Source: Halomonas sp. LBP4
GTDB taxonomy: Bacteria; Pseudomonadota; Gammaproteobacteria; Pseudomonadales; Halomonadaceae
DNA: 64,000 nucleotides
Assembly: GCF_003202205.1 (NCBI RefSeq)
Contig: NZ_PDOG01000001.1
Location: forward strand, 1,120,112 to 1,184,111
Direction of reading: 5' to 3'
A program made the position numbers and the translations under genes. Below are positions 1-64,000 of this stretch, one piece after another. A model generated the notes under the pieces. That model saw only the letters and a list, made by a program, of their open reading frames with translations. It was not told the origin of the DNA and ran no database searches. Position 1 is the stretch's first letter. The number at the start of each line of letters is the position of its first letter.

Positions 1-2
1 CA

Positions 3-614
3 CTGTTCGCGGTGAGCGACCCGCTCAGGCCCGAGAGCCGCGAGGCCATCGCCGACCTGCATGCACAGGGCGTGACGACGCTGATGCTCAGCGGCGACAA
101 CCCGGCCAGCGTCGCCGCCATCGCCGCCGAGGCTGGCATCGATGAGGCGCGGGGACAGCTGCTGCCGGAGGACAAGCTGACGGCCATCGAGGAACATGCC
201 CGACACGGCGTCGTCGGCATGGTCGGGGACGGCATCAACGATGCACCGGCGCTGGCCCGCGCCGATATCGGCTTCGCCATGGGCGCCGCCGGCAGCGACA
301 CCGCCATCGAGACCGCCGACGTGGCGCTGATGGACGACGACCCGCGCAAGCTGCCGGCCTTCGTGCGACTCTCGAGGGCTACACGCGCCGTGCTGATGCA
401 GAACATTGTCTTCGCCATCGGCATCAAGGTGGTATTCCTGGCCCTGGCCTTCAGCGGCCACGCCACCCTGTGGATGGCGATATTCGCCGATATGGGGGCC
501 AGCCTGCTGGTGGTGGCCAACGGCCTGCGCCTGCTCACGGCCGGCGAGGCCCGGCACCGTGGTGCGGCGGCGACCGGCACCGGCCAAGCGGCGCCGCAGC
601 CCGCCCGATCATGA
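3..614 (+). CDS. Heavy-metal P1B-type ATPase, C-terminal part (5' end outside window)
   Basis: This is the C-terminal third of a metal-translocating P-type ATPase of the inner membrane. The reading frame is open from base 3, so the gene starts before the window. The visible part holds the end of the ATP-binding/phosphorylation domain with the hinge motif GDGINDAPAL, followed by the last two membrane helices. The final helix contains FADMGASLLVVANGLRLL. An Asp at this place is typical of the Zn/Cd/Pb-exporting P1B-2 (ZntA/CadA) group rather than copper pumps. I infer divalent soft-metal efflux. The N-terminal metal-binding region and the CPC motif that would settle the metal are not visible. 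The stop codon lies 12 bp before the end of a convergent antiporter gene. Confidence 0.93.
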   Translation: MFAVSDPLRPESREAIADLHAQGVTTLMLSGDNPASVAAIAAEAGIDEARGQLLPEDKLTAIEEHARHGVVGMVGDGINDAPALARADIGFAMGAAGSDTAIETADVALMDDDPRKLPAFVRLSRATRAVLMQNIVFAIGIKVVFLALAFSGHATLWMAIFADMGASLLVVANGLRLLTAGEARHRGAAATGTGQAAPQPARS

Positions 615-626
615 CGACGAGGGGGG

Positions 627-1829
627 TCAGCGCAGTACGCGACGCACCAGCAAAGGCCCCAGCGTCTCGAAGACCACGGTGGAGGCCACCACCGCCGCGA
701 GCAGCAGCGCCCCCTGCTCGGGATAACGCTCCACCGCCAGCAGCGCCATGCCCATGGCGATGCCGGCCTGGGGCGTCAGCGCCAGGCCGATATCGTGGGG
801 CAAGCGGGTACCGCGTTGCCGCGCCAGGTGGCCTCCCAGCACGCCGCCCAGGTAGCGCCCCGCCAGGCGCAGCGCGATATAGGCCAGGGTGAGCCAGAGG
901 GCGTCGCCCAGGTGGCGCAGGTCGATGCTGGCCCCGGAGAGCACGAAGAAGAACACCAGGAAGGGCCACTCGATGTGCTCGATCTCGTTGAACGAGCGCG
1001 TATGGTGGGAGGAGAGGTTGGCCACCAGGGCACCGGCGATCATCGCCGCGAGCAGGGCCGAGACCTCGAGCCAGGTGGCGAGCCCGGCCAGCAACAGGAT
1101 CAGTGCGATCGCCTCGACCTGGGTCGGCTCGCCGGGTCTCAGCCGCCCCGTCAGCCAGGCCGCCGGTAGCCCCACGGCGGCGCCGAGCACCAGCGCGCCG
1201 CCCAGTTCCCAGCCGGCCTGTGCCAGCGCCAGGCCGCCGTTACCGGAGAGCAGCCAGCCGAGCAGCGCCATGGCCAGCCCGAAGACGAGAATCCCCCAGG
1301 CATCGTCGATAGCCACGATGCCCATCAGCAGGCGGGCGCGCAAGCGGGTATCGCCACTCTCGTGCACCGTCTCGCTGACCGCCGCCGGGTCGGTGGCCAC
1401 CGAGATGGCGGCCAGACTCACCGCCACCGCCAGCGGGAAACCGAGCAGCAGCAGGCCGGCACCCACGAACAGCACCCCCATCACGATCACCGCCAGCGAG
1501 ACGATTACGATCAAGGGGCCGGTGCTGCGCAGCCGCTCCGGGGTCAGCTCGCCCCCCAGCAGGAAGGCCACCATCACCAGCGCCACCTGGATCAGCGGCT
1601 CGCTCAGGCCATCCAGCGGTCGGGCCCCGGTCTGGCCCAGGCCCCACTGCTGGGCGGCCGCCACCCCGACACCCACCAGCACCAGCAACGAGATGCGCGG
1701 CAGGCGGGTACGACTGGCCACCGCATCGGCAAAGATGCTCAGGCTGAGGATGAGTCCCAGGAGGATCAGGTTGGCCGTCGCGGTACCGGGCTCGGCCATG
1801 GGCCACTCCCAGGATGTGTCAGCCGTCAT
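627..1829 (-). CDS. CPA1-family cation:proton antiporter (NhaP-like)
   Basis: About 400 residues, almost entirely hydrophobic, with roughly a dozen membrane segments and no cytosolic regulatory domain. The helix pattern and an Asp pair inside a helix (SVATDPAAVSETV) match sodium/hydrogen exchangers of the CPA1 class, which swap Na+ or K+ for protons across the inner membrane. The ion cannot be read from sequence. I chose the ATG at 1829 because it overlaps the end of the upstream amidotransferase gene, which suggests translational coupling. An in-frame ATG at 1838 is also possible. Although co-directional with the amine cassette, it has no obvious role in that pathway beyond pH or ion homeostasis. 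Confidence 0.85.
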   Translation of the reverse strand: MTADTSWEWPMAEPGTATANLILLGLILSLSIFADAVASRTRLPRISLLVLVGVGVAAAQQWGLGQTGARPLDGLSEPLIQVALVMVAFLLGGELTPERLRSTGPLIVIVSLAVIVMGVLFVGAGLLLLGFPLAVAVSLAAISVATDPAAVSETVHESGDTRLRARLLMGIVAIDDAWGILVFGLAMALLGWLLSGNGGLALAQAGWELGGALVLGAAVGLPAAWLTGRLRPGEPTQVEAIALILLLAGLATWLEVSALLAAMIAGALVANLSSHHTRSFNEIEHIEWPFLVFFFVLSGASIDLRHLGDALWLTLAYIALRLAGRYLGGVLGGHLARQRGTRLPHDIGLALTPQAGIAMGMALLAVERYPEQGALLLAAVVASTVVFETLGPLLVRRVLR

Positions 1830-2547
1830 CTCCGCCACCCTCCATGGCCCGCTTCATGAAGTTCAGGATCCAGCGCACCATCAGGGTATCGTCCACCGGG
1901 GCATTGAGCGAGGCCTGGCCCTCGCGCACCCGATGGGCGCCCACCAGCTCGCGGCGCAGCTGCATCAGGTCCCGGGAGTAGGGTTTGGCGAATTCCGGGT
2001 GGCCCTGCACGCCGAGGAAGTGTTCGCCGACCTGCATCAGATAGACGGGACAGAAGTCGCTTTCCGCCAGCACGCGGGTCTGTGGCGGCAGTTCTTCCAC
2101 CTGGTCCTGATGGCTGACCACCAGGTCGAGCCCCTCCTGCCACGGCTCCATCCAGCCGGCACGCTCGGTGACCCGGTTGAACGACACCCCCACCCCCCAG
2201 CCGCGGGGGCTCTTGACCACCTCCCCGCCCAGCGCCCTGGCGATCAGCTGGTGGCCGAAGCAGATGCCCACCAGCGGCTTGCCGGAATGCCACAGCTCGC
2301 GCACGAAGCCGCACAGCGCGTCGACCCAGGCCAGGCCGTCGTTGACACCGAACTTCGATCCGGTGGTCAGCCAGGCGTCGACGGCGTTCACGTCGTCGGG
2401 GATCTCGCCGTCGAGGCAGCGCCAGACGCGGAACGTCAGGGTCGGATCCACCGATGTGAACAGGCGCTGGAACATCTCGGGGTAGTTGCCATGCGCCTCG
2501 CGCAGCTCCGGCGCCACGTCGTCGCATTGCAGAAGTCCGATATGCAT
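1819..2547 (-). CDS. Class I glutamine amidotransferase domain protein (probable gamma-glutamyl amide hydrolase)
   Basis: A 242-residue stand-alone class I amidotransferase. The nucleophile elbow GICFGHQ supplies the catalytic Cys, and VQGHPEF supplies the His and Glu of the triad. There is no synthase domain, so it probably acts as a hydrolase. It is the last enzyme gene of a four-gene minus-strand cassette with a glutamine-synthetase-like ligase, an aldehyde dehydrogenase and an iron alcohol dehydrogenase. By analogy with PuuD in the gamma-glutamyl putrescine pathway, I infer that it removes glutamate from a gamma-glutamylated acid product. The start at 2547 is preceded by AAGGAG. Sequence resemblance is closer to GMP-synthase-like amidotransferases than to PuuD itself, so the substrate is uncertain. 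Confidence 0.85.
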   Translation of the reverse strand: MHIGLLQCDDVAPELREAHGNYPEMFQRLFTSVDPTLTFRVWRCLDGEIPDDVNAVDAWLTTGSKFGVNDGLAWVDALCGFVRELWHSGKPLVGICFGHQLIARALGGEVVKSPRGWGVGVSFNRVTERAGWMEPWQEGLDLVVSHQDQVEELPPQTRVLAESDFCPVYLMQVGEHFLGVQGHPEFAKPYSRDLMQLRRELVGAHRVREGQASLNAPVDDTLMVRWILNFMKRAMEGGGDDG

Positions 2548-2567
2548 CGATGAATCTCCTTGGCAGC

Positions 2568-3752
2568 TTAGAGGCGTCCTTCGACAGCCTTGACGAAGAT
2601 CTCGCGATACTCACCGGCCTCGAAGGCGACGGGATTGGTACCGGAGGAGGGATCCGCCACCGCCATCTGCCCGACCTTGTCGGCCTGGCGGGTGTCGATG
2701 TCGAGCTCGGCCAGGGTATGCGGGATTCCCAGCCGCTCGCGCAGCTCCAGCACCCAGTCGATCACCGTCGCCGTGCCGGGCTGACGCAGGTCGAGGTAAC
2801 GCGCCAGCCGCACCATGGGTTCGCCGATGGCGCGCTCGTTGGCGCGCAGTACATAGGGCATCAGGATGGCATTCAGGGTGCCGTGGTGGGCGTCATGCAG
2901 GGCCCCCAGCGGATGGGCCAGGGCATGCATGGCCCCGAGCCCGCGCTGGAAGGCGGTGGCCCCCATCATCGAGGCCACCAGCATGTTCATCCGCGCCTCG
3001 AGATCGCCGCCGTCCCTGAAGGCGCGCGGCAGGAAGTCGCGGATCCGGCGCATGCCTTCCACGGCGATGCCCTCGGCCATGGGGTGATAGAGCGGCGAAC
3101 ACCAGGCCTCCAGGCAGTGCGACAGCGCATCCATGCCGGTGGCGGCGGTGATCGCCGGCGGCAGGCCGAGGGTCAGTTCGGGGTCGAGGATCACCGTGGC
3201 CGGCACCATGCCCGGGTGGAAGATGATGCGCTTGACGTGCGCGACCTCGTCGGTGATCACCGAGGCACGCCCGACCTCGGAGCCGGTGCCCGCGGTGGTG
3301 GGCACGGCGACGATGGGGACGATGGCCTCGCCATCGGCGTGCTTCCAGTTGTCGCCGACATCCTCCAGCGCCCACAGCGACAGCTCCTCGCGCTGGCGCG
3401 CCATCAGCGCCACGGCCTTGGCGGCGTCGAGCCCGGAGCCGCCACCGAAGGCGATCACCCCGTCGTGGCCGCCTTCGCGGAAGGCCGCCACGCCATCCAT
3501 GACATTCTTGCCGGTGGGGTTGCCCTTGATCTCGCTGAACACGGCGATGCCCAGCCCGGCATCCGCGCAGGCCTGGACCCGCTCGCGCACCATCGCCAGC
3601 CCCGCCAGGCCCGGGTCGGTGACCAGCAGCGGCGCGCGCATGCCCAGCGCCTGGCAAGCCCCGGGCAACTCACGGATGCGTCCGGCACCGGTCAGGATCT
3701 GGGCCGGATAGTGCCAGCCGGTGGTGAATCGACTCATATCGTCTTGGCTCAT
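2568..3752 (-). CDS. Iron-containing alcohol dehydrogenase
   Basis: A 394-residue group III (iron-type) alcohol dehydrogenase. The N-terminal half carries the NAD-binding GGGSGLDAAK motif. The C-terminal half has the metal-binding histidines in SHCLEAWCSP, AHPLGALHDAHHG and nearby. These enzymes oxidise primary alcohols to aldehydes or the reverse. The open frame extends upstream into the 7-bp repeat array, which would give an improbable repetitive N-terminus. The ATG at 3752 is preceded by AGAGGA at good spacing, so I use it; ATGs at 3770 and 3737 are alternatives. It lies 20 bp upstream of the amidotransferase gene. In this cassette it may oxidise the hydroxyl group of a gamma-glutamylated amino alcohol. 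Confidence 0.9.
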   Translation of the reverse strand: MSQDDMSRFTTGWHYPAQILTGAGRIRELPGACQALGMRAPLLVTDPGLAGLAMVRERVQACADAGLGIAVFSEIKGNPTGKNVMDGVAAFREGGHDGVIAFGGGSGLDAAKAVALMARQREELSLWALEDVGDNWKHADGEAIVPIVAVPTTAGTGSEVGRASVITDEVAHVKRIIFHPGMVPATVILDPELTLGLPPAITAATGMDALSHCLEAWCSPLYHPMAEGIAVEGMRRIRDFLPRAFRDGGDLEARMNMLVASMMGATAFQRGLGAMHALAHPLGALHDAHHGTLNAILMPYVLRANERAIGEPMVRLARYLDLRQPGTATVIDWVLELRERLGIPHTLAELDIDTRQADKVGQMAVADPSSGTNPVAFEAGEYREIFVKAVEGRL

Positions 3753-3810
3753 CGTATCCTCTATCGTCATGTCGCGGAGTTCGAAGCCATACCCGTCCCG
3801 GGAGCTGTCA

Positions 3811-3901
3811 GCTCGAAGCCCGAAGCTCGAAGCTCGAAGCTCGAAGCTCGAAGCTCGAAGCTCGAAGCTCGAAGCTCGAAGCTCGAAGCTCGAAGCTCGA
3901 A
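3811..3901. repeat. Heptanucleotide tandem array (GCTCGAA x13)
   Basis: Thirteen head-to-tail 7-bp units. Twelve are GCTCGAA and the second is GCCCGAA. The array fills the gap between the aldehyde dehydrogenase stop and the alcohol dehydrogenase start. Degenerate units in the same 7-bp phase length (GCTTACG, GCTTCCA, GCTTACA, GCTCCCC) follow at 3948-3975. It is not coding: the frame through it only extends a dehydrogenase that has a good start downstream. Confidence 0.95.
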
Positions 3902-3983
3902 GCCAAGCCTTGATTCGCCACACAAGCCCTCAAGGGGTTTTCTTGCAGCTTACGGCTTCCAGCTTACAGCTCCCCGAAGGGGC

Positions 3984-5369
3984 TCAAGCATGCTTCAGAT
4001 GGAAGGATTTCGGCCTCGTCAGGGTCTCGTAGCCGAGCCGCGACAACGAACAGCCACGGCCGGATTGCTTGATGCCGGTCCAGGCCAGTTCGGGGTCCAG
4101 GTAGTCGCAGCGGTTGGTGAACACCGTGCCGGCCTCGAGGCGCCGGGCGATGGCCTCACCGGCGGCGATATCGCGGGTGAAGACCGCCGCCGTCAGGCCG
4201 AAGTCGCTGTCGTTCATCAGACGCACGGCCTCGTCGTCGGAGTCCACCGGCATGATCCCCACCACGGGGCCGAAGCTCTCCTCGTGCATGACCCGCATGG
4301 AGTGGTCGACGCCGGTCAGCACCTGGGGCGCCAGATAGGCGCTGCCCGGCGTGGACAGCGGATAGTCGCCGGGATCGATCCAGGCCTGGGCGCCGGCCGC
4401 CACCGCCTCCTCGACCTGGCCGCGCACGAAGTCCGCCGCCGCCGGCTTGACCAGCGGGCCCAGGGTGGTCGCGGCGTCGGTGGGGTTGCCGAGCCTGAGC
4501 CGGCGAACCCAGGCCACCGCACGCGCGACGAAGGCGTCGAAGATCTCGCGCTGCACGTAGATCCGCTCGATGCCGCAGCAGCTCTGGCCGGAGTTGAAGA
4601 AGGCGCCGTCCATCACCCCCTTGATGGCAGTGTCCAGATCGACGTCGGCGCGGACATAGGCCGGGTCCTTGCCCCCCAGCTCCAGACCGGTGGCGATGAA
4701 GCGCCCGGCCGCGTTGCGTTCGACCATGGCGCCGCCGCCCACCGAACCGGTAAAGGAGACATGCTTGATGCGCGCATCGCGAATCAGCGCCTCGGTGGCC
4801 TCGTGCGACAGGTGCAGGTGCTGGAAGACACCCGGTGGCAGCCCCGCCTCGTCGAAGGCCTGCTGGAGGCGCTCGGCGCACAGCGGCGTCTGGGCCGAGT
4901 GCTTGAGGATCACCGAATTGCCGGCCATGATCGCCGGCACGATGGCGTTCACCGCGGTCATGAAGGGGAAGTTCCAGGGCGCGACGATGAAGGACACGCC
5001 CAGCGGTTCGCGGGTGATATAGCGGGTGAAGCCCGGCTTGTCGGGAAGTTCGATCGGCGCCAGCGCCGACTCGGCCAGGCCGATCATGCCCCGAGCGCGC
5101 TCCTCGAAACCCTTGATCTCGCCGCCGGCGGCGGCGATCGGCCGGCCCATCTGCCAGGTGAGTTCCTCGGCCAGTTCGTTGCGGCGGGCGACGAAGGTAT
5201 CGACCATCGCCGAGCACAGCCGGGTACGCTCGCAGAGCGGCACCTCACGCCAGGCCCGCTGAGCCACCACCGCCCGTTCAAGGGTCGCCTCCACCTGGGC
5301 CGCATCGGCCTGTTCCCGCTCCACATAGATCGAGCCGTCGACCGGGGAAATCGTTCTTTGTATGGCCAT
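3984..5369 (-). CDS. NAD(P)-dependent aldehyde dehydrogenase
   Basis: A 461-residue aldehyde dehydrogenase superfamily member of normal length. Landmarks in order are the Rossmann signature FTGSVGGG, the general base Glu in LELGGKDPAYV, and the catalytic Cys in FFNSGQSCCGIERIYV. The family oxidises aldehydes to acids, and the closest general type by eye is the succinate-semialdehyde/lactaldehyde group. It lies between the glutamine-synthetase-like ligase and the iron alcohol dehydrogenase on the same strand, separated from each by a heptanucleotide repeat region. I infer that it oxidises the gamma-glutamyl-amino aldehyde made in this cassette. The start at 5369 has GAGAGGA upstream, with rather long spacing. 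Confidence 0.92.
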   Translation of the reverse strand: MAIQRTISPVDGSIYVEREQADAAQVEATLERAVVAQRAWREVPLCERTRLCSAMVDTFVARRNELAEELTWQMGRPIAAAGGEIKGFEERARGMIGLAESALAPIELPDKPGFTRYITREPLGVSFIVAPWNFPFMTAVNAIVPAIMAGNSVILKHSAQTPLCAERLQQAFDEAGLPPGVFQHLHLSHEATEALIRDARIKHVSFTGSVGGGAMVERNAAGRFIATGLELGGKDPAYVRADVDLDTAIKGVMDGAFFNSGQSCCGIERIYVQREIFDAFVARAVAWVRRLRLGNPTDAATTLGPLVKPAAADFVRGQVEEAVAAGAQAWIDPGDYPLSTPGSAYLAPQVLTGVDHSMRVMHEESFGPVVGIMPVDSDDEAVRLMNDSDFGLTAAVFTRDIAAGEAIARRLEAGTVFTNRCDYLDPELAWTGIKQSGRGCSLSRLGYETLTRPKSFHLKHA

Positions 5370-5410
5370 AGTGTCTTGATCCTCTCGTTACAGGCGACGA
5401 ATCGTGTAAA

Positions 5411-5555
5411 GCCTCGAGCCACGAGCTTCGAGCTGCGAACCCCAAAACCGCCCGTTAGCCCGTCGCCCGTCGCCCGTCGCCCGTCGCCCGTCGCCCGTCG
5501 CCCGTCGCCCGTCGCCCGTCGCCCGTCGCCCGTAGCCCGTAGCCCGTAGCCCGTA
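5411..5555. repeat. Heptanucleotide tandem array (GCCCGTC x10, GCCCGTA x4) with degenerate flank
   Basis: Ten GCCCGTC units at 5458-5527 run into four GCCCGTA units at 5528-5555. The array abuts the stop codon of the glutamine-synthetase-like gene two bases away. On its other side, degenerate heptads in one phase (GCCTCGA, GCCACGA, GCTTCGA, GCTGCGA at 5411-5438) resemble the unit of the array at 3811-3901. The two arrays therefore appear to belong to one family of 7-bp repeats with consensus near GCYNCGA or GCCCGTN. Confidence 0.95.
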
Positions 5556-5557
5556 GC

Positions 5558-6940
5558 TCAGATAATCTCGAAGTACCGATCCAACTCCCAATCCGTGATA
5601 TGGCGGCGGAACTGCCGCTCCTCCCACTCCCGCGTCGCGGCGAAATGCTCCACGAACGCATCGCCGAACAGCGCGCGGGCCGCCTCGGAGGCCTTCAGCC
5701 GCTGGGCGGCCTCCCACAGGGTGCGCGGCAGGGCCAGGTGCTCGGGATGGTCGAGCTCGTAGGCATTGCCCTCGACCGGTTCGTCGGGCTCGAGTCGCTG
5801 TTCGATGCCGTAGAGCCCGGCACCGATGGCCGCCGCCAGCGCCAGGTAGGGGTTGGCATCGGCGCTGCCGAGGCGGTACTCGACACGCTGGGACTTGGCG
5901 CTGCCGGGAATCACGCGTAGCGCCGTGGTACGGTTCTCCACCCCCCAGGTGGCTTCGGTGGGCGCCCAGAAACCGGGAATCAGGCGCGTGTAGCTGTTGA
6001 TGGTCGGTGCGAACATGGCCAGGAATTCCGGCATCAGCTTCTGCTGGCCGGCCACGAAGTGACGCTGGATATCGCTCATCTGATAGGGCTTCTCGGCAGC
6101 GAAGAACGCCGAGGCGCCACTGTCGATCTCCCGTAGCGACAGGTGGATATGCCCGCTCTGGCCCGGGTAGTCGGGCGACCACTTGGCCATGAAGGTGGCC
6201 ATCAGGCCACGGCGCTGGGCCCAGACCTTGGTGAAGACCTTGAACAGCGCGCCCTTGTCGCCGGCGGCCAGGGCGCCGTCCACGCCAATGGCCGCCTCGA
6301 GAACGCCGGGGCCGGTCTCGGTGTGCAGGCCCTCGATAGGGAAGTCCATGGCTTCCGACAGCGCCAGCAGCTCATGATAGAGCTCGCTGTGCACCGAGCT
6401 GCGCAGCATCGAATAGCCCATCATGTCCGGCGTCAGCGGCTTGAGGTTGCGAAAGCCCTTCTCGCGCACCGACTCCGGCGTCTCCTGGAACAGGAAGAAC
6501 TCGTACTCCAGCGCCCCGAAGGCCTCGAAGCCCATCCCGCGTCCGCGCTCGAGTACGCGCTTCAACAGCCCACGCGGGCAGAGCTCTTCGGCCGGGCCGT
6601 CGAACTCGGCCAGGAACAGCAGCATGTCGTCGCCCTCGCAGGACAGCTCGCGACAGCTGCCGGGGATGACCTTCAGCGGCGCATCGGGATAGCCGGTATG
6701 CCAGCCGGTGAAGGTGACGTTGTCGTAGAGCTCATCCTTGCTGTCCCAGCCCAGCACCACGTCGCAGAAGGCGAAGCCGTCCTCCAGGGCCGAGAAGAAC
6801 TTGTCGCGGTGCATGTACTTGCCGAGCATCACGCCGTCGATGTCGAACATGCCCACCTTGACGTGGCTCAGGCCGCGCTCCTCGACGATCCGTCGGGCAT
6901 CCTCCGCGGTCTTGACGTCTCTCGCTTGCATTCGGCTCAT
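5558..6940 (-). CDS. Glutamine synthetase family protein (gamma-glutamyl-amine ligase type)
   Basis: A 460-residue member of the type I glutamine synthetase fold. It shows the catalytic-domain signatures HTETGPGVLE, SGHIHLS and, near the C-terminus, ENRTTALRVIPG with YRLGSADANPYLA. It lacks the adenylylation-site region expected of nitrogen-regulated GlnA, and is shorter and more divergent than housekeeping GlnA. That pattern fits PuuA/IpuC/GlnA4-type enzymes, which use ATP to join glutamate to an amine such as putrescine, isopropylamine or ethanolamine. It is the first gene of the minus-strand cassette and commits the amine to a protected gamma-glutamyl pathway. The start at 6940 has GAGGAA upstream. 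The exact amine is inference. Confidence 0.88.
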   Translation of the reverse strand: MSRMQARDVKTAEDARRIVEERGLSHVKVGMFDIDGVMLGKYMHRDKFFSALEDGFAFCDVVLGWDSKDELYDNVTFTGWHTGYPDAPLKVIPGSCRELSCEGDDMLLFLAEFDGPAEELCPRGLLKRVLERGRGMGFEAFGALEYEFFLFQETPESVREKGFRNLKPLTPDMMGYSMLRSSVHSELYHELLALSEAMDFPIEGLHTETGPGVLEAAIGVDGALAAGDKGALFKVFTKVWAQRRGLMATFMAKWSPDYPGQSGHIHLSLREIDSGASAFFAAEKPYQMSDIQRHFVAGQQKLMPEFLAMFAPTINSYTRLIPGFWAPTEATWGVENRTTALRVIPGSAKSQRVEYRLGSADANPYLALAAAIGAGLYGIEQRLEPDEPVEGNAYELDHPEHLALPRTLWEAAQRLKASEAARALFGDAFVEHFAATREWEERQFRRHITDWELDRYFEII

Positions 6941-7169
6941 CGCGCGTTCCTCAGTCTCTCATTGTTGTTGGAACACAAGGCTTTGTCCTCCACCCACCGG
7001 GACCCGGCGCATACCTGCAGTGTGATGCGGTTTCGAGACGCTCCGCAAACCGCAATGGCGGTTCCCCCTCGTGCCCCCGCTCGCCGACGGGGAACTCCCG
7101 CCGCCGTTTTCCGGTCAACAGCCACCATTGCCAATGGTGCCACCCCGTCATCACCACATGGAGGTCTCG

Positions 7170-7967
7170 ATGACTGCCCAGGCCGCCGCGACTGCCGCCG
7201 CCCGCCCCTCCTCCACCTGGACCGGCTGGGGACAGTGGCTGGCGCTGGCCACCATGACCATCGACCACCTGACCCGCTACGTGCTGCCGGTGAGCTGGGA
7301 GCTCGACTGGGCCGGCTCCTCGATCGGGCGCATCGCCTTCCCGCTGTTCGCCGCCATGGTCGCCTGGCACGGCCTCTTCAACACCCGTAACCCGCTGCGC
7401 TACGCCCGGCGCATCCTGGTGATCGGCCTGGTCGCCCAGTGGCCCTACATGATGATGCCGCGAGCCTCGGATGCGTTCCTGCTCAACGTCTGCTTCACCC
7501 TGGCCGCGGGGCTGGCCTGGGGCGCCTGGCTGCGCGGCCTGCTCGCCCGCCACCACCGCGGCGACCTGGAGGTGCCCTGGCTGGTCCTCGCGATCGTGGT
7601 CTCGCTGGCGGTCTGGCAGCTGCTCGGCGGCTGGGTCGAGTACGGTCACCGCGGCCTGCTGCTGATCCCGCTGCTCATGCTCGCCCTGCACCGGCTGCAC
7701 CAGGCCGGCGACGCCCTGACCGAACGCCTGGCGGCGGTGGCCTTCACGGTGCCGGTGCTGATAGTGGCCGGGCTGATGAACAGTTCCGACATGGCCAAGT
7801 CGTTCACCGTCGCCACCTGCCTGGCGGTGCTGTGGCTGGCCGCCGGCGCCCATCGCCTGACCCCCGAGGTCCCGAACGCCATGCCGAGACGGCTATGGCT
7901 CACCTGGTACCCGGGCCACTTCGCGCTGATCGCGCTATGGCTGTGGCTCAGCGGCACCATCGGCTGA
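7170..7967 (+). CDS. TraX-family integral membrane protein
   Basis: About 265 residues with seven or more membrane segments. The N-terminal motifs ATMTIDHLTRYVLP and SIGRIAFPLFAAMVAW match the TraX family, originally the F-plasmid pilin acetylase and found widely on chromosomes with no conjugation genes. No tra genes are visible nearby, so a role in conjugation is unlikely; chromosomal TraX proteins probably acylate some other molecule. The ATG at 7170 is fixed by GGAGG eight bases upstream. It is transcribed divergently from the glutamine-synthetase-like gene across a 229-bp gap that must contain both promoters. Confidence 0.8.
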   Translation: MTAQAAATAAARPSSTWTGWGQWLALATMTIDHLTRYVLPVSWELDWAGSSIGRIAFPLFAAMVAWHGLFNTRNPLRYARRILVIGLVAQWPYMMMPRASDAFLLNVCFTLAAGLAWGAWLRGLLARHHRGDLEVPWLVLAIVVSLAVWQLLGGWVEYGHRGLLLIPLLMLALHRLHQAGDALTERLAAVAFTVPVLIVAGLMNSSDMAKSFTVATCLAVLWLAAGAHRLTPEVPNAMPRRLWLTWYPGHFALIALWLWLSGTIG

Positions 7968-8111
7968 CTCGGGCCGTGGGCGTCGTGCCGGCTGACACCG
8001 CCGAGGTGGTGGTTTGTCACGCCCGACTTGACCTGTGTCAGGTCGTTCATCCGTGCGTGGTCCACACTGACACCAGGCAACATCCGTTTACCCCATGATT
8101 CAGGAGTTCAC

Positions 8112-9551
8112 ATGGCACGTCATGACAAGGGCGCCGGCCCGTGGCTGGTCCTCGGCCTGCCGATTGCCCTCGGACTGGCCTGGATCACCCAGGGCACCGG
8201 GGTGGTCGGCAACGATCACGAGCGCAATATCCATATCCCCGATGAGCTGACCATGCCGTTGCAGGTGCAGGCGGCCTACAACGGTGAGCAGATCTTCTTC
8301 CGCTACCGCTGGCCCGCCGAACGCGCCCACGTCTATCACGACATGTTGCGCTTCGAGGACGGCGAATGGATCCGTCACGGCAACTCCCGAGCCGGTCCCG
8401 ATCCCGACGGTACCTATGAGGACCGGGTGGCCATGCTGGTCGACGACGGTGGCGTGCCGGACTTCGGCCGCTACGGCGGCTACGTCACCGTCGGCGACCG
8501 GATGCGTTTCTTCAGCGACTCGGCCTCACCGGCAGACGTCACCGCCCATCCGCACCTGGGCGAGCGGCTCGGCCATAGCGACGTGCGCAAGTACCTGCCG
8601 GGCACGCGGACGGACCAGCATGACTGGCGCAGCGTGGTGGATGCCGACGTCCTGGCGACCCAGCGCGAGGCCGGCTACTTCCTCGACCTCTGGCACTGGC
8701 GCGCCGGACGCTCCAACCCCATCGGCGCCTCCGATGACCAATGGATCGGCGAGTATCGCAACAGCGACGCCGGCAGCGGGCCCTACACCACCAACTGGGA
8801 CGCCGACAACAACCGCCCGCTCTGGATGCTCGACCCCGAGCAGACCGGCCAGCGCGCGCTGCGCTGGGAGGACGTGACGTCCGGCCAGGTCGACTTCGAC
8901 GGCCTCTACTACCTGTCCGAGGCCAACCGCACCGACTTCGACCCCGATCACGACTGGCAGAACGGCGACGTGATCCCGCGCCGCCTGCTGCGCGATCCCG
9001 CCGGCTCCCGCGGCGACATCGCGGTGCACGGCCAGGCCCGCTGGGAGGACGGCCACTGGGACGTGACCCTGGTGCGCGACATGGATACCCGCAGTCCACT
9101 GGACGACAAGGCCTTCCGCGACCAGGGCGTCTACGACATCGCCATCGCCGTGTATCGCAATGCCACCGGCAGTCGCTGGCACTACGTCTCGCATCCCCAT
9201 TCACTGGGGCTCGGCCGCCATGCCGACATCCAGGCCCAACGTATCGACGGCGATGCTCCCGACTGGTCCGACGACTGGCTCGAGATGACCCTGTTCTACC
9301 CCGGGCAGGTGGACTGGCCGCTGCTGGTCAGCCGCGCCCACGCCGGGGCCGAGGACATCGCCGCCGGGACGCCGGTTCGGCCCCGCCACAGCGAGAAGCA
9401 ACTCGCCCTCTACGGCGTGGAGAGGGAGTTCAACGACGCCATCACCAGCCGCTGGTGGATGACCCTGGCCGCCGGCCTGATCGCCATGCTCGGCGTGACC
9501 CTCGCCCTGCTGCCCGCCTTCCGCCCGACTCGCCGAGGAGACCGCTCATGA
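8112..9551 (+). CDS. Membrane-anchored ethylbenzene-dehydrogenase-type haem-binding protein
   Basis: A 479-residue protein with an N-terminal hydrophobic anchor (residues ~10-28), a long extracytoplasmic beta-rich region and a C-terminal membrane helix (WWMTLAAGLIAMLGVTLALL). The central part resembles the b-haem-binding gamma subunit domain of ethylbenzene dehydrogenase and DMSO-reductase-family enzymes, for example IHIPDELTMPLQVQAAYNGEQIFFRYRW near the start and QARWEDGHWDVTLVRDM later. I infer a periplasmic, haem-carrying electron-transfer protein. No molybdoenzyme alpha or beta subunit is visible nearby. Its stop overlaps the ATG of the next gene (ATGA), so the two are coupled. AGGAG lies just before the ATG at 8112. 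Confidence 0.72.
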   Translation: MARHDKGAGPWLVLGLPIALGLAWITQGTGVVGNDHERNIHIPDELTMPLQVQAAYNGEQIFFRYRWPAERAHVYHDMLRFEDGEWIRHGNSRAGPDPDGTYEDRVAMLVDDGGVPDFGRYGGYVTVGDRMRFFSDSASPADVTAHPHLGERLGHSDVRKYLPGTRTDQHDWRSVVDADVLATQREAGYFLDLWHWRAGRSNPIGASDDQWIGEYRNSDAGSGPYTTNWDADNNRPLWMLDPEQTGQRALRWEDVTSGQVDFDGLYYLSEANRTDFDPDHDWQNGDVIPRRLLRDPAGSRGDIAVHGQARWEDGHWDVTLVRDMDTRSPLDDKAFRDQGVYDIAIAVYRNATGSRWHYVSHPHSLGLGRHADIQAQRIDGDAPDWSDDWLEMTLFYPGQVDWPLLVSRAHAGAEDIAAGTPVRPRHSEKQLALYGVEREFNDAITSRWWMTLAAGLIAMLGVTLALLPAFRPTRRGDRS

Positions 9552-10099
9552 CCGGTATGCACCATATGCTCGTCCATTTCCCGGAGGCGTTCTGGGCGCT
9601 GGCCACCCTGTTGATCCTGGTCGGCGCCTTCCTGCCCGGCCGGATGGCCGAGCTCAGCCGCGCCGCCCTGCTGCCGGTGCTGGTGCTCAGCCTGCTCGGC
9701 GCCCTGGCCTCCATCGTCAGCGGCAGCCTGGTCTGGCCGCTGGAGGCCAACCTGGCAAGCCCGATGGTACGCAACCATATCCTCATGGCGCTCTGGTCGC
9801 TGGGCCTCTACGCCATGCTCACCGTGCTGGTGTGGCGCGCCGGCGACGCCGCCTTCGACGGTGCCCGGCGCTGGGTGCTGGTACTCCTGGCGCTGATCGG
9901 CGGACTGCTGTTCGCCACCACCGGCACCCTGGGTGGCCACCTGGCCGGCGCGCCGACCCGGTTCTCCGATCTGCTGCGCCTCACCGGCTGGGAGGTCTAC
10001 ACCACCTTCTACAGCCCGCTCTGGGTCATCACCGTGATGGTGCTCATCGGCCTGGCCTGCGGCGCCCTGGGCATCATGACCCGACGCCAGGCCCGCTGA
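9548..10099 (+). CDS. Four-helix membrane protein, DUF2231-like
   Basis: A 183-residue protein with four or five membrane helices and an N-terminal LVHFPEAFWALATLLI motif. A His in such a motif is typical of DUF2231-like membrane proteins, which may bind haem. Translation is coupled to the preceding haem-binding protein through an ATGA overlap at 9548-9551, so the two probably form one membrane redox unit. Conserved-looking His residues (HHMLVHF, RNHILM, GGHLAG) could be haem ligands; this is inference. A strong hairpin terminator follows 35 bp after the stop. Confidence 0.65.
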   Translation: MTGMHHMLVHFPEAFWALATLLILVGAFLPGRMAELSRAALLPVLVLSLLGALASIVSGSLVWPLEANLASPMVRNHILMALWSLGLYAMLTVLVWRAGDAAFDGARRWVLVLLALIGGLLFATTGTLGGHLAGAPTRFSDLLRLTGWEVYTTFYSPLWVITVMVLIGLACGALGIMTRRQAR

Positions 10100-10134
10100 C
10101 GCCCCCGCCGGCACGCTCCGGCACGCTCCGGCAG

Positions 10135-10170
10135 AACGCCGAAGGCCCCACACGCGGGGCCTTCGGCGTT
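10135..10170 (+). terminator. Intrinsic terminator after the haem-protein pair
   Basis: A perfect 15-bp GC-rich inverted repeat (10135-10149 with 10156-10170) and a 6-nt loop, followed by only a short T-poor tail. It sits directly downstream of the two-gene haem unit. Confidence 0.8.
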
Positions 10171-10286
10171 TCGGTCGTCTCCCGACGTGACACCAGGCCG
10201 TCACGACATCGACTCTATTCGTTCATGCCGATGCAATATCCCCTGCCGACCATGGAGCTCCCCGTGACGTCATGTGAGGCAGCAAG

Positions 10287-12308
10287 ATGAAACAGCCCCA
10301 GTACATCGGCACCACCGACCCGATTCTCGCCGCCGGCGACGAACCCGCCAGCAACACGTCGCCCAATGCCTACTTCGGCGACATTCTCGACGCCCGCCTG
10401 AGCCGTCGCACGCTGCTGCGCGGCAGCCTGGCCGCCGCCGTGGCCGGCGCCATGGCCACCACCCTGCCCTTCGGCCGCGTCCTGGCCGCCGGCACGGGTG
10501 CCCCGGCCCCCAGTCTCGGCTTCAAGGCGATTCCGGTCAGCGCCGCCGACAGCGTGGTGGTGCCGGAAGGCTACCGGGTACAGACCTTCATTCCCTGGGG
10601 CACGCCGATCAACGGCGGCATGCCGGCCTTCTCGCTGGACGCCAGCGGCGAGGACCAGGCCCAGCAGGTGGGCAGCCACCACGACGGCATGCACTTCTTC
10701 CCCCTCGACGGCAGCTCCCGCGACGGCCTGCTGGTGCTCAACCACGAGTACGTGGAGCCGCGCTACCTGCACGGCGCCGCCCGGGGCCTGGCCCTCGACT
10801 CGGAGGGCTTTCCGCAACACGAGGACGGTTCCCGCGACCCCGACCAGGTGCTCAAGGAACTCAACGCCCATGGCGTCTCCGTCGTTCGCGTGCGCCAGGG
10901 TGCCGACGGCCAGTGGCAGGTGGTCGAGGACGCCCGCAACCGTCGCATCACCGGCCTCACGCCGATGCGCCTGGCCGGGCCGGTGGCCGGCACCGGGCAC
11001 GTGGTGACGAAGTTCAGCCCCGACGGCAGCATGACCCGCGGCACCCTCAACAACTGCTCCAGCGGCGTCACCCCCTGGAACACCTACCTGGCCGCCGAGG
11101 AGAACTGGGCCGGCTACTTCGCCAACGAGGACCCCGAGATCGAGCGCCGCCAGGCGCGTTACGGCATCCAGACGCGCGACACGGGGCGTTACCAGTGGCA
11201 CCGGGCGGCGGGCGGCGCCGACGAGACCCTGCGCTTCGATGCCAGCACCCGCGGCGCCTCGGCCCGGGACGACTACCGCAACGAGCCGCACGCCTTCGGC
11301 TACATGGTCGAGATCGACCCCATGGACCCGCAATCGACGCCGGTCAAGCGCACCCACCTCGGGCGCTTCGCCCACGAAGGGGTGATCTTCGCCCCCGCCG
11401 TGGAGGGCCAGCCGGTGGTCTGCTACTCGGGCGACGACGCCCGCTTCGAGTACATCTACAAGTTCGTCTCGGCCAGGCCCTTCCATGCCGCCACGGCCGA
11501 CGGCTCGCTGCTGGATGAAGGCACGCTCCATGTGGCGAAGTTCCACGATAATGGCAGCGGCGAGTGGCTGGCCCTGGCCCCGGGCGAGAACGGCCTGACC
11601 CCGGAGAACGGCTTCACCGATCTGGCCGACATCCTGGTCAACACCCGCAGCGCCGCCGACCATGTCGGCGCCACCAGGATGGACCGCCCCGAGTGGGGCG
11701 CCGTGGACCCGGTCACCGGCCGGGTCTACTTCACCCTGACCAACAACACCCGCCGCGAGCCGGGCCAGGAGGATGCCGCCAACCCGCGGTCCGACAACGG
11801 CTTCGGTCATATCATCCGCTGGCAGGAAGACGGCTCCCACGCCGGCACGCGCTTCGCCTGGGATCTCTTCATGCTGGGCGGCGACCGGGAGAACGGCCGC
11901 AACCCGGCCGGCGAGCCACTCGGCGATGACGCCATCTTCGCCAGCCCGGACGGCCTGTGGATCGACCCGGACCGCCGCGTCTGGATCCAGACCGACATCA
12001 GCGAGTCGGTGATGAACAACGGCATCTACGAGGTATTCGGCAACAACCAGATGCTGGCCGCCACCCCGGAGAGCGGCGAGATCAAGCGCTTCCTCACCGG
12101 CCCCGTGGGCCAGGAGATCACCGGCGTGATCACCACCCCGGACCAGCGCACCATGTTCGTCAATGTCCAGCACCCGGGCGCCACCACCGACGCCGAGGCC
12201 TTCGCCGCCGGCGACTTCGCCAGTCACTGGCCGGAGGGCGGCAGCGCCGTTCCCCGTTCGGCCACCCTGGTGATTACCCGCGAGGACGGCGGCATCATCG
12301 GCACGTGA
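10287..12308 (+). CDS. phoX: PhoX-family (DUF839) phosphatase, Tat-exported
   Basis: A 673-residue protein whose N-terminus carries a twin-arginine signal (SRRTLLRGSLAAAVAG at about residues 37-52), so it is exported folded to the periplasm. The rest matches the PhoX/DUF839 family of Ca- and Fe-dependent alkaline phosphatases: GVSVVRVRQG, RITGLTPMRLAGPVAG, NCSSGVTPWNTYLAAEENW, and a C-terminal segment with PDGLWIDPDRRVWIQTD. These enzymes release phosphate from organic phosphate monoesters. I looked for a clear Pho box upstream and did not find one. A CGTGAC-N8-GTCACG inverted repeat at 10186-10205 is the only candidate operator. It is a single gene between terminators. Confidence 0.88.
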   Translation: MKQPQYIGTTDPILAAGDEPASNTSPNAYFGDILDARLSRRTLLRGSLAAAVAGAMATTLPFGRVLAAGTGAPAPSLGFKAIPVSAADSVVVPEGYRVQTFIPWGTPINGGMPAFSLDASGEDQAQQVGSHHDGMHFFPLDGSSRDGLLVLNHEYVEPRYLHGAARGLALDSEGFPQHEDGSRDPDQVLKELNAHGVSVVRVRQGADGQWQVVEDARNRRITGLTPMRLAGPVAGTGHVVTKFSPDGSMTRGTLNNCSSGVTPWNTYLAAEENWAGYFANEDPEIERRQARYGIQTRDTGRYQWHRAAGGADETLRFDASTRGASARDDYRNEPHAFGYMVEIDPMDPQSTPVKRTHLGRFAHEGVIFAPAVEGQPVVCYSGDDARFEYIYKFVSARPFHAATADGSLLDEGTLHVAKFHDNGSGEWLALAPGENGLTPENGFTDLADILVNTRSAADHVGATRMDRPEWGAVDPVTGRVYFTLTNNTRREPGQEDAANPRSDNGFGHIIRWQEDGSHAGTRFAWDLFMLGGDRENGRNPAGEPLGDDAIFASPDGLWIDPDRRVWIQTDISESVMNNGIYEVFGNNQMLAATPESGEIKRFLTGPVGQEITGVITTPDQRTMFVNVQHPGATTDAEAFAAGDFASHWPEGGSAVPRSATLVITREDGGIIGT

Positions 12309-12320
12309 TACGTGAGCACG

Positions 12321-12359
12321 AATGCAGCGAGTTTCGCCAATGGCGGGGCTCGCTGCGTT
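12321..12359. terminator. Hairpin between convergent phoX and yeiH-like genes
   Basis: AATGCAGCGAG at 12321-12331 pairs with CTCGCTGCGTT at 12349-12359, with one G-T wobble and an inner CGCCA/TGGCG stem. There is no clear T-run. It lies 13 bp after phoX and could end transcription of phoX. Confidence 0.5.
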
Positions 12360-12442
12360 GCGGGTCATCGAGTCGAATGACGGCTCCTTAGCTGCCGTTG
12401 AGAAAGCATCCCTCGGCAGCATAGAGTCCTCAGGAATCGATG

Positions 12443-13504
12443 TTATCCACCCACACCACCCCAGAAGATAAAGGCCATCACCACGAGCAGCAGGAATATC
12501 GTCTCGGCAACCATCAGGATGACAGGCTTCCAGCCAACCACCGCCAGTTTCTGGAACGACGTCTTGATGCCCAACGCGGCAATCGCCGTGACCAGGCACC
12601 AGCGGGACAGAGTCGCCATTCCTTCGTTCACCGTCTCGGGGATGAGCCCCAGGCTGTTGACCACGACGAGTAACACGAAACCGACGAGGAAGCCCGGCAA
12701 CATCGGCATCTTGGTCGTTTCACCCTCTTCCTTGCGAGACTTCCGGAATAGCCACATGAAGATCATCACCACCGGCACCAGCATGGCGACCCGCACCAGC
12801 TTGACCAGCGTCGAGATGTCACCGGTCTGCTCGGAGATCATGTAGCCGGCTCCCACCACCTGGGCCACGTCGTGGATGGTGCCACCGAGAAAGATTCCGG
12901 CCTGCGTATTGGCCAGCTCCAGGGCCGCGGCGATCAGGGGATAGATCACCATCGCCATGGTGGAGAGCGTGGTCACCCCCACCACCGTCAGGATGGTGTT
13001 GCGCTCGCTGGTTTCGTGGCGAGGCATCACCGCCGACAAAGCCAAGGCCGCCGAAGCACCACAGATGGCCACGGCGCCACCGGTCAATAGCCCCAGATCA
13101 CGAGTCAAGCCAAGGGCCCTGGCCAGAACCGCGCCAATGGCGATAACCAGTGCCACCGCCCCAACCACGGTGAGCACAGGACCAAGGCCCAAATCCCCGA
13201 CCTGCTCCAGTGTCATGCGCGCACCCAGCAACGCTACGCCAAGCCGCAACACTGTGCGGGCGGCGAACTCGATCCCCTCGCGGCAGCGCCCCTCTTCACT
13301 CAGGAAATGCAGCGACATGCCGAACAGCAGGGCGTAGAGCAGCGTCGGCCCACCGTAGTGATCGGCAATGAAAGTAGTGGCCAGAGCGATGGTGATGCAT
13401 ACCAGCAGGCCGCGACCGATGGCACGATGGCGACTCAGCTGCCGGATGAGTCGAGATACCCCGCCCGCTCCAGGCGTTGTGAAGATATGAAGTTTCATTT
13501 GCAT
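12443..13504 (-). CDS. YeiH/UPF0324-family putative sulfite/sulfate exporter, copy 1
   Basis: A 353-residue inner-membrane protein with about ten helices. It has the family hallmarks FIADHYGGPTLLYALLFGM, LTGGAVAICGASAALALSAV, and the GTIHDVAQVVGAGYMIS loop. This family (COG2855) includes SuyZ-type proteins found with sulfonate desulfonation genes and proposed to expel sulfite or sulfate. It is the last gene of the module A operon, whose lyase would release sulfite. The ATG at 13504 is preceded by GGAGAG; the open frame upstream of it has no coding character. A close paralogue lies at 30126-31178 in the sulfolactate operon. Confidence 0.85.
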   Translation of the reverse strand: MQMKLHIFTTPGAGGVSRLIRQLSRHRAIGRGLLVCITIALATTFIADHYGGPTLLYALLFGMSLHFLSEEGRCREGIEFAARTVLRLGVALLGARMTLEQVGDLGLGPVLTVVGAVALVIAIGAVLARALGLTRDLGLLTGGAVAICGASAALALSAVMPRHETSERNTILTVVGVTTLSTMAMVIYPLIAAALELANTQAGIFLGGTIHDVAQVVGAGYMISEQTGDISTLVKLVRVAMLVPVVMIFMWLFRKSRKEEGETTKMPMLPGFLVGFVLLVVVNSLGLIPETVNEGMATLSRWCLVTAIAALGIKTSFQKLAVVGWKPVILMVAETIFLLLVVMAFIFWGGVGG

Positions 13505-13648
13505 GCTCTCCTGACCCCCGTCGCCGGGACACACTCGCCCTTCCCCGGCCCGACATAAGCCGAGCCAGGCGGGGGGAGGTCCAACAGGGTGAGAAAAATA
13601 ATGGGCGGCGCAGGGCAACGAAGCCCGGCCACTCAGAGAGTTGAGGCG

Positions 13649-14383
13649 TCAGCGTCCGTCCGCCGCGGCAACGACTTGCTCGGCCAGCACTTGGACGGTA
13701 TCTACGACGGGAACCGAGGTATCCAGCGCATCCCCAATCACCGACAGCTCGGTGCAGGCCAGCACCAGGACATCGGCCCCTCGCTCCCTGAGCTCATCAG
13801 CGGCCCTGGTGATGGCGGCAAGGGTATCGGGATGGCGCCCCTGGCCGCGCTTGACGGCCCGGATCACATCGAGCACGGACGCCTCGTCATCGGGATAGAC
13901 GAGTGACAGCCCGCGTGATTCGATAAACCCCTCGTATAGGCCGATCTTGCGTAGCGCCGGCGAGCAGAGCATGCCCACTCTGGCCCCGGGTATGCGGCGT
14001 GCGATGGTGTCCAGGGTGCACTCGACAATGTGCCAAACTGGGATGCCTACAGCATCCTGAGCATCCTGCCAGTAGTAGTGCGCGGTATTACAAGGCATCA
14101 CCAGGAAGTCGGCACCGGCCACTTCAAGTCTCCGGGCCATCTCTGCAATTGCGGGCCCGGGATTTTCGCCGTCACCGTCGATCAGCGCCTTGATACGTGA
14201 AGGAACTTTCGGGTTGTTGTCCACAAGCAGGTGGACATGGTCAATATCATCTTCAGCTGCTGTGACATCAATGACCCGTTGCATAAAGGCCACAGTGGCA
14301 TCAGGGCCCATCCCACCCAGCACACCCACAATGGTATGGCGGTCCGAATGGTGAGCCTCAGAATCGTGATTGTGAGTCGTCAT
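13649..14383 (-). CDS. Aspartate/glutamate racemase family protein (candidate cysteate racemase)
   Basis: A 244-residue member of the cofactor-independent Asp/Glu racemase superfamily. It begins with the typical VGVLGGMGPDATVAF motif and contains both catalytic cysteines, in VMPCNTAHYY and LACTELSV, so racemisation by the two-base mechanism should be possible. The gene is inside the module A operon, 21 bp after the TRAP permease. Cysteate is a sulfonate analogue of aspartate, and the operon also encodes an L-cysteate sulfo-lyase. I therefore infer that the substrate may be D-cysteate, converted to the L form. Plain aspartate racemisation is the alternative. The His-rich N-terminus before the fold (MTTHNHDSEAHHSDRH) is unusual. 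Confidence 0.82.
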   Translation of the reverse strand: MTTHNHDSEAHHSDRHTIVGVLGGMGPDATVAFMQRVIDVTAAEDDIDHVHLLVDNNPKVPSRIKALIDGDGENPGPAIAEMARRLEVAGADFLVMPCNTAHYYWQDAQDAVGIPVWHIVECTLDTIARRIPGARVGMLCSPALRKIGLYEGFIESRGLSLVYPDDEASVLDVIRAVKRGQGRHPDTLAAITRAADELRERGADVLVLACTELSVIGDALDTSVPVVDTVQVLAEQVVAAADGR

Positions 14384-14404
14384 AGGTTACCTATTTATTC
14401 GTTA

Positions 14405-15685
14405 TCAGAAGCCAAGCAGTTCTGGCAGCCATAGAGAAATCTGGGGAAAGAATGCCAGCAGCAATACGATCACCACCATCGACCCGACTAGCGGCAGCGC
14501 TCGAACCGAGATGCGCTCGATGGAGACATTGGCGATACTGGAGCTGATAAACATGTTTTCACCCAGTGGCGGCGTGGAAAAACCGATACCGAGGCTAACC
14601 ACCAATACGATGCCAAAGTGGATAGGGTCGACGCCAAGCGCTGCCATCACTGGCAGTAGCACTGGCGTGACGATCATGATGGTAGCAAGAATCTCGATAA
14701 ACATGCCCACAACTAGCAAGAAGCCAATCACCAGCACCCACACCAGCCACAGACTGTCAGTAACCTGTAGGATCCCCTGAGCGATCATGGCCGGGATGTG
14801 ATTCTCAACCAGAATGCGACCGAAGGCGGTAGCGGTAAACATGATGATAAGCACACGCCCGGTCAGCCAAGTAGTGTTCTGAAAAGCCTCGTTGAGCCCG
14901 CGAAGAGACGATTCCTTATGGATAAAGATCCCGACAAACAGGGCATAGAAGATGGAGACTACCGCGGCCTCTGTCGGCGTGAACATTCCGGAATAGATAC
15001 CGCCCAAGATCACCACCGGCGCCATGAGCGACCAGAACCCATCCTTCAGGACCTTGACGATACGTTTCCAGTCGTAACCCGTGCCTTCGGTCTGATAGCC
15101 GTTGCGCTTCGCCGTGATGTAGTTTGCCACCATAAGACCAGCACCGAGCATAATTCCCGGAATCACCCCTGCAATGAACAGCGCAGAGATGGATTCATTG
15201 GCAGTGACGCCGTAAATAACCAGCGGCATGCTGGGCGGGATCACAACCCCGAGCCCGCCGGCAGTAGCGGTGATCGCCGCGGGATAGCTACGACCGTAGC
15301 CGCGCTCGATCATGGCAGGAATCACCAGCATCCCGACGGCGGCCGTCGTCGCCGGTCCGGATCCGGAAATGGCACCAAAGAACATGCAGGCCATCACCGC
15401 GGCCGCGCCCAACCCACCGGCCGCAGGCCCTGCCAACTCTTCGGCAATGAGAATGAGACGTCTAGCGATGCCGGCATTCCCCATCAAGGCCCCTGCCAGG
15501 ATGAAAGAGGGTAGAGCCATGAGCGGAAACGAATTGATCGCTGAAAAGGCCAGCTCGATCAGCGAACTGATGTCATCTCCGCTCATGACGTAAACCGCCA
15601 AGGAGGCAACACCAAGGGCCACTACAATAGGTGCGCCAAAAAGTAGCAGCGCTCCAAACATGGAAAACAGAACTGTTGCAGCCAT
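14405..15685 (-). CDS. TRAP transporter large permease (DctM type), module A
   Basis: A 426-residue, 12-helix large permease subunit of a TRAP importer. Typical signatures include GALMGNAGIARRLI, FGAISGSGPATTAAVGMLVIPAM and IPPSMPLVIYGV. With the small permease and binding protein encoded immediately upstream, it takes up an organic anion using the Na+ gradient. I chose the ATG at 15685, preceded by GAGGGG, five bases after the small-permease stop. The longer open frame reaches into that gene and is not plausible. The substrate is inferred from the operon to be a sulfonate, perhaps an amino-alcohol sulfonate. Confidence 0.92.
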   Translation of the reverse strand: MAATVLFSMFGALLLFGAPIVVALGVASLAVYVMSGDDISSLIELAFSAINSFPLMALPSFILAGALMGNAGIARRLILIAEELAGPAAGGLGAAAVMACMFFGAISGSGPATTAAVGMLVIPAMIERGYGRSYPAAITATAGGLGVVIPPSMPLVIYGVTANESISALFIAGVIPGIMLGAGLMVANYITAKRNGYQTEGTGYDWKRIVKVLKDGFWSLMAPVVILGGIYSGMFTPTEAAVVSIFYALFVGIFIHKESSLRGLNEAFQNTTWLTGRVLIIMFTATAFGRILVENHIPAMIAQGILQVTDSLWLVWVLVIGFLLVVGMFIEILATIMIVTPVLLPVMAALGVDPIHFGIVLVVSLGIGFSTPPLGENMFISSSIANVSIERISVRALPLVGSMVVIVLLLAFFPQISLWLPELLGF

Positions 15686-15690
15686 TATGC

Positions 15691-16251
15691 TTACCCCTCT
15701 GCTTTGTTCGAGGGAGACTCTGCGGTCTCGTGGGCGTGCTGTTCGGTAATCTTGCTGACCTCTTCCTGCTCTACGTCTCCAGGCTCGATGCCCTTGACCA
15801 GCTTCAGGTACTGGACCTGCAGGACACGAAGCGCCATCAGCACGAAGGCGATGGGAAATACGAAGTAGACATAGGCCAGCGACCAACCCAAAGCGGGAGA
15901 TTTATAAGGGAACTCCAGCAGTAGACTAATCAGATCCAAGCTCTTCCACGCCAGCACCAGGCAGAAACCGACCCAGACCAAGTCGACCAGCAGCAACAGC
16001 GTATTGGCGACTCGTTTTGGCATCATGTTGATGTGAATCTGCAACCGGTTATGTGCCCCCAGATGAGCCGCATGGGCGGCACCTAGGAACACGAACCAAA
16101 CGAAGGCGTAACGGGCCAACTCCTCGATCCAAGCCGTGCCGATGCCAAGCGTCACACGCATGACCACCTGAATGAACAGCAATACCACGAACACCCCGAG
16201 CAGGAAGCGGCAGGCGTAGTCTTCGATATGATTGAGCAGCTTTGCTAACAC
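15691..16251 (-). CDS. TRAP transporter small permease (DctQ type), module A
   Basis: A 186-residue, four-helix membrane protein with the family motif WIEELARYAFVWFVFLGAA and HLGAHNRLQIHI. It is the small permease subunit of a TRAP importer and forms the membrane complex with the large permease encoded five bases downstream. A charged C-terminal tail of about 35 residues (rich in Glu) extends beyond the last helix and is longer than in most DctQ proteins. Confidence 0.9.
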   Translation of the reverse strand: MLAKLLNHIEDYACRFLLGVFVVLLFIQVVMRVTLGIGTAWIEELARYAFVWFVFLGAAHAAHLGAHNRLQIHINMMPKRVANTLLLLVDLVWVGFCLVLAWKSLDLISLLLEFPYKSPALGWSLAYVYFVFPIAFVLMALRVLQVQYLKLVKGIEPGDVEQEEVSKITEQHAHETAESPSNKAEG

Positions 16252-16328
16252 GAAAGCCTCCTTCCCGAGTGGGAGTGAGTGGAGGAGGAGTGGGCCGGGT
16301 GGAAGTAGGCCACCCGGCCAGACCTATC

Positions 16329-17312
16329 TCAGTGACCCAAGGCCTTTTGCATTTCCTCGAAGGCTTCCTGGCCACCAATGTCGTCATAGAACTCGGGCCA
16401 GACCTGCTCTTTGGCAATGCGAATCCACTCATCCTCATCTTCTAGAGTGGATACCTCGACACCTTCAGCCTCCATACCCGCACGCGCCTTGGAGGCCTCG
16501 GTCAGCTGGAATTGCAGCGCATAGAGCTGGGCCTCGAGGCCGGCCCGATCGATGATCGCGCGCTCCTCATCACTCAGCTTCTCGTAGGTCCTGACCCCCA
16601 TCACGATGGGCTGCAGCGAGTATTGGTAGTGCACTTCGGTGAGGTAATCCTGCACTTCATGGAATTTCATCGTGTAGTTGACGATGTATGGGTTGTCCTG
16701 GCCATCGATCACGCCCTGCTGGAGGCCGGTGAACACCTCGGGCCAGGACATGCTGATCGGACTGGCCCCCCAGGCCTTATAGGTGGCCAGCATCAGCTCG
16801 TTCTGCGGCACCCGCACCTTGAGCCCCTCGATGTCCTCGAGGGTGGTCACGGGTCGCTTCGAGTTGGTGAGATATCGGAAGTTGGAATACAGCCAGCTGA
16901 CGATGTGCACGCCGGCTTCCTCTTCAGCGATGGCATTCCAGCGATCGGCGAGGGGACCGGTGGTGGCCTTGACCGCATCGGCATGGCTGCGGATCGCATA
17001 TGGCATGGTCAGGGCGCCGAGACGCGGCGCATAGGGCGTCAGGTTGCCCACGCCGACAAGCGCAAAGTCGAGCTTACCGATGCGGGTATCCTGGATCATG
17101 CCCGTCTCGGAACCAAGCTGGCCACCGGGGAAAAGCTCGACCTGCATCTCACCGTCGGAGAGCTGTTCGACCAGCTCCTCGAAACGCTGGGCCAGTGCGC
17201 CCTGGTCGGACTCCATCGGGTCCCCCATGCCAACCTTGAAGGTCTCGGCCTGTGCCGCCTGCGCGGTCAGGGTGGCGAGGATAGCGCTGGTTAAAAGAGT
17301 TTTCTTGAACAT
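16329..17312 (-). CDS. TRAP transporter substrate-binding protein (DctP type), module A
   Basis: A 327-residue periplasmic binding protein with an N-terminal Sec signal peptide (MFKKTLLTSAILATLTAQAA, cleavage near AQA-ET). The DctP fold shows in LFPGGQLGSETGMIQDTRIGKLDF and GLKVRVPQNELML, where the conserved Arg (KVRVP) usually binds the ligand carboxylate. It then shows SWPEVFTGLQQGVIDGQDNP. The ATG at 17312 has GGAGAG upstream and begins the signal peptide directly. It delivers the module A substrate to the DctQM permease. Confidence 0.93.
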   Translation of the reverse strand: MFKKTLLTSAILATLTAQAAQAETFKVGMGDPMESDQGALAQRFEELVEQLSDGEMQVELFPGGQLGSETGMIQDTRIGKLDFALVGVGNLTPYAPRLGALTMPYAIRSHADAVKATTGPLADRWNAIAEEEAGVHIVSWLYSNFRYLTNSKRPVTTLEDIEGLKVRVPQNELMLATYKAWGASPISMSWPEVFTGLQQGVIDGQDNPYIVNYTMKFHEVQDYLTEVHYQYSLQPIVMGVRTYEKLSDEERAIIDRAGLEAQLYALQFQLTEASKARAGMEAEGVEVSTLEDEDEWIRIAKEQVWPEFYDDIGGQEAFEEMQKALGH

Positions 17313-17343
17313 TGTTATCTCTCCAATCTGCATAGAGTTGGTA

Positions 17344-18552
17344 CTACATGGCGTCGGTCTTGTTCGTTGCCTGATCCATGGCGTCGCCCATCAACTGGAC
17401 GATGTCGTCACAGTCCCTTTCGTCAAACGTCAACGGCAGTCGAAGATCGCAAAGCGTGGCCAGCACACGGTCGGCATTCGGCAGGGGGCGAGTTACCTCG
17501 AGATACCCCCAGCTGTCGTAGCGACTGGTGTAATCTTCCGGTTGCGACTTTCCGTACCACTTGAGCGGAATGCCGCGGGCTTCACAGCCTGCGACGAACC
17601 GAGCGATCTGGTCGTGGGTGAGTGACGGCAGCCGGAACTGGATCGAACTGCCAACGAAATCTTCTTTCTCGTGACGGGGGATGGGCTGGACCAGCGCCAT
17701 GTCAGCCAGGCCAGCCTCCAGGCGACGATAGAGCGCGTTCCAGCGTTCCTTGCGCGACACGAGCTCGGCCAACTGCGGGCGCAGGATCGCCGCACGCAGG
17801 TTGTCCATGCGGCCACTCATATTGGGCGTCACCAGTCGCGTCTCGCTGAAGGACTCGGCCTCCGGCACCGCCAGATGGCGGTCATAGAGCATGTAGGACC
17901 CCGACATGATCACCGCCCGGCGCATCACCTCGGGATCCTCCGTGCTCAGCAGGCCACCCTCCCCCGAATTGAGGTGCTTGTACGTCTGGGTACTGAAACA
18001 CCCTACCTTGCCGAAAGTGCCACTGGGCCTACCGGCGAAGGTGGCCCCCATGGTATGGGCGCAGTCCTCGATCAAGGTGATACCATGGGCCTCACAGACC
18101 GCCACGATGGCGTCCATGTCGCCGATGTGGCCGCGCATGTGCGACAGCATGAAGAAGCGTGCCCCCGTTTCTTGCGCCGCGGCAGCGAGGTCATCGGGAT
18201 CGACGGTGGTATCCTCCAGGATGTCCACCAACACGGCCTCGCCTCCCGTGGCATGGATGCTGCCCGGCACCGGCGACAGGGTGAAGGCATTGCACAGCAC
18301 CGCATCCCCGGGCTTGAGCCCACAGGCCCGCAGCGCCAGCTGAAGCGCATAGCCCCCGGAGGCGCAAGCCAGGACGTAGGGAACCCCGAGACGGGCGGCA
18401 AACTCCTGCTCCAGTAACGCAGCATCCCCCTTCTCTCCCTCGACCAGGTTGTAGCGATGCAGCCGACCGGTGCGCATGACCGCCACCGCGGCCTCAATCG
18501 CGGCCTCGGAGATCGGCTCCTGCTGGGTGAAGGATTTCGAGAAACGGCGCAT
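17344..18552 (-). CDS. DegT/DnrJ/EryC1-family PLP-dependent aminotransferase
   Basis: A 402-residue fold-type I PLP enzyme of the DegT family. The Schiff-base lysine is in TQTYKHLNSGEGG. The cofactor-contacting Asp is in LIEDCAHTMGATF, and the phosphate-binding region is near CASGGYALQLALRACG. Most relatives transaminate nucleotide sugars, but none of its neighbours are sugar genes. It is embedded in the sulfonate operon, 10 bp after an HpsN-like dehydrogenase. It might transaminate the sulfonate substrate or a sulfonate ketone, or move an amino group during stereo-inversion. I infer a role in module A without knowing the reaction. The ATG at 18552, after GAGGTAGG, avoids overlap with the upstream gene. 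Confidence 0.8.
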   Translation of the reverse strand: MRRFSKSFTQQEPISEAAIEAAVAVMRTGRLHRYNLVEGEKGDAALLEQEFAARLGVPYVLACASGGYALQLALRACGLKPGDAVLCNAFTLSPVPGSIHATGGEAVLVDILEDTTVDPDDLAAAAQETGARFFMLSHMRGHIGDMDAIVAVCEAHGITLIEDCAHTMGATFAGRPSGTFGKVGCFSTQTYKHLNSGEGGLLSTEDPEVMRRAVIMSGSYMLYDRHLAVPEAESFSETRLVTPNMSGRMDNLRAAILRPQLAELVSRKERWNALYRRLEAGLADMALVQPIPRHEKEDFVGSSIQFRLPSLTHDQIARFVAGCEARGIPLKWYGKSQPEDYTSRYDSWGYLEVTRPLPNADRVLATLCDLRLPLTFDERDCDDIVQLMGDAMDQATNKTDAM

Positions 18553-18562
18553 GTGACCTACC

Positions 18563-19879
18563 TCAATAACGTTGCTGGTGGTAGACGGGGAAGTCCCATT
18601 GCTCATCGGGGAAGTACTTGGTCAAGCGCCAGTCGCAGGCTCGGGCGTGGCCTTCCATCCCTTCGGTGCGCGAAATGCGCGACGCCACCGCACTGAAGGT
18701 GTGGTTGGCCTCTGCACTGAGCTGCTGGGTGGTCAGCACCTTCATGAACTTGTGCACATTGAGGCCGCCGCTGTAACGGCCAGCGCGCTTGGTCGGCAGG
18801 ATATGGTTGGTCCCCGAGCACTTGTCGCCGTGAGTGACGGTGCTCCCCTCGCCAAGGAACAGCGAGCCGTAGTTGCTCAGGTGCTCCTTCCACCAGTCGA
18901 GATCCTTGCACAGCACCTGCAGATGCTCACAGGCGTAGCGATCGCTGACCTCAACGACCTCCTCGCGGCTGTCCGCCACGATCACCTCGCCGTAATCACG
19001 CCAAGCGGCATGCACCACCTCGGCGTTGGGCATGTCATCGGCAACCTTCGGCAGAAGCTCGATGACCTTGTGCGCCAAGGGTTCGCTGGTGGTGAAAAGC
19101 CAGACAGGCGAGTTGGGGCCATGCTCGGCCTGGGAGGCCAGGTCGACAGCGATGGTCATGGGGTCGGCCGAGTCATCGGCGATAATGGCGGACTCGGTCG
19201 GCCCGGCGAACACATCGATGCCGACCTGACCGAACAGCAGCCGCTTGGCCTCGGCCACGTAGGCATTGCCCGGCCCCACCAGGATGTCGGCCTCACGACC
19301 ACCGAACAGACCAAAGGCCATGCTCGCCATGGCATGCACGCCGCCCATCTCCAGGATCATGTCCGCGCCGGCCACATCCAGTGCGTAAGCCACCGCCGGG
19401 TTGATGCTGTCGCCACGCGGCGGCGAGCAGGCCACCACATGCGCAACCCCCGCCGCCTTGGCTGTGGCGACGCTCATCAACGCCGAGGACACATGCGCGT
19501 AGCGGCCACCTGGGATATAGCAGCCGGCGCACCCCACGGGCAGCACCCGCTGTCCCAGCACGACCCCTGGCTCGGTCTCGATCTCGAAGGAAACGAGGCT
19601 GTCGCGTTGCGCCTCGGCGAAGCGCCTGATCTGACGGTGAGCGAAGTCGATATCATCCTTGACCGCTTGGGGGACACTATCGATGAGCCGCTGGCGCTTC
19701 TCGTCGCTCAGGACGAAATTGGCGGTCCAGCCATCGAACTTCTCGGCGTACTCGCGCACGGCCACTTCGCCGCGCTGGCGAATATCGTCGAGCATGTTTC
19801 GCACCGCCGTGGTGATGCGCTGGTCTTCGGCGGCGACGGTCTCGGTGGCCTCGGCCGACTTGAGATGTCGAATTGTCAT
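18563..19879 (-). CDS. HpsN-like (histidinol-dehydrogenase-fold) sulfonate alcohol dehydrogenase, module A
   Basis: A 438-residue protein of the histidinol dehydrogenase family. The family performs two successive NAD-linked oxidations of CH2OH to COOH using Zn. Zn and catalytic positions are present: SQAEHGP, the CEHL Glu-His pair, [14 protein letters not shown] and EGMEGHA. No other his genes are near, and it lies between cuyA and a TRAP importer. It therefore resembles sulfopropanediol 3-dehydrogenase (HpsN) more than histidine biosynthesis. A second, clearly related copy is at 23941-25254. Histidinol is itself a 2-amino alcohol, so this copy could oxidise an amino-alcohol sulfonate such as cysteinolate to cysteate; that is inference. 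Confidence 0.85.
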   Translation of the reverse strand: MTIRHLKSAEATETVAAEDQRITTAVRNMLDDIRQRGEVAVREYAEKFDGWTANFVLSDEKRQRLIDSVPQAVKDDIDFAHRQIRRFAEAQRDSLVSFEIETEPGVVLGQRVLPVGCAGCYIPGGRYAHVSSALMSVATAKAAGVAHVVACSPPRGDSINPAVAYALDVAGADMILEMGGVHAMASMAFGLFGGREADILVGPGNAYVAEAKRLLFGQVGIDVFAGPTESAIIADDSADPMTIAVDLASQAEHGPNSPVWLFTTSEPLAHKVIELLPKVADDMPNAEVVHAAWRDYGEVIVADSREEVVEVSDRYACEHLQVLCKDLDWWKEHLSNYGSLFLGEGSTVTHGDKCSGTNHILPTKRAGRYSGGLNVHKFMKVLTTQQLSAEANHTFSAVASRISRTEGMEGHARACDWRLTKYFPDEQWDFPVYHQQRY

Positions 19880-19984
19880 TGAGTTCTCCGCAGTGGAACT
19901 AACGTCTCAGGACTGTCTTGAGGTCATTCAGGCACACACGGGGGGCTATAAGTCACCTGGCAAATGGCTCACAGGCGCCCGTGA

Positions 19985-20998
19985 TCAAGCCTGATAGTCA
20001 AGAAAGCCGAAAGCGTCCGGGTAGCCAAATAGCGCAACGCTACCGCCGGTGTGGAGGAACACGACGTTTTCGCCTGCCTTGAAATGGCCCTTACGGATCA
20101 GGTCGATCAGACCTGCCATGCCCTTGCCGGAGTAGACCGGGTCCAGCAGGATGCCCTCATGGCGCGCCAGAAGCGTCACGGCCTCGACCATGCTCTCGGT
20201 CGGAATGCCGTAGCCCTCGCCGACATAGTCACAGTTGGCGACCACCTGCTCGCGGGCCACGACGCCGGACAGCCCCAGCTTGGCCTCCGTCTTCTGGGCC
20301 AGCGCGAAGACGTTGGCCTCCTGCTTGTCCTTGGGGGCGCGGACGCCGACGCCGAGCACCGGGATACCCGCATTGCAGGCCGTCAGTCCTGTCACGAGTC
20401 CCGCCTGGGTGCCAGCGCTACCGGTCGCGTGTACCAGGTGATCGACCTGAAGGCCCATGTCGTTGACCTGAGCCAGCAACTCCAGGGCGGCATTGACGTA
20501 ACCCAGCGCCCCGATCTCGTTGGAGCCACCGCCGGGAATGATGTAGGGCGTCTTGCCTTCGCTCTTCAGCTGGTCGGCCAACCCTTCCATCTCTGCCGTC
20601 ATGTCGGCACCGCCAGGACGCTTGCTGACGGTGGCACCGTGCAGCTGGTCGAGGAAGACGTTGCCATTGTAGTTGTAGGCGGGATCATCACTGCCAGTAC
20701 GATCCTCGAGCAGGATGTGGCACTCCAGGCCCAGCTTGCAGGCCGCCGCTGCGGTCTGGCGGGCGTGATTCGACTGGGTTGCACCCTGAGTGATGACGGT
20801 GTCGGCACCCTTCTCCAGGGCATCGGCCATCAGGAACTCGAGCTTGCGGGTCTTGTTACCCCCGGTGGACAGGCCGGTGCAGTCGTCGCGCTTGATCCAC
20901 AGGCGCGGGCCTCCCAGCAGACGGCTCAGATTGTCCATGGGCTCCAGCGGTGTCGGCAGGTGGCCAAGCCGGACACGAGGAAAACGGGAAAGGTGCAT
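19985..20998 (-). CDS. cuyA: L-cysteate sulfo-lyase (CuyA), PLP-dependent
   Basis: A 337-residue fold-type II PLP enzyme close to D-cysteine desulfhydrase and ACC deaminase. The PLP lysine is in [13 protein letters not shown] and the phosphate loop in [12 protein letters not shown]. CuyA enzymes cleave L-cysteate to pyruvate, ammonium and sulfite. I prefer CuyA over D-cysteine desulfhydrase because the gene is divergent from a LysR regulator and heads an operon of sulfonate uptake, oxidation and sulfite-export genes. GGAGG precedes the ATG at 20998; the upstream extension of the frame is not needed. It is the likely desulfonation step of module A. Confidence 0.85.
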
Positions 20999-21015
20999 AC
21001 GAGCCTCCAGGCGAG

Positions 21016-21168
21016 AAATTTTTTGCATAAGCGTGCTCTCATGACGACCCTGGTCAAAATGACGGTGAACAAGAGTTCGCCAACGACGGGTCTGTCACAA
21101 CGCTACTGCCTACGGTGTTGTCTCGGCTAATGCCAAGATACTCAGGAGCTGTTAAATTTTTGCATAGC
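21016..21168. promoter_or_regulatory. cuyA-LysR divergent control region with AAATTTTT(T)GCATA direct repeats
   Basis: The gap between cuyA and the divergent LysR gene has one AT-rich element twice in the same orientation. AAATTTTTTGCATAAGC is at 21016-21032 and AAATTTTTGCATAGC at 21154-21168. One lies near each gene start. They are candidate binding sites for the adjacent LysR regulator, though the classical T-N11-A dyad is not obvious. Confidence 0.4.
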
Positions 21169-21212
21169 TCAACAAAACCACCACCAAACAACCATGGGCT
21201 CAGCAAATTGCT

Positions 21213-22118
21213 ATGAAAATCGAGTGGATAGAAGATTTTCTTGCGCTGATCGAGGCAGGCACCTTTTCGCAGGCCGCCGAACGACGCCATGTCACCCAGC
21301 CGGCGTTCTCACGCCGCATACGCCAGCTGGAAGAGTGGCTAGGCGTCGAGCTGATCGACCGTAGTGCCGCTCGGCTGTCGCTCACCGCTCATGCACAGGC
21401 CTATGAAGTGCCGCTGCGCGACTGGTTGGCACGCCTCTATGCCATGCGAAGTCGCATACGTGCCGATGCCAAGCACGGCCCCCGGGCGGTCTTGACCACC
21501 CAGCACACCTTGACCGTCAGCTATTTGCCTCGGCTTCTGCGTTACTTCCGCCACCGCGCCCCTGAAGCACGGCTTCAAGTGAGTTCATCCGATCGGAGTG
21601 ACTGCATCCGCCACTTCCAGCGGGGTGAGGCGGACTTGTTGCTGTGTAGTGAACTGGAGGGCTCGCCCTTGTTCACGGATCGCACCGATATCGCGCGTGT
21701 TCCGCTGGGAACGGAGCAGTTGATCCCCGTGTGTGCCGCAGACCGACTGGGGCGGCCGGTATTTGACCTCGAGCGTGAAACTCGCCTGCCGCTGATCGGA
21801 TACGACCCCGACAGTTTTCTCGGGGGTGTGCTGGCCACCCCATACCAGCTCAACCTGCAACGTCGTTATGACGTCGAGCTGGTCTGTGAAACGGCCTTCA
21901 CGATCGGTATACGCGAACTTGCGCTGACAGGGCTGGGTATCGGCTGGCTTCCCCATGGACTCATCGAGGAGGACCTGGAGACAGGCAAGCTGGTGTCCCT
22001 GGTAGAGTCATTGGGTGGTCCCAAGCTGGTCGTCGCGTGTTACCGACAGGCTGGCGATGGTGCCTCCGCCGCAGATACGCTATGGCAGCTGATCAATGAT
22101 CGCCCTCCCACCGTCTAG
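21213..22118 (+). CDS. LysR-family transcriptional regulator of module A
   Basis: A 301-residue LysR regulator. The N-terminal winged helix-turn-helix is clear (WIEDFLALIEAGTFSQAAE followed by RHVTQPAFSRRIRQLEEWLG at residues 5-45), followed by a periplasmic-binding-like effector domain. It is divergent from cuyA across 214 bp, the standard layout for a LysR protein that controls the neighbouring operon and itself. The effector is probably cysteate or a related sulfonate (inference). Its untranslated leader is CA-rich (21170-21193). Confidence 0.9.
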   Translation: MKIEWIEDFLALIEAGTFSQAAERRHVTQPAFSRRIRQLEEWLGVELIDRSAARLSLTAHAQAYEVPLRDWLARLYAMRSRIRADAKHGPRAVLTTQHTLTVSYLPRLLRYFRHRAPEARLQVSSSDRSDCIRHFQRGEADLLLCSELEGSPLFTDRTDIARVPLGTEQLIPVCAADRLGRPVFDLERETRLPLIGYDPDSFLGGVLATPYQLNLQRRYDVELVCETAFTIGIRELALTGLGIGWLPHGLIEEDLETGKLVSLVESLGGPKLVVACYRQAGDGASAADTLWQLINDRPPTV

Positions 22119-22165
22119 GGTGAGTGGTTCACCGAGCGCCCCCCGTCGGAGGCGCCAGAGGTGAT

Positions 22166-23152
22166 TCAAGGCTGCAGGATCACTTTGGCCGCAGAGGTAC
22201 GACCTGCGGCGAGTTCGGCGAAGGCTTCAGCCCCCTCATCGAGCCGACGCACTTCCACCCAGTCCAGGGGCCCTAGAGCCTGGGAGTCCAATAGGTCGAC
22301 GGTCGCCCGCAGGTCGGAGGGGGTATAGGTGTAGGCCCCCAGGAAGGTCACCTCCTTGAGGGTGATGGCACGCACGTCGAGGCCACCCTCGTTGTCCTGC
22401 AGGCCGAGGTGCATGATGGCACCGCCAGGGCGCACGGCCTTGACAGCCATGTCGCGGGTGGGTGCCGCCCCCACACAGTCGAATACCGCCTCGAAGGAGT
22501 CGGCCTCCGGGCTTGCCTCCCGTGGGTTGAACACCTCAAGCCCAGCCTTCTCGGCCGTTTCCCTGCGCAATGGGTTGGTGTCGGCCAGCTGCAACGTGCG
22601 TACCCCCCGCTGCCGCAGCATCAGCCCCGCCAGCAGCCCCACCGCCCCGGCACCGATGACCAATACACGTGCCTCGGCCAAGGGTCGCGACAGGGCCCGC
22701 TCCAGGCGGTTGATGCCGTGCAGCGCAGTGGCCGCCGGCTCGGTCAGGGCGGCCGCGACCGATGGCAGGGTGTCCGGCAGCTCGATCAGGCAGTGATCGG
22801 GAATGGTCAGGGACTCGGCAAAGCTGCCCGCCCGCGTCATGCCGATCATGGTGCGGTTGCTGCACAGGTTCTGGTGCCCCGCCAGACAATAAGCGCAGCG
22901 CCCGCAGACGATCAGCGGGTTCATGGTGACGCGCTTGCCAGCCAGTGCCCCCTCTACCACTTCGCCGGCGGCCTCATGACCGAGGATCAGCGGTGGCTGG
23001 CGGCGCGGGTCATGGCCATGGTAGGCATGAAGGTCAGACCCGCAGATGCCGGTGGCCTGGATACGCACCCGAGACTCGCCTTCGGCCAGCGGCGCCTCCT
23101 CCGTCTCGCGCAACTCGAGCCGTTCGGGCCCGACGTAATAGAGTGCTTGCAT
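22166..23152 (-). CDS. hpsP: Zinc-type alcohol dehydrogenase, DHPS 2-dehydrogenase (HpsP-like)
   Basis: A 328-residue medium-chain dehydrogenase. Catalytic zinc ligands are visible in TGICGSDLHAYHG and LGHEAAGEVV. The structural-zinc cysteines are in CGRCAYCLAGHQNLC, and the NAD-binding loop is VIGAGAVGLLAG. It is the third gene of hpsN-hpsO-hpsP. In the known DHPS pathway of Cupriavidus, HpsP and HpsO together invert the C2 stereocentre of DHPS through a ketone so that HpsN can use all of it. The ATG at 23152 has AAGGAG upstream. Threonine or sorbitol dehydrogenase activity would be the default reading without context. Confidence 0.82.
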   Translation of the reverse strand: MQALYYVGPERLELRETEEAPLAEGESRVRIQATGICGSDLHAYHGHDPRRQPPLILGHEAAGEVVEGALAGKRVTMNPLIVCGRCAYCLAGHQNLCSNRTMIGMTRAGSFAESLTIPDHCLIELPDTLPSVAAALTEPAATALHGINRLERALSRPLAEARVLVIGAGAVGLLAGLMLRQRGVRTLQLADTNPLRRETAEKAGLEVFNPREASPEADSFEAVFDCVGAAPTRDMAVKAVRPGGAIMHLGLQDNEGGLDVRAITLKEVTFLGAYTYTPSDLRATVDLLDSQALGPLDWVEVRRLDEGAEAFAELAAGRTSAAKVILQP

Positions 23153-23177
23153 GACGTGATCTCCTTGCGGGGTGAAC

Positions 23178-23939
23178 TCACTTGGCGGTGAAGCCGCCAT
23201 CGACGTAGAGCGTTTGTCCGGTCACATAGCCGGAGGCGGGGGACGCCAGGAAGACGGTGGGCCCGGCGATGTCAGCCAGGGTGCCGTTACGGCCGATGGC
23301 GGTGCGCCCGGCCAGGGCCTCGGACGAGGCCGGGTCGTCGAACACCGGGGCCGTCAGCTCGGTGGGGAAGAACCCCGGGGCGATGGCGTTGGCGTTGATG
23401 CCGTGGCGTGACCAGGCCTCGGCCATGGCCCGGGTCAGTTGCACGATGCCCCCCTTGCCGGCCCCGTAGGGCGCGCTGTCGGGGAAGGCCCGCTGCGACT
23501 GCAGCGAGGCCAGGTTGATGATGCGCCCGTAGCCCTCGGCCCGCATACCGGGCACCAGGGCCCGGGACAGGAAGAAGGGCGTGCCCAGGTGCAGCTGCAG
23601 GGTCAGCTGCCAGGCGGCCAGGTCGACCTCCTCGATGGGCTGGCGCAGGTTGACGCCGGCGGCGTTGACCAGGATGGTCACCGGCCCGAAGGGCTCGGCC
23701 GCCTGGCGGGCGGTCTCCTCCAGGGCGCCGGGGTCGGCAAGGTCGGCGACGAGGGCGGCCGCCTGGCCGCCCTCCCCTTCGATGGTCGCCACGCTCGCCT
23801 CCAGGGCCTCATGCCGCCGGGCGGCCACCACCACCCGGGCGCCGGCACCGGCCAGGGCCTCGGCCATGGCCCGCCCCAGGCCACTGCTGCCGCCGGTGAC
23901 CAGGGCCACCCGGCCGTCGAGTTCGAAGCAGGGCCGCAT
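23178..23939 (-). CDS. hpsO: Short-chain dehydrogenase, DHPS 2-dehydrogenase (HpsO-like)
   Basis: A 253-residue classical SDR. It has the cofactor motif TGGSSGLG, the NAAG motif (VNAAGVN), catalytic Ser in NLASLQS, and the YxxxK pair in APYGAGKGG. The C-terminal SGYVTGQTLYVDGGF is typical. It starts one base after the hpsN stop codon and is followed by the zinc dehydrogenase, so the three form one operon. By analogy with HpsO it should interconvert DHPS with its 2-keto form and work with HpsP in racemisation. Without context it would be called a 3-oxoacyl reductase-like or gluconate dehydrogenase-like SDR. Confidence 0.82.
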   Translation of the reverse strand: MRPCFELDGRVALVTGGSSGLGRAMAEALAGAGARVVVAARRHEALEASVATIEGEGGQAAALVADLADPGALEETARQAAEPFGPVTILVNAAGVNLRQPIEEVDLAAWQLTLQLHLGTPFFLSRALVPGMRAEGYGRIINLASLQSQRAFPDSAPYGAGKGGIVQLTRAMAEAWSRHGINANAIAPGFFPTELTAPVFDDPASSEALAGRTAIGRNGTLADIAGPTVFLASPASGYVTGQTLYVDGGFTAK

Positions 23940-23940
23940 C

Positions 23941-25305
<1,365 letters not shown>

Positions 25306-25428
25306 TCACCGTTGCCCCATGGGGCCCGGATCTCACTGCTGGGCGGTCGCGACGCCTGCCGCCCTGCCCTGGCGTCGGCGATTCCTCGCGGGGAGCGCCA
25401 GGGGTTGTGTCTACGTCAGTGCACCACC

Positions 25429-25456
25429 TATGTAAGCGCTTACAATTTCGAGTCAA
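25429..25456 (-). promoter_or_regulatory. hpsN promoter with embedded LacI-type operator
   Basis: On the minus strand, a -35-like TTGACT (25451-25456) and a -10-like TACATA (25429-25434) are 16 bp apart. The spacer and -10 are covered by the perfect palindrome TGTAAGCGCTTACA (25431-25444). The same palindrome occurs at 28925-28938 next to a LacI-family gene. Repression by blocking RNA polymerase is the natural reading. Confidence 0.8.
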
Positions 25457-25493
25457 GGAGATGGCTTTCGCGGTCATCTCCCTTGGGCCCGGC

Positions 25494-26801
25494 CTAGAGC
25501 CCCCAGGTCGATAGCCAAGGCACGAAGGCGATCAGCAGCACCACCAGCAGCATGCCCAGCACAAAGGGGAAGGCGTAGCGGGCGATGGCCAGTACCGAGC
25601 AGCGTGTTAGTCCCGAGACCACGAAGAGGTTGAGCCCCAGAGGTGGCGTGATGAAGCCCAGGCCCAGGGTGGTCACCATCAAGATCGCGAAATGGAACTC
25701 GTTCATGCCCGCCTGGAGAGCCACCGGCAGCAGCAAAGGCGACAAGATCACGATATTGGGCGTGGTCTCCATCACGCAGCCCGCCAGGACCAGAATGCCG
25801 ATCATCAGCAGGATGATGATTACCGGGGAGTCGGTCAGTTCGCCGATGCCGACGACTAGAGTCTGGGGGATATCCAGACTGGCCAGCGTCTGGGCCAGGG
25901 GCAGCGACACGGCGATGATCGGCACGATGACGCCGCAGACCCGTGCCGAAGACTCCAGCATTCGCGGTATATCGCCGAGAGTCAGGCGCCCCTGGTGGAA
26001 GCCGATCAGCACAACCACCACCACGGCTACCGAGGCCGCCTCGGTCGGGGTGAAGATGCCCGAGTAGATGCCACCCAGAATTACCACCGGCACGAACAGC
26101 GCCCAGCGGGCATCCCATACCGTGGCTCCCCAGCGGCGCCAGGAGAAACGCACCCGATCGCCTTCAAAGCCATAAAGGCGATTGAGCACCACATTGGTGA
26201 TCATCACCGAGAGCATCACCAGCACCCCGGGGATCGCAGCAGCCAGGAACAGGGTCGAGACCGACATGCCAAGCACCAGACCCATCACGATATAGGCGAT
26301 CGACGGCGGGATCAGGATGCCGGTACAGGCCCCGGAGGCCACCAGCGCACAGGCTGCCGGCAAGGGGTAGCCCCGCTCCACCAGGCGATGGATGGTCATG
26401 CGCCCCACCGCCGCCGCGCCGGCGGCGTCGGAACCCGAGATGCAGGCGAAGAAGCCGCAACCGAGGGTGGTGGAGCTACCGAGCCCGGTGCGCATGCCAC
26501 CGACACTGGCCTCGGCCACATCGAGCAACTTGTCCGAGAGTCCCGATCGCACCAGGGCATCGCCGGTCAGGATGAACAGCGGAACGGCGATCAGTGCGAA
26601 GGCATTGATGCCCTCGAACAGCGACTCGCCGAACACCGACAACGGCAACGTCTCGGTCATCGTCAGCATGCCCAGTGAACCCAGGCCGATGGCCACCCAG
26701 ATCGGCACGCCCAGCACGATCAGCCCGACCAGGACCGCCAAAGGCCCATAGAAGGTCCACCCCAGATCTGCGGCGGCCTGCCCAATCGTCATGAATTCCA
26801 T
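25494..26801 (-). CDS. TRAP transporter large permease (DctM type), module B
   Basis: A 435-residue 12-helix TRAP large permease. Signatures include FFACISGSDAAGAAAVGRMTI, TGILIPPSIAYIVMGLV and GIYSGIFTPTEAASVAV. It forms the import channel with the DctQ subunit encoded 11 bp upstream. It belongs to the set HpsKLM known to import DHPS in Cupriavidus, judged by position between hpsN and a LacI regulator. AGGAGG precedes the ATG at 26801. Confidence 0.92.
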   Translation of the reverse strand: MEFMTIGQAAADLGWTFYGPLAVLVGLIVLGVPIWVAIGLGSLGMLTMTETLPLSVFGESLFEGINAFALIAVPLFILTGDALVRSGLSDKLLDVAEASVGGMRTGLGSSTTLGCGFFACISGSDAAGAAAVGRMTIHRLVERGYPLPAACALVASGACTGILIPPSIAYIVMGLVLGMSVSTLFLAAAIPGVLVMLSVMITNVVLNRLYGFEGDRVRFSWRRWGATVWDARWALFVPVVILGGIYSGIFTPTEAASVAVVVVVLIGFHQGRLTLGDIPRMLESSARVCGVIVPIIAVSLPLAQTLASLDIPQTLVVGIGELTDSPVIIILLMIGILVLAGCVMETTPNIVILSPLLLPVALQAGMNEFHFAILMVTTLGLGFITPPLGLNLFVVSGLTRCSVLAIARYAFPFVLGMLLVVLLIAFVPWLSTWGL

Positions 26802-26812
26802 AGCGGACCTCC

Positions 26813-27355
26813 TCAGTCGAACAACTTGTGGCCATCGAAGGGAGGTTCACCACGCCGCATGCGACGGATATCCCCCATCATCGTCTGCACCACCCGGGAC
26901 GCGATCAGCAGGAAGCCGATGGGGATCGCCATCAAGAACAGGGCCTGGGACAGGCGCAGCCCCGGGGTCAGCGAGCCGAACTCCAGCGACGTCAACACCG
27001 GCGAGACGGACAGCCACAGCGCCCACACGGCCAGCACCAGGGTGGCGATGTCCGAGAGCCACCAGGCGAGTCGCTGCATCCGCGGCCCGCCGAGGTTGAC
27101 CAGCACGTCGATGCGGATATGGGCGCGGTCGCGGACCGCCGCCGCGGCGGCGATCCAGGCGAGGTAGATGAAGGCATAGCGGGCCAGTTCCTCGCCCCAT
27201 ACGGAGGAGTAGTTCAGCACGAAGCGGCGAATGACCTCGATGGCGACCGTCAGGATGATCAGCGCGTAGAAGGTGAGCAGCAGCCAGCGCTCGCTCTTCC
27301 GATCGATGCGATCGCAACGCAGGCGGAAGGCACGCCAGGCGTCCTTCTTAGGCAT
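26813..27355 (-). CDS. TRAP transporter small permease (DctQ type), module B
   Basis: A 180-residue, four-helix small TRAP permease with WGEELARYAFIYLAWIAAAAA and HIRIDVLV motifs. The ATG at 27355 lies inside the end of the binding-protein gene, which stops at 27348. The eight-base overlap suggests translational coupling. The open frame continues far upstream through the binding-protein gene, but that part is an out-of-frame shadow. Confidence 0.9.
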   Translation of the reverse strand: MPKKDAWRAFRLRCDRIDRKSERWLLLTFYALIILTVAIEVIRRFVLNYSSVWGEELARYAFIYLAWIAAAAAVRDRAHIRIDVLVNLGGPRMQRLAWWLSDIATLVLAVWALWLSVSPVLTSLEFGSLTPGLRLSQALFLMAIPIGFLLIASRVVQTMMGDIRRMRRGEPPFDGHKLFD

Positions 27356-28532
27356 TGTTGTCGACGTAATAGCCATTCGACACCTCCGTAGCCGCCAGCA
27401 GTTCTTCGAATACATCCAGGGAGCCGGCCAGCTCACGCTTGGTATCTTCCCAGGCCGGCAGCTGGTGACCGCAGCGCGCCTTCCACTGGGCGAGCTCGTC
27501 CTCGCTGGGCGAATAGATCTCGATCCCGGCCTGGCGCATCTGATGGTAGGCATAGGCCCGCGCCGCGGGCACCTTGGCCAGGTTCTCGCGGAAGGTGACA
27601 TCGGCAGCCTGCAGGATGCCCTCCTGGATCGCGGCGGGCTGGGCATCGAACCATTTCTTGTTGCAGGTATAGACCTGGGCGTCGGGGACCGACTGGATGG
27701 TGGAGATGCTCGACAGCACGTCGGTGAACCCGAACACCAGCAACGCCTGAACGCTGGGGTCCAGGGCATCGGCAACGCCCTGCTGCATCGCCGAGGTGGT
27801 CTCGCCCCAGGCCACCGGGGTGGGATTGGCGCCGGCCAGACGATAGACCTTCTGCAGGATCGCCGAGGACGGCACCCGGAACTTGATGCCCTTGATGTCC
27901 TCGGGGGTCCGTACCGGGCCGTCGAGCAGGCCCTTACGCACCGCCACGGTCCGCGGGTCGATACAAACGTAGCTCAACACCTTGAAGCCACGCTCCTCCA
28001 CCTTGTGGTGGACGACATCACGCCAGGTCGTCGAGGTGACCAGGTTGACCAGACGCTGGTTGTCGCCGCACCAGTAGGGGATGTTGATCAGGTCGACCTC
28101 GGGGGCGAACGGAGAAAGGTTGGAGATGGAGTGCTGCGCCATGGCGATGGTGCCGTTCTGCACCTTGCTCACCAGGTCCCCGCCAGCGCCAAGCTGTCCA
28201 CCGGGTGCCAGCTTCACGTAGAGCCGGCCGCCGGTAAAGTTCTGCAGGTTCTCCTTGAAATTGAGCTGCATGATCGGATAGGCCCGAGAAGACCCCAGGG
28301 TATAGCCAGTGGCCATCGTCAGGGTGATCTCGGCGGCGGCCGCGCGCTCGCGCTCCTCCTGGGAGGTCTGCGCCATGGCGTGCTCCGAGAACAGGGCACC
28401 GCCGACACCGCCGATCACCGCGGCGGTAAAGCCGTAACGGGCCACGGCGCCCATGAACTGGCGCCGCTCCGGCCGGCTGGGCTCCCCGTCGGTACCGGAC
28501 TGGCGAGTGAGGGGATTGTTGAAGGGTATCAT
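27348..28532 (-). CDS. TRAP transporter substrate-binding protein (DctP type), module B
   Basis: A 394-residue periplasmic binding protein. The N-terminal region carries a twin-arginine-like signal (ERRQFMG, then a hydrophobic stretch ending near AMAQT), so export may be by the Tat pathway. This differs from the Sec signal of the module A protein. The DctP fold shows LAPGGQLGAGGDLVSKVQNG, IKGIKFRVPSSAILQ and WGETTSAMQQGVADALDPS. By context it should bind DHPS. GAGGAG precedes the ATG at 28532, and a CAACAACAA stretch lies just upstream of that. Confidence 0.9.
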   Translation of the reverse strand: MIPFNNPLTRQSGTDGEPSRPERRQFMGAVARYGFTAAVIGGVGGALFSEHAMAQTSQEERERAAAAEITLTMATGYTLGSSRAYPIMQLNFKENLQNFTGGRLYVKLAPGGQLGAGGDLVSKVQNGTIAMAQHSISNLSPFAPEVDLINIPYWCGDNQRLVNLVTSTTWRDVVHHKVEERGFKVLSYVCIDPRTVAVRKGLLDGPVRTPEDIKGIKFRVPSSAILQKVYRLAGANPTPVAWGETTSAMQQGVADALDPSVQALLVFGFTDVLSSISTIQSVPDAQVYTCNKKWFDAQPAAIQEGILQAADVTFRENLAKVPAARAYAYHQMRQAGIEIYSPSEDELAQWKARCGHQLPAWEDTKRELAGSLDVFEELLAATEVSNGYYVDNNA

Positions 28533-28578
28533 CAGCGTGCTCCTCTTGATTGTTGTTGAAGCTCGGCCAGACCCGGGG

Positions 28579-28806
28579 TCATGGCGTGGGGGACTGTCGC
28601 GACTCCAGCCTGAGGCAGGCGGAGATGAAACAGGCCGTGGCGATCACCAGCAGCGCCGCCTCCTGGGCCGCGGAGACGTCGAGCAGCCCGGGGCGGAAGC
28701 GTTGGATGGCGACGTTGAGGAAGAAGACGGCGAACAGGCCCAGGGCCAGCCACATCAGGCCGCCGATGGTCCTAGGCCCGCTTGCCTTGCGTGGAGAATC
28801 CGTCAT
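28579..28806 (-). CDS. Small two-helix membrane protein of the module B TRAP operon
   Basis: A 75-residue protein with two predicted membrane helices (GGLMWLALGLFAVFFLNVAI and EAALLVIATACFISACL) and a basic N-terminus. I do not recognise a family. It lies between the operator-containing promoter and the TRAP binding-protein gene on the same strand, so it is the first gene of the transport operon. It could be an accessory subunit of the importer. The ATG at 28806 has GGAG upstream; a longer start at 28854 is less likely. Confidence 0.6.
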   Translation of the reverse strand: MTDSPRKASGPRTIGGLMWLALGLFAVFFLNVAIQRFRPGLLDVSAAQEAALLVIATACFISACLRLESRQSPTP

Positions 28807-28902
28807 CGTCGTAGGCTCCAGCGTGTCGTTGTTGTCGTGGTCCGGCGGAGGCACCCTCCTCCGGCTTCCGCGGGCGCTGCGCTTGCCGGCGCCCCCGTTG
28901 GG

Positions 28903-28939
28903 GCTATACTGCGAGCAGGTTTCTTGTAAGCGCTTACAA
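28903..28939 (-). promoter_or_regulatory. Module B transport promoter with second LacI-type operator
   Basis: TTGTAAGCGCTTACAA (28924-28939) is a perfect 16-bp palindrome and repeats the 14-bp core found at 25431-25444. On the minus strand its last half overlaps a -35-like TTACAA. A -10-like TATAGC lies at 28903-28908 (15-bp spacer). It stands between the TRAP operon and the divergent LacI gene and could control both. Confidence 0.78.
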
Positions 28940-29054
28940 CCGCGTTGACCTCAACCTAGACTCCTCTAGAGGACTTGTCCAGCAAAAAGATGCCCGCATG
29001 ATGACGACGTCCCCGACCCGGGGTCGTGGGCCGAACCAGGAGGGCGGAGACCCC

Positions 29055-30080
29055 ATGAACAAGGAGACGCAGCGCACGCTGCTCGAGGATGTGGCCCGCG
29101 AGGCGGGGGTCTCGACAGCATCGGTGTCACGGGTCCTCAACCGGGCGCCCCACGTGAGCGAGCGGCTGCGCGAGCGCGTCGAGGCCGCCATCGAGCGGCT
29201 CGGCTATGTGCCGGACGGAAACGCCCGAGCCCTGGCCTCGCGGCGCATAGGTGCCATCGGGGCCCTGGTACCGACCCTGGACAACCCCATCTTCGGTGCC
29301 ATGATCGACAGCCTGGAGCAGCGCCTCAAGCACCACGACTGCCGGCTGTTGATCGCCACCTATCGCTATGACCTGGATGACGAACTCCAGGCCCTGCGCA
29401 CCCTGGTGCAGCAGGGGGTCGACGGGGTGGTGCTGATCGGCCACGATCATCGCCCGGCGGTCGGCACCCTGCTCGCACGACGCCGGCTGCCCTTTCTGAG
29501 CTGCTGGCATGCCGAGGACGACCCGGCCTGGCCGTGCATCGGCTTCGACAACGCCGCCCCGGCCCGCCGCCTTGCCGAACACCTACTGAGGCTCGGTCAC
29601 CGTCGCCTGGCGGTGGTGAGCGCCCCCACCGAGGGCAACGATCGGGCCCGGGCCCGCCTGGAGGGCTTCCGCCAGGCGACCGAGGCCGCAGGCTGTCCCC
29701 TGCCGCCGGAACGCATCGTCACGGTGGAATACGGCATCGCCGAGGGCGCCCGGGCCTTCGAGACGCTGATGGGACTAGAGGCGCCCCCCACGGCCATCCT
29801 GTGTGGGAACGACACCCTGGCCTTCGGCGTCATGCTGGCCGCCCAGCGGAAAGGGGTTTGCGTCCCCGACCAACTTTCGGTTACCGGTTTCGACGACCTC
29901 TCTCAGGCCCGCTTCATGTCGCCCCCGCTAACGACGGTCGCGGTGCCGGCGATCGAGATCGGCCGTCGGGTGGCTGACGCCCTGATCGCGCGCATCGACG
30001 GCAAGATCATGCCCCACCTCCAGCTGTTGGATGCCCCCCTGGCGCTCAGGGAATCGACCGGCCCGGCACCGATCGACTAG
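29055..30080 (+). CDS. LacI-family transcriptional regulator of DHPS module
   Basis: A 341-residue LacI/GalR regulator. The N-terminal helix-turn-helix reads LLEDVAREAGVSTASVSRVL with the hinge helix ending NARALASRR, followed by a periplasmic-binding-protein-like effector domain (GAIGALVPTLDNPIFGAMID; PTAILCGNDTLAFGVML; VTGFDDLSQARFMSPPLTTV). It is divergent from the TRAP operon. Two copies of one perfect palindrome near hpsN and near this gene are its likely binding sites. The inducer should be DHPS or sulfolactate (inference). The ATG at 29055 has GGCGGAG upstream; an upstream ATG at 28998 is less well placed. Confidence 0.9.
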   Translation: MNKETQRTLLEDVAREAGVSTASVSRVLNRAPHVSERLRERVEAAIERLGYVPDGNARALASRRIGAIGALVPTLDNPIFGAMIDSLEQRLKHHDCRLLIATYRYDLDDELQALRTLVQQGVDGVVLIGHDHRPAVGTLLARRRLPFLSCWHAEDDPAWPCIGFDNAAPARRLAEHLLRLGHRRLAVVSAPTEGNDRARARLEGFRQATEAAGCPLPPERIVTVEYGIAEGARAFETLMGLEAPPTAILCGNDTLAFGVMLAAQRKGVCVPDQLSVTGFDDLSQARFMSPPLTTVAVPAIEIGRRVADALIARIDGKIMPHLQLLDAPLALRESTGPAPID

Positions 30081-30125
30081 ACGGTCATCCCGTGGCCGCA
30101 GCATCCTAGCCGCGATGGTTCTGCA

Positions 30126-31178
30126 TCAAGCGCCCACCCAGCCGAAGAAGATGAAGGCCAGCACCACCAGCAGCAGAAATACCGTTTCCGCTGCCATCAG
30201 CATCACCGGCTTCCAGCCGACCACCGCCAACTTCTGGAAGGAAGTCTTGATCCCCAGCGCGGCGATCGCCGTGACCAGGCACCAGCGCGACAGGTTGGTG
30301 AAGCCCTCGGTGACCAGGGGCGGAATGAGCCCCAGGCTGTTGATGATCACCAGCATCACGAAGGCCACCAGGAAGCCGGGCAACATGGGGACCTTGCCCT
30401 TCCCCTCTGCGTTGCGGGTGTGGCGGAACAGGAACATGAAGGCCATCACCGCCGGCACCAGCATGGCAACCCGCAACAGCTTGACGAAGGTCGAGACGTC
30501 GCCGGTGCTCTCGGAGATCATGTAACCGGCCCCGACCACTTGAGCCACATCGTGGATGGTGCCGCCCAGGAAAATGCCGGCCTGGTCGTCGCTGAGCCCC
30601 AGCACGCCCACGATCAGCGGATAGGTGACCATGGCCATGGTCGACAGCGTGGTGACCCCAACGACCGTCAGGATGGTGTTGCGCTCGCTGGTCTCGTGGC
30701 GCGGCATCACCGCCGACAGCGCCAGCGCCGCCGAAGCGCCACAGATAGCCACCGAACCACCGGTCAGCAATCCCATGTCGCGATGCAATCCCAGCAGGCG
30801 GGCCAGGGCCACGCCCATCAGGATGGTCAGCGAGACGCCGGCGACGACCGTCAGCACCGGCCCGACACCCAGTTCCGTGACCTGCTCGATGGTGATGCGC
30901 ACGCCCAGCAGCGCCACCCCCAGGCGCAGGATGGTCCGTGCCGCGAACTCGATACCGGCCACGCAGCGTCCTTCCTCGGAGAGGAAGTGCAGCGACATGC
31001 CGAACAGCAGCGCATAGAGCAGCGTCGGCCCACCGTAGTGGTCGGCGATGAACGTCGTCGCCAGGGCGATGGTGACGCACACCAGGACGCCCTGTCCCAC
31101 CCGGGGAACGGCGCTCATTGCGCTCTTCGCGATGCCGAGGGGCCAGTACAGGGCCTGTTTTCCACGTTCGAGGATCAT
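30126..31178 (-). CDS. suyZ: YeiH/UPF0324-family putative sulfite/sulfate exporter (SuyZ-like), copy 2
   Basis: A 350-residue protein with about ten membrane helices and the same motifs as the copy at 12443-13504, including long identical blocks such as SAVMPRHETSERNTILTVVG and GTIHDVAQVVGAGYMIS. It is the last gene of the sulfolactate operon, as expected for a SuyZ-type exporter that removes sulfite or sulfate formed by SuyAB. It converges on the LacI gene with a 45-bp gap. GGAG precedes the ATG at 31178. Confidence 0.82.
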   Translation of the reverse strand: MILERGKQALYWPLGIAKSAMSAVPRVGQGVLVCVTIALATTFIADHYGGPTLLYALLFGMSLHFLSEEGRCVAGIEFAARTILRLGVALLGVRITIEQVTELGVGPVLTVVAGVSLTILMGVALARLLGLHRDMGLLTGGSVAICGASAALALSAVMPRHETSERNTILTVVGVTTLSTMAMVTYPLIVGVLGLSDDQAGIFLGGTIHDVAQVVGAGYMISESTGDVSTFVKLLRVAMLVPAVMAFMFLFRHTRNAEGKGKVPMLPGFLVAFVMLVIINSLGLIPPLVTEGFTNLSRWCLVTAIAALGIKTSFQKLAVVGWKPVMLMAAETVFLLLVVLAFIFFGWVGA

Positions 31179-31361
31179 GGGGTCTCCATCGATTGTTGGG
31201 GGTCGCCCGGTAACCCGGCCGATCCGGGCGCGAGGGAGCCGGGGGACGCCAACGCCTTCATCAGGTAGGCGGTGGCACCACCACGGAGGACGGCCGCTCG
31301 CTGGGTCATGCCCCGGATGAGATCCCCAAGAGCCCCTGACGCCAGCAGGTCGACCAGGCGC

Positions 31362-32366
31362 TCAGCTCGCCGTGACGTGGGCCATCAGGTCCGCCACCAG
31401 GGCGGCCGGCAGCGTCAATTGGTCATCGCCTTCGCGACGCAGCTGATAACGCCGGTCACCGGGGAGCCGCACGCCCGGCTGGTCCTGCATCACCGCAAAG
31501 AGGGTCTCGGCGTGCTCGACGAAGCCGGGCGAGAAACGCCTCGGATCGAACAGCAGGATCAACTGGCCGATGCCCGGTGGCTCCCCCTCGGCCTCGAAGA
31601 AGGAGCTGGCCTGGAAGCCGAAGTGACTGCCGGCGAGTCCCGCGGTGAGCAATTCCACCATCAGCGCCAGGGCCGCGCCCTTGGCGTCCCCCGCAGGGAT
31701 CATGCTGCCCGCCAGGGCGGCGTCGGCGTCGGTGGTCGGCCTTCCCTCGGCATCCAGGGCCCAGCCCTCCGGGATCGGCTGGCCCTGCTTCTTGGCCAGC
31801 ATCACCTTGCCCCGGGCCACCTTGGACAGCGACAGGTCCAGCAGCAGTGGATCGGCGTGCCGGCGCGGGCAGGCGAAGGCGATGGGATTGGTGCCGAACA
31901 GCGGCCGGTTGCCGCCCCAGGGCGCCATGGCCGAGGGGGCGTTGCTGAAGGCCAGGGCCAGGTAGCCGCGCCGGGCGGCAGCCTCCACCGGCGCCCCGGC
32001 GACGCCGAAGTGATGCGAGCGGGCGATGGACACCGCCGCCATGCCCAGACGTGAGGCACACTCGATGCCGGCCTCGAGCCCGCGGGCCATGGCCGGGAAG
32101 GCCAGGCCGTAGCGGGCATCGACTCGTACCACGGCACCATCGGTCTCGACGCTCGGCACCGCCTCGGCCGCGACCTTGCCACTGGCGGCCTGATCCAGAT
32201 AGAACGGCAAGCGTGACAGACCGTGGGACGGCAGGCCGTCACGCTCTGCTGCCAGCAGCGCCTCGACGGTGTCCGCTGCCTCGGCCTCGCCGAAGCCCCG
32301 CCCGCGCATGGCCGCCAACGCCAGCTCACGGGCCTGCTCGACCCCCAGCTTGACGGTCTCGCTCAT
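31362..32366 (-). CDS. comC: (R)-sulfolactate dehydrogenase (ComC-like, malate/lactate dehydrogenase type 2)
   Basis: A 334-residue member of the MDH2/LDH2 family, structurally unlike classical malate dehydrogenase. Markers are the catalytic His in LPSHGLSRLPFYL, RSHHFGVAGAPV, and GTNPIAFACPR near the cofactor site. ComC reduces 3-sulfopyruvate to (R)-sulfolactate. Its start overlaps the slcC stop (ATGA), so the two dehydrogenases are made together. Together they invert (S)-sulfolactate to the (R)-form that SuyAB uses, as shown for Chromohalobacter salexigens. General malate or ureidoglycolate dehydrogenase would be the context-free alternatives. Confidence 0.85.
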   Translation of the reverse strand: MSETVKLGVEQARELALAAMRGRGFGEAEAADTVEALLAAERDGLPSHGLSRLPFYLDQAASGKVAAEAVPSVETDGAVVRVDARYGLAFPAMARGLEAGIECASRLGMAAVSIARSHHFGVAGAPVEAAARRGYLALAFSNAPSAMAPWGGNRPLFGTNPIAFACPRRHADPLLLDLSLSKVARGKVMLAKKQGQPIPEGWALDAEGRPTTDADAALAGSMIPAGDAKGAALALMVELLTAGLAGSHFGFQASSFFEAEGEPPGIGQLILLFDPRRFSPGFVEHAETLFAVMQDQPGVRLPGDRRYQLRREGDDQLTLPAALVADLMAHVTAS

Positions 32367-33304
32367 GAGTGCACCTCCGCCGACTGCACCAGCACCGCGC
32401 GTACGTTGTCGGCCGTCATCTGGCTGATGCGGGCGTTGGACTCCTGGGTCACGCCGGCGATGTGCGGCGTCAGGATCAGGTTCGGCACGCCCTCAAGCAC
32501 CGACCCCGCGGGCAATGGCTCCTGCTCGAACACGTCGAGCATGGCCCCGGCAAGCCGTTCGTTACGCAGGGCATCGGCCAGAGCGGCCTCGTCGACGGTG
32601 CCGCCCCGGGCGGCATTGATCAGCACCGCATCGGACTTCATGCGGCCCAGGGCCTCGGCGTCGATGAGGTATCGGGTCGCCTCGGTCAGCGGTACGTGCA
32701 GGCTGATCACATCGGCGGCCTCGAGCAGCGACGCCAGGCTGTCATGGCGCTCGACCCCCGACCACTCCGGCGCCTCCGCGCTCAGATGCGGATCAAAGGC
32801 CGCCACCTCCATGTCCAGTGCCGATGCCCGGCGCGCCGTCTCCTGGGCGATGGCGCCGAAGCCCACCAGCCCCAGGGTGCTGCCGGCCACCTCGCGACCG
32901 ATCAAGGCCTGGCGCGGCCACTCCCCCGCCAACATGACGTGGCTGGCGAAATAGGCCTGGCGGCGCAGCATCAGGGCGCCGGTCAGCACGTACTCGGCCA
33001 CCGAACTGCCGTTGCCGCCATGGGCCGGCTTGACCGACACACCCCGGGCCTTGCAGGCATCCAGATCGATGTTGTCAAGCCCCACGCCCAGGCGCCCCAC
33101 CACCTTGAGTCGCGGTGCGGCCGCCAGCAGCTCGACATCCACCTGGGTGCGGTTGCGCACGATGATGCCATCGGCCTCGGCCACCGCCGCGAGCAGTGTC
33201 GCCCGCTCCTCTACCAGAGCAGTGTCGAAGACCACCGCGAAGCGGTCCTCGAGGCTGGCGGCGGCCTGCTCGTCCATGAATTCGGAAATCACGATCTTGG
33301 GCAT
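32363..33304 (-). CDS. slcC: (S)-sulfolactate dehydrogenase (SlcC-like, D-2-hydroxyacid dehydrogenase fold)
   Basis: A 313-residue D-isomer-specific 2-hydroxyacid dehydrogenase. Catalytic residues are seen as Arg in NAARGGTVDE, Glu in DVFEQEPLP and His in LTPHIAGVTQES. The NAD loop is LGLVGFGAIAQ. SlcC oxidises (S)-sulfolactate to 3-sulfopyruvate. The gene lies between a tripartite tricarboxylate transporter and comC, the same arrangement I recall for Chromohalobacter. The ATG at 33304 follows AAAGG; the longer frame is not needed. Phosphoglycerate dehydrogenase is a less likely alternative because no ACT domain is present. Confidence 0.86.
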   Translation of the reverse strand: MPKIVISEFMDEQAAASLEDRFAVVFDTALVEERATLLAAVAEADGIIVRNRTQVDVELLAAAPRLKVVGRLGVGLDNIDLDACKARGVSVKPAHGGNGSSVAEYVLTGALMLRRQAYFASHVMLAGEWPRQALIGREVAGSTLGLVGFGAIAQETARRASALDMEVAAFDPHLSAEAPEWSGVERHDSLASLLEAADVISLHVPLTEATRYLIDAEALGRMKSDAVLINAARGGTVDEAALADALRNERLAGAMLDVFEQEPLPAGSVLEGVPNLILTPHIAGVTQESNARISQMTADNVRAVLVQSAEVHS

Positions 33305-33380
33305 CAGAACCTTTCTCCTTCGACCGGGCGGCATGCCCGGCTCTCATTGTGGTTGGTCAGGAAGGGCCGCCCCGTTGGCC

Positions 33381-33887
33381 TCAGCCCATGAACCACCTGC
33401 CCATTGGCAGTGGCACGTTAAGCAGCAGCGCAAAGAGCCCATAGAAGCAGGCTACCAGCACCACGCCGGTCATCAGGTGACCCAGTAGCCGGCGCGGCGT
33501 CCAGGGCTTGTGCTGGGCAATCAGCATCAGGAAGAAGAAGCTTGCCAGCCCGGCCAGCAGGAAGCCGGCCCAGGGCATGATCAGCGCCCAGCCAGTCATG
33601 GCCACCACCAGCAGCACGCGCCGTGGCGTGGAGTCCTGATGGCGCTCGACATTGTCGATGACCCGATGCAGGGTGAGCTGCAGCAGCCGCAGCACGCTGG
33701 CCAAGATCATCACCGCGGCGATCGTCACGGGGAAGACCGCCCCCAGCTGGCTCATGTCGCGGGCCTGCCAGAGACAGAGGCTCCCTAGGGCGATGAACAG
33801 CAGGGGCAGCAGGTATTCGGCACGCGCCGAACAGGCGGCCCGGATCTCGCCGCGCGACACCCGGGCCTTGGGCATTGCATTGCTCAT
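33381..33887 (-). CDS. Tripartite tricarboxylate transporter small permease (TctB type)
   Basis: A 168-residue protein with four membrane helices and a TctB-like pattern. It is the small membrane subunit of a tripartite tricarboxylate transporter. Its ATG overlaps the TctA stop (33884-33887), so synthesis is coupled. In this operon it likely serves sulfolactate uptake, equivalent to one of the SlcHFG components described in Chromohalobacter. Confidence 0.85.
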   Translation of the reverse strand: MSNAMPKARVSRGEIRAACSARAEYLLPLLFIALGSLCLWQARDMSQLGAVFPVTIAAVMILASVLRLLQLTLHRVIDNVERHQDSTPRRVLLVVAMTGWALIMPWAGFLLAGLASFFFLMLIAQHKPWTPRRLLGHLMTGVVLVACFYGLFALLLNVPLPMGRWFMG

Positions 33888-35416
33888 GAAGAGGCCTCCT
33901 TGTGAGAACCGCGACTGCCCGGGTCACCCCGGCGCCGTGCCAACCGCTCTTTGACGATGGGATAGAACACACTGACGACGGACAGCGCGATGATCGTCAG
34001 GGAAATGGGGCCCCCGAAGAAGGTCGTGAACATCGCCCCACTAGCGCGGCCCATGAGGAACCCCTGGACGAACCCCTGCTCGGCGATGGGGCCCAGTATC
34101 AGCCCGAGAACAATGGGTGACGGCCGGAAGCCATAGCGATTGAGCAGCCACCCTGCCACTCCCAGGGTGAGCATGATCACCACATCGCTGATGCTGTTAC
34201 GAATGGCATAGGTCCCGATCACGGTCATGAAGGCGATGGTCGGCACCAACAGCGCCTTGGGAATAGTGATGATCGACTTGAAGGCATAGCGTCCGATCAA
34301 TAGCCCCAGTGGCAGCAGCAGGCAGGTGGCCAGGAAGAGGCCGGCGATGAAGGTGTAGGTGATGCTGGCGTTGGTGGTGAACAGCTCCGGCCCGGTGCGG
34401 AAGCCCTGCACCAGCAGCGCGCCCAGGATCACCGCATCCGGGGGCGTGCCGGGGATGCCCAACACCAGGGTGGGAATGAAGCCGCCGCCCACGGTGGCGT
34501 TGTTGGCGGCTTCTGTGGCCAGCACCCCCTGAGGATTGCCCTTGCCGAAGGTTTGGGGTTGGCGCGAGGCGCGTCGCGCCTCGGAGTAGGACACCAGGCT
34601 GGCGATGGAGCCACCGGCCCCGGGCAGGATGGCCACCAGCGTGCCGATAGAGGCCGAGCGGAACAGGTTGAACTTGCCTAACCAGGCCAACCCCAGGCCC
34701 TCGCGCAGCCGAATCCCCCGCTGCTCCCCGTCGACCTTGAGGTGAGCCTCGGGCGTCGCCACGAGATCGATGAGGACGGGAATACAGTACAGGCCGATCA
34801 GCGCCGACACCGTCTCGATCCCCCCCAACAGCACCTGGGAGCCGAAGGTATAGCGAGTATCGCCCCCTACCACGGCCACGCCTATCGTCGACAGCAATAG
34901 CCCGAAGCCGGCGCCGATGAAGCCCTTGAGCGTGGAGCCCTCGGACAGCGCCGAGATCAGCGTCAACCCGAAGATCGCCAGCCAGAAGTACTCCACCGGC
35001 CCGAAGCTCAGGGCGACCTGGGCCAGAAGCGGGGCAAGAGTCAGTAACGCCAGCACCCCGATCAAGCCGCCCGCTACCGAGGCCAGCGTCGAGAGGGTGA
35101 CCGCCAGGTCACCGTCGCCGCGCTTGGCCATGGGGAAGCCGTCGAAGGTGGTGGCGATGGCCGAGGGGGTCCCCGGCGTATTGACCAAGATGGCGGAATA
35201 GGAGCCGCCGTAGATGGCACCCGTATAGATGGCCCCCAGCATGATCAGCGCCGATTCCGGCGCCATACCGAAGGTCACCGGGACCAGCACCGCCACCGCC
35301 ATGGTGGCCGAGAGGCCCGGCAGGGCCCCGATGATGATACCCGCGGCCACCCCGACCAGAGCCAGTCCCAGATTGACCGGCGAGAGGGCCCCGAGCGCAT
35401 ACGTGAGAATCTCCAT
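33884..35416 (-). CDS. Tripartite tricarboxylate transporter large permease (TctA type)
   Basis: A 510-residue, roughly 12-helix large permease of the TctA family. Typical blocks are GALPGLSATMAVAVLVPVTFG near the N-terminus, IYGGSYSAILVNTPGTPSAI, and GGGFIPTLVLGIPGTPPDAVI. It moves the anion delivered by the TctC binding protein across the inner membrane, driven by an ion gradient. Position between the binding protein, TctB and slcC suggests sulfolactate as substrate. Confidence 0.94.
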   Translation of the reverse strand: MEILTYALGALSPVNLGLALVGVAAGIIIGALPGLSATMAVAVLVPVTFGMAPESALIMLGAIYTGAIYGGSYSAILVNTPGTPSAIATTFDGFPMAKRGDGDLAVTLSTLASVAGGLIGVLALLTLAPLLAQVALSFGPVEYFWLAIFGLTLISALSEGSTLKGFIGAGFGLLLSTIGVAVVGGDTRYTFGSQVLLGGIETVSALIGLYCIPVLIDLVATPEAHLKVDGEQRGIRLREGLGLAWLGKFNLFRSASIGTLVAILPGAGGSIASLVSYSEARRASRQPQTFGKGNPQGVLATEAANNATVGGGFIPTLVLGIPGTPPDAVILGALLVQGFRTGPELFTTNASITYTFIAGLFLATCLLLPLGLLIGRYAFKSIITIPKALLVPTIAFMTVIGTYAIRNSISDVVIMLTLGVAGWLLNRYGFRPSPIVLGLILGPIAEQGFVQGFLMGRASGAMFTTFFGGPISLTIIALSVVSVFYPIVKERLARRRGDPGSRGSHKEASS

Positions 35417-35432
35417 GCGGCTCCTCCGTGGC

Positions 35433-36401
35433 TCAGTCGATCAAGCCGAGTTCACGAGCGGTTTCCTCGTAGACGCGTCGCTGCTCCGCCATGAATTCCG
35501 GCATCTCCTCGAGCGGCACATCGATCAACACGAAGCCGAGGTCCTGCATCTTCTGCTGGAAGGCCGGGTTCTGATTGATCTGCTGGAAGATGTCGGAGAG
35601 TCGTTGCCGGATCTCCACGGGAGTGCCTTCCGGAACCGCCATGCCGCGGTAGGCGCCGCCCACCATGTCGTAGCCGAGCTCCTTAAAGGTCGGTACGTCG
35701 GGGAACATGGGATGGCGTTCCTCGGCGGCCACCGCGAGCATACGCAGCTTGTCCTGGTGGTTGGCGGCCACAGTGGTATAGCCCCACTCTGCTTGCACCT
35801 GTCCGCCCAACAACGCTGTCACTGCGGCCCCGGTGCCCTTGAAGGGGATGTAGGTGGTGGTAACGTCGGCCAGCTGCTGGAAGCGGGTGTTGGCGACATC
35901 ATTGGCACTGTAGGTCCCGCTGCCGGACAGGGTGACTACACCGGGCGCCTGCTTGGCGGCCTGAATCAAGTCGTCGAGGGTCTCGTAGGGGCTGTCATTA
36001 CGCACCAGGATGGCGTCAGGGGAATAGTGGAAATAGAAGAAGTTGTTGAGATCCTCGGCCTGGAAGCCGACGTCCTTGCCCATCGGCTTGAGGATGATGT
36101 GCGGCAGGTTGGACCCCATGATGGTATAGCCGTCGGCCGTCATATCCTTGAGCTGGGACCAACCCACGGCGCCACCGCCACCGGGCATATACTGCACGAC
36201 CAGCTGTTCGCCGGTGATCTCCTCGAAGTACTTCTGCTGCAGGCGGGCGCTGATGTCAGACTCGCCACCGGGGCCGAAGGGGATCACGTACCGAACATTG
36301 TTAGAGGGGAACTCATTCGCCGACGCCACCATTGACAGGCTGGTGACGATGGCCATACCGATACCCGCTGCAAGGCCGATGGATGATCGAGAGACTCGCA
36401 T
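35433..36401 (-). CDS. Tripartite tricarboxylate transporter binding protein (TctC type)
   Basis: A 322-residue periplasmic binding protein with a Sec signal peptide (about residues 1-28, ending SMVASA-NE) and the TctC fold (VRYVIPFGPGGESDISARL; VVQYMPGGGGAVGWSQL; SGSGTYSANDVANTRF). It should capture sulfolactate for the TctAB permease encoded downstream. GGAGG lies close to the ATG at 36401, and a CAACAACA element lies 17-28 bases upstream of it. An inverted repeat separates it from suyB. Confidence 0.92.
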   Translation of the reverse strand: MRVSRSSIGLAAGIGMAIVTSLSMVASANEFPSNNVRYVIPFGPGGESDISARLQQKYFEEITGEQLVVQYMPGGGGAVGWSQLKDMTADGYTIMGSNLPHIILKPMGKDVGFQAEDLNNFFYFHYSPDAILVRNDSPYETLDDLIQAAKQAPGVVTLSGSGTYSANDVANTRFQQLADVTTTYIPFKGTGAAVTALLGGQVQAEWGYTTVAANHQDKLRMLAVAAEERHPMFPDVPTFKELGYDMVGGAYRGMAVPEGTPVEIRQRLSDIFQQINQNPAFQQKMQDLGFVLIDVPLEEMPEFMAEQRRVYEETARELGLID

Positions 36402-36530
36402 GGCTTACCTCCAGATAGTGTTGTTGTCGTGCTGAGCTTGCATGCATCTCGACGTCGAGAACTCTGAACCCGACGTCATGGAAAATAAGGTGGCACCTCC
36501 TCTCGTGTTTCGTGGCTTCGTCATACGCCA

Positions 36531-36556
36531 ACGCCCCCTCCGACGAGAGGGGGCGT
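36531..36556 (-). terminator. Hairpin between suyB and the transporter genes
   Basis: A perfect 10-bp GC-rich inverted repeat (36531-36540 with 36547-36556, 6-nt loop) lies 6 bp downstream of suyB on the minus strand. There is no T-run. It may be an RNA-stabilising or partially terminating structure that makes suyAB mRNA more abundant than the downstream genes. Confidence 0.6.
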
Positions 36557-36562
36557 GCTGGC

Positions 36563-37732
36563 TTAGGCGCTCTCGTAGAGACGGGTCAGCACGAACTCGC
36601 GATGGCCCAGGGCTTCGGCCGCGGTATTCCGACCATTGGCGGTGCGCAGCATCATCTCGAGCAGCTGGTCGCCGGCCTCTTCCATGTTGATCTCGCGCTT
36701 GAGCAGGTGCGAAACATCGACGTCGACGTGCTCGCCCATGGTCCGCACGGTACGCGGGTTGGCGCAGATCTTGATGACCGGCAGGATGGGGTTGCCGATG
36801 ACGTTGCCCTGGCCGGTGGGGAAGAAGTGCACCACGTAGCCGGAGGCGGCACACAGTGTCACCATCTCGGCGGCGGCAGACGAGGAATCCATGAACCACA
36901 GTCCCGGCTTGTCCGGCGTCTCGGCCTTGTCCAGTACCCCGTCGACCTTGCAGGTCCGCCCGATCTTCTGGATGTTGCCCAGTGCCTTCTCCTCGATAGT
37001 GGTAAGGCCACCCTCGATATTGCCCTTGGTCGGCTGTGATTCGGAGAGATCGCTGGTCTTGTGGCGATCGATCATGGCGCTGTAGCGATCGAACATCGCC
37101 TGGAACTGCTCGCGCACCTGTGGCGTGGCGCAGCGCTCGGCTACCAGGTGCTCGCCACCGGTAAGTTCGGAGGTCTCACCGAAGACCAGGGTGCAACCCG
37201 CCTCGTAGAGTTTGTCAAAGGCGGCGCCTACGGTGGGGTTGGCTCCACAGCCCGAGGTGGTATCGGATTCACCACACTTGGTCGACACCCACAACTCATC
37301 GATGTCGCACTCCTCGCGCTGCAGCTCGGTGGCATGTTGCACGAACTCACGCGCCTTTTTCGAAGCGGCGCAAATGGTGTTGTGATCCCCATTCTGCTCG
37401 ATCCAGAACCCCTCGACCGGCTTGCCGGTAGCCTTGATGCCGTCAACCACTTTCCGGGTCCAGCCCGGCTCGATGCCGATGACCACGACAGCAGCCACGT
37501 TGGGATTGCAGCCGGTACCGATCAGGGTACGGAAGTGCAGGTCCAGGTCGGCACCGAACTGCAAGCGGCCGTAGGGATGCGGCAGAGCCAGGGTGCCCTT
37601 GATGTTGTTGGCGACGGCCTCGGCGGCAGCGTTGGAGATATCGTCGACCGGCAGCACGATGACGTGGTTGCGCACCCCGACACGGCCGTTCTCACGGCGA
37701 TAGCCCAGAAACTTGCGACCCTTGATTTCCAT
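36563..37732 (-). CDS. suyB: (R)-sulfolactate sulfo-lyase large subunit (SuyB)
   Basis: A 389-residue member of the altronate/galactarate dehydratase (UxaA) large-subunit family. Conserved Cys and acidic residues that could hold iron are in [31 protein letters not shown] and [18 protein letters not shown]. In SuyAB this enzyme eliminates sulfite from (R)-sulfolactate to give pyruvate. The SAF-domain subunit is a separate gene two bases upstream, as in known suyAB pairs. The surrounding slcC, comC, exporter and transporter genes point to sulfolactate instead of altronate. The ATG at 37732 follows GAGGTGG; a GTG at 37741 is less likely. Confidence 0.9.
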
Positions 37733-37734
37733 CC

Positions 37735-38019
37735 TTACCACCTCTTGGTTTTGACGTTGTGGACGTGCAGGTGCTCACCCTGCTTGATCGGTTTCACCAC
37801 CCGACCGATGTCGACGCTGTACTTGATCACGGTATCGCCCTCGGCCAAATCCCGGATCGCCAGCTTGTGGCCGATCGGAATCGGGTCGCTCACCTGGCAG
37901 GTGATGGTCTGATCCTCGTGCATGACCCACCCGGTCAGTTCTTGACCGGCCTGAATTCCCTCGACTACCACCACGCCGACACTATCGCCGGCATCATGTA
38001 CTACGAAGTCGATACTCAT
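37735..38019 (-). CDS. suyA: (R)-sulfolactate sulfo-lyase small subunit (SuyA), SAF domain
   Basis: A 94-residue SAF-domain protein ([60 protein letters not shown]). It is the small subunit that pairs with SuyB. It is the first gene of the module C operon, divergent from a GntR regulator. GGAGAGGAG precedes the ATG at 38019, and a CAACAAAC element lies 24-33 bases upstream. Confidence 0.9.
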
Positions 38020-38115
38020 GATGTCTCCTCTCCACGTGCGAGGTTTGTTGGGGGTGTCTCACTTCCCCCCTGATGACAAGACCGCGGCGGACTGAATGCT
38101 GCGAACCCTCAACTC

Positions 38116-38173
38116 ATGTATATGACATATGACATAGAACAGTCAAGAGTCCTCTAGATGTTTTTGCTATAAT
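38116..38173 (+). promoter_or_regulatory. suyA-GntR divergent control region: ATGT/ACAT dyad and extended -10
   Basis: ATGTATATGACAT at 38116-38128 is an ATGT-N5-ACAT dyad. It overlaps a tandem TATGACA repeat (38121-38134), a candidate GntR/HutC-type operator. TGCTATAAT at 38165-38173 is a good extended -10 for the GntR gene starting at 38243. The 11-mer AGTCCTCTAGA in between also occurs, inverted, in the LacI/TRAP control region (28966-28976). Confidence 0.45.
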
Positions 38174-38242
38174 CGGGACTAAAGCCATGATGCCCGGTCA
38201 CCACTAGCGCCTGGCCGGGATTGAACAGACAGGAATCGAGAC

Positions 38243-38968
38243 ATGGATCAGCCGCTGACACCCAGTTACCGCCCGCTGTATCAACAGATCAAGGATGTCC
38301 TGCTTGAGCGAATCGTTTCGGGGGAGTGGGCTCCCGGCACTTTCATTCCCAGCGAATCCGCCCTGGCGAAGGAGTACGGGGTCAGCGTGGGCACGCTGCG
38401 CAAGGCGTTGGATGCCCTTGCCGCCGAGCACGTGGTGCTGCGTCACCAGGGCAAGGGCACGGTAGTCGCTACCCATGACAGTGATCGCTCCCTGTTCCAG
38501 TTCTTCCACCTGGTGCGCCTGGACGGCACGCGCACACTACCCATCTCCCGGGTACTGATCCGCGAGCGGCGTGCAGCCACGGCGCAAGAGGCCGAAGCCT
38601 TGGGACTGAGGTTGGAAGCAGCAGTGGTGCATATTCGCCGGGTACGGGAGCTGGAGGAGGTGCCGGCGTTGCTGGAGGACCTGGTGGTATCAGCCGATCG
38701 CTTCCGGGACCTGGAGCGCGAGCCCCAGACACTCCCCAACACCCTCTACCAACTGTATCAGCAGCGCTTCAACCAGAGCGTCGCCCATGCAGAGGAACGC
38801 CTCTTCGCCGTGGCGGCAGGCAAGGAGGAGCACCGGCATCTGGGAATCCCCTCAGGAACACCACTGCTGGAGATTCACCGGATTGCCAAGGATCTCCAAG
38901 GCAATCCCCTCGAGTTCCGCGTTTCCCGTTGCGAGACGCAGAACCACTATTACTTGAACGAGCTATAG
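38243..38968 (+). CDS. GntR-family (HutC subfamily) regulator of the sulfolactate module
   Basis: A 241-residue GntR regulator. The N-terminal winged helix (YRPLYQQIKDVLLERIVSGE through ALAKEYGVSVGTLRKALDAL) is followed by a UTRA/HutC-type ligand domain. It is divergent from suyA across 223 bp, so it most likely controls suyAB and the downstream transport genes. Sulfolactate or sulfopyruvate is the probable effector (inference). A strong bidirectional terminator follows immediately after its stop. Confidence 0.9.
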   Translation: MDQPLTPSYRPLYQQIKDVLLERIVSGEWAPGTFIPSESALAKEYGVSVGTLRKALDALAAEHVVLRHQGKGTVVATHDSDRSLFQFFHLVRLDGTRTLPISRVLIRERRAATAQEAEALGLRLEAAVVHIRRVRELEEVPALLEDLVVSADRFRDLEREPQTLPNTLYQLYQQRFNQSVAHAEERLFAVAAGKEEHRHLGIPSGTPLLEIHRIAKDLQGNPLEFRVSRCETQNHYYLNEL

Positions 38969-38969
38969 A

Positions 38970-38992
38970 AAGGCCCCGCCGTGCGGGGCCTT
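38970..38992. terminator. Bidirectional intrinsic terminator between GntR gene and purK
   Basis: AAGGCCCCGC-cgt-GCGGGGCCTT is a perfect 10-bp stem flanked by A and T on either side. It serves the converging GntR and purK genes. Confidence 0.88.
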
Positions 38993-39022
38993 CTCGAACC
39001 TGGCGGGGTGGCGGGCGCCTGC

Positions 39023-40135
39023 CTACTCGAAACTGAAACGCGGCACCGGCGCCTCGGGCAGCAGCGCCGCACAGGCGCGCGCCTTCTCCAGCAGCGCCTC
39101 GTGGGTCGGGGCCAGCAGGTTGACGTGGGCCAGCTTGCGGCCGGGGCGCTCGGCCTTGTCGTAGCGATGCAGGTGCGCGTCCTCGATGGCCAGGATGGCA
39201 GCGGGATCGCCCTCGCGGCCGATGACATTGACCATGCAGGTGGGCATCCGCGCCGCGGTATCACCCAGCGGCAGGCCCTGGATGGCGCGCAGGTGGTTCT
39301 CGAACTGGCTGGTCACGGCCCCGTCCATGCTCCAGTGGCCGGAGTTGTGCACCCGCGGGGCCATCTCGTTGGCCAGCAGCCCGCCGTCGCGGGTCTGGAA
39401 CAGCTCCAGGGTCAGCACGCCGACATAGTCGAGCTCGTCGAGCAGCGCGCGGATATAGTCGTCGGCGACCAGCTGCACGCTGTCGTCGAGATCCGGCATC
39501 GGCGCCAGGGAGTAGCGCAGGATGCCGTCGACGTGGACGTTCTCGGCCATGGGATAGAAGACCACTTCGCCGTCGCGGCCGCGCACGGCGATGATCGACA
39601 CCTCGCGCACGAAGTCGACGAAGGCCTCGACGATCAGCCGGGGGTGATTGATTGCGCGCCAGGCCTCGGCGGCCTCGGCCGGGTCGCGGATCACCGCCTG
39701 GCCCTTGCCGTCATAGCCCTCGGTCACCGACTTGGCCACCACCGGGCAGCCCAGCTCGCGGGCGGCGGCCTCGAGCTCGTCGGCGTGCTCCACCAGCCGG
39801 TAGGCCGGGGTCGGGATGCCCAGGCGGTCGAACAGCGCCTTCTCCTCGGCGCGGTTCTGGCACACGCGGATCGCCTCGCTGGAGGGAAAGACGGGCTTGA
39901 CCTCCTCGATGGCCCGGACCAGCGCCACCGGCAGGTGCTCGAATTCGTAGGTGACCAGGTCGACCTTGGCCAGGAAGTCGTCGAGATGGTGCTGATCCGT
40001 ATACACCATGACGTCACCGATGCCCGCGCTGGGGTGACCGGTGGTATCGAGGAAGGTGAAGCGGTTGGCCAGCGGATAGCCCGCCAGGGCCAGCATGCGG
40101 CCGAGCTGGCCGGCACCCAGGACTCCGATGTTCAT
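39023..40135 (-). CDS. purK: 5-(carboxyamino)imidazole ribonucleotide synthase PurK
   Basis: A 370-residue ATP-grasp enzyme of purine biosynthesis. It carboxylates aminoimidazole ribonucleotide using ATP and bicarbonate. The N-terminal GVLGAGQLGRMLALAGYPL, the ATP-binding KSVTEGYDGKGQAVI and the metal-binding NEMAPRVHNSGHWSMDGAVTSQFE are classic. The ATG at 40135 has AGGAGA upstream and lies 10 bp after purE. Housekeeping. Confidence 0.97.
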   Translation of the reverse strand: MNIGVLGAGQLGRMLALAGYPLANRFTFLDTTGHPSAGIGDVMVYTDQHHLDDFLAKVDLVTYEFEHLPVALVRAIEEVKPVFPSSEAIRVCQNRAEEKALFDRLGIPTPAYRLVEHADELEAAARELGCPVVAKSVTEGYDGKGQAVIRDPAEAAEAWRAINHPRLIVEAFVDFVREVSIIAVRGRDGEVVFYPMAENVHVDGILRYSLAPMPDLDDSVQLVADDYIRALLDELDYVGVLTLELFQTRDGGLLANEMAPRVHNSGHWSMDGAVTSQFENHLRAIQGLPLGDTAARMPTCMVNVIGREGDPAAILAIEDAHLHRYDKAERPGRKLAHVNLLAPTHEALLEKARACAALLPEAPVPRFSFE

Positions 40136-40145
40136 GCCTGTCTCC

Positions 40146-40652
40146 TCACTCGGCCCGCGGGTCGGGATTGTCGAGCACCGTCTGCGTCTGCTCGGCGCGG
40201 AAGGCCTCGACGGCGGCGCGCACGGTGGCGTCCTGCAGGCCGACGATCTGGGCCGCCAGCAGGCCGGCATTGGTGGCCCCGGCCTTGCCGATGGCCAGGG
40301 TGCCCACGGCAATGCCGCCGGGCATCTGCACGATGGAGAGCAGAGAATCGAGGCCCTTCAGCGCCTTGGACTCCACCGGCACGCCGAGCACCGGCAGCGG
40401 TGTCTGGGCGGCGACCATGCCCGGCAGGTGCGCCGCCCCGCCGGCACCGGCGATGATCACCTGCAGGCCGCGCTCGGCGGCGGACTTGGCGTAGTCGAAC
40501 AGCAGGTCCGGGGTGCGGTGGGCCGAGACCACGCAGGTCTCGCAGGAGACCCCGAGACGCTCGAGCATCGCCACGGCATGCTCCATGACCGGCCAGTCGG
40601 ATTTCGATCCCATGATCACGCCAACCCGTGGCGCCTGGTGCGACGACTGCAT
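40146..40652 (-). CDS. purE: 5-(carboxyamino)imidazole ribonucleotide mutase PurE
   Basis: A 168-residue class I PurE with [29 protein letters not shown] and [20 protein letters not shown], including the catalytic His. It rearranges the PurK product to the C4 carboxylate. GAGGGAG precedes the ATG at 40652. It forms the usual purE-purK operon. Confidence 0.97.
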
Positions 40653-40913
40653 GGACAACTCCCTCGATGATGATGTCGCGGCCCCCGCGAACACGCAACG
40701 ACGGCCCGACAACACAAGCGTAGCCGCCCGAAAACCGCGCAGCATACCGTCTCCCGCGGGTCGTGGAAAGCCTCGCCGCCTGCTGCTGTCGTTGACAGGC
40801 GACAACGATTGCACCCTTGTTGCGCCTTGTCAGGACGATTAACCATTAGTCTTGGGCAATGAAACACCGCTCGTGAAACCTCACGGGCCTTATCCCGGGA
40901 AGGAGACAACACC

Positions 40914-41300
40914 ATGAAGCGTTCCATGATCCTGATCGCCGCACTCGCCGGCACCCTGGCGCTGGCCGGCTGCGACAACGCCGACGAAGAGGCGACGGAC
41001 ACCACCGACCAGAGCACCGAGACCGCGGCCGACGAGCCGGCCACCACGGCCGGCGACGAAGCGGCCGCGAACGAGCCGGACGAGGACCTCCAGGACTCCC
41101 AGGAGGCCATGCTGGAGGAAGAGACCGAAGCGGGCACCGAATCCTCCGACACCGCCGTCGAGACCGAGGCCACGGAGACCGACGAGATGCCCGAGGAGGG
41201 CGATGCCATGGACGCGGAGGACGAGCCCATGGCAGACGACGCGGAAACCTCCGCAGAGGAGGCGGAAACGACCGAGGACGACGGCTACGACTACCAGTAA
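40914..41300 (+). CDS. Small, extremely acidic lipoprotein
   Basis: A 128-residue protein with a lipoprotein signal peptide ending in the lipobox LALAGC. The mature part is about 40 percent Asp plus Glu, otherwise mostly Ala, Thr and Ser, and contains no Lys or Arg. It probably lacks a fixed fold at low salt. Such proteins are common in halophiles and may shape the charge at the cell surface or bind cations; no specific function can be assigned. GGAAGGAG precedes the ATG. A terminator follows. Confidence 0.8.
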   Translation: MKRSMILIAALAGTLALAGCDNADEEATDTTDQSTETAADEPATTAGDEAAANEPDEDLQDSQEAMLEEETEAGTESSDTAVETEATETDEMPEEGDAMDAEDEPMADDAETSAEEAETTEDDGYDYQ

Positions 41301-41319
41301 GGGCCGCGCCGACCGCAAG

Positions 41320-41349
41320 GGCCCCGTCCGGGCCGACTCGGACGGGGCC
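41320..41349. terminator. Terminator between the acidic lipoprotein and the TAXI operon
   Basis: GGCCCCGTCCG (41320-41330) pairs perfectly with CGGACGGGGCC (41339-41349). It lies 20 bp after the lipoprotein stop. Confidence 0.7.
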
Positions 41350-41424
41350 TGGTGAGATGGTCAGCCTGACCGCGAAGCCCAGCAGGCCATGCTTGCTGGG
41401 CTTCCTGCTGTTCGGGGACCGCGC

Positions 41425-43434
41425 TCAGCCGGCGGTCAGCGCCCGGCGACGGCTGGCCAGCCAGTTGCCGCCAAGGGCCAGCGCCATCACCACCACCCCG
41501 GCGACCTCCACCAGCAGGTCCGGATAGAAGACGGCGATGATGGCCCCCGAGATGGCGATCCGCGGCAACCAGGACATCCGCATGAAGAGATACCCCTCCA
41601 GGGCTGCGGCGAAGGCGCCCAGTGCCAGGAGCGCGATCACCCCGTTCCAGATCACCACCGGCCAGGGGCCGCCCATGATGATCTCGGGGTTGAAGACCAT
41701 GAACACCGGGATCAGGTAGAGCCCCTTGGCGAATTTCCACGCCTGGAAGCCGGTCTCCATGGGCTTGCTGCCGGCGATGGCCGCCCCGGCGAAGCCCGCC
41801 AGGGCGATCGGTGGCGTGACATTGGAGTCCTGGGAGTACCAGAACACCACCAGGTGGGCGATCAGCAGCGGGATGCCGAACTCGGCGGTCAGTGCCGGCC
41901 CGACCAGCACGATCAGCACGATGTAGCTGGCGGTGACCGGCAGGCCCATGCCCAGCACCAGGCTGGCCAGCAGGACCATGACCAGCGCCAGGATGATGTT
42001 GCCGCCCGAGAAGGCCATCATCATCGCCGAGAACTTCAGGCCCAGGCCGGTCAGGCCCACCACGCCGACGATGATCCCCGCCACGGCACAGGCCATGGAG
42101 ACCGCCACGGCGTTGCGCGCACCGAGCTCGAGCCCCTCGACCAGCTTGACGATGCCGGCCCGGACCACCCGTCCGATGGCGGCCGGGGTCACCGGCTGGC
42201 CCTGGGTGGGGGCGACGAACAGAAACCAGACGGTGTAGCGCAGGACCGCCACGACGACCATGGTGATCACCGCATAGAAGCCCACCCGCATCGGCGACAT
42301 GTGCATCGCCAGCAGCCAGACCAGCACCCCCAGCGGCAGCAGGAAGTGCCAGCCATCGCGCATTACCTGGCGCATCTGGGGCAGCTCGCTGCGGGCCATG
42401 CCCTGCATGCCCTGCTTCAGCGCGATGATGTGCACGAACAGGTAGACGGTGGCGAAGTACATGATCGCGGGCAGGATGCTGACCTTGACCACCTCCAGGT
42501 AGGGCACCCCGGTGTACTCGGCGATCAGGAAGGCCCCGGCGCCCATCAGTGGCGGCATGATCTGCCCACCGGTGGAGGCCGCCGCCTCGATGCCGCCGGC
42601 CTGGTGGGGCTTGTAGCCCAGGCGCTTCATCAGGGGGATGGTGAAGGCGCCGGTGGTCACCACGTTGGCGATGGCGCTGCCGGAGATGGAGCCCATGCCG
42701 GCGGAGGCCAGCACCGCCGCCTTGGCCGGCCCCCCGCGCTGGCGCCCGGTGGCCGCGTAGGCCATGTCGATGAAGAACTTGCCGGCACCGGTGCTCTCGA
42801 GGAAGGCGCCGAACAGCACGAAGACGAAGATGAAGGTGGCGGCCACGCCCAGCGGCAGGCCGAAGATGCCCTCCTGCCCCAGGTAGAGCTGGCCGACCAC
42901 GCGGTCGATATTGTAGCCGCGATGCTCGAGGATGCCGGGAAGGAACTGGCCCAGCCAGGGCAGCTCGCCCCGCGGGCCGGCGAAGGCGTAGAGGATGGCC
43001 ACGGCGCCGATGAGGGTCATGCCCAGGCCCACCGCCCGGCGGCTGGCTTCCAGCACCGTCACGGTGGCGATGCAGCCGACGACGATGTCGGTCTGGCTCC
43101 AGAAGCCGGCCCGGCCGATGATCTCGTCGAGGTAGATCACCAGGTAGCCCCCGGTGATTAGTGCCCCGGCGAAGAAGACCGCATCGATGACCCCGCCCAG
43201 CGCGCCACGGGCACGCTTCGTGCCGAACACCGGAAAGATCAGGAAGGCCAGCATCATGATCAGCATCAGGTGGATGCTGCGCTGGTAGAAGAGTCCCAGC
43301 GGCTGGATGCCGGCGGCATAGAGCTGGAACAGGGAAAGCCCCACGGCCACCAGGGTGATCAACCAGAGGATCGGCCGGGGCTGGATGGCATTGCCACCGG
43401 GCACGGTGACGGGCGGAGTCGGGGAGTCGCTCAT
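41425..43434 (-). CDS. TAXI-type TRAP transporter, fused 4TM-12TM permease
   Basis: A 669-residue membrane protein that joins the small and large TRAP permeases in one chain, as is usual for TAXI-family systems. The large-permease signatures are ASAGMGSISGSAIANVVTTG, GGQIMPPLMGAGAFLIAEY and LGMGLPVTASYIVL. It imports an organic acid, driven by the Na+ or H+ gradient. It is the third gene of a TAXI binding protein, DUF1850 protein and permease operon. The substrate is unknown; related systems have been linked to glutamate or other C4/C5 acids. Confidence 0.92.
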   Translation of the reverse strand: MSDSPTPPVTVPGGNAIQPRPILWLITLVAVGLSLFQLYAAGIQPLGLFYQRSIHLMLIMMLAFLIFPVFGTKRARGALGGVIDAVFFAGALITGGYLVIYLDEIIGRAGFWSQTDIVVGCIATVTVLEASRRAVGLGMTLIGAVAILYAFAGPRGELPWLGQFLPGILEHRGYNIDRVVGQLYLGQEGIFGLPLGVAATFIFVFVLFGAFLESTGAGKFFIDMAYAATGRQRGGPAKAAVLASAGMGSISGSAIANVVTTGAFTIPLMKRLGYKPHQAGGIEAAASTGGQIMPPLMGAGAFLIAEYTGVPYLEVVKVSILPAIMYFATVYLFVHIIALKQGMQGMARSELPQMRQVMRDGWHFLLPLGVLVWLLAMHMSPMRVGFYAVITMVVVAVLRYTVWFLFVAPTQGQPVTPAAIGRVVRAGIVKLVEGLELGARNAVAVSMACAVAGIIVGVVGLTGLGLKFSAMMMAFSGGNIILALVMVLLASLVLGMGLPVTASYIVLIVLVGPALTAEFGIPLLIAHLVVFWYSQDSNVTPPIALAGFAGAAIAGSKPMETGFQAWKFAKGLYLIPVFMVFNPEIIMGGPWPVVIWNGVIALLALGAFAAALEGYLFMRMSWLPRIAISGAIIAVFYPDLLVEVAGVVVMALALGGNWLASRRRALTAG

Positions 43435-43441
43435 GCACGCC

Positions 43442-43963
43442 TCAAGGGGGAGTGGTTGATGGGGATCGCAGGTGGATCGTCACCCGCTCGCCGGCGGCCC
43501 GCTCGCTGATGCTCAGCCGGCGCCCCGCATGCAGCAGTCGGTGATCGACCCCCGGGGAGCCGACCCGGAGGTAGTAGCGGTTGCCGGGGACGGGCTCGTC
43601 GATCTCCTCGATCCAGTAGCCGCCCCGGCCATCGGAGACCTGGCGGCCGCGCCCCGGCACATGGCCCAGCCCCGCGGCGAAATCGGGCTGATGGCTGCGC
43701 TCGAGCACCATACGCCCCGCGCGGTGGCGGTAACAGTCCTGGACCCGGATACCGGTCACGGAGTGGTTCCACTCCAGGCACCAGCGCTCGCCCTCCGGCA
43801 TGGGCAGGGCGAGGATCAGGCGGTCGTCGTCACCGCGCACCTCCAGCCGCCCCGCGTCGTCGGCCCCGACCGGGGAGACGGCCAGCATCAATCCCAGGGC
43901 CAGCGCACGCCAAGTCGCCGGCGCGAAGGCACGGCGACTCCGGGGGTTCATCGTGGCACCCAT
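43442..43963 (-). CDS. DUF1850 protein of the TAXI operon
   Basis: A 173-residue exported protein: basic N-terminus, hydrophobic stretch ending SPVGADD, then a compact domain with WCLEWNHSVTGIRVQDCYRH and GRMVLERSHQPDFAAGLGH. This matches the DUF1850 family, almost always encoded with TAXI TRAP transporters, where its function is unknown. Two Cys in the visible domain could form a disulfide in the periplasm. ATGs at 43963 and 43951 are both possible starts. It lies 7 bp before the fused permease. Confidence 0.78.
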   Translation of the reverse strand: MGATMNPRSRRAFAPATWRALALGLMLAVSPVGADDAGRLEVRGDDDRLILALPMPEGERWCLEWNHSVTGIRVQDCYRHRAGRMVLERSHQPDFAAGLGHVPGRGRQVSDGRGGYWIEEIDEPVPGNRYYLRVGSPGVDHRLLHAGRRLSISERAAGERVTIHLRSPSTTPP

Positions 43964-43985
43964 CTTCAGTGCCCGAGGGGGTGGA

Positions 43986-44948
43986 TCATTCCGGCCGCTG
44001 GTGGTCCGCCACCTCGACGCCCACCTCCTCGTAGTAGCGCAGGGCGCCGGGGTGGAAGGCGATCGGCGTGGAGTCGATGCTGAACTCCACGGTGGTGTCG
44101 TTGGCCGCCGGGTGGATGGCGATCAGCTCGTCGGTGTGCTCGAACAGGATCCGGGTGATCTGGTAGGCCAGTTCCTCGTCCATCTCGCTGCTCACCGCCA
44201 GCACATTGGGAATGCTGATGGTCTGGACCGGTTCCTCGACACCATCATAGATGCCGGCACGCAGCTCATAGGGCGCGAAGACCGGCTCGTTCTCCCGCGC
44301 CTTGGCGACCTCCTCGTCGGAGAAACCGATCAGGCGAATGTCGCGGGTGGTGGCCAGGTTGAGGATCGAGCTGGTGGGGGGCCCCACGCTCCAGAAGCCG
44401 GCATCGATGTCGCCGTCGCGGATGGCATCGGCGGTCTCGTTGAAGTTGAGGCGCTGGGGCATGAAGTCATCGTAGCTGATGCCGTTGGCTTCCAGCAGGG
44501 CGCGGGCATTGAGCTCGGTGCCACTGCCCGGCGCGCCCACCGAGACGCGCTTGCCCTCCAGGTCGGCGAGCGACTCGATGTCGGAATCCGCCAGGGTGAC
44601 CAGCTGCACGGCATTGGGATAGATGGAGGCCAGGGCACGGATGTTGTCGAGCTGGCGGCCCTCGAAGTCCCCGGTGCCGGAGTAGGCCTGGTAGACGGTG
44701 TCGGCCAGGGCCAGGGCCAGGTCGGAATCGCCGCGCCATACCAGGCCCATGTTCTCGACGGAGGCGCCGGTCACCTCGGCCACCGCGCTGGCGCCCTCGA
44801 TATGGTTGTTGATCAGTTCCGCCAGACCGCCGCCGTAGGGATAGTAGACACCGCCGGTACCGCCGGTGGCGATGGAGAGCTGCTGGGCCGCGGCCAGCGG
44901 GGCCGTGGCGATCAGCGAGGCAGCAACGGCGTACTTGAAGATGTGCAT
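43986..44948 (-). CDS. TAXI-family TRAP substrate-binding protein
   Basis: A 320-residue periplasmic protein with a Sec signal peptide (cleavage near AAA-QQ). It has the TAXI-family start SIATGGTGGVYYPYGGGLAEL and VSVGAPGSGTELNARALLEA. TAXI proteins bind small carboxylates for TRAP import. GGAGGAG precedes the ATG at 44948. It is the first gene of the operon. Confidence 0.93.
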   Translation of the reverse strand: MHIFKYAVAASLIATAPLAAAQQLSIATGGTGGVYYPYGGGLAELINNHIEGASAVAEVTGASVENMGLVWRGDSDLALALADTVYQAYSGTGDFEGRQLDNIRALASIYPNAVQLVTLADSDIESLADLEGKRVSVGAPGSGTELNARALLEANGISYDDFMPQRLNFNETADAIRDGDIDAGFWSVGPPTSSILNLATTRDIRLIGFSDEEVAKARENEPVFAPYELRAGIYDGVEEPVQTISIPNVLAVSSEMDEELAYQITRILFEHTDELIAIHPAANDTTVEFSIDSTPIAFHPGALRYYEEVGVEVADHQRPE

Positions 44949-45383
44949 GGAACTCCTCCGGTCCTTGGAACCAGGTTGTGGTGTGATGATCGACGGCGCT
45001 CGGGAGGACTGGGCGCCTGTCGGAAAGCTAGCACCCCCCCGCGTGGGAGGCCAATGGCACTATTTCTACGTTTTCAGGGATTTTCGGCAACTCCCCGATG
45101 GTCGACCAGCGGCCAGGCACCGCCCTACCCCGCGACCTGCGCCTTCACCCTGGCGACGATATGGGCGCCGATGGGGATCGCCACCATCGTCCGGGGTCAG
45201 GCTCGGGCAATACTCGCGCGCGATCGCGATGTCGGAGAACCCTGCTTGTAGGGCGAGCCCAGGAGCGACTCGTCGTCGACGGCGTCGCCGGAGGTTGGGT
45301 CATATACTGGGTTCAGCCTGGGCATTTGAAGACATGGTTTGAATTGACGTCCAGCCAATAGCGATCACAGCGATACAAGGTCC
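44949..45383. other. Intergenic region, TAXI promoter side, with possible coding debris
   Basis: No intact gene. On the minus strand, 45110-45300 reads as protein-like text only if the frame is shifted twice (SGDAVDDESLLGSPYKQG, then FSDIAIAREYCPSLTPDD, then MVAIPIGAHIVARVKAQVAG and a stop). It may be the decayed 3' end of a gene I cannot identify. Nearer the TAXI gene the DNA should contain its promoter. Confidence 0.35.
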
Positions 45384-47111
45384 ATGCCCCACGACACGAC
45401 ACTCATCACAACGGTAGCCGCAGGCTTCGGCCTCGCCCTGGTTCTCGGCATCCTCGCCGAAAAATTGAAGCTTCCCGCTCTCGTGGGTTATCTCTTGGCG
45501 GGCATTGCCATCGGGCCGGCCACGCCGGGTTACGTGGCCGACATGGGGGCCGCGACCCAACTGGCCGAGTTGGGGGTCATGCTGCTGATGTTCGGCGTGG
45601 GCCTGCGCTTCTCTCTGGATAATCTGCTCTCGGTCAAGCGTGTGGCGCTGCCTGGCGCCATTGCCCAGATGACGGTGGCGACGCTCCTGGGCATGGCCAT
45701 CGCGGGGACGTGGGGCTGGAGTCTCGGCAGCAGCCTGGTGTTCGGCCTGTCGCTGTCGGTAGCCAGTACGGTGGTGCTGCTCAAGGCGCTGGAAGCCCGA
45801 GGGATCCTCGAGTCGATGAATGGATACATCGCGGTCGGCTGGTTGGTCGTGGAAGACCTGGCCATGGTGGTGGTGCTGGTGCTGCTGCCTCCCCTGGCCG
45901 GGATACTCGGCGGGGCCGAGACAGACGGCACCTTCCAGCCTCCCCTCTGGCGGACACTGGGCCTGACGCTCCTGCAGGTCGGCGCCTTCGTGGCATTGAT
46001 GTTGATCGTGGGGCGCCGCGTCATGCCCTGGATGCTGTGGCAGGTGGCCCGGACAGGATCACGGGAGCTGTTTACGCTTGCGGTCATTGCGGCGGCGATC
46101 ACCATCGCGTTCGGTGCCGCCGAACTGTTCGGTGTTTCCTTTGCGCTCGGCGCCTTCTTCGCCGGCATGGTCATGCGAGAGTCGACGTTCAGCCACCGGG
46201 CGGCTGAAGAATCCTTGCCTCTGCGGGACGCTTTCGCGGTGCTGTTCTTCGTCTCCGTGGGCATGCTGTTCGAACCTGGCGTGCTCATCGAGCACCCACT
46301 CAGACTGATCGCTGTAGTGGCCATCATCATCATCGGCAAGTCCGTCGCTGCTGCCGTACTCGTCACCGCCTTTCACTATCCGCTGAGCACGGCCTTAACG
46401 GTGGCGGCGAGCCTCGCCCAGATCGGGGAGTTTTCCTTCATCCTGGCCGGTCTCGGCATGTCACTGGGTCTGCTCTCGGCGGAAGGGCAGAGCCTGATCC
46501 TGGCCGGAGCCCTGATTTCGATCGCACTCAACCCCATGATTTTCGGCCTGATCGAGCCGTTGCGTAGCAAGGTGCTGGAGAACTCCAGCCTTGCCCGCCA
46601 ACTGGATCGACGCCGGGATCCCTTCGCCGAGCTCCCCGCCTCGACCGAAGAGCGCTACCTCGAGGGGCAAGTGGTCCTGGTCGGTTATGGCCGCGTCGGA
46701 CAGCAGATCGGTGAAGCGCTGCGCGGACACGCTATCCCCTTCGTCGTGGTCGAACACAACCGGGAGTTGGTGGAATCGCTGCGCAAGCAGGATATCGCGG
46801 CCGTCTCGGGAGACGCCGCCGAGCCATCCGTGCTGATACAGGCACACATCGCCCGTGCGGCCATGCTGGTCGTCGCCATCCCCGATACCCTCGACGTGCA
46901 CAAGATGACCGAGACGGCGAGAACGCTGAACCCCGACATCGAAGTGGCGGTGCGTGCCCAGAGTGAAGACGACGCCAGGCTGCTGGCCAGGGAAGCGGTC
47001 GATCGCGTCTTCTTCGGTGATGATGAGCTGGCGAAGGGGATGGCCAACCATATCCTGAAGCGCTTTGCTCCCCCGCCAGACCAGGGAGCGAACGCCTTGG
47101 CTCGGCGGTAG
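45384..47111 (+). CDS. ybaL: YbaL-like K+:H+ antiporter with TrkA-N domain (CPA2 family)
   Basis: A 575-residue Kef-type antiporter. Residues ~1-390 form the 12-helix CPA2 exchanger (AELGVMLLMFGVGLRFSLDN; FGLSLSVASTVVLLKALEARG; SLAQIGEFSFILAGLGMSLGL). Residues ~410-560 form a cytosolic NAD-binding TrkA-N domain (VVLVGYGRVGQQIGEALRGH; VSGDAAEPSVL). It exports K+ in exchange for H+ under nucleotide control. Architecture and length match E. coli YbaL more than KefB/KefC. It is a single gene flanked by non-coding DNA with possible gene remnants on both sides. Confidence 0.9.
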   Translation: MPHDTTLITTVAAGFGLALVLGILAEKLKLPALVGYLLAGIAIGPATPGYVADMGAATQLAELGVMLLMFGVGLRFSLDNLLSVKRVALPGAIAQMTVATLLGMAIAGTWGWSLGSSLVFGLSLSVASTVVLLKALEARGILESMNGYIAVGWLVVEDLAMVVVLVLLPPLAGILGGAETDGTFQPPLWRTLGLTLLQVGAFVALMLIVGRRVMPWMLWQVARTGSRELFTLAVIAAAITIAFGAAELFGVSFALGAFFAGMVMRESTFSHRAAEESLPLRDAFAVLFFVSVGMLFEPGVLIEHPLRLIAVVAIIIIGKSVAAAVLVTAFHYPLSTALTVAASLAQIGEFSFILAGLGMSLGLLSAEGQSLILAGALISIALNPMIFGLIEPLRSKVLENSSLARQLDRRRDPFAELPASTEERYLEGQVVLVGYGRVGQQIGEALRGHAIPFVVVEHNRELVESLRKQDIAAVSGDAAEPSVLIQAHIARAAMLVVAIPDTLDVHKMTETARTLNPDIEVAVRAQSEDDARLLAREAVDRVFFGDDELAKGMANHILKRFAPPPDQGANALARR

Positions 47112-47546
47112 GTGATATTGGGCTCCCGCGCCAGGCCCAGCAGCATCCAGCCGGCGAACATCGCCCACTCCACCGGCGCCAGCGCCGAGGGGCTGCCCGG
47201 CAGGTACATGGCGGTCAGCCCCAGCAAGATATCTTTGTAAAATATCGCCAAGCTTTCGTCGCAACCGCATCCGGCTCCGGGCCTCGCGCGGCCCCTCCGG
47301 CTCGGTCAATAAATCAAGAAAACAATCTTTACGTCAAATAGTTACCAACGAACACCCGACAACAGGGGGCATCGAGTCGGCGCATCGGCCGACCGGGCGA
47401 AGCGTTCGTTATCTTGCACGACCGAACCGCCCCTGCGTCCCCGAGGCCCCCGTTTCCCATGCCACCAGAACATCAACGAATCGACACTGGCAAAAAGCGC
47501 GCAAAGCCCCCATGATGTACTCGTCGCCATCGTTACCTGGAGCATC
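47112..47546. other. Intergenic region with possible 5' gene remnant
   Basis: No intact gene. On the minus strand, about 47107-47251 reads MAIFYKDILLGLTAMYLPGS followed by further hydrophobic residues, with good codon use. It then runs into the antisense of the ybaL end. This may be a truncated membrane-protein gene; I do not recognise it. 47300-47546 is AT-richer and probably holds the promoter of the small HTH gene. Confidence 0.35.
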
Positions 47547-47825
47547 ATGAGCACGGCACGTCATACCGCCCACGCGGAACTGATCGACCCTCCGCGAAGC
47601 AGCCCTGACCTTGACGTCAGGGACCTGGAACACCGTACACGCCTCATGCGCATCATCACCCGGCTGATCGCCGTGTCCGATCTCGGTAGCCGCGAGATCG
47701 CCCGCCGCGCCGGTTTGCCGATGCAGAAGATCAGCGACCTGCTGGCCGGCCGCCTCGAGCACCTCTCGATCGACGAGTTGCGCCAGCTCTATCGCACCAT
47801 CGATTCCCAGACCTCGCCACACTAG
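47547..47825 (+). CDS. Small HTH protein (XRE/HTH_37-like, solitary antitoxin type)
   Basis: A 92-residue protein whose C-terminal half is a helix-turn-helix (LGSREIARRAGLPMQKISDLLAGRLEHLSIDELRQL). It resembles the XRE-like HTH_37 domain of HigA-type antitoxins. The N-terminal ~40 residues are low in hydrophobics and unrecognised. No toxin-like gene lies next to it on either strand, so it is probably a stand-alone regulator. A terminator follows 26 bp after the stop. Confidence 0.72.
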   Translation: MSTARHTAHAELIDPPRSSPDLDVRDLEHRTRLMRIITRLIAVSDLGSREIARRAGLPMQKISDLLAGRLEHLSIDELRQLYRTIDSQTSPH

Positions 47826-47851
47826 TCGCCGCGCTTCTTCCCGAACGCCGA

Positions 47852-47878
47852 ACGTCCCGCCATCCGGCGGGACGTTTC
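47852..47878 (+). terminator. Intrinsic terminator after the small HTH gene
   Basis: ACGTCCCGCC-atcc-GGCGGGACGT followed by TTT: a perfect 10-bp stem with a tetraloop. Confidence 0.88.
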
Positions 47879-48014
47879 CGTCAGGGCGCCTCTTCCGCCC
47901 AACCGGCAAGGGCGCCCCCCTCGTGCTCGCGCAGAGGGCCCCACCCTCGCTCAGCGTCTCTGCCGAGCCATTGGCCGGTCACCCGAACGGATCTTCCAGC
48001 CGCGCCGCAGCGGC

Positions 48015-48074
48015 CACTCGAGTGTCAGTCACTCGAGAATCAGTCACTCGAGAATCAGTCACTCGAGAGATAGT
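48015..48074. repeat. 15-bp direct repeat x4 with CTCGAG core at the 3' end of egtD
   Basis: Four consecutive 15-bp units: CACTCGAGTGTCAGT, CACTCGAGAATCAGT twice, and CACTCGAGAGATAGT. Each contains the palindrome CTCGAG. The array spans the egtD stop codon (48055-48057). One and a third units are translated as the last residues of the protein; the rest is 3' untranslated. Confidence 0.93.
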
Positions 48075-49017
48075 GCACGCTGAACAGCCCCTCGGCGTCA
48101 CTCCAGACCGCGCTCGACCGATACCCGGCTCGCCTGGCCAACGCCTGGAACCCCTCGCGACTGTACTTGCAGGAGTTTTCGGTATGCAGCGTCTCGCCCC
48201 GGGCGAACTCGAAGCGGTGCTCATCGAGGATAATGGTCTGCGGGCACTGACTGACCAGGTGCATCTCGATGCGCGATGCCGCTGCATCGAAGAACGCCCG
48301 ATGCCGGAAGTTGGCGGGCTCCACCGAGGCACCCAGTTGCCGGCGCATGCGCTCCAGCAGGTTGAGATTGAACGCCGCCGTGACCCCGGCGGCATCGTTG
48401 TAGGCCGCCTCGAGAAGGCGCCGGTCCTTGACCAGGTCGACGCCGATCAGCACCCCACTGCCCGGGGGCAGGGCCTGGCGCAGCCGGCCGAGAAAGGCCT
48501 CGGCCTCGGCCGGCGCGAAGTTGCCGATGCTCGAGCCGGGAAAGAAGGCCACCACCCGCCGCCCCTCGATACCCGCCGGCAAGTGCAGTCGCTCCGAGAA
48601 ATCCGCCCAGGCCGCGTGCACCTCGAGCCAGGGGTAGTCGGCCGCCAGGCGACGGGTGCTCTGCAGCAGGAAGTCGCGGGAGATATCCACCCCCAGGTAA
48701 CGACTCGGGCGCATCGCCTCCAGCAGCAGTCGCACCTTGCGACTGGCCCCGCTGCCCAGCTCGACCAGCAGCGACTCCGGCCCGACGAGCGCCGCGATCT
48801 CCTCGGCGGCCTCGGCCAGGATGCCCTCCTCGGTCCGGGTCAGGTAGTACTCGGGCTGGCGGCAGATGGCCTCGAAGAGCAGGGAGCCCCGTTCATCATA
48901 GAAGTACTTGGGCGACAAGGCCTTGGGAGAGTCGCCAAGCCCGGCGATCACCTCATCGCGAAACGACAGTCCTGCTTCGTCGAGGTGCTGGTCATGGAAA
49001 TGCACGGCAGTGGACAT
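48055..49017 (-). CDS. egtD: L-histidine N-alpha-methyltransferase EgtD
   Basis: A 320-residue SAM-dependent methyltransferase of the EgtD family. It trimethylates histidine to hercynine. SAM-binding motif VELGSGASRKVRLLLEA and the family segments SPKYFYDERGSLLFEAICRQPEYYLTRTE and FFPGSSIGNFAP are clear. In this locus hercynine feeds the SenA homologue. The ATG at 49017 is preferred over the TTG one codon upstream. It is divergent from selD. The last codons lie in a 15-bp tandem repeat, so the C-terminus may vary between strains. Confidence 0.94.
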   Translation of the reverse strand: MSTAVHFHDQHLDEAGLSFRDEVIAGLGDSPKALSPKYFYDERGSLLFEAICRQPEYYLTRTEEGILAEAAEEIAALVGPESLLVELGSGASRKVRLLLEAMRPSRYLGVDISRDFLLQSTRRLAADYPWLEVHAAWADFSERLHLPAGIEGRRVVAFFPGSSIGNFAPAEAEAFLGRLRQALPPGSGVLIGVDLVKDRRLLEAAYNDAAGVTAAFNLNLLERMRRQLGASVEPANFRHRAFFDAAASRIEMHLVSQCPQTIILDEHRFEFARGETLHTENSCKYSREGFQALARRAGYRSSAVWSDAEGLFSVHYLSSD

Positions 49018-49153
49018 CAAGGACCCTCGCTGGCGAAAGGTTCTGGGGCAGGATTCGACACTACGCCGACGCCGGGATGGCGTCGCGTTATCGGTTTACC
49101 TTTAGACTGTGGCGGCAACGCCAACGTCTCATCAATCTAGAGCGAGCCTGACC

Positions 49154-51451
49154 ATGCAGCAACCGCAGCAACCGGTGTTACGGGATATCGTGCTGGTCGG
49201 CGGCGGCCACACTCACGTCGGCGTCCTCAAGCGTTTCGCCATGCGCCCGGAACCCGGCGTCAGGCTCACCCTGATCTGCCGCGATACGCACACCCCCTAC
49301 TCGGGCATGCTGCCGGGGTATGTCGCCGGGCATTACCGCTACGACGAGGTGCATATCGACCTGCGCCGACTGGCGGAGTACGCCGGGGCGCGCTTCTTCG
49401 GCGACGAGGTCGTCGGCATCGACCACGACGCCCGGCAGGTGCTCTGCCGCACGCGGCCGCCGGTGCCCTATGACCAGATGTCGATCAATATCGGCTCGAC
49501 GCCCCGCGTGGACTCGGTCAACGGCGCCGGCGATCACGCCGTGCCGGTCAAGCCCATCCATCGCTTCAACGACCGTTGGCAGACGCTGCTGGAGCGCGTC
49601 AAGCACCATGCGGGCCGCACCCGGGTGGCGGTGGTCGGCGGCGGCGCCGGCGGGGTCGAACTGCTGCTCGCCATGCAGTACCGGCTGCGCAGGGAGCTGG
49701 TGGCCCTGGAGCGCGACCCCGGCGAGCTGACCTTTGCCCTGTTCACCCGCGGCGAGCGGATCCTGCCCACCCACAATGCCCGCGTGCGCGCGCACTTCCT
49801 TTCCACGCTGGCCAGGCGCCGTGTCGAGGTCCATACCGCCACCGACATCGTCGACGTCGCGGGGGGGCGACTGCAGGGTGCCGACGGCACCTGGTACGCC
49901 GCCGACGAGATCGTCTGGGTCACCGACGCCGGCGGCGCCGCCTGGCTGCGCGATACCCGCCTGGCGCTCGACGACGACGGCTTCATCAGGGTCGACGACA
50001 CCCTGCAGTCGCTGTCGGATCCGCGGGTCTTCGCCGCCGGCGATATCGCCAGCCAGGTCAATCACCCCCGCGAGAAGGCCGGGGTCTTCGCCGTGCGCCA
50101 GGGACGTCCGCTGGCCGACAACCTGCGCGCCGCCGTGACCGGCCGCCCCCTGAAGCCCTACCGCCCCCAGGCGAAGTGGCTGGCCCTGATCAGCACCGGC
50201 GACCGTCACGCCGTGGCATCACGCGGCGGGCTCTGCCTGGCCGGCGACTGGGTGTGGCGCTGGAAAGACTGGATCGATCAGCGCTTCATGGCCAAATTCA
50301 ACGACCTGCCGCCGATGGAAGGCGACGCGTTGAAGGCGCCCCGGACAAGCCGGGTGGCCCTCGACGAGGAGGAAAACGCCCAGGCGATCTCGGCCATCGC
50401 CATGCGCTGCGGCGGTTGCGGGGCCAAGGTCGGCGCCTCGGTGCTGTCCCGGGCCCTCGCGACCCTTCGGCCGGTGGACCGGGACGAAGTGCTGGTGGGC
50501 CTTCACGCCCCGGATGATGCCGCCGTGGTGCGGGTGCCGCCGGGCAAGGCCATGGTGCATACCGTGGACTTCTTCCGCGCCTTCATCGACGACCCCTATG
50601 TGTTCGGCAAGGTCGCCGCCAACCACGCCCTGGGCGACATCTTCGCCATGGGCGCCGAGGCGCAGACCGCCACCGCCGTGGCCACGGTCCCCCAGGGGCT
50701 CGAGGCCAAGGTCGAGGACACCGTCTTCCAGATGATGAGCGGTGCACTCGAGGTGCTCAACGCCGCCGACTGCGCCCTGGTCGGCGGACACACCGGCGAG
50801 GGCATGGAACTGGCCCTGGGCTTCGCCGTCAACGGCCTGATCGACGCCGACGGCGACGGTGCCCTGAGCGACAGCGTCCTGACGAAAGGCGGCCTGCGCC
50901 CGGGCCAGGTGCTGATCCTGACCAAGCCCATCGGCACCGGCACGCTGTTCGCCGCCCACGCCCGGCTGGGCGCCCGGGGCCGCTGGATCGACGCCGCCCT
51001 CGAGAGCATGTGCCAGTCCAGCCGCCGGGCCGCGGCCTGCCTGCGCGAGCACGGCGCCACCGCCTGCACCGATCTCACCGGCTTCGGCCTGCTGGGCCAC
51101 CTGGTCGAGATGACGCGTCCCTCGGAGGTGGATGCCGAGCTCGACCTGGCAGCACTGCCGCTGCTCGAGGGCGCCGAGGAGACCGTCGCCGCCGGGATCC
51201 TGAGTTCGCTGCAGCCCGCCAACGTGCGCCTGCGCCGAGCCATCCGCGACCAGGCGGCCTGGATCGAGCACCCCCGCTACCCGCTGCTGTTCGATCCCCA
51301 GACCGCCGGCGGCCTGCTGGCCAGCGTGCCCGCCGAGCACGCGGCGGCCTGCCTGGAGGCCCTGCATGCGCTGGGCTACGCCCGGGCCGCCGTTATCGGC
51401 CGCGTCCTCGAACCCGGCGAAGCGCTGGAGCCCATCCACCTAAAGGGCTGA
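49154..51451 (+). CDS. selD: Selenide, water dikinase fused to an FAD/NAD(P) oxidoreductase domain (SelD; SenC role)
   Basis: A 765-residue two-domain protein. The N-terminal ~370 residues form an NDH-like flavin oxidoreductase (DIVLVGGGHTHVGVLKRF; second GxGxxG in VAVVGGGAGGVELL; the FAD motif RVFAAGDIASQ). The C-terminal ~350 residues are SelD, making selenophosphate from selenide and ATP. The catalytic Cys and Lys are in RCGGCGAKVGAS, aligned with Cys17 and Lys20 of E. coli SelD, so a Cys replaces selenocysteine. Metal/ATP motifs ANHALGDIFAMGA and LVGGHTGEGMEL follow. The fusion is a known SelD variant in which the flavin domain may reduce selenium compounds. It sits head-on with senB, so it likely supplies selenophosphate for selenoneine. 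Confidence 0.93.
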   Translation: MQQPQQPVLRDIVLVGGGHTHVGVLKRFAMRPEPGVRLTLICRDTHTPYSGMLPGYVAGHYRYDEVHIDLRRLAEYAGARFFGDEVVGIDHDARQVLCRTRPPVPYDQMSINIGSTPRVDSVNGAGDHAVPVKPIHRFNDRWQTLLERVKHHAGRTRVAVVGGGAGGVELLLAMQYRLRRELVALERDPGELTFALFTRGERILPTHNARVRAHFLSTLARRRVEVHTATDIVDVAGGRLQGADGTWYAADEIVWVTDAGGAAWLRDTRLALDDDGFIRVDDTLQSLSDPRVFAAGDIASQVNHPREKAGVFAVRQGRPLADNLRAAVTGRPLKPYRPQAKWLALISTGDRHAVASRGGLCLAGDWVWRWKDWIDQRFMAKFNDLPPMEGDALKAPRTSRVALDEEENAQAISAIAMRCGGCGAKVGASVLSRALATLRPVDRDEVLVGLHAPDDAAVVRVPPGKAMVHTVDFFRAFIDDPYVFGKVAANHALGDIFAMGAEAQTATAVATVPQGLEAKVEDTVFQMMSGALEVLNAADCALVGGHTGEGMELALGFAVNGLIDADGDGALSDSVLTKGGLRPGQVLILTKPIGTGTLFAAHARLGARGRWIDAALESMCQSSRRAAACLREHGATACTDLTGFGLLGHLVEMTRPSEVDAELDLAALPLLEGAEETVAAGILSSLQPANVRLRRAIRDQAAWIEHPRYPLLFDPQTAGGLLASVPAEHAAACLEALHALGYARAAVIGRVLEPGEALEPIHLKG

Positions 51452-51458
51452 GGCGGTG

Positions 51459-52451
51459 TCAGGGTGTCAGTCCGCAGGCGTCGATCACCCGTGCCAGCCC
51501 CTCCCGTTCGGCCTCGGGGCGAAACAGCGGCGCGCGCGCCAGCACCTGCCGGCGGAGCCGGTCGACGAAGGCCGGCTCCGCCTCGACACGGCGCAGCAGG
51601 TCCCTCAGGGCCGCGGTGTCGGCCACCGGGAAATAGCCAGCGTAGTCATCGCCCAGCAGGCCGCGATTGCCGGGTATCGCCGAGGCCAGTACCGGCAGCC
51701 CGGCCACGCAGGCCTCGCTGACCACATTGGCGCCCCCTTCCATGCGCGAGCTGATCACCATCAGCCGTGCCCGGGCCATCCACTGGCGCACCCGCCAGCG
51801 GGGCAGGTCGCCGAGCCAGCGGTAACGCCCGTTGCGTGCCATCTCGTCGCGGGCGGCGTCGGCCCACTCCGGGCTGTGGGCGCCGCCGAGCTGTACCACG
51901 CGCAACCGCGACGTCGACGGCAGCTCGCGCATCGCCAGGGCCGCGCGCAACGAGTCCTTCTCCTCGCGCAGATGGCCGGCGACCAGCACCTCGAACCAGC
52001 GTCGGACAGGTCGAGGCGCCTGGGGCGGCAGGGGCCGCGCCGACTGGTGGACGACATGCAGACGCGACAGGAAGCGCGGCGGGAGATCCTCGGCCAGGCA
52101 ATCATGCAGGCCGATCAGGGCATCGCTGGCGGCGAGGCTGTCGAGAAACGCCTCGGGGTGGCTGTGCTGGAAGCGGTAGACGTCGGTCCCCGTCAGCACC
52201 ACCACCATCGGACACCCCGGAAAGGCGGCGCGACAGGCGCGAATGGCGGCGTGGCTTCGCGTGGCATGCAGCGCCAGCACCAGCTCCGGTGGCTGGCCGG
52301 CCAGGCGGCAGCCCTCAGCACCCTCTTCGGATCCCGCGATGCGCACCCGGCAGCCCAGTTCGTGCAGCAGCCCCGCCCAGCGGGTCGCCGTGGCCCGGTT
52401 GCCGGCGCGAGACCCTCGACGCGCCGGTGTGATCAGGGCTACCTTCAACAC
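51459..52451 (-). CDS. senB: Selenosugar synthase SenB (GT4-fold glycosyltransferase)
   Basis: A 330-residue glycosyltransferase-B-fold protein. It begins VALITPARRGSRAGNRATAT and has the C-terminal donor-site motif SSRMEGGANVVSEACVAGLP. It matches the SenB family, which joins selenophosphate and UDP-N-acetylglucosamine to form a selenosugar. Neighbouring selD, senA and egtD give the complete selenoneine set. The start is GTG at 52451 after GGGAGTG. It is divergent from senA (42 bp apart) and convergent with selD (7 bp apart), so three promoters are needed for this cluster. Confidence 0.88.
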   Translation of the reverse strand: MLKVALITPARRGSRAGNRATATRWAGLLHELGCRVRIAGSEEGAEGCRLAGQPPELVLALHATRSHAAIRACRAAFPGCPMVVVLTGTDVYRFQHSHPEAFLDSLAASDALIGLHDCLAEDLPPRFLSRLHVVHQSARPLPPQAPRPVRRWFEVLVAGHLREEKDSLRAALAMRELPSTSRLRVVQLGGAHSPEWADAARDEMARNGRYRWLGDLPRWRVRQWMARARLMVISSRMEGGANVVSEACVAGLPVLASAIPGNRGLLGDDYAGYFPVADTAALRDLLRRVEAEPAFVDRLRRQVLARAPLFRPEAEREGLARVIDACGLTP

Positions 52452-52493
52452 TATTCACACTCCCTCACCGCCCCACCCCTCGACGAGGTCGGC

Positions 52494-53843
52494 ATGATCC
52501 AGACGCCTTCGACACCCCCGCAACCCGCTGACGCGCTGGCGGCGATGCTCACCGATGCCCGCGAGCGCAGCCTGGCGCTGATGCGGGACATCCTCGAGGC
52601 CCGCGAACTCGGCCCGCGGCTGGCGATCGTCAATCCCCCGCTGTGGGAGCTCGGCCACCTGGGCTACTTCCACGACCATTTCGCCCTACGCGGCCTCTAT
52701 GGTCTGCCCGACTACCGGCTCGCCGATGCCGACCGGCTGTTCGATTCCAGCAGCATCGCCCATGATGACCGTTGGTCGCTACCGCTGCCGTCTCGCGAGG
52801 AGACCCTGGACTACCTGTCACGGGTGCAGCAGGCCATGCTCGAGCGCCTGCCCGACGGCGACTCCAGTGCCGCCCAGAGCTATGTCTACCAGCTCACCAC
52901 CCTGCACGAGGACATGCACGGCGAGGCCTTCCTCTATACGCGCCAGACCCTGGGCGACCCGCCCCCCGCACTGGGCACGCCACCCCGGGGCTATCCCACC
53001 ACTGCGTCCGCCGCCGAGCTCCCCGCCGGTGCGCTGCCCGGGGATGTCGACATCCCGGGCGGGCGCCATCTCCTGGGTTCCGACGAGACCCAGCCCTTCC
53101 GCTTCGACAACGAGAAGCCGCCCATGGAGGTCGAGGTGACGCCCTTCTCGATCGCCCGGGCGCCGGTCACCAACGCCGACTTCGCCGCCTTCGTCGACGA
53201 CGGGGGCTATCGGCGACGCGAGCTGTGGAGCGAGGCCGGCTGGCAATGGCGCCAGCAGCAGGACCTGCAGGCGCCCGTCTACTGGCGCCAGGGTGCCAAC
53301 CGAGGCTGGGAGGAGCGCGCCTTCGATCAATGGCTGCCGCTGCCCCCCCATCAGCCGGTCGTGCACGTCAGCTGGTACGAGGCCGAGGCCTGGTGCCGCT
53401 GGGCCGGCCGCCGCTTGCCCAGCGAGGCCGAATGGGAGGTCGCCGCCAGCCGGGAGCCGAGCTCCGACGGTCGCTCCCTGGCACCGGGCAAGCGCCGCCA
53501 CCCCTGGGGCGATACGCCGCCGGATGCCGGCCTGGCCAACCTGGATGGCTGGCGCCTGGGACGCCTCGATGTGGCGGCGCTTCCCGACGGCGACAGCGCC
53601 TTCGGCTGCCGACAGATGCTGGGCAACGTCTGGGAATGGACGGCCTCGCCCTTCGGCCCCTTCCCGGGGTTCCGCCCCGAGCTCTACCGCGACTATTCGG
53701 CGCCCTGGTTCCAGGAGGGCCGCTACGTGCTGCGCGGCGGCGCCTGGGCCACGCGGGCACGGCTGATCCACAACGGCTACCGCAACTTCTTCACCCCGGA
53801 CCGTAACGACATCCTGGCCGGCTTTCGCACCTGCGCCCTCTGA
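52494..53843 (+). CDS. senA: Selenoneine synthase SenA (EgtB-like iron enzyme)
   Basis: A 449-residue member of the EgtB/OvoA family. An N-terminal DinB-like domain carries the iron ligands in LGHLGYFHDHF and LHEDMHGEAF (the HX3HXE motif). A C-terminal FGE-sulfatase domain has SWYEAEAWCRWAGRRLPSEAE, GNVWEWTASPFGPFPGF and VLRGGAWATRARLI. SenA joins the selenosugar from SenB to hercynine, giving selenoneine after cleavage. I prefer SenA over EgtB because senB and selD are adjacent and no egtA, egtC or egtE is visible. The ATG at 52494 follows GAGGTC; the frame open upstream overlaps senB and is not coding. Confidence 0.87.
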   Translation: MIQTPSTPPQPADALAAMLTDARERSLALMRDILEARELGPRLAIVNPPLWELGHLGYFHDHFALRGLYGLPDYRLADADRLFDSSSIAHDDRWSLPLPSREETLDYLSRVQQAMLERLPDGDSSAAQSYVYQLTTLHEDMHGEAFLYTRQTLGDPPPALGTPPRGYPTTASAAELPAGALPGDVDIPGGRHLLGSDETQPFRFDNEKPPMEVEVTPFSIARAPVTNADFAAFVDDGGYRRRELWSEAGWQWRQQQDLQAPVYWRQGANRGWEERAFDQWLPLPPHQPVVHVSWYEAEAWCRWAGRRLPSEAEWEVAASREPSSDGRSLAPGKRRHPWGDTPPDAGLANLDGWRLGRLDVAALPDGDSAFGCRQMLGNVWEWTASPFGPFPGFRPELYRDYSAPWFQEGRYVLRGGAWATRARLIHNGYRNFFTPDRNDILAGFRTCAL

Positions 53844-53942
53844 GACGGGATGCCTCGGCAATTTTCGGTATCATGGCCTTTCCGCTGACCCTGGTTCCAC
53901 TGCCCACTTGCTACTTACAACGTCCCATAAGGGTTGCTCTCC

Positions 53943-54818
53943 ATGCTCAGATGCCTGCCCCTTGCCCTGGCCCTCCTGCTCGTCACTCTCTCCACCCCGG
54001 CCCTGGCCGCTGGCCAGCCCCTGGTCTTCACCGCCATTCCCGACGAGGACGAGACGCGCCTGCAGCAACGCTTCCAGGCCGTGGCCGACTACCTCGCCGA
54101 GGCGCTCGATGTCGAGGTGCGCTTCATCCCGGTCACTTCCTACGCCGCCTCGGTCACCGCCTTTCGCAACAACCAGGTGCAGCTGGCCTGGTTCGGCGGC
54201 TTCACCGGCGTGCAGGCACGCCAGCTGGTGCCGGGCTCCCGGGCCATCGCCCAGGGCGTGGAGGACCCCGAATACCGCAGCTACTTCATCGCCAACCGGG
54301 CCATCGGCCTCGCGCCCCACGACGGTGACAGCGCCCCCGAGGGGCTGCGCGGCCTGACCTTCAGCTTCGGCTCCCGGAGCTCGACCTCCGGGCGCCTGAT
54401 GCCGGAGCACTACCTGCGCCGGGACCTCGGCGCGTCGCCCGACGAGCTGTTCGACCGGGTCGGCTTCAGCGGCAACCACAGCCGCACCATCGCGGTGGTG
54501 CAGTCCGGTGCCTACCAGGCCGGGGTGGTCAGCTACAAGGCCTGGGAGAACGAGGTGGCAAGCGGCAGCGTCGATGCCGAGCGCGTCCAGGTGATCTGGG
54601 AATCGCCGCCCTATCCCGACTACCAGTGGACGGTCCGCGGCGATGTCGACGAGCGCTTCGGCGATGGCTTCACCGAGCGCCTGCAACAGGCGCTGCTCGA
54701 CATGGATGACCCCAACCTGCTGGCCAGCTTCCCGCGCTCGGGCTTCATCCCGGCCGAGAACGACGACTACCGGGAAATCCTCGAGGTCGCGCAGTCCCTG
54801 GGGCTGATCGACGAATGA
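53943..54818 (+). CDS. Putative selenate/selenium ABC transporter substrate-binding protein (PhnD-like)
   Basis: A 291-residue periplasmic protein with a Sec signal peptide (cleavage near ALA-AG) and the phosphonate-binding-like fold: FTAIPDEDETRLQQRFQAVADYL, VQLAWFGGFTGVQARQLVPG, FGSRSSTSGRLMPEHYL. This subgroup is often encoded beside selD and is known as the putative selenate ABC transporter binding protein. It starts 99 bp after senA on the same strand. I infer selenium oxyanion uptake for selenoneine; the ligand is unproven. The ATG at 53943 is used because it starts the signal peptide, with AAGGG upstream. Confidence 0.82.
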   Translation: MLRCLPLALALLLVTLSTPALAAGQPLVFTAIPDEDETRLQQRFQAVADYLAEALDVEVRFIPVTSYAASVTAFRNNQVQLAWFGGFTGVQARQLVPGSRAIAQGVEDPEYRSYFIANRAIGLAPHDGDSAPEGLRGLTFSFGSRSSTSGRLMPEHYLRRDLGASPDELFDRVGFSGNHSRTIAVVQSGAYQAGVVSYKAWENEVASGSVDAERVQVIWESPPYPDYQWTVRGDVDERFGDGFTERLQQALLDMDDPNLLASFPRSGFIPAENDDYREILEVAQSLGLIDE

Positions 54819-55468
54819 CCATGCTGGCGCTGCATGACGCCGTCGCCGCCTATGGCGAGATCCGCGTGCTAGGCCCGCTGAGCCTGACGCTGACGCGTGG
54901 CGAGCGCGTGGCGCTGGTCGGCAGGAGCGGTGCCGGCAAGTCGACGCTGCTGTCGGTGATGTATGACCGCTGGCGCGACCAGGGGGCCGCCCTGATGCCC
55001 CAGGACCTCGGCCTGGTGGCCACGCTCTCGGTATTCCACAACGTCTACATGGGCCGGCTCGACCGGCACCCCTGGTGGCGCAACCTGCTGACCCTGGTGC
55101 GCCCGCGGCCGGGTGACGTGGCGGAGATCGGCGCCCTGCTCACCCGGCTCGGCCTCGACGACAGGCTCTGGACCCCCTGCGGCGAACTCTCCGGCGGGCA
55201 ACGCCAGCGCGTCGCCGTGGCGCGGGTCGTCCATCAGGGCGGCGGGATGCTGCTCGCCGACGAGCCGGTCTCGGCGCTGGATGGCCCCCTGTCCGAGGTG
55301 ACCCTGACCGCCCTGACCGATGCCTATCCGACCGCGGTGCTGGCCATGCACGACGTGGAACTGGCGCTGCGCTACTGCACCCGGGTGATCGGTATCCGGG
55401 ATGGCGCCATCGCCATCGACCAGCCCAGCCAGCGGCTGGCCGCCACCGACCTCCTGCCGCTCTACTGA
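54815..55468 (+). CDS. ABC transporter ATP-binding protein (selenium-type importer)
   Basis: A 217-residue ATPase with Walker A GRSGAGKST, Q-loop LMPQDLG, signature LSGGQRQRVAVARV and Walker B MLLADEPVSALD. It is short but complete. It overlaps the binding-protein stop (ATGA) and sits 2 bp before the permease, so the three are one operon. PhnC-like by type. Confidence 0.92.
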   Translation: MTMLALHDAVAAYGEIRVLGPLSLTLTRGERVALVGRSGAGKSTLLSVMYDRWRDQGAALMPQDLGLVATLSVFHNVYMGRLDRHPWWRNLLTLVRPRPGDVAEIGALLTRLGLDDRLWTPCGELSGGQRQRVAVARVVHQGGGMLLADEPVSALDGPLSEVTLTALTDAYPTAVLAMHDVELALRYCTRVIGIRDGAIAIDQPSQRLAATDLLPLY

Positions 55469-55470
55469 TC

Positions 55471-56958
55471 ATGCCGCTGACCGCCACCCGTCGCGTCACC
55501 CTGGGACTGATCCTGCTGGCCGGGGTGTGCCTGCTGTTCGGCGACTTCGAGATCAGTACCCACGCCCCCTGGCAGGCGCTGGGCCGCCTGTTCATGGGGC
55601 TGATCCAGCCCGACTTCTCCCGCGTCGACTTCCTCGGCGAGGCCCTGCTGCGGACGGTGGCCTTCGCCTTCACCGGCGTGGGGCTCGGCGCGGCGGCGGG
55701 CATGCTGCTGGCCCTGCTCTTCGGGCATGTCTGGGTGCGCACCTTCTGCGCCTTCATCCGCGCCATCCATGAGCTGTTCTGGGCGCTGATCTTCCTGCAG
55801 AGCTTCGGCCTGCACCCGATCACCGGGGTACTGGCCATTGCCATCCCCTACGCCGGCACCTTCGCCAAGGTCTATGCCGAGATCCTCGACGAGTGCGACC
55901 CGCAGCCGGAACGCACCCTGCCGCGGCGCGCCGGGCGACTCTCGGCGCTGGTCTACACCCGCATCAGTCAGGCCTGGCCGCACCTGGTCAGCTATACGGC
56001 CTACCGGCTCGAGTGCGGCCTGCGCTCCAGCGCGGTGATCGGCTTCGTCGGCATGCCGACCCTGGGCTTTCACCTCGCGGGCGCTTTCGCCCAGGGTCAC
56101 TACGCTACCGTCGGTGCACTGCTGCTGCTGTTCTACGCCCTCATCGCCTCCCTGCGGCTGTGGGCACGGCCACGGCTGCTGCCCCTCTACCTGCTGGCCT
56201 CCCCCTTCCTGCTGGGCACCGGGCTGCCGATCATGTGGAGCAACGTCGCGCGCTTCTTCACCGAGGACATCGTGCCCGCCCCGCTGCGCAACGGCGAGGG
56301 GCTCGGCGGCCTCCTGCCCTGGCTGGGTGACCTCCTCGCCCACCAGGCCCTGCCCGGCATCTGGAATACGCTGCTGCTGACCCAGATCGCCATGGTGCTC
56401 ACCGGCGCGCTGGCGATGACGCTGTTCCCGCTGATCTCTCATCATTTCACGGGGCGGCATTTCACTGGCCGGGTGCGCGGCGCCCTGGGGCATGGGGTAT
56501 TGGTGGTGATGCGCTCCACCCCGGAGTACCTGCTGGCCTTCATCCTGCTGCAGCTGTGGGGACCCTCGATGCTGCCGGCGGTGGTCGCCCTGGCGCTGCA
56601 CAACGGCGGCATCATCGGCCACCTGATCGGGCGCCGCAGCAACGAGATCCAGCTGCGCCAGGACGCCCCCGGTGGCATGAACCGCTACGCCTACGAGGTG
56701 GCGCCGCGCGTCTACGGCCCCTTCCTGGCGCTGCTCTTCTACCGCTGGGAGATCATCATGCGCGAGACGGCGATACTGGGCATTCTCGGCATCGCCACCC
56801 TGGGCTTCCACGTCGACAGCGCCATCCAGGAGCTGCGCTTCGACCGCGCCATGGTGCTCATCGTGATCACCGCCCTGCTCAACATCGGCGTGGATATTCT
56901 CGCCCGCCGGCTGCGCGCCCGCCTGCGCCTGAGCCACACCGCCCAGAGCGAGCCGTGA
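55471..56958 (+). CDS. ABC transporter permease, two PhnE-like domains fused
   Basis: A 495-residue membrane protein with two tandem permease domains of about 240 residues each. Each has an EAA-like loop: SAVIGFVGMPTLGFHLAGAF in the first half and ETAILGILGIATLGFHVDSAI in the second. One chain thus supplies both halves of the transmembrane channel. It ends the selenium-type ABC operon, and a strong terminator follows. Confidence 0.9.
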   Translation: MPLTATRRVTLGLILLAGVCLLFGDFEISTHAPWQALGRLFMGLIQPDFSRVDFLGEALLRTVAFAFTGVGLGAAAGMLLALLFGHVWVRTFCAFIRAIHELFWALIFLQSFGLHPITGVLAIAIPYAGTFAKVYAEILDECDPQPERTLPRRAGRLSALVYTRISQAWPHLVSYTAYRLECGLRSSAVIGFVGMPTLGFHLAGAFAQGHYATVGALLLLFYALIASLRLWARPRLLPLYLLASPFLLGTGLPIMWSNVARFFTEDIVPAPLRNGEGLGGLLPWLGDLLAHQALPGIWNTLLLTQIAMVLTGALAMTLFPLISHHFTGRHFTGRVRGALGHGVLVVMRSTPEYLLAFILLQLWGPSMLPAVVALALHNGGIIGHLIGRRSNEIQLRQDAPGGMNRYAYEVAPRVYGPFLALLFYRWEIIMRETAILGILGIATLGFHVDSAIQELRFDRAMVLIVITALLNIGVDILARRLRARLRLSHTAQSEP

Positions 56959-56981
56959 CAGGCCTGCCGCCCCGAGAGACG

Positions 56982-57008
56982 AACGCCCCTGCCGGCAGGG
57001 GCGTTTCT
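56982..57008 (+). terminator. Intrinsic terminator after the selenium ABC operon
   Basis: AACGCCCCTGC-cg-GCAGGGGCGTT followed by TCT; 11-bp perfect stem. It also lies at the end of the convergent ilvD gene. Confidence 0.88.
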
Positions 57009-57028
57009 ATATGGGACTCGGGACAGGG

Positions 57029-58717
57029 TCAGTCCGGCAGATCGGTCACCGCACCGGTGGAGGCGGAACTCACCGCCCTGGCGTACTTGGCCAGCACGCC
57101 GCGGGTGTAGCGCGGTGCCGGCTGCCGCCAGGCGGCGCGACGGCGCATCAGCTCATCGTCGGAAAGCCCCACCTCGATGGTGTCGGCCTCGGCGTCGATG
57201 GTGATGGTGTCACCGTCCTCCACCAGCGCCAGCGGCCCCCCGTCGAAGGCCTCGGGTGTCACATGGCCGACCACGAAGCCGTGGCTGCCGCCGGAGAAGC
57301 GCCCGTCGGTGATCAGCGCCACATCGTTGCCGAGCCCCCGGCCCATGATCGCCGAGGTCGGGGTGAGCATCTCGCGCATGCCCGGCCCGCCCTTCGGCCC
57401 CTCGTAGCGGATCACCACCACGTCGCCGGCCACCACGCTGCCGTCGTTGATGCGCGCCTGGGCCTCCTCCTCGGAGCCGAAGACCCGGGCCGTGCCCGAG
57501 AACCGGGTGCCCTCCTTGCCGGTGATCTTGGCCACCGCCCCTTCCGGCGCCAGGTTGCCGTAGAGGATCCGCAGGTGGCTCTCGGCCTTGAGCGGCGCCT
57601 CCAGCGGGGCGATGATCGCCTGCCCCTCGGGATAGGGCGCCACGTCCGCCAGGTTTTCGGCGAGCGTCCGGCAGGTGGCCGTCAGGCAGTCGCCGTGCAG
57701 CAGCCCGGCGTCGAGCAGCGTCTTCATCAGCGGCTGGATGCCGCCGATCTCGACCAGCTCGCTCATCATGTAGTGGCCGCTGGGGCGCAGGTCGGCGAGC
57801 ACCGGCACCCGCTTGCCGAGGGCGGTGAAGTCCTCGAGGGAGAGCTCGACCCCCATGGTGCGGGCCATGGCGATCAAGTGCAGCACCGCATTGGTCGAGC
57901 CGCCCAGGGCGATCACCACGGTGATGGCGTTCTCGAAGGCCTCGCGGGTCATGATGTCCGACGGCTTGATGTCGCGCTCGAGCAGTTCGAGCACCGCCGC
58001 ACCAGCGGCTTCGCAGTCGTCGCGTTTCGCCTGCGATACCGCGTTCTGGGCCGAGCTGCCCGGCAGGCTCATGCCCAGCGCCTCGATGGCCGAGGCCATG
58101 GTGTTGGCGGTGTACATGCCGCCGCAGGAGCCTGGGCCGGGGATTGCCGTCTCCTCGATCTGCTTCACCTCGATCAGGTCGAGATCGCCGCGGCTGTAGG
58201 CGCCCATGGCCTCGAACACCGAGACGATATCGGTGTGCCCGGCACCAGGCAGGATGGTGCCACCGTAGACGAAGACGCTGGGCCGGTTCAGCCGCGCCAG
58301 GCCCATCAGGCAGCCCGGCATGTTCTTGTCGCAGCCGCCGATCGCCACCAGGCCGTCGAAGCCCTCGCAGCCCGCCACCGTCTCGATGGAGTCGGCGATC
58401 ACCTCCCGCGACACCAGCGAGTACTTCATGCCCTCGGTGCCGTTGGCGATGCCGTCGGAGATGGTGATGGTGTTGAAGATCACGCCCTTGCCCCCGGCAC
58501 CGTCGGCACCGGCACTGGCGCGTTCGGCCAGCTCGTCGATATGGCTGTTGCAGGGGGTGAGGTTGCTCCAGGTCGAGGCGATGCCCACCTGGGGCTTCAC
58601 GAAATCTTCGTCGGTGAAGCCCACCGCCCGCAGCATGGCACGGCTGGCGGCCTTGCCGGGGCCATCCACCACCGGGGCGGAGTGGCGTCGGCGGGGATCC
58701 TGTGGTGTATCGCTCAT
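57029..58717 (-). CDS. ilvD: Dihydroxy-acid dehydratase IlvD
   Basis: A 562-residue iron-sulfur dehydratase of branched-chain amino acid synthesis. Cluster cysteines lie in [31 protein letters not shown] and [14 protein letters not shown]. The length fits the shorter IlvD class. It converts dihydroxy acids to 2-keto acids for Val, Ile and Leu. Family members also act on sugar acids, but nothing nearby suggests that. AGGAG precedes the ATG. Confidence 0.9.
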
Positions 58718-58830
58718 GGGGCGGACTCCTGGTCGATTGGGATTGACCTTCAGAGGGTGGCTGGCGCAGGCCGGCCTGGCAACCCGCCTGGGGCGACGGC
58801 CCCGCCCCTGCTGCCCTGTCGGCGATGGCC

Positions 58831-59526
58831 TCAGCGGGAATGCACGGCGTCGTGGAAGGCCCGCTCCTTGGCCACCGTCTCGCGGAAGCGCTCGGCCATG
58901 CGCGCGAAGGCCGCGTCATCCAGCCTGGCCGCCTCCTCGTCCAGGCGCCGGCGCAGCCAGGCGACGAAGTCCTGGAAGGCCGGGTTGTCGTGCAGGTCGA
59001 TCCACTCCCCCATCAGGGGGGGCAGCCCTTCGGCGCGGGTGACCCGCCGGGCCCATTCCAGGTAGAGCCACTCCGTGACCACCAGCACCGCCAGCATCTC
59101 GGCATAGCTGCCGTGCATGCCGGTGTCGTGCAGCAGGCCGCGGAAGTCTCGAGTCGGCGCCAGGTAGTCGGGCGCCACGCGGGCCTGCTCCGGCACCCCG
59201 AAGGCCTCGAAGGTGCGCTGGAAGACGCTGTTCTCGTCGCTGGTCAGCATGCCCATGAACTGGCCCAGCACCACGCGGTCGGCCATGCACGGTGCATGGC
59301 CGATGGCATGGCCGATCAGCGCGGTGAAGGGGTCGACGAAGCCGTAGTCCTGCACCATGTAGGCGGCGAAGGCCTCGCCGGAGAGCCGCCCCTCGGCCAG
59401 GGCATCGAACAGCGGATGGTTCACCGTGGCCGACCAGTCGGGCTCGCTGATCTCACGCAGCCAGTCAGTGATGCGTGCCGATTCGCGGCCGGCGGCCCAG
59501 GCGTTCCAGGTCGAGCGGGTGGTCAT
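58831..59526 (-). CDS. tenA: TenA-family thiaminase II, Cys-less (TenA_E-like)
   Basis: A 231-residue all-helical TenA protein with [29 protein letters not shown] at the start. The segment that in thiaminase II holds the catalytic Cys (PCYWLY in Bacillus TenA) reads VTEWLY here, so the Cys is replaced by Thr and a Glu follows. This fits the TenA_E branch, which salvages pyrimidine from degraded thiamin. It is translationally coupled (ATGA at 59523-59526) to the riboswitch-controlled transporter. Confidence 0.86.
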
Positions 59527-60929
59527 CGGGCGTCTCCTTCGCGTGCCAGGGGGAATCGGGAAGCCGGCCGGCGCCAGGCGATCAACAGGCTGACCAGGGT
59601 CGACGCCAGCAGGGCGCCGAGGAACGGCGGCAGGGTCGGGATGCTGTCCGGGAAGCTGGCCACCAGCACTCCGCCCGCCAGGCTGCCCTGGGCCACCCAG
59701 CCGGGCAGGATGGCGCCGAGCAGACCCGCCACGCCGCCGGCCACCGCCGCCAGCGGGCTCATGCGCCGCCACAGGCCCAGCAGCACCGGCACCACGATGG
59801 CGGCACACAGCAGGTCGGCGATCAGGAACAGGCGCAGCACCGAGAGCCCCTGCAGCGCCACCCACACCACCGGGACCATCAGCACCACCGTGGCCAGACG
59901 CGCCGCCCCGACGGAGAGCCCGCGCCGACCGGCGCTGGCCACCGCCAGCGAGGCGATGGCGTTCTGCAGGGTATCCACGCTGGAGGCCACCAGGGTCACC
60001 GCCAGCACCAGTGCCGGCAGGCCCAGCCACGCCGGCGCGGCGGACAGCAGCGCGAAGAAGGGAATCGGCGGCTCGCCCAGCGGCAGCCCGCTCATGGCCG
60101 CCAGCATGCCCAGGGCACCGATCGCCAGGATCACCAACAGGGTGCTGACCCCGCCCAGCAGGGCGCCACGACCCAGCGCCCGATCATTCTCGGCCGCCCA
60201 GATGCGCTGCCAGTAACCCTGATGGAAGAGGTTGGCCGCGGTCACCGCGATCACCAGCGTCAGCGCCACGCTCAGGGCACTGCCCACCGGAATCGAGGGC
60301 ATCACCGCCCCCACCGGCATCTCCGGCAGCCGCCATACCGCCACCCCACCGACCAGTGCCAGCAGGGCCAGCAGCAGCCACGCCTGCCAGCGGTCGGTGG
60401 CCAGGCTGGCGCGCAGCCCCCCCAGCACCGTATAGACCAGGGTGACCACCGCCACGCCCATCACCACCAGCGCCGGCGGCACCTCGGAGAGCAGCGCGGC
60501 GATGGCGCCGATGGCGGTCAGTTCCGCCGCCAGGAAGCAGGCCATGTAGAGGATCGAGACCAGCGATACCCAACGGCGCACCCCGGGTCCGTAGCAGGCC
60601 TCGGCAAACTCGCCGATGCTGCGCCCTTCCGGAAGGTGACGGCGGATCGCCGGGCCGTAGAGCCCCAGCACGAGGAACGGCAACGACGAGCCGATGGCGT
60701 AGCCGGCCAGCGCCACCGGGCCGACGAAGGCACCGATCTCCGGCGGTGCGAAGAGAATCCAGGCCCCCATGCTCGAGGCCAGGAACGACAGCCCCAGGGT
60801 CGAGGCGGTCTGGGAGTTGCGGGCGGTGACATAGTCGTCGAGGGGGCCGCCTGCACGGCGGGCCCTGAGGCCGAGAACGGCAAAACAGAGCAGCGCCGCG
60901 CCGAGCACGGCAGACGTCAGGTAGGGCAT
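59523..60929 (-). CDS. Sodium:solute symporter under TPP riboswitch, likely thiamin-precursor importer
   Basis: A 468-residue, about 13-helix member of the Na+:solute symporter (SSS) family: DYVTARNSQTASTLGLSFLASSMGAWILF near the start and LVASSVDTLQNAIASLAVAS in the centre, which is the usual Na+-site region. A TPP riboswitch directly precedes it and tenA follows. I infer uptake of thiamin or its pyrimidine breakdown products, similar to the predicted ThiV class. GGAGGA at the 3' end of the riboswitch is its ribosome-binding site. Confidence 0.85.
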   Translation of the reverse strand: MPYLTSAVLGAALLCFAVLGLRARRAGGPLDDYVTARNSQTASTLGLSFLASSMGAWILFAPPEIGAFVGPVALAGYAIGSSLPFLVLGLYGPAIRRHLPEGRSIGEFAEACYGPGVRRWVSLVSILYMACFLAAELTAIGAIAALLSEVPPALVVMGVAVVTLVYTVLGGLRASLATDRWQAWLLLALLALVGGVAVWRLPEMPVGAVMPSIPVGSALSVALTLVIAVTAANLFHQGYWQRIWAAENDRALGRGALLGGVSTLLVILAIGALGMLAAMSGLPLGEPPIPFFALLSAAPAWLGLPALVLAVTLVASSVDTLQNAIASLAVASAGRRGLSVGAARLATVVLMVPVVWVALQGLSVLRLFLIADLLCAAIVVPVLLGLWRRMSPLAAVAGGVAGLLGAILPGWVAQGSLAGGVLVASFPDSIPTLPPFLGALLASTLVSLLIAWRRPASRFPLAREGDAR

Positions 60930-60935
60930 GTCGCG

Positions 60936-61029
60936 CTTCCTCCGCCGGTGTGAACCGGGTCAGGTTCCAGGGTCGGCGCTCGTGGCCCTCTCAGCCCGCG
61001 CGGCAAGGTGCGGCGGGACTCCCCTGGCG
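60936..61029 (-). ncRNA. TPP (thi-box) riboswitch
   Basis: On the minus strand the conserved thi-box elements occur in order: GGGGAGTCC near the 5' end, GGGCTGAGAGGG in the pyrimidine-sensing arm, then GACCCTGGAACCTGACCCGG and the closing GGCGGAGGAAG. The last helix strand contains the Shine-Dalgarno sequence of the transporter gene, so TPP binding should block translation. Confidence 0.95.
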
Positions 61030-61154
61030 ACAGTGGATGTAATATTGTGAACGAACCTCAAGTTACGGCCACAGGGGCCGACATAACGTTCGATCCGATA
61101 GCATGACACAACAACGCCGGATTTCGAACGACCATCCTCGCTGGGAACCCGCTC

Positions 61155-61832
61155 ATGCCGTTTACCGAAGCCAAGGAACACGCCCCCGGGCGCCTGCATG
61201 CCATCTTCGCCGCCCCTTACTCCGCCTTCGACAACCTGGTGCCCGAGCGCCACCTGCACCTGCGCGTGGCCGTCGAGGCGCTGGTCGGCCAGCCCATGGC
61301 CGATGGCCGGCTGCTCCTGCGCGTGATCCATGGCTGGGAAAACGGCTACTTCGAACCCGGCGACCTCAAGCACAGCGACCACCGGATCGGTTCGCTGGAC
61401 GACCTGCGCGATATTGCCACCCGCTATCACCGGGCCTTCGAGGCCCAGGCGCCCCTGCCCCGCGACGACGCCTCGCTGCTGGCCGGGCCGCTGGCCGCCG
61501 CCATCGCCGCCGCCGAGGCCGCCGGCCAGTCCCTCGACGACGAGACCCGCACCAGCCCCGCCCGCTGGCCCGCCTTCGAGCACGGCCTCACCCTCTATAC
61601 CTTCTTCAAGGTCTACCACCGCCTCACCTATGGCGAGGACGACGCCTACCGCGCCATCCACTGCGAGACGCCCGACGGCCCCCGCGAGATCCACGAGTTC
61701 CACCTAGAGGAAGGCGAGTTCGCCGTGATCGCCCCCGCCGAGGGAGAGGCCGGCGACAGCGTGCTGCTGCTGCACGAGAGCCAGCTCAAGCCGGTGCTGC
61801 AGTTGCTGGAGGAGTGCCGACCCTTCAGCTGA
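61155..61832 (+). CDS. Unrecognised cytosolic protein
   Basis: A 225-residue soluble protein with no signal peptide or membrane segment. The N-terminal part (MPFTEAKEHAPGRLHAIFAA) and C-terminal acidic end are not from a family I know. The centre has FEHGLTLYTFFKVYHRLTYG. Codon use fits neighbouring genes and it starts with ATG after GGGAAC. It is divergent from the riboswitch operon and convergent with an HNH gene five bases away. No function proposed. Confidence 0.75.
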   Translation: MPFTEAKEHAPGRLHAIFAAPYSAFDNLVPERHLHLRVAVEALVGQPMADGRLLLRVIHGWENGYFEPGDLKHSDHRIGSLDDLRDIATRYHRAFEAQAPLPRDDASLLAGPLAAAIAAAEAAGQSLDDETRTSPARWPAFEHGLTLYTFFKVYHRLTYGEDDAYRAIHCETPDGPREIHEFHLEEGEFAVIAPAEGEAGDSVLLLHESQLKPVLQLLEECRPFS

Positions 61833-61836
61833 TTCG

Positions 61837-62601
61837 CTACTGGCGAAAGCACTCACGGAAGTGCCAAGCCAGGTACTCGCGATTGGGATAGGTCGCTGGG
61901 GGCAGATCGAGAGGCTGTCCGTCGAGATCCATCAACTGGCCTTTCAGCCGGCCATTGTGGTGACCCTCAGCCAGTTCGTGAGAGACGCAAATGCGCCCCC
62001 GAGCATCGATCGCCAACAAACCCTTGTCGAAGGCGCGATCATGCAAGGCGTTGAGACAGAGCCCGTTGGCCGGGTCGAGGCGTGATTCGGGACGTTCCTC
62101 CCAGGGGACGATATGGCTAGCGATTAGCAGGTCCTCATGGCACAGCCCGGTGATCACACAGCGAGTGTCATAGCGGATCATCACTGCCTTGCGGAAGAGC
62201 GGCTGCCCCACGCGCCGCTTCTGCAGTCCCACGGAGTCCTTGCCCGTATAGTCAGGCTCCCGTTTGCCCTCACCTTGCTCCATCTCTCCATGGAGCGACA
62301 ACCAGGCCTCCTCGCACTCACGTGCCACGGTTTCCGGTTCTGCGATAAAGCGTTGCCAAAGCAGGCGGTCCTGTTGGGATGCACCTGAGAGCCCCTTCTT
62401 GCCCAGCGCCAGCACCTCGGGATCGAGACTAGCGTAATTGGAGAGCTTCATAGCAACCGAATTGGCCGAGCGGCTCAGATACTCGGCCAACTGGATGACT
62501 TCAGGCCGTCCCCGGTGTAACTGCCCAAACGTCAGTCGGCAGTAGAGTGACAACACCTGTAGCCGGTCTTGATCCGTCCATGCCTTTCTTTCCGTTGTCA
62601 T
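61837..62601 (-). CDS. HNH endonuclease domain protein
   Basis: A 254-residue protein with a C-terminal HNH nuclease motif: CVITGLCHEDLLIASHIVPW, then DPANGLCLNALHDRAFDKGL, with the three catalytic His/Asn residues in place. The N-terminal ~90 residues resemble a helical DNA-binding region (LFGQLHRG-like patterning around residues 20-60). Such solitary HNH proteins occur in restriction or defence contexts, but no methylase or phage gene is near. Its DNA is somewhat less GC-rich than the flanks, which may mean later acquisition. Confidence 0.85.
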   Translation of the reverse strand: MTTERKAWTDQDRLQVLSLYCRLTFGQLHRGRPEVIQLAEYLSRSANSVAMKLSNYASLDPEVLALGKKGLSGASQQDRLLWQRFIAEPETVARECEEAWLSLHGEMEQGEGKREPDYTGKDSVGLQKRRVGQPLFRKAVMIRYDTRCVITGLCHEDLLIASHIVPWEERPESRLDPANGLCLNALHDRAFDKGLLAIDARGRICVSHELAEGHHNGRLKGQLMDLDGQPLDLPPATYPNREYLAWHFRECFRQ

Positions 62602-62662
62602 GACTTCCCCTCAACGTCCCTGCCTCGAGCCTACGTCGGGACCTTTGGAGAAGCCAGTCTGC

Positions 62663-63253
62663 TCACTTCTCCCTCGGCACCCGGCCCATCAGGTAGAATT
62701 CCTCGTTGGGCGGGGTGCCGGCGAGGGTGACCAGGCGGTTGGACATGCCGAAGAAGGCGGCGATGGCGCCGATGTCCCAGATGTCGTCCAGGGTGAAGCC
62801 AGCCTCGAGCAGGCGGGCCTGCCACGCGTCGGTGAGCTCGCCCACCTCCAGGCCCGTGTGGAAGGCGAAGTCGAGCATCACCCGGTGGCGCTCGCTCAGG
62901 TCGGCGACGCGGTGGTTGACGGCGACCTGGTCGGCGAGCAGCGGGTCCTTGCTGTAGATGCGCACCAGGGCGCCGTGGGCCACCACGCAGTAGAGGCAGC
63001 GGTTGCGCCCACTGGTGGCCACCACGATCATCTCCTTCTCGGCCTGGGTCAGGGTGTCCGACTCGCGCTCCATCAGGGCGTCGTGATAGGCGAAGAAGGC
63101 GCGGAATTCGGCCGGGCGATGGGCCAGCATCAGGAAGACATTGGGCACGAAGCCGGCCTTCTCCTGCACCGCCAGCATGGCGTCGCGGATGTCATCGGGC
63201 AGGTCGTGGATCGACTCGGGAACGGGAAATCGGCTGATGGGCTGGGTCACCAC
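62663..63253 (-). CDS. AhpD/CMD-family peroxidase-related protein
   Basis: A 196-residue carboxymuconolactone-decarboxylase-fold protein with the redox CxxC plus His motif in RCLYCVVAHGALV. It matches uncharacterised peroxidase-related enzymes close to AhpD, which remove hydroperoxides using the Cys pair. The start is GTG at 63253 after AGGAG. Single gene. Confidence 0.87.
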   Translation of the reverse strand: MVTQPISRFPVPESIHDLPDDIRDAMLAVQEKAGFVPNVFLMLAHRPAEFRAFFAYHDALMERESDTLTQAEKEMIVVATSGRNRCLYCVVAHGALVRIYSKDPLLADQVAVNHRVADLSERHRVMLDFAFHTGLEVGELTDAWQARLLEAGFTLDDIWDIGAIAAFFGMSNRLVTLAGTPPNEEFYLMGRVPREK

Positions 63254-63453
63254 GGGGCGCTCCTGGGGTTGTGGGTCTTGTGATCAGGCGTAACCTACAG
63301 CTAACGTCAACGTCAAGCATCTTGTCCAGTCGCATATGAAGCGGCCCGCCTCCCTTCCCCGGCGACCAACCTCCCGCGGGGATTGCCCCACGATGCAAGG
63401 TCGGCCACTATCGCTCCATGGGGGCCGGCCGTCCTTCTCGACCTGGGAGGCGG

Positions 63454-63621
63454 CTAGCAGCCTGTCGGATTTGACCGATCGTCGCGAGAAAGACGGATTT
63501 CGAGTCAAGTTTATCGATCTGATGAGGCGAATAGCGCGCTATTTAACGAATCAGATCGAATGAAATTGGCCGAAAGCCCGGGTTTCGCAGTAGATCAGCG
63601 TTAAGTCCGACAGGCTGCTAG
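63454..63621. mobile_element. MITE-like element with perfect terminal inverted repeats
   Basis: CTAGCAGCCTGTCGGA at 63454-63469 is exactly inverted at 63606-63621. The outer CTAG on each side may be a 4-bp target duplication around a ~160-bp element with CAGCCTGTCGGA ends. The centre contains AATAGCGCGCTATT (63530-63543) nested in CGATCTGAT/ATCAGATCG arms (63515-63523, 63550-63558) with the same midpoint, so the whole element can fold on itself. It has no gene. The rest of 63254-63691 shows nothing I can identify. Confidence 0.8.
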
Positions 63622-63691
63622 GCTCACGAAGCGGTGCCCGACGAGGCCCTCGTCAAGCCCCGACACGACGCAGCATGCATGGACTCCCGGT

Positions 63692-64000
63692 ATGGCTGAT
63701 CGAGATGGTGCCGAGTTTTCGGCGTGGAATCCCGGCCTCGAGGCCGACCTGCCCAGGCGCTACAAGCCCCTGGAGACGATTCATCGACCGGCCAACGTCT
63801 ATTCTCACCTGTCCGACATCCCGGAGCTGCGAGCCCTCACCGGGCTCCCGGAAGAGGAGTTGGTCGCGTTCCGGGCGGAACGCCTGGTGCTGCACGAGCT
63901 GATCGTGCAGGTGACGGCCGATGTCGTGGTCCTCGAAGGTGAAGAGGAGGAGCTGCTGGGGCAGCACTTTCGCCGCATCACGCTCAAGATCTTGTCCGAC
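63692..64000 (+). CDS. Unrecognised protein, 3' end outside window
   Basis: An open frame from ATG at 63692 to the window edge (103 residues, no stop). It begins MADRDGAEFSAWNPGLEADL and contains YSHLSDIPELRALTGLPEEE and LVLHELIVQVTADVVVLEGE. Codon use and charge pattern look real. It is soluble, and I do not recognise the family. No strong ribosome-binding site is seen before the ATG. Confidence 0.6.
   Translation, partial: MADRDGAEFSAWNPGLEADLPRRYKPLETIHRPANVYSHLSDIPELRALTGLPEEELVAFRAERLVLHELIVQVTADVVVLEGEEEELLGQHFRRITLKILSD

Follow-up and report, generated by a model that had tools for sequence, protein, structure and literature searches.

The window (the whole stretch of DNA that was analysed, 64,000 nt in length) is from Halomonas sp. 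LBP4, contig NZ_PDOG01000001.1, positions 1,120,112 to 1,184,111 of the forward strand. It holds four minus-strand genes, all intact open frames, transcribed in the order ligase, aldehyde dehydrogenase (ALDH), alcohol dehydrogenase (ADH) and amidotransferase (GAT). Following that order, the features of the locus are:

7055-7062, no strand: deletion junction; a LysR-TRAP-EtoX-LysR block is missing relative to the nearest relative examined
5558-6940, minus strand: glutamine synthetase (GS)-type gamma-glutamyl ligase, here called the window type; 460 amino acids, PF00120 at 323 bits
5449-5554, no strand: 7-bp tandem array, CGCCCGT x15, between the ligase and ALDH
3984-5369, minus strand: ALDH; 461 amino acids, PF00171 at 425 bits
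3810-3903, no strand: 7-bp tandem array, AGCTCGA x13.4, between ALDH and ADH
2568-3752, minus strand: iron-containing ADH; 394 amino acids with its ATG at 3752; PF00465 at 161 bits and PF25137 at 130 bits, both scored on the frame read from 3764 and not from the ATG
1819-2547, minus strand: class-I glutamine amidotransferase-like hydrolase (GAT); 242 amino acids, PF00117 at 54 bits

An earlier note on this DNA had named these four enzyme classes, and the PF00120, PF00465, PF00171 and PF00117 matches in intact frames bear it out. Motif residues are present in ALDH (E230, C264), in GAT (C96, H183, E185) and in ADH (D208, H212, H276, with H290 read off the sequence); by analogy with FucO, the four ADH positions are presumably those that bind the metal. 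The same note held that an amine oxidase or aminotransferase was absent, and indeed none is found in the analysed stretch; such genes lie beside two other GS-type ligases of the genome. 7-mers resembling the array between the ligase and ALDH occur elsewhere in several relatives.

Beyond the ligase, positions 6966-7054 match 8423-8506 of the related locus L089, and positions 7063-7200 match 2962-3101 of the same locus. By this comparison, about 5.3 kb carrying a regulator and a transporter has been lost from the window genome.

Conservation and transporters in relatives

The window-type variant is widespread. Among same-genus genomes (22 carriers in a sample of 37, the contigs of two ending early), the order ligase-ALDH-ADH-GAT is kept in 20/20 carriers with a covering contig, the window genome included. 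Ligase, ALDH and ADH occur together in 74 of 80 named loci, and with the conserved order this indicates that the grouping is more than chance. Across 16 comparisons (four genes against four relatives) dN/dS is 0.06-0.20, which mostly reflects history before the deletion. In one same-genus carrier, L048, GAT is split into two overlapping pieces.

In most Halomonadaceae carriers a transporter gene accompanies the ligase. Of the 62 family members that carry the ligase, 39 have an EtoX-like binding protein adjoining it, and none of the 188 non-carrier genomes of the family has an EtoX-like protein at that identity. The EtoX homologue scores 535 bits against 4uab (Csal_0678; also 4xf5); the entries that follow reach 50 bits. 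Since its own structure prediction is poor (mean pLDDT 48), the structural comparison serves only for the 4uab and 4xf5 titles, whose ligands we take to be ethanolamine and 2-amino-1-propanol. According to passages of PMC10132767, the EtoX-type protein of C. salexigens binds ethanolamine. Among the 23 carriers lacking an adjoining EtoX, 20 have an APC permease upstream of the ligase. Eleven of these are 79-100% identical to the L043 permease, which scores 550 bits as a TIGR00908 ethanolamine permease; nine belong to a 40-42% variant, represented by L096, which at 358 bits falls under the curated cutoff of 381.75 (one permease of each type was scanned). Another member of this permease family (490 bits) adjoins eutB in G063.

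At the window locus itself, no EtoVWX TRAP transporter stands in the cluster. The window genome has no close EtoX (best match 1.2e-22) and, in a family model search, no TIGR00908 protein over the cutoff (best 82 bits); a low-weight search of the genome with a permease protein gave no match. Such an upstream transporter is likewise missing in G009 and G088, among the 62 carriers, and in G033, outside the sample.

The distribution of other ethanolamine routes was surveyed in 250 Halomonadaceae genomes, of which 62 carry the window-type ligase, 23 the Chromohalobacter-type (Csal_0679) ligase and 110 EutB. The two ligase types never occur together, against 8.5 genomes expected from within-genus shuffles, and the window-type ligase meets EutB in one genome against 8.4 expected. 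In neither case did any of 10000 shuffles fall as low as observed, although the shuffles leave relatedness inside each genus. EutB was not found in the window genome. Outside the family, EutB is present in 13 of 50 carriers tested (11/15 Pseudomonas/Halopseudomonas and 2/35 others), so its exclusion is not general.

Lineages of the ligase and the hydrolase

By family and motif, the window ligase is predicted to be a PF00120 ligase other than ammonia-type GlnA. Neither the GlnA model nor the gamma-glutamylputrescine synthetase model scores it over its cutoff, and an alignment shows no FDGSS motif in it, whereas both GlnA-like proteins of the genome have one. The predicted model (mean pLDDT 79) matches two structures about equally, the ammonia-type GS 8s59 (Z 39.1, rmsd 2.8, 414 aligned) and 5dm3 (Z 38.9, rmsd 2.6, 362 aligned), and the fold therefore cannot separate substrates.

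The ligase is 31-36% identical to Csal_0679-type ligases, 30-32% to PuuA and to the genome's two other GS-type ligases, and 40% to IpuC, the closest ligase with a substrate (isopropylamide) in its name. In a tree that included one named IpuC, the window type groups with IpuC and apart from the Csal_0679 (5dm3) clade, with support of 88/85; identity and tree alike place it outside that clade. An earlier tree built without IpuC had the window type as sister to the Eto clade (90/83), and this changed on adding IpuC and other rows. Homology of the ligase alone does not fix its substrate, since ligases 54-55% identical to the window type adjoin aminotransferase and polyamine ABC genes, and some at 47-72% (L058, L061, L064, L136 and L170) have no adjoining ALDH or ADH.

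The chemistry of gamma-glutamyl-ethanolamine itself is already known from relatives, and parts of three papers describe it for C. salexigens, Phaeobacter and S. coelicolor (PMC6529630, PMC10132767, PMC9397018). The Eto/Csal pathway (Csal_0678/0679 in C. salexigens; EtoVWX-ETAGA-GAADDH-GETADH-GGAH in Phaeobacter sp. MED193) shares with the window a GS-type ligase, a PF00465 ADH and a PF00171 ALDH, and a related EtoX transporter is found in many window-type clusters. Both window dehydrogenases are Eto-like: ADH shares 54% identity, and ALDH 52%, with its counterpart in the Eto-type cluster L062; Phaeobacter genes of the L062-type layout rise on phosphoethanolamine, according to passages of PMC10132767. 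In contrast, the window ligase lies in another branch, and its hydrolase is a PF00117 protein where the published cluster has PF05013. The PF05013 gamma-glutamylglycine hydrolase has no match in the window genome (of 14 controls, one rings). The regulator differs as well: most Halomonadaceae window-type clusters seen carry a LysR protein in place of the RpiR of the Eto/Csal system, whereas no regulator or transporter adjoins the window cluster.

A second comparison is the GlnA4 (SCO1613) cluster of S. coelicolor, likened here by its cluster description. As far as the published text describes it, this cluster also contains a ligase, an ALDH, a dehydrogenase and a glutamine amidotransferase (orf5), but orf2 is a short-chain dehydrogenase where the window has an iron ADH, and SCO1615 is proposed as the hydrolase.

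What appears new at the window locus is that the first and last enzymes, ligase and hydrolase, would be of protein lineages other than those of the known route. A joint exchange of the two is weakened by Pseudomonas/Microbulbifer clusters with no amidotransferase found nearby; in the few of these viewed ORF by ORF, no other hydrolase was recognised. No description of the variant was found in open-access titles and abstracts, although a 2015 paper, reportedly the source of the C. salexigens pathway, may describe it.

Proposed pathway and its alternatives

The four genes probably form an operon for B12-independent catabolism of ethanolamine via gamma-glutamylation, and very probably their predicted products would turn ethanolamine into glycine. 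We infer the substrate, every reaction and the amidotransferase as last enzyme. The ligase would join ethanolamine to glutamate at the expense of ATP, giving gamma-glutamylethanolamide; the iron ADH would oxidise this to gamma-glutamyl-aminoacetaldehyde and ALDH would carry it on to gamma-glutamylglycine, from which the class-I amidotransferase would release glycine and glutamate for recycling. Since regulator and transporter are lost in the window genome, the substrate would have to diffuse in, use another carrier or be formed within the cell.

Ethanolamine is favoured because of the relatives' transporters, the family exclusion and the separate putrescine/polyamine-type clusters of the genome. 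The same evidence supports the four-step amino-alcohol route of the earlier note and agrees with its choice of ethanolamine, which appears to be the best substrate candidate. EutBC, with the ethanolamine permease, shares this proposed substrate, and its permease family is common to many window-type clusters; it differs in being a B12-dependent lyase that yields acetaldehyde and ammonia. The chances are about even that the cluster is a second, separately assembled gamma-glutamyl-ethanolamine pathway, with dehydrogenases and transporter common to the Eto cluster and an IpuC-side ligase and class-I amidotransferase of other lineages; it may be a main B12-independent ethanolamine route in many gammaproteobacteria.

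Among phospholipid head groups, ethanolamine is one of the main ones. The carriers would be scored as non-users of it if genomes were screened for EutB, and they would also be overlooked in searches for close Csal-type ligase relatives, the window type being present in 62/250 genomes against 23/250 for the known type. The exclusion pattern lends itself directly to a genetic test, and the pair of ligase branches allows a natural comparison of GS-type enzymes handling one small amine.

The same chemistry could instead act mainly on 2-amino-1-propanol, 1-amino-2-propanol or 3-amino-1-propanol, yielding alanine or another acid. IpuC belongs to an amine pathway, one that runs through alaninol, and in the Pseudomonas and Halopseudomonas carriers with EutB, ethanolamine breakdown by a second route would be superfluous. 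Ethanolamine is indicated by the transporters (EtoX-like and TIGR00908-type) that adjoin the ligase in relatives and by the ligase's mutual exclusion, within the family, with both EutB and the ligase of Eto type; another amino alcohol is unlikely.

A gamma-glutamyl pathway for putrescine or another diamine, with ADH acting in another step, is very improbable and was rejected, in spite of the 54-55% ligase relatives beside polyamine genes. The E. coli Puu pathway shares the gamma-glutamyl handle, an ALDH (PuuC, 34% identical to the window's) and a hydrolase of the class-I amidotransferase superfamily, but it has the PuuB oxidase where the window has an alcohol dehydrogenase, and its ligase is 30% identical. 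Elsewhere in the genome, L037 combines a PuuA-like ligase with a PF00202 aminotransferase, an ALDH and a PF07722 hydrolase, and in L038 a further ligase accompanies FAD oxidoreductases and a solute-binding protein.

An isopropylamine (Ipu-type) pathway is more improbable still and was likewise rejected: a class-I amidotransferase does lie near ipuC in Paenarthrobacter aurescens TC1 (pTC1/pTC2), but the window cluster lacks the genes for P450, ferredoxin and reductase that adjoin ipuC there, the Ipu clusters contain a short-chain dehydrogenase, their ALDHs are 34-36% identical to the window's, and the two pTC2 amidotransferases compared are 24-28% identical. Equally remote is a decaying remnant, which the deleted block and the three other genomes without an upstream transporter would fit, and which was rejected on the four intact frames, accompanied by the low dN/dS of mostly pre-deletion history.

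The operon and its proposed pathway

The four genes of the earlier note are confirmed in identity, strand and extent: they are intact minus-strand frames, transcribed in the order ligase, aldehyde dehydrogenase (ALDH), iron alcohol dehydrogenase (ADH) and class-I amidotransferase. None of the four proteins passes the cutoff of any listed NCBIfam model (for ALDH, 25 of 45 matched models were listed): the ligase scores under the cutoffs of the GlnA and gamma-glutamylputrescine synthetase models, and the amidotransferase, with its Cys, His and Glu triad in place, reaches 213 bits on PRK05665 against a cutoff of 309. As called, the ADH frame has 451 aa and begins upstream of a tandem array; its start is likely the ATG at 3752, which AGAGG precedes. 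Arrays of 7-bp repeats (3810-3903 and 5449-5554) occupy two intergenic gaps of the operon, and several relatives' stretches hold 7-mer arrays of varying unit at positions differing from the window's. In one relative (L048), the amidotransferase is split into two overlapping pieces.

From protein families and context we infer every reaction of the pathway. The ligase would join ethanolamine to glutamate at the expense of ATP, ADH and ALDH would convert the resulting gamma-glutamylethanolamide through the aldehyde to gamma-glutamylglycine, and the amidotransferase would release glycine and glutamate; the amino aldehyde would stay bound to its glutamate handle. As far as genomes can tell, the earlier note was right to propose a gamma-glutamyl pathway for an amino alcohol. 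The pathway is of a known kind, since gamma-glutamylation of ethanolamine has already been published (PMC6529630, PMC10132767, PMC9397018), and the operon would be a variant of it. In Streptomyces coelicolor, GlnA4 was characterised and the later steps were predicted (Krysenko et al. 2019, PMC6529630). Westermann et al. (2023, PMC10132767) describe a Phaeobacter cluster induced on phosphoethanolamine, measured ethanolamine binding by EtoX (Kd 7.9 uM), and regard its genes as close relatives of the ones demonstrated in C. salexigens and A. tumefaciens. For C. salexigens, a 2022 review gives the families PF00120, PF00465, PF00171 and PF05013 (PMC9397018).

Ligase types and exclusion within the family

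Five relatives examined (L062, L063, L068, L069 and L070) carry FGase-TRAP-ligase-ALDH-ADH, the published layout of the Eto/Csal system; an RpiR gene is found in all except L069. The L062 ligase matches 5dm3 (Csal_0679) at 914 bits. The window-type ligase is only 31-36% identical to four ligases of this set, in contrast to the ADH (54%) and ALDH (52%) when L062 and the window are compared, and EtoX of the two systems shares 66-69% identity. In a tree of 23 ligases with moderate support values and some long terminal branches, the window type groups with IpuC (88/85) and stands apart from the Eto clade (wider group 93/92). Three loci (L131, L160 and L139) combine a window-type ligase with TRAP genes in another order, the first two also having the RpiR regulator typical of the Eto layout; they are possible intermediates between the layouts.

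One set of 250 family genomes, drawn evenly from a larger group, served the searches for the window-type ligase, the Csal-type ligase, EutB and EtoX, and expected overlaps came from 10000 within-genus shuffles. The window-type ligase is carried by 62 genomes, the Csal-type ligase by 23 and EutB by 110, while 56 have none of these routes. The two ligase types never overlap (shuffle mean 8.5; 0 of 10000 shuffles as low), the window type and EutB overlap once (mean 8.4; 0 of 10000), and the Csal type and EutB never (mean 3.3; 34 of 10000). In the sole genome with both window-type ligase and EutB (G063; loci L099 and L108), each is adjoined by its own permease.

EtoX scores are bimodal, with 62 genomes at <=1.7e-159 and the rest at >=1.1e-36 or without a match. 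EtoX at >=89% identity occurs in 39 genomes, all window-type carriers, and match coordinates put it no more than 4 kb from the ligase in every one of the 39; EtoX at 66-69% occurs in 23 genomes, exactly the Csal-type carriers. EtoX is missing from 23 window-type carriers. In 20 of them an APC permease lies upstream, which in 11 genomes is 79-100% identical to the one passing the ethanolamine permease model TIGR00908 (one of these is split in two) and in nine shows 40-42% identity to it. Neither EtoX nor an upstream APC permease was found in the other three, namely the window's genome, G009 and G088. At L105 and L176, apparently one genome, the ethanolamine-type permease is in two pieces and possibly broken.

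Carriers outside the family and distant ligases

The named loci are the best 80 of at least 582 related stretches, with genes counted at >=70 bits, >40% identity, on the same strand and within 8 kb; contig ends cut some loci. Ligase, ALDH and ADH occur together in 74 of these best 80, the amidotransferase in 45, EtoX in 30 and the permease in 18. Outside the family exclusion is less clean: of 50 carriers tested there, 13 also have EutB. Pseudomonas/Halopseudomonas, with 15 carriers tested, account for 11 of these 13; coexistence of the operon and EutB there may mean that the two routes share the work or that the substrate differs. Plasmid-borne ligases at 54-55% identity neighbour aminotransferase and polyamine transporter genes. 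A Burkholderia ligase (59%) neighbours ALDH and an amidotransferase, with no ADH in its incomplete gene table, and some ligases at 47-72% (L058, L061, L064, L136 and L170) have no adjoining ALDH or ADH. The amino-alcohol version is marked by the dehydrogenase pair more than by the ligase.

Probable deletion and neighbourhood upstream of the operon

The 260 bases upstream of the window's ligase match L089, the nearest relative examined, in two pieces that stand about 5.3 kb apart there; the stretch present in L089 and absent from the window holds LysR, TRAP, EtoX and a second LysR. A deletion in the window is the simpler reading, because relatives have this block or a counterpart. Searches of the window's genome found no close EtoX, nothing above the TIGR00908 cutoff, no EutB and no PF05013 hydrolase. 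Against four relatives, dN/dS of the four operon genes is 0.06-0.20; these values do not demonstrate selection since the deletion.

Upstream of the ligase, the window also holds:

7071-7967, plus strand: TraX-family membrane protein, adjoining the operon
8028-9551, plus strand: ethylbenzene-dehydrogenase-domain protein, adjoining the operon
10287-12308, plus strand: PhoX alkaline phosphatase (PF05787, 535 bits)

Some 3.3 kb separate PhoX from the ligase. A link between PhoX and the operon is possible, because Phaeobacter PhoX is reported to act on phosphoethanolamine (PMC10132767). A PhoX homologue, whole or cut, occurs in the stretches of seven other carriers (L097/L116, L067, L090, L112, L121, L124 and L125), and TraX is a common neighbour of the operon across the family.
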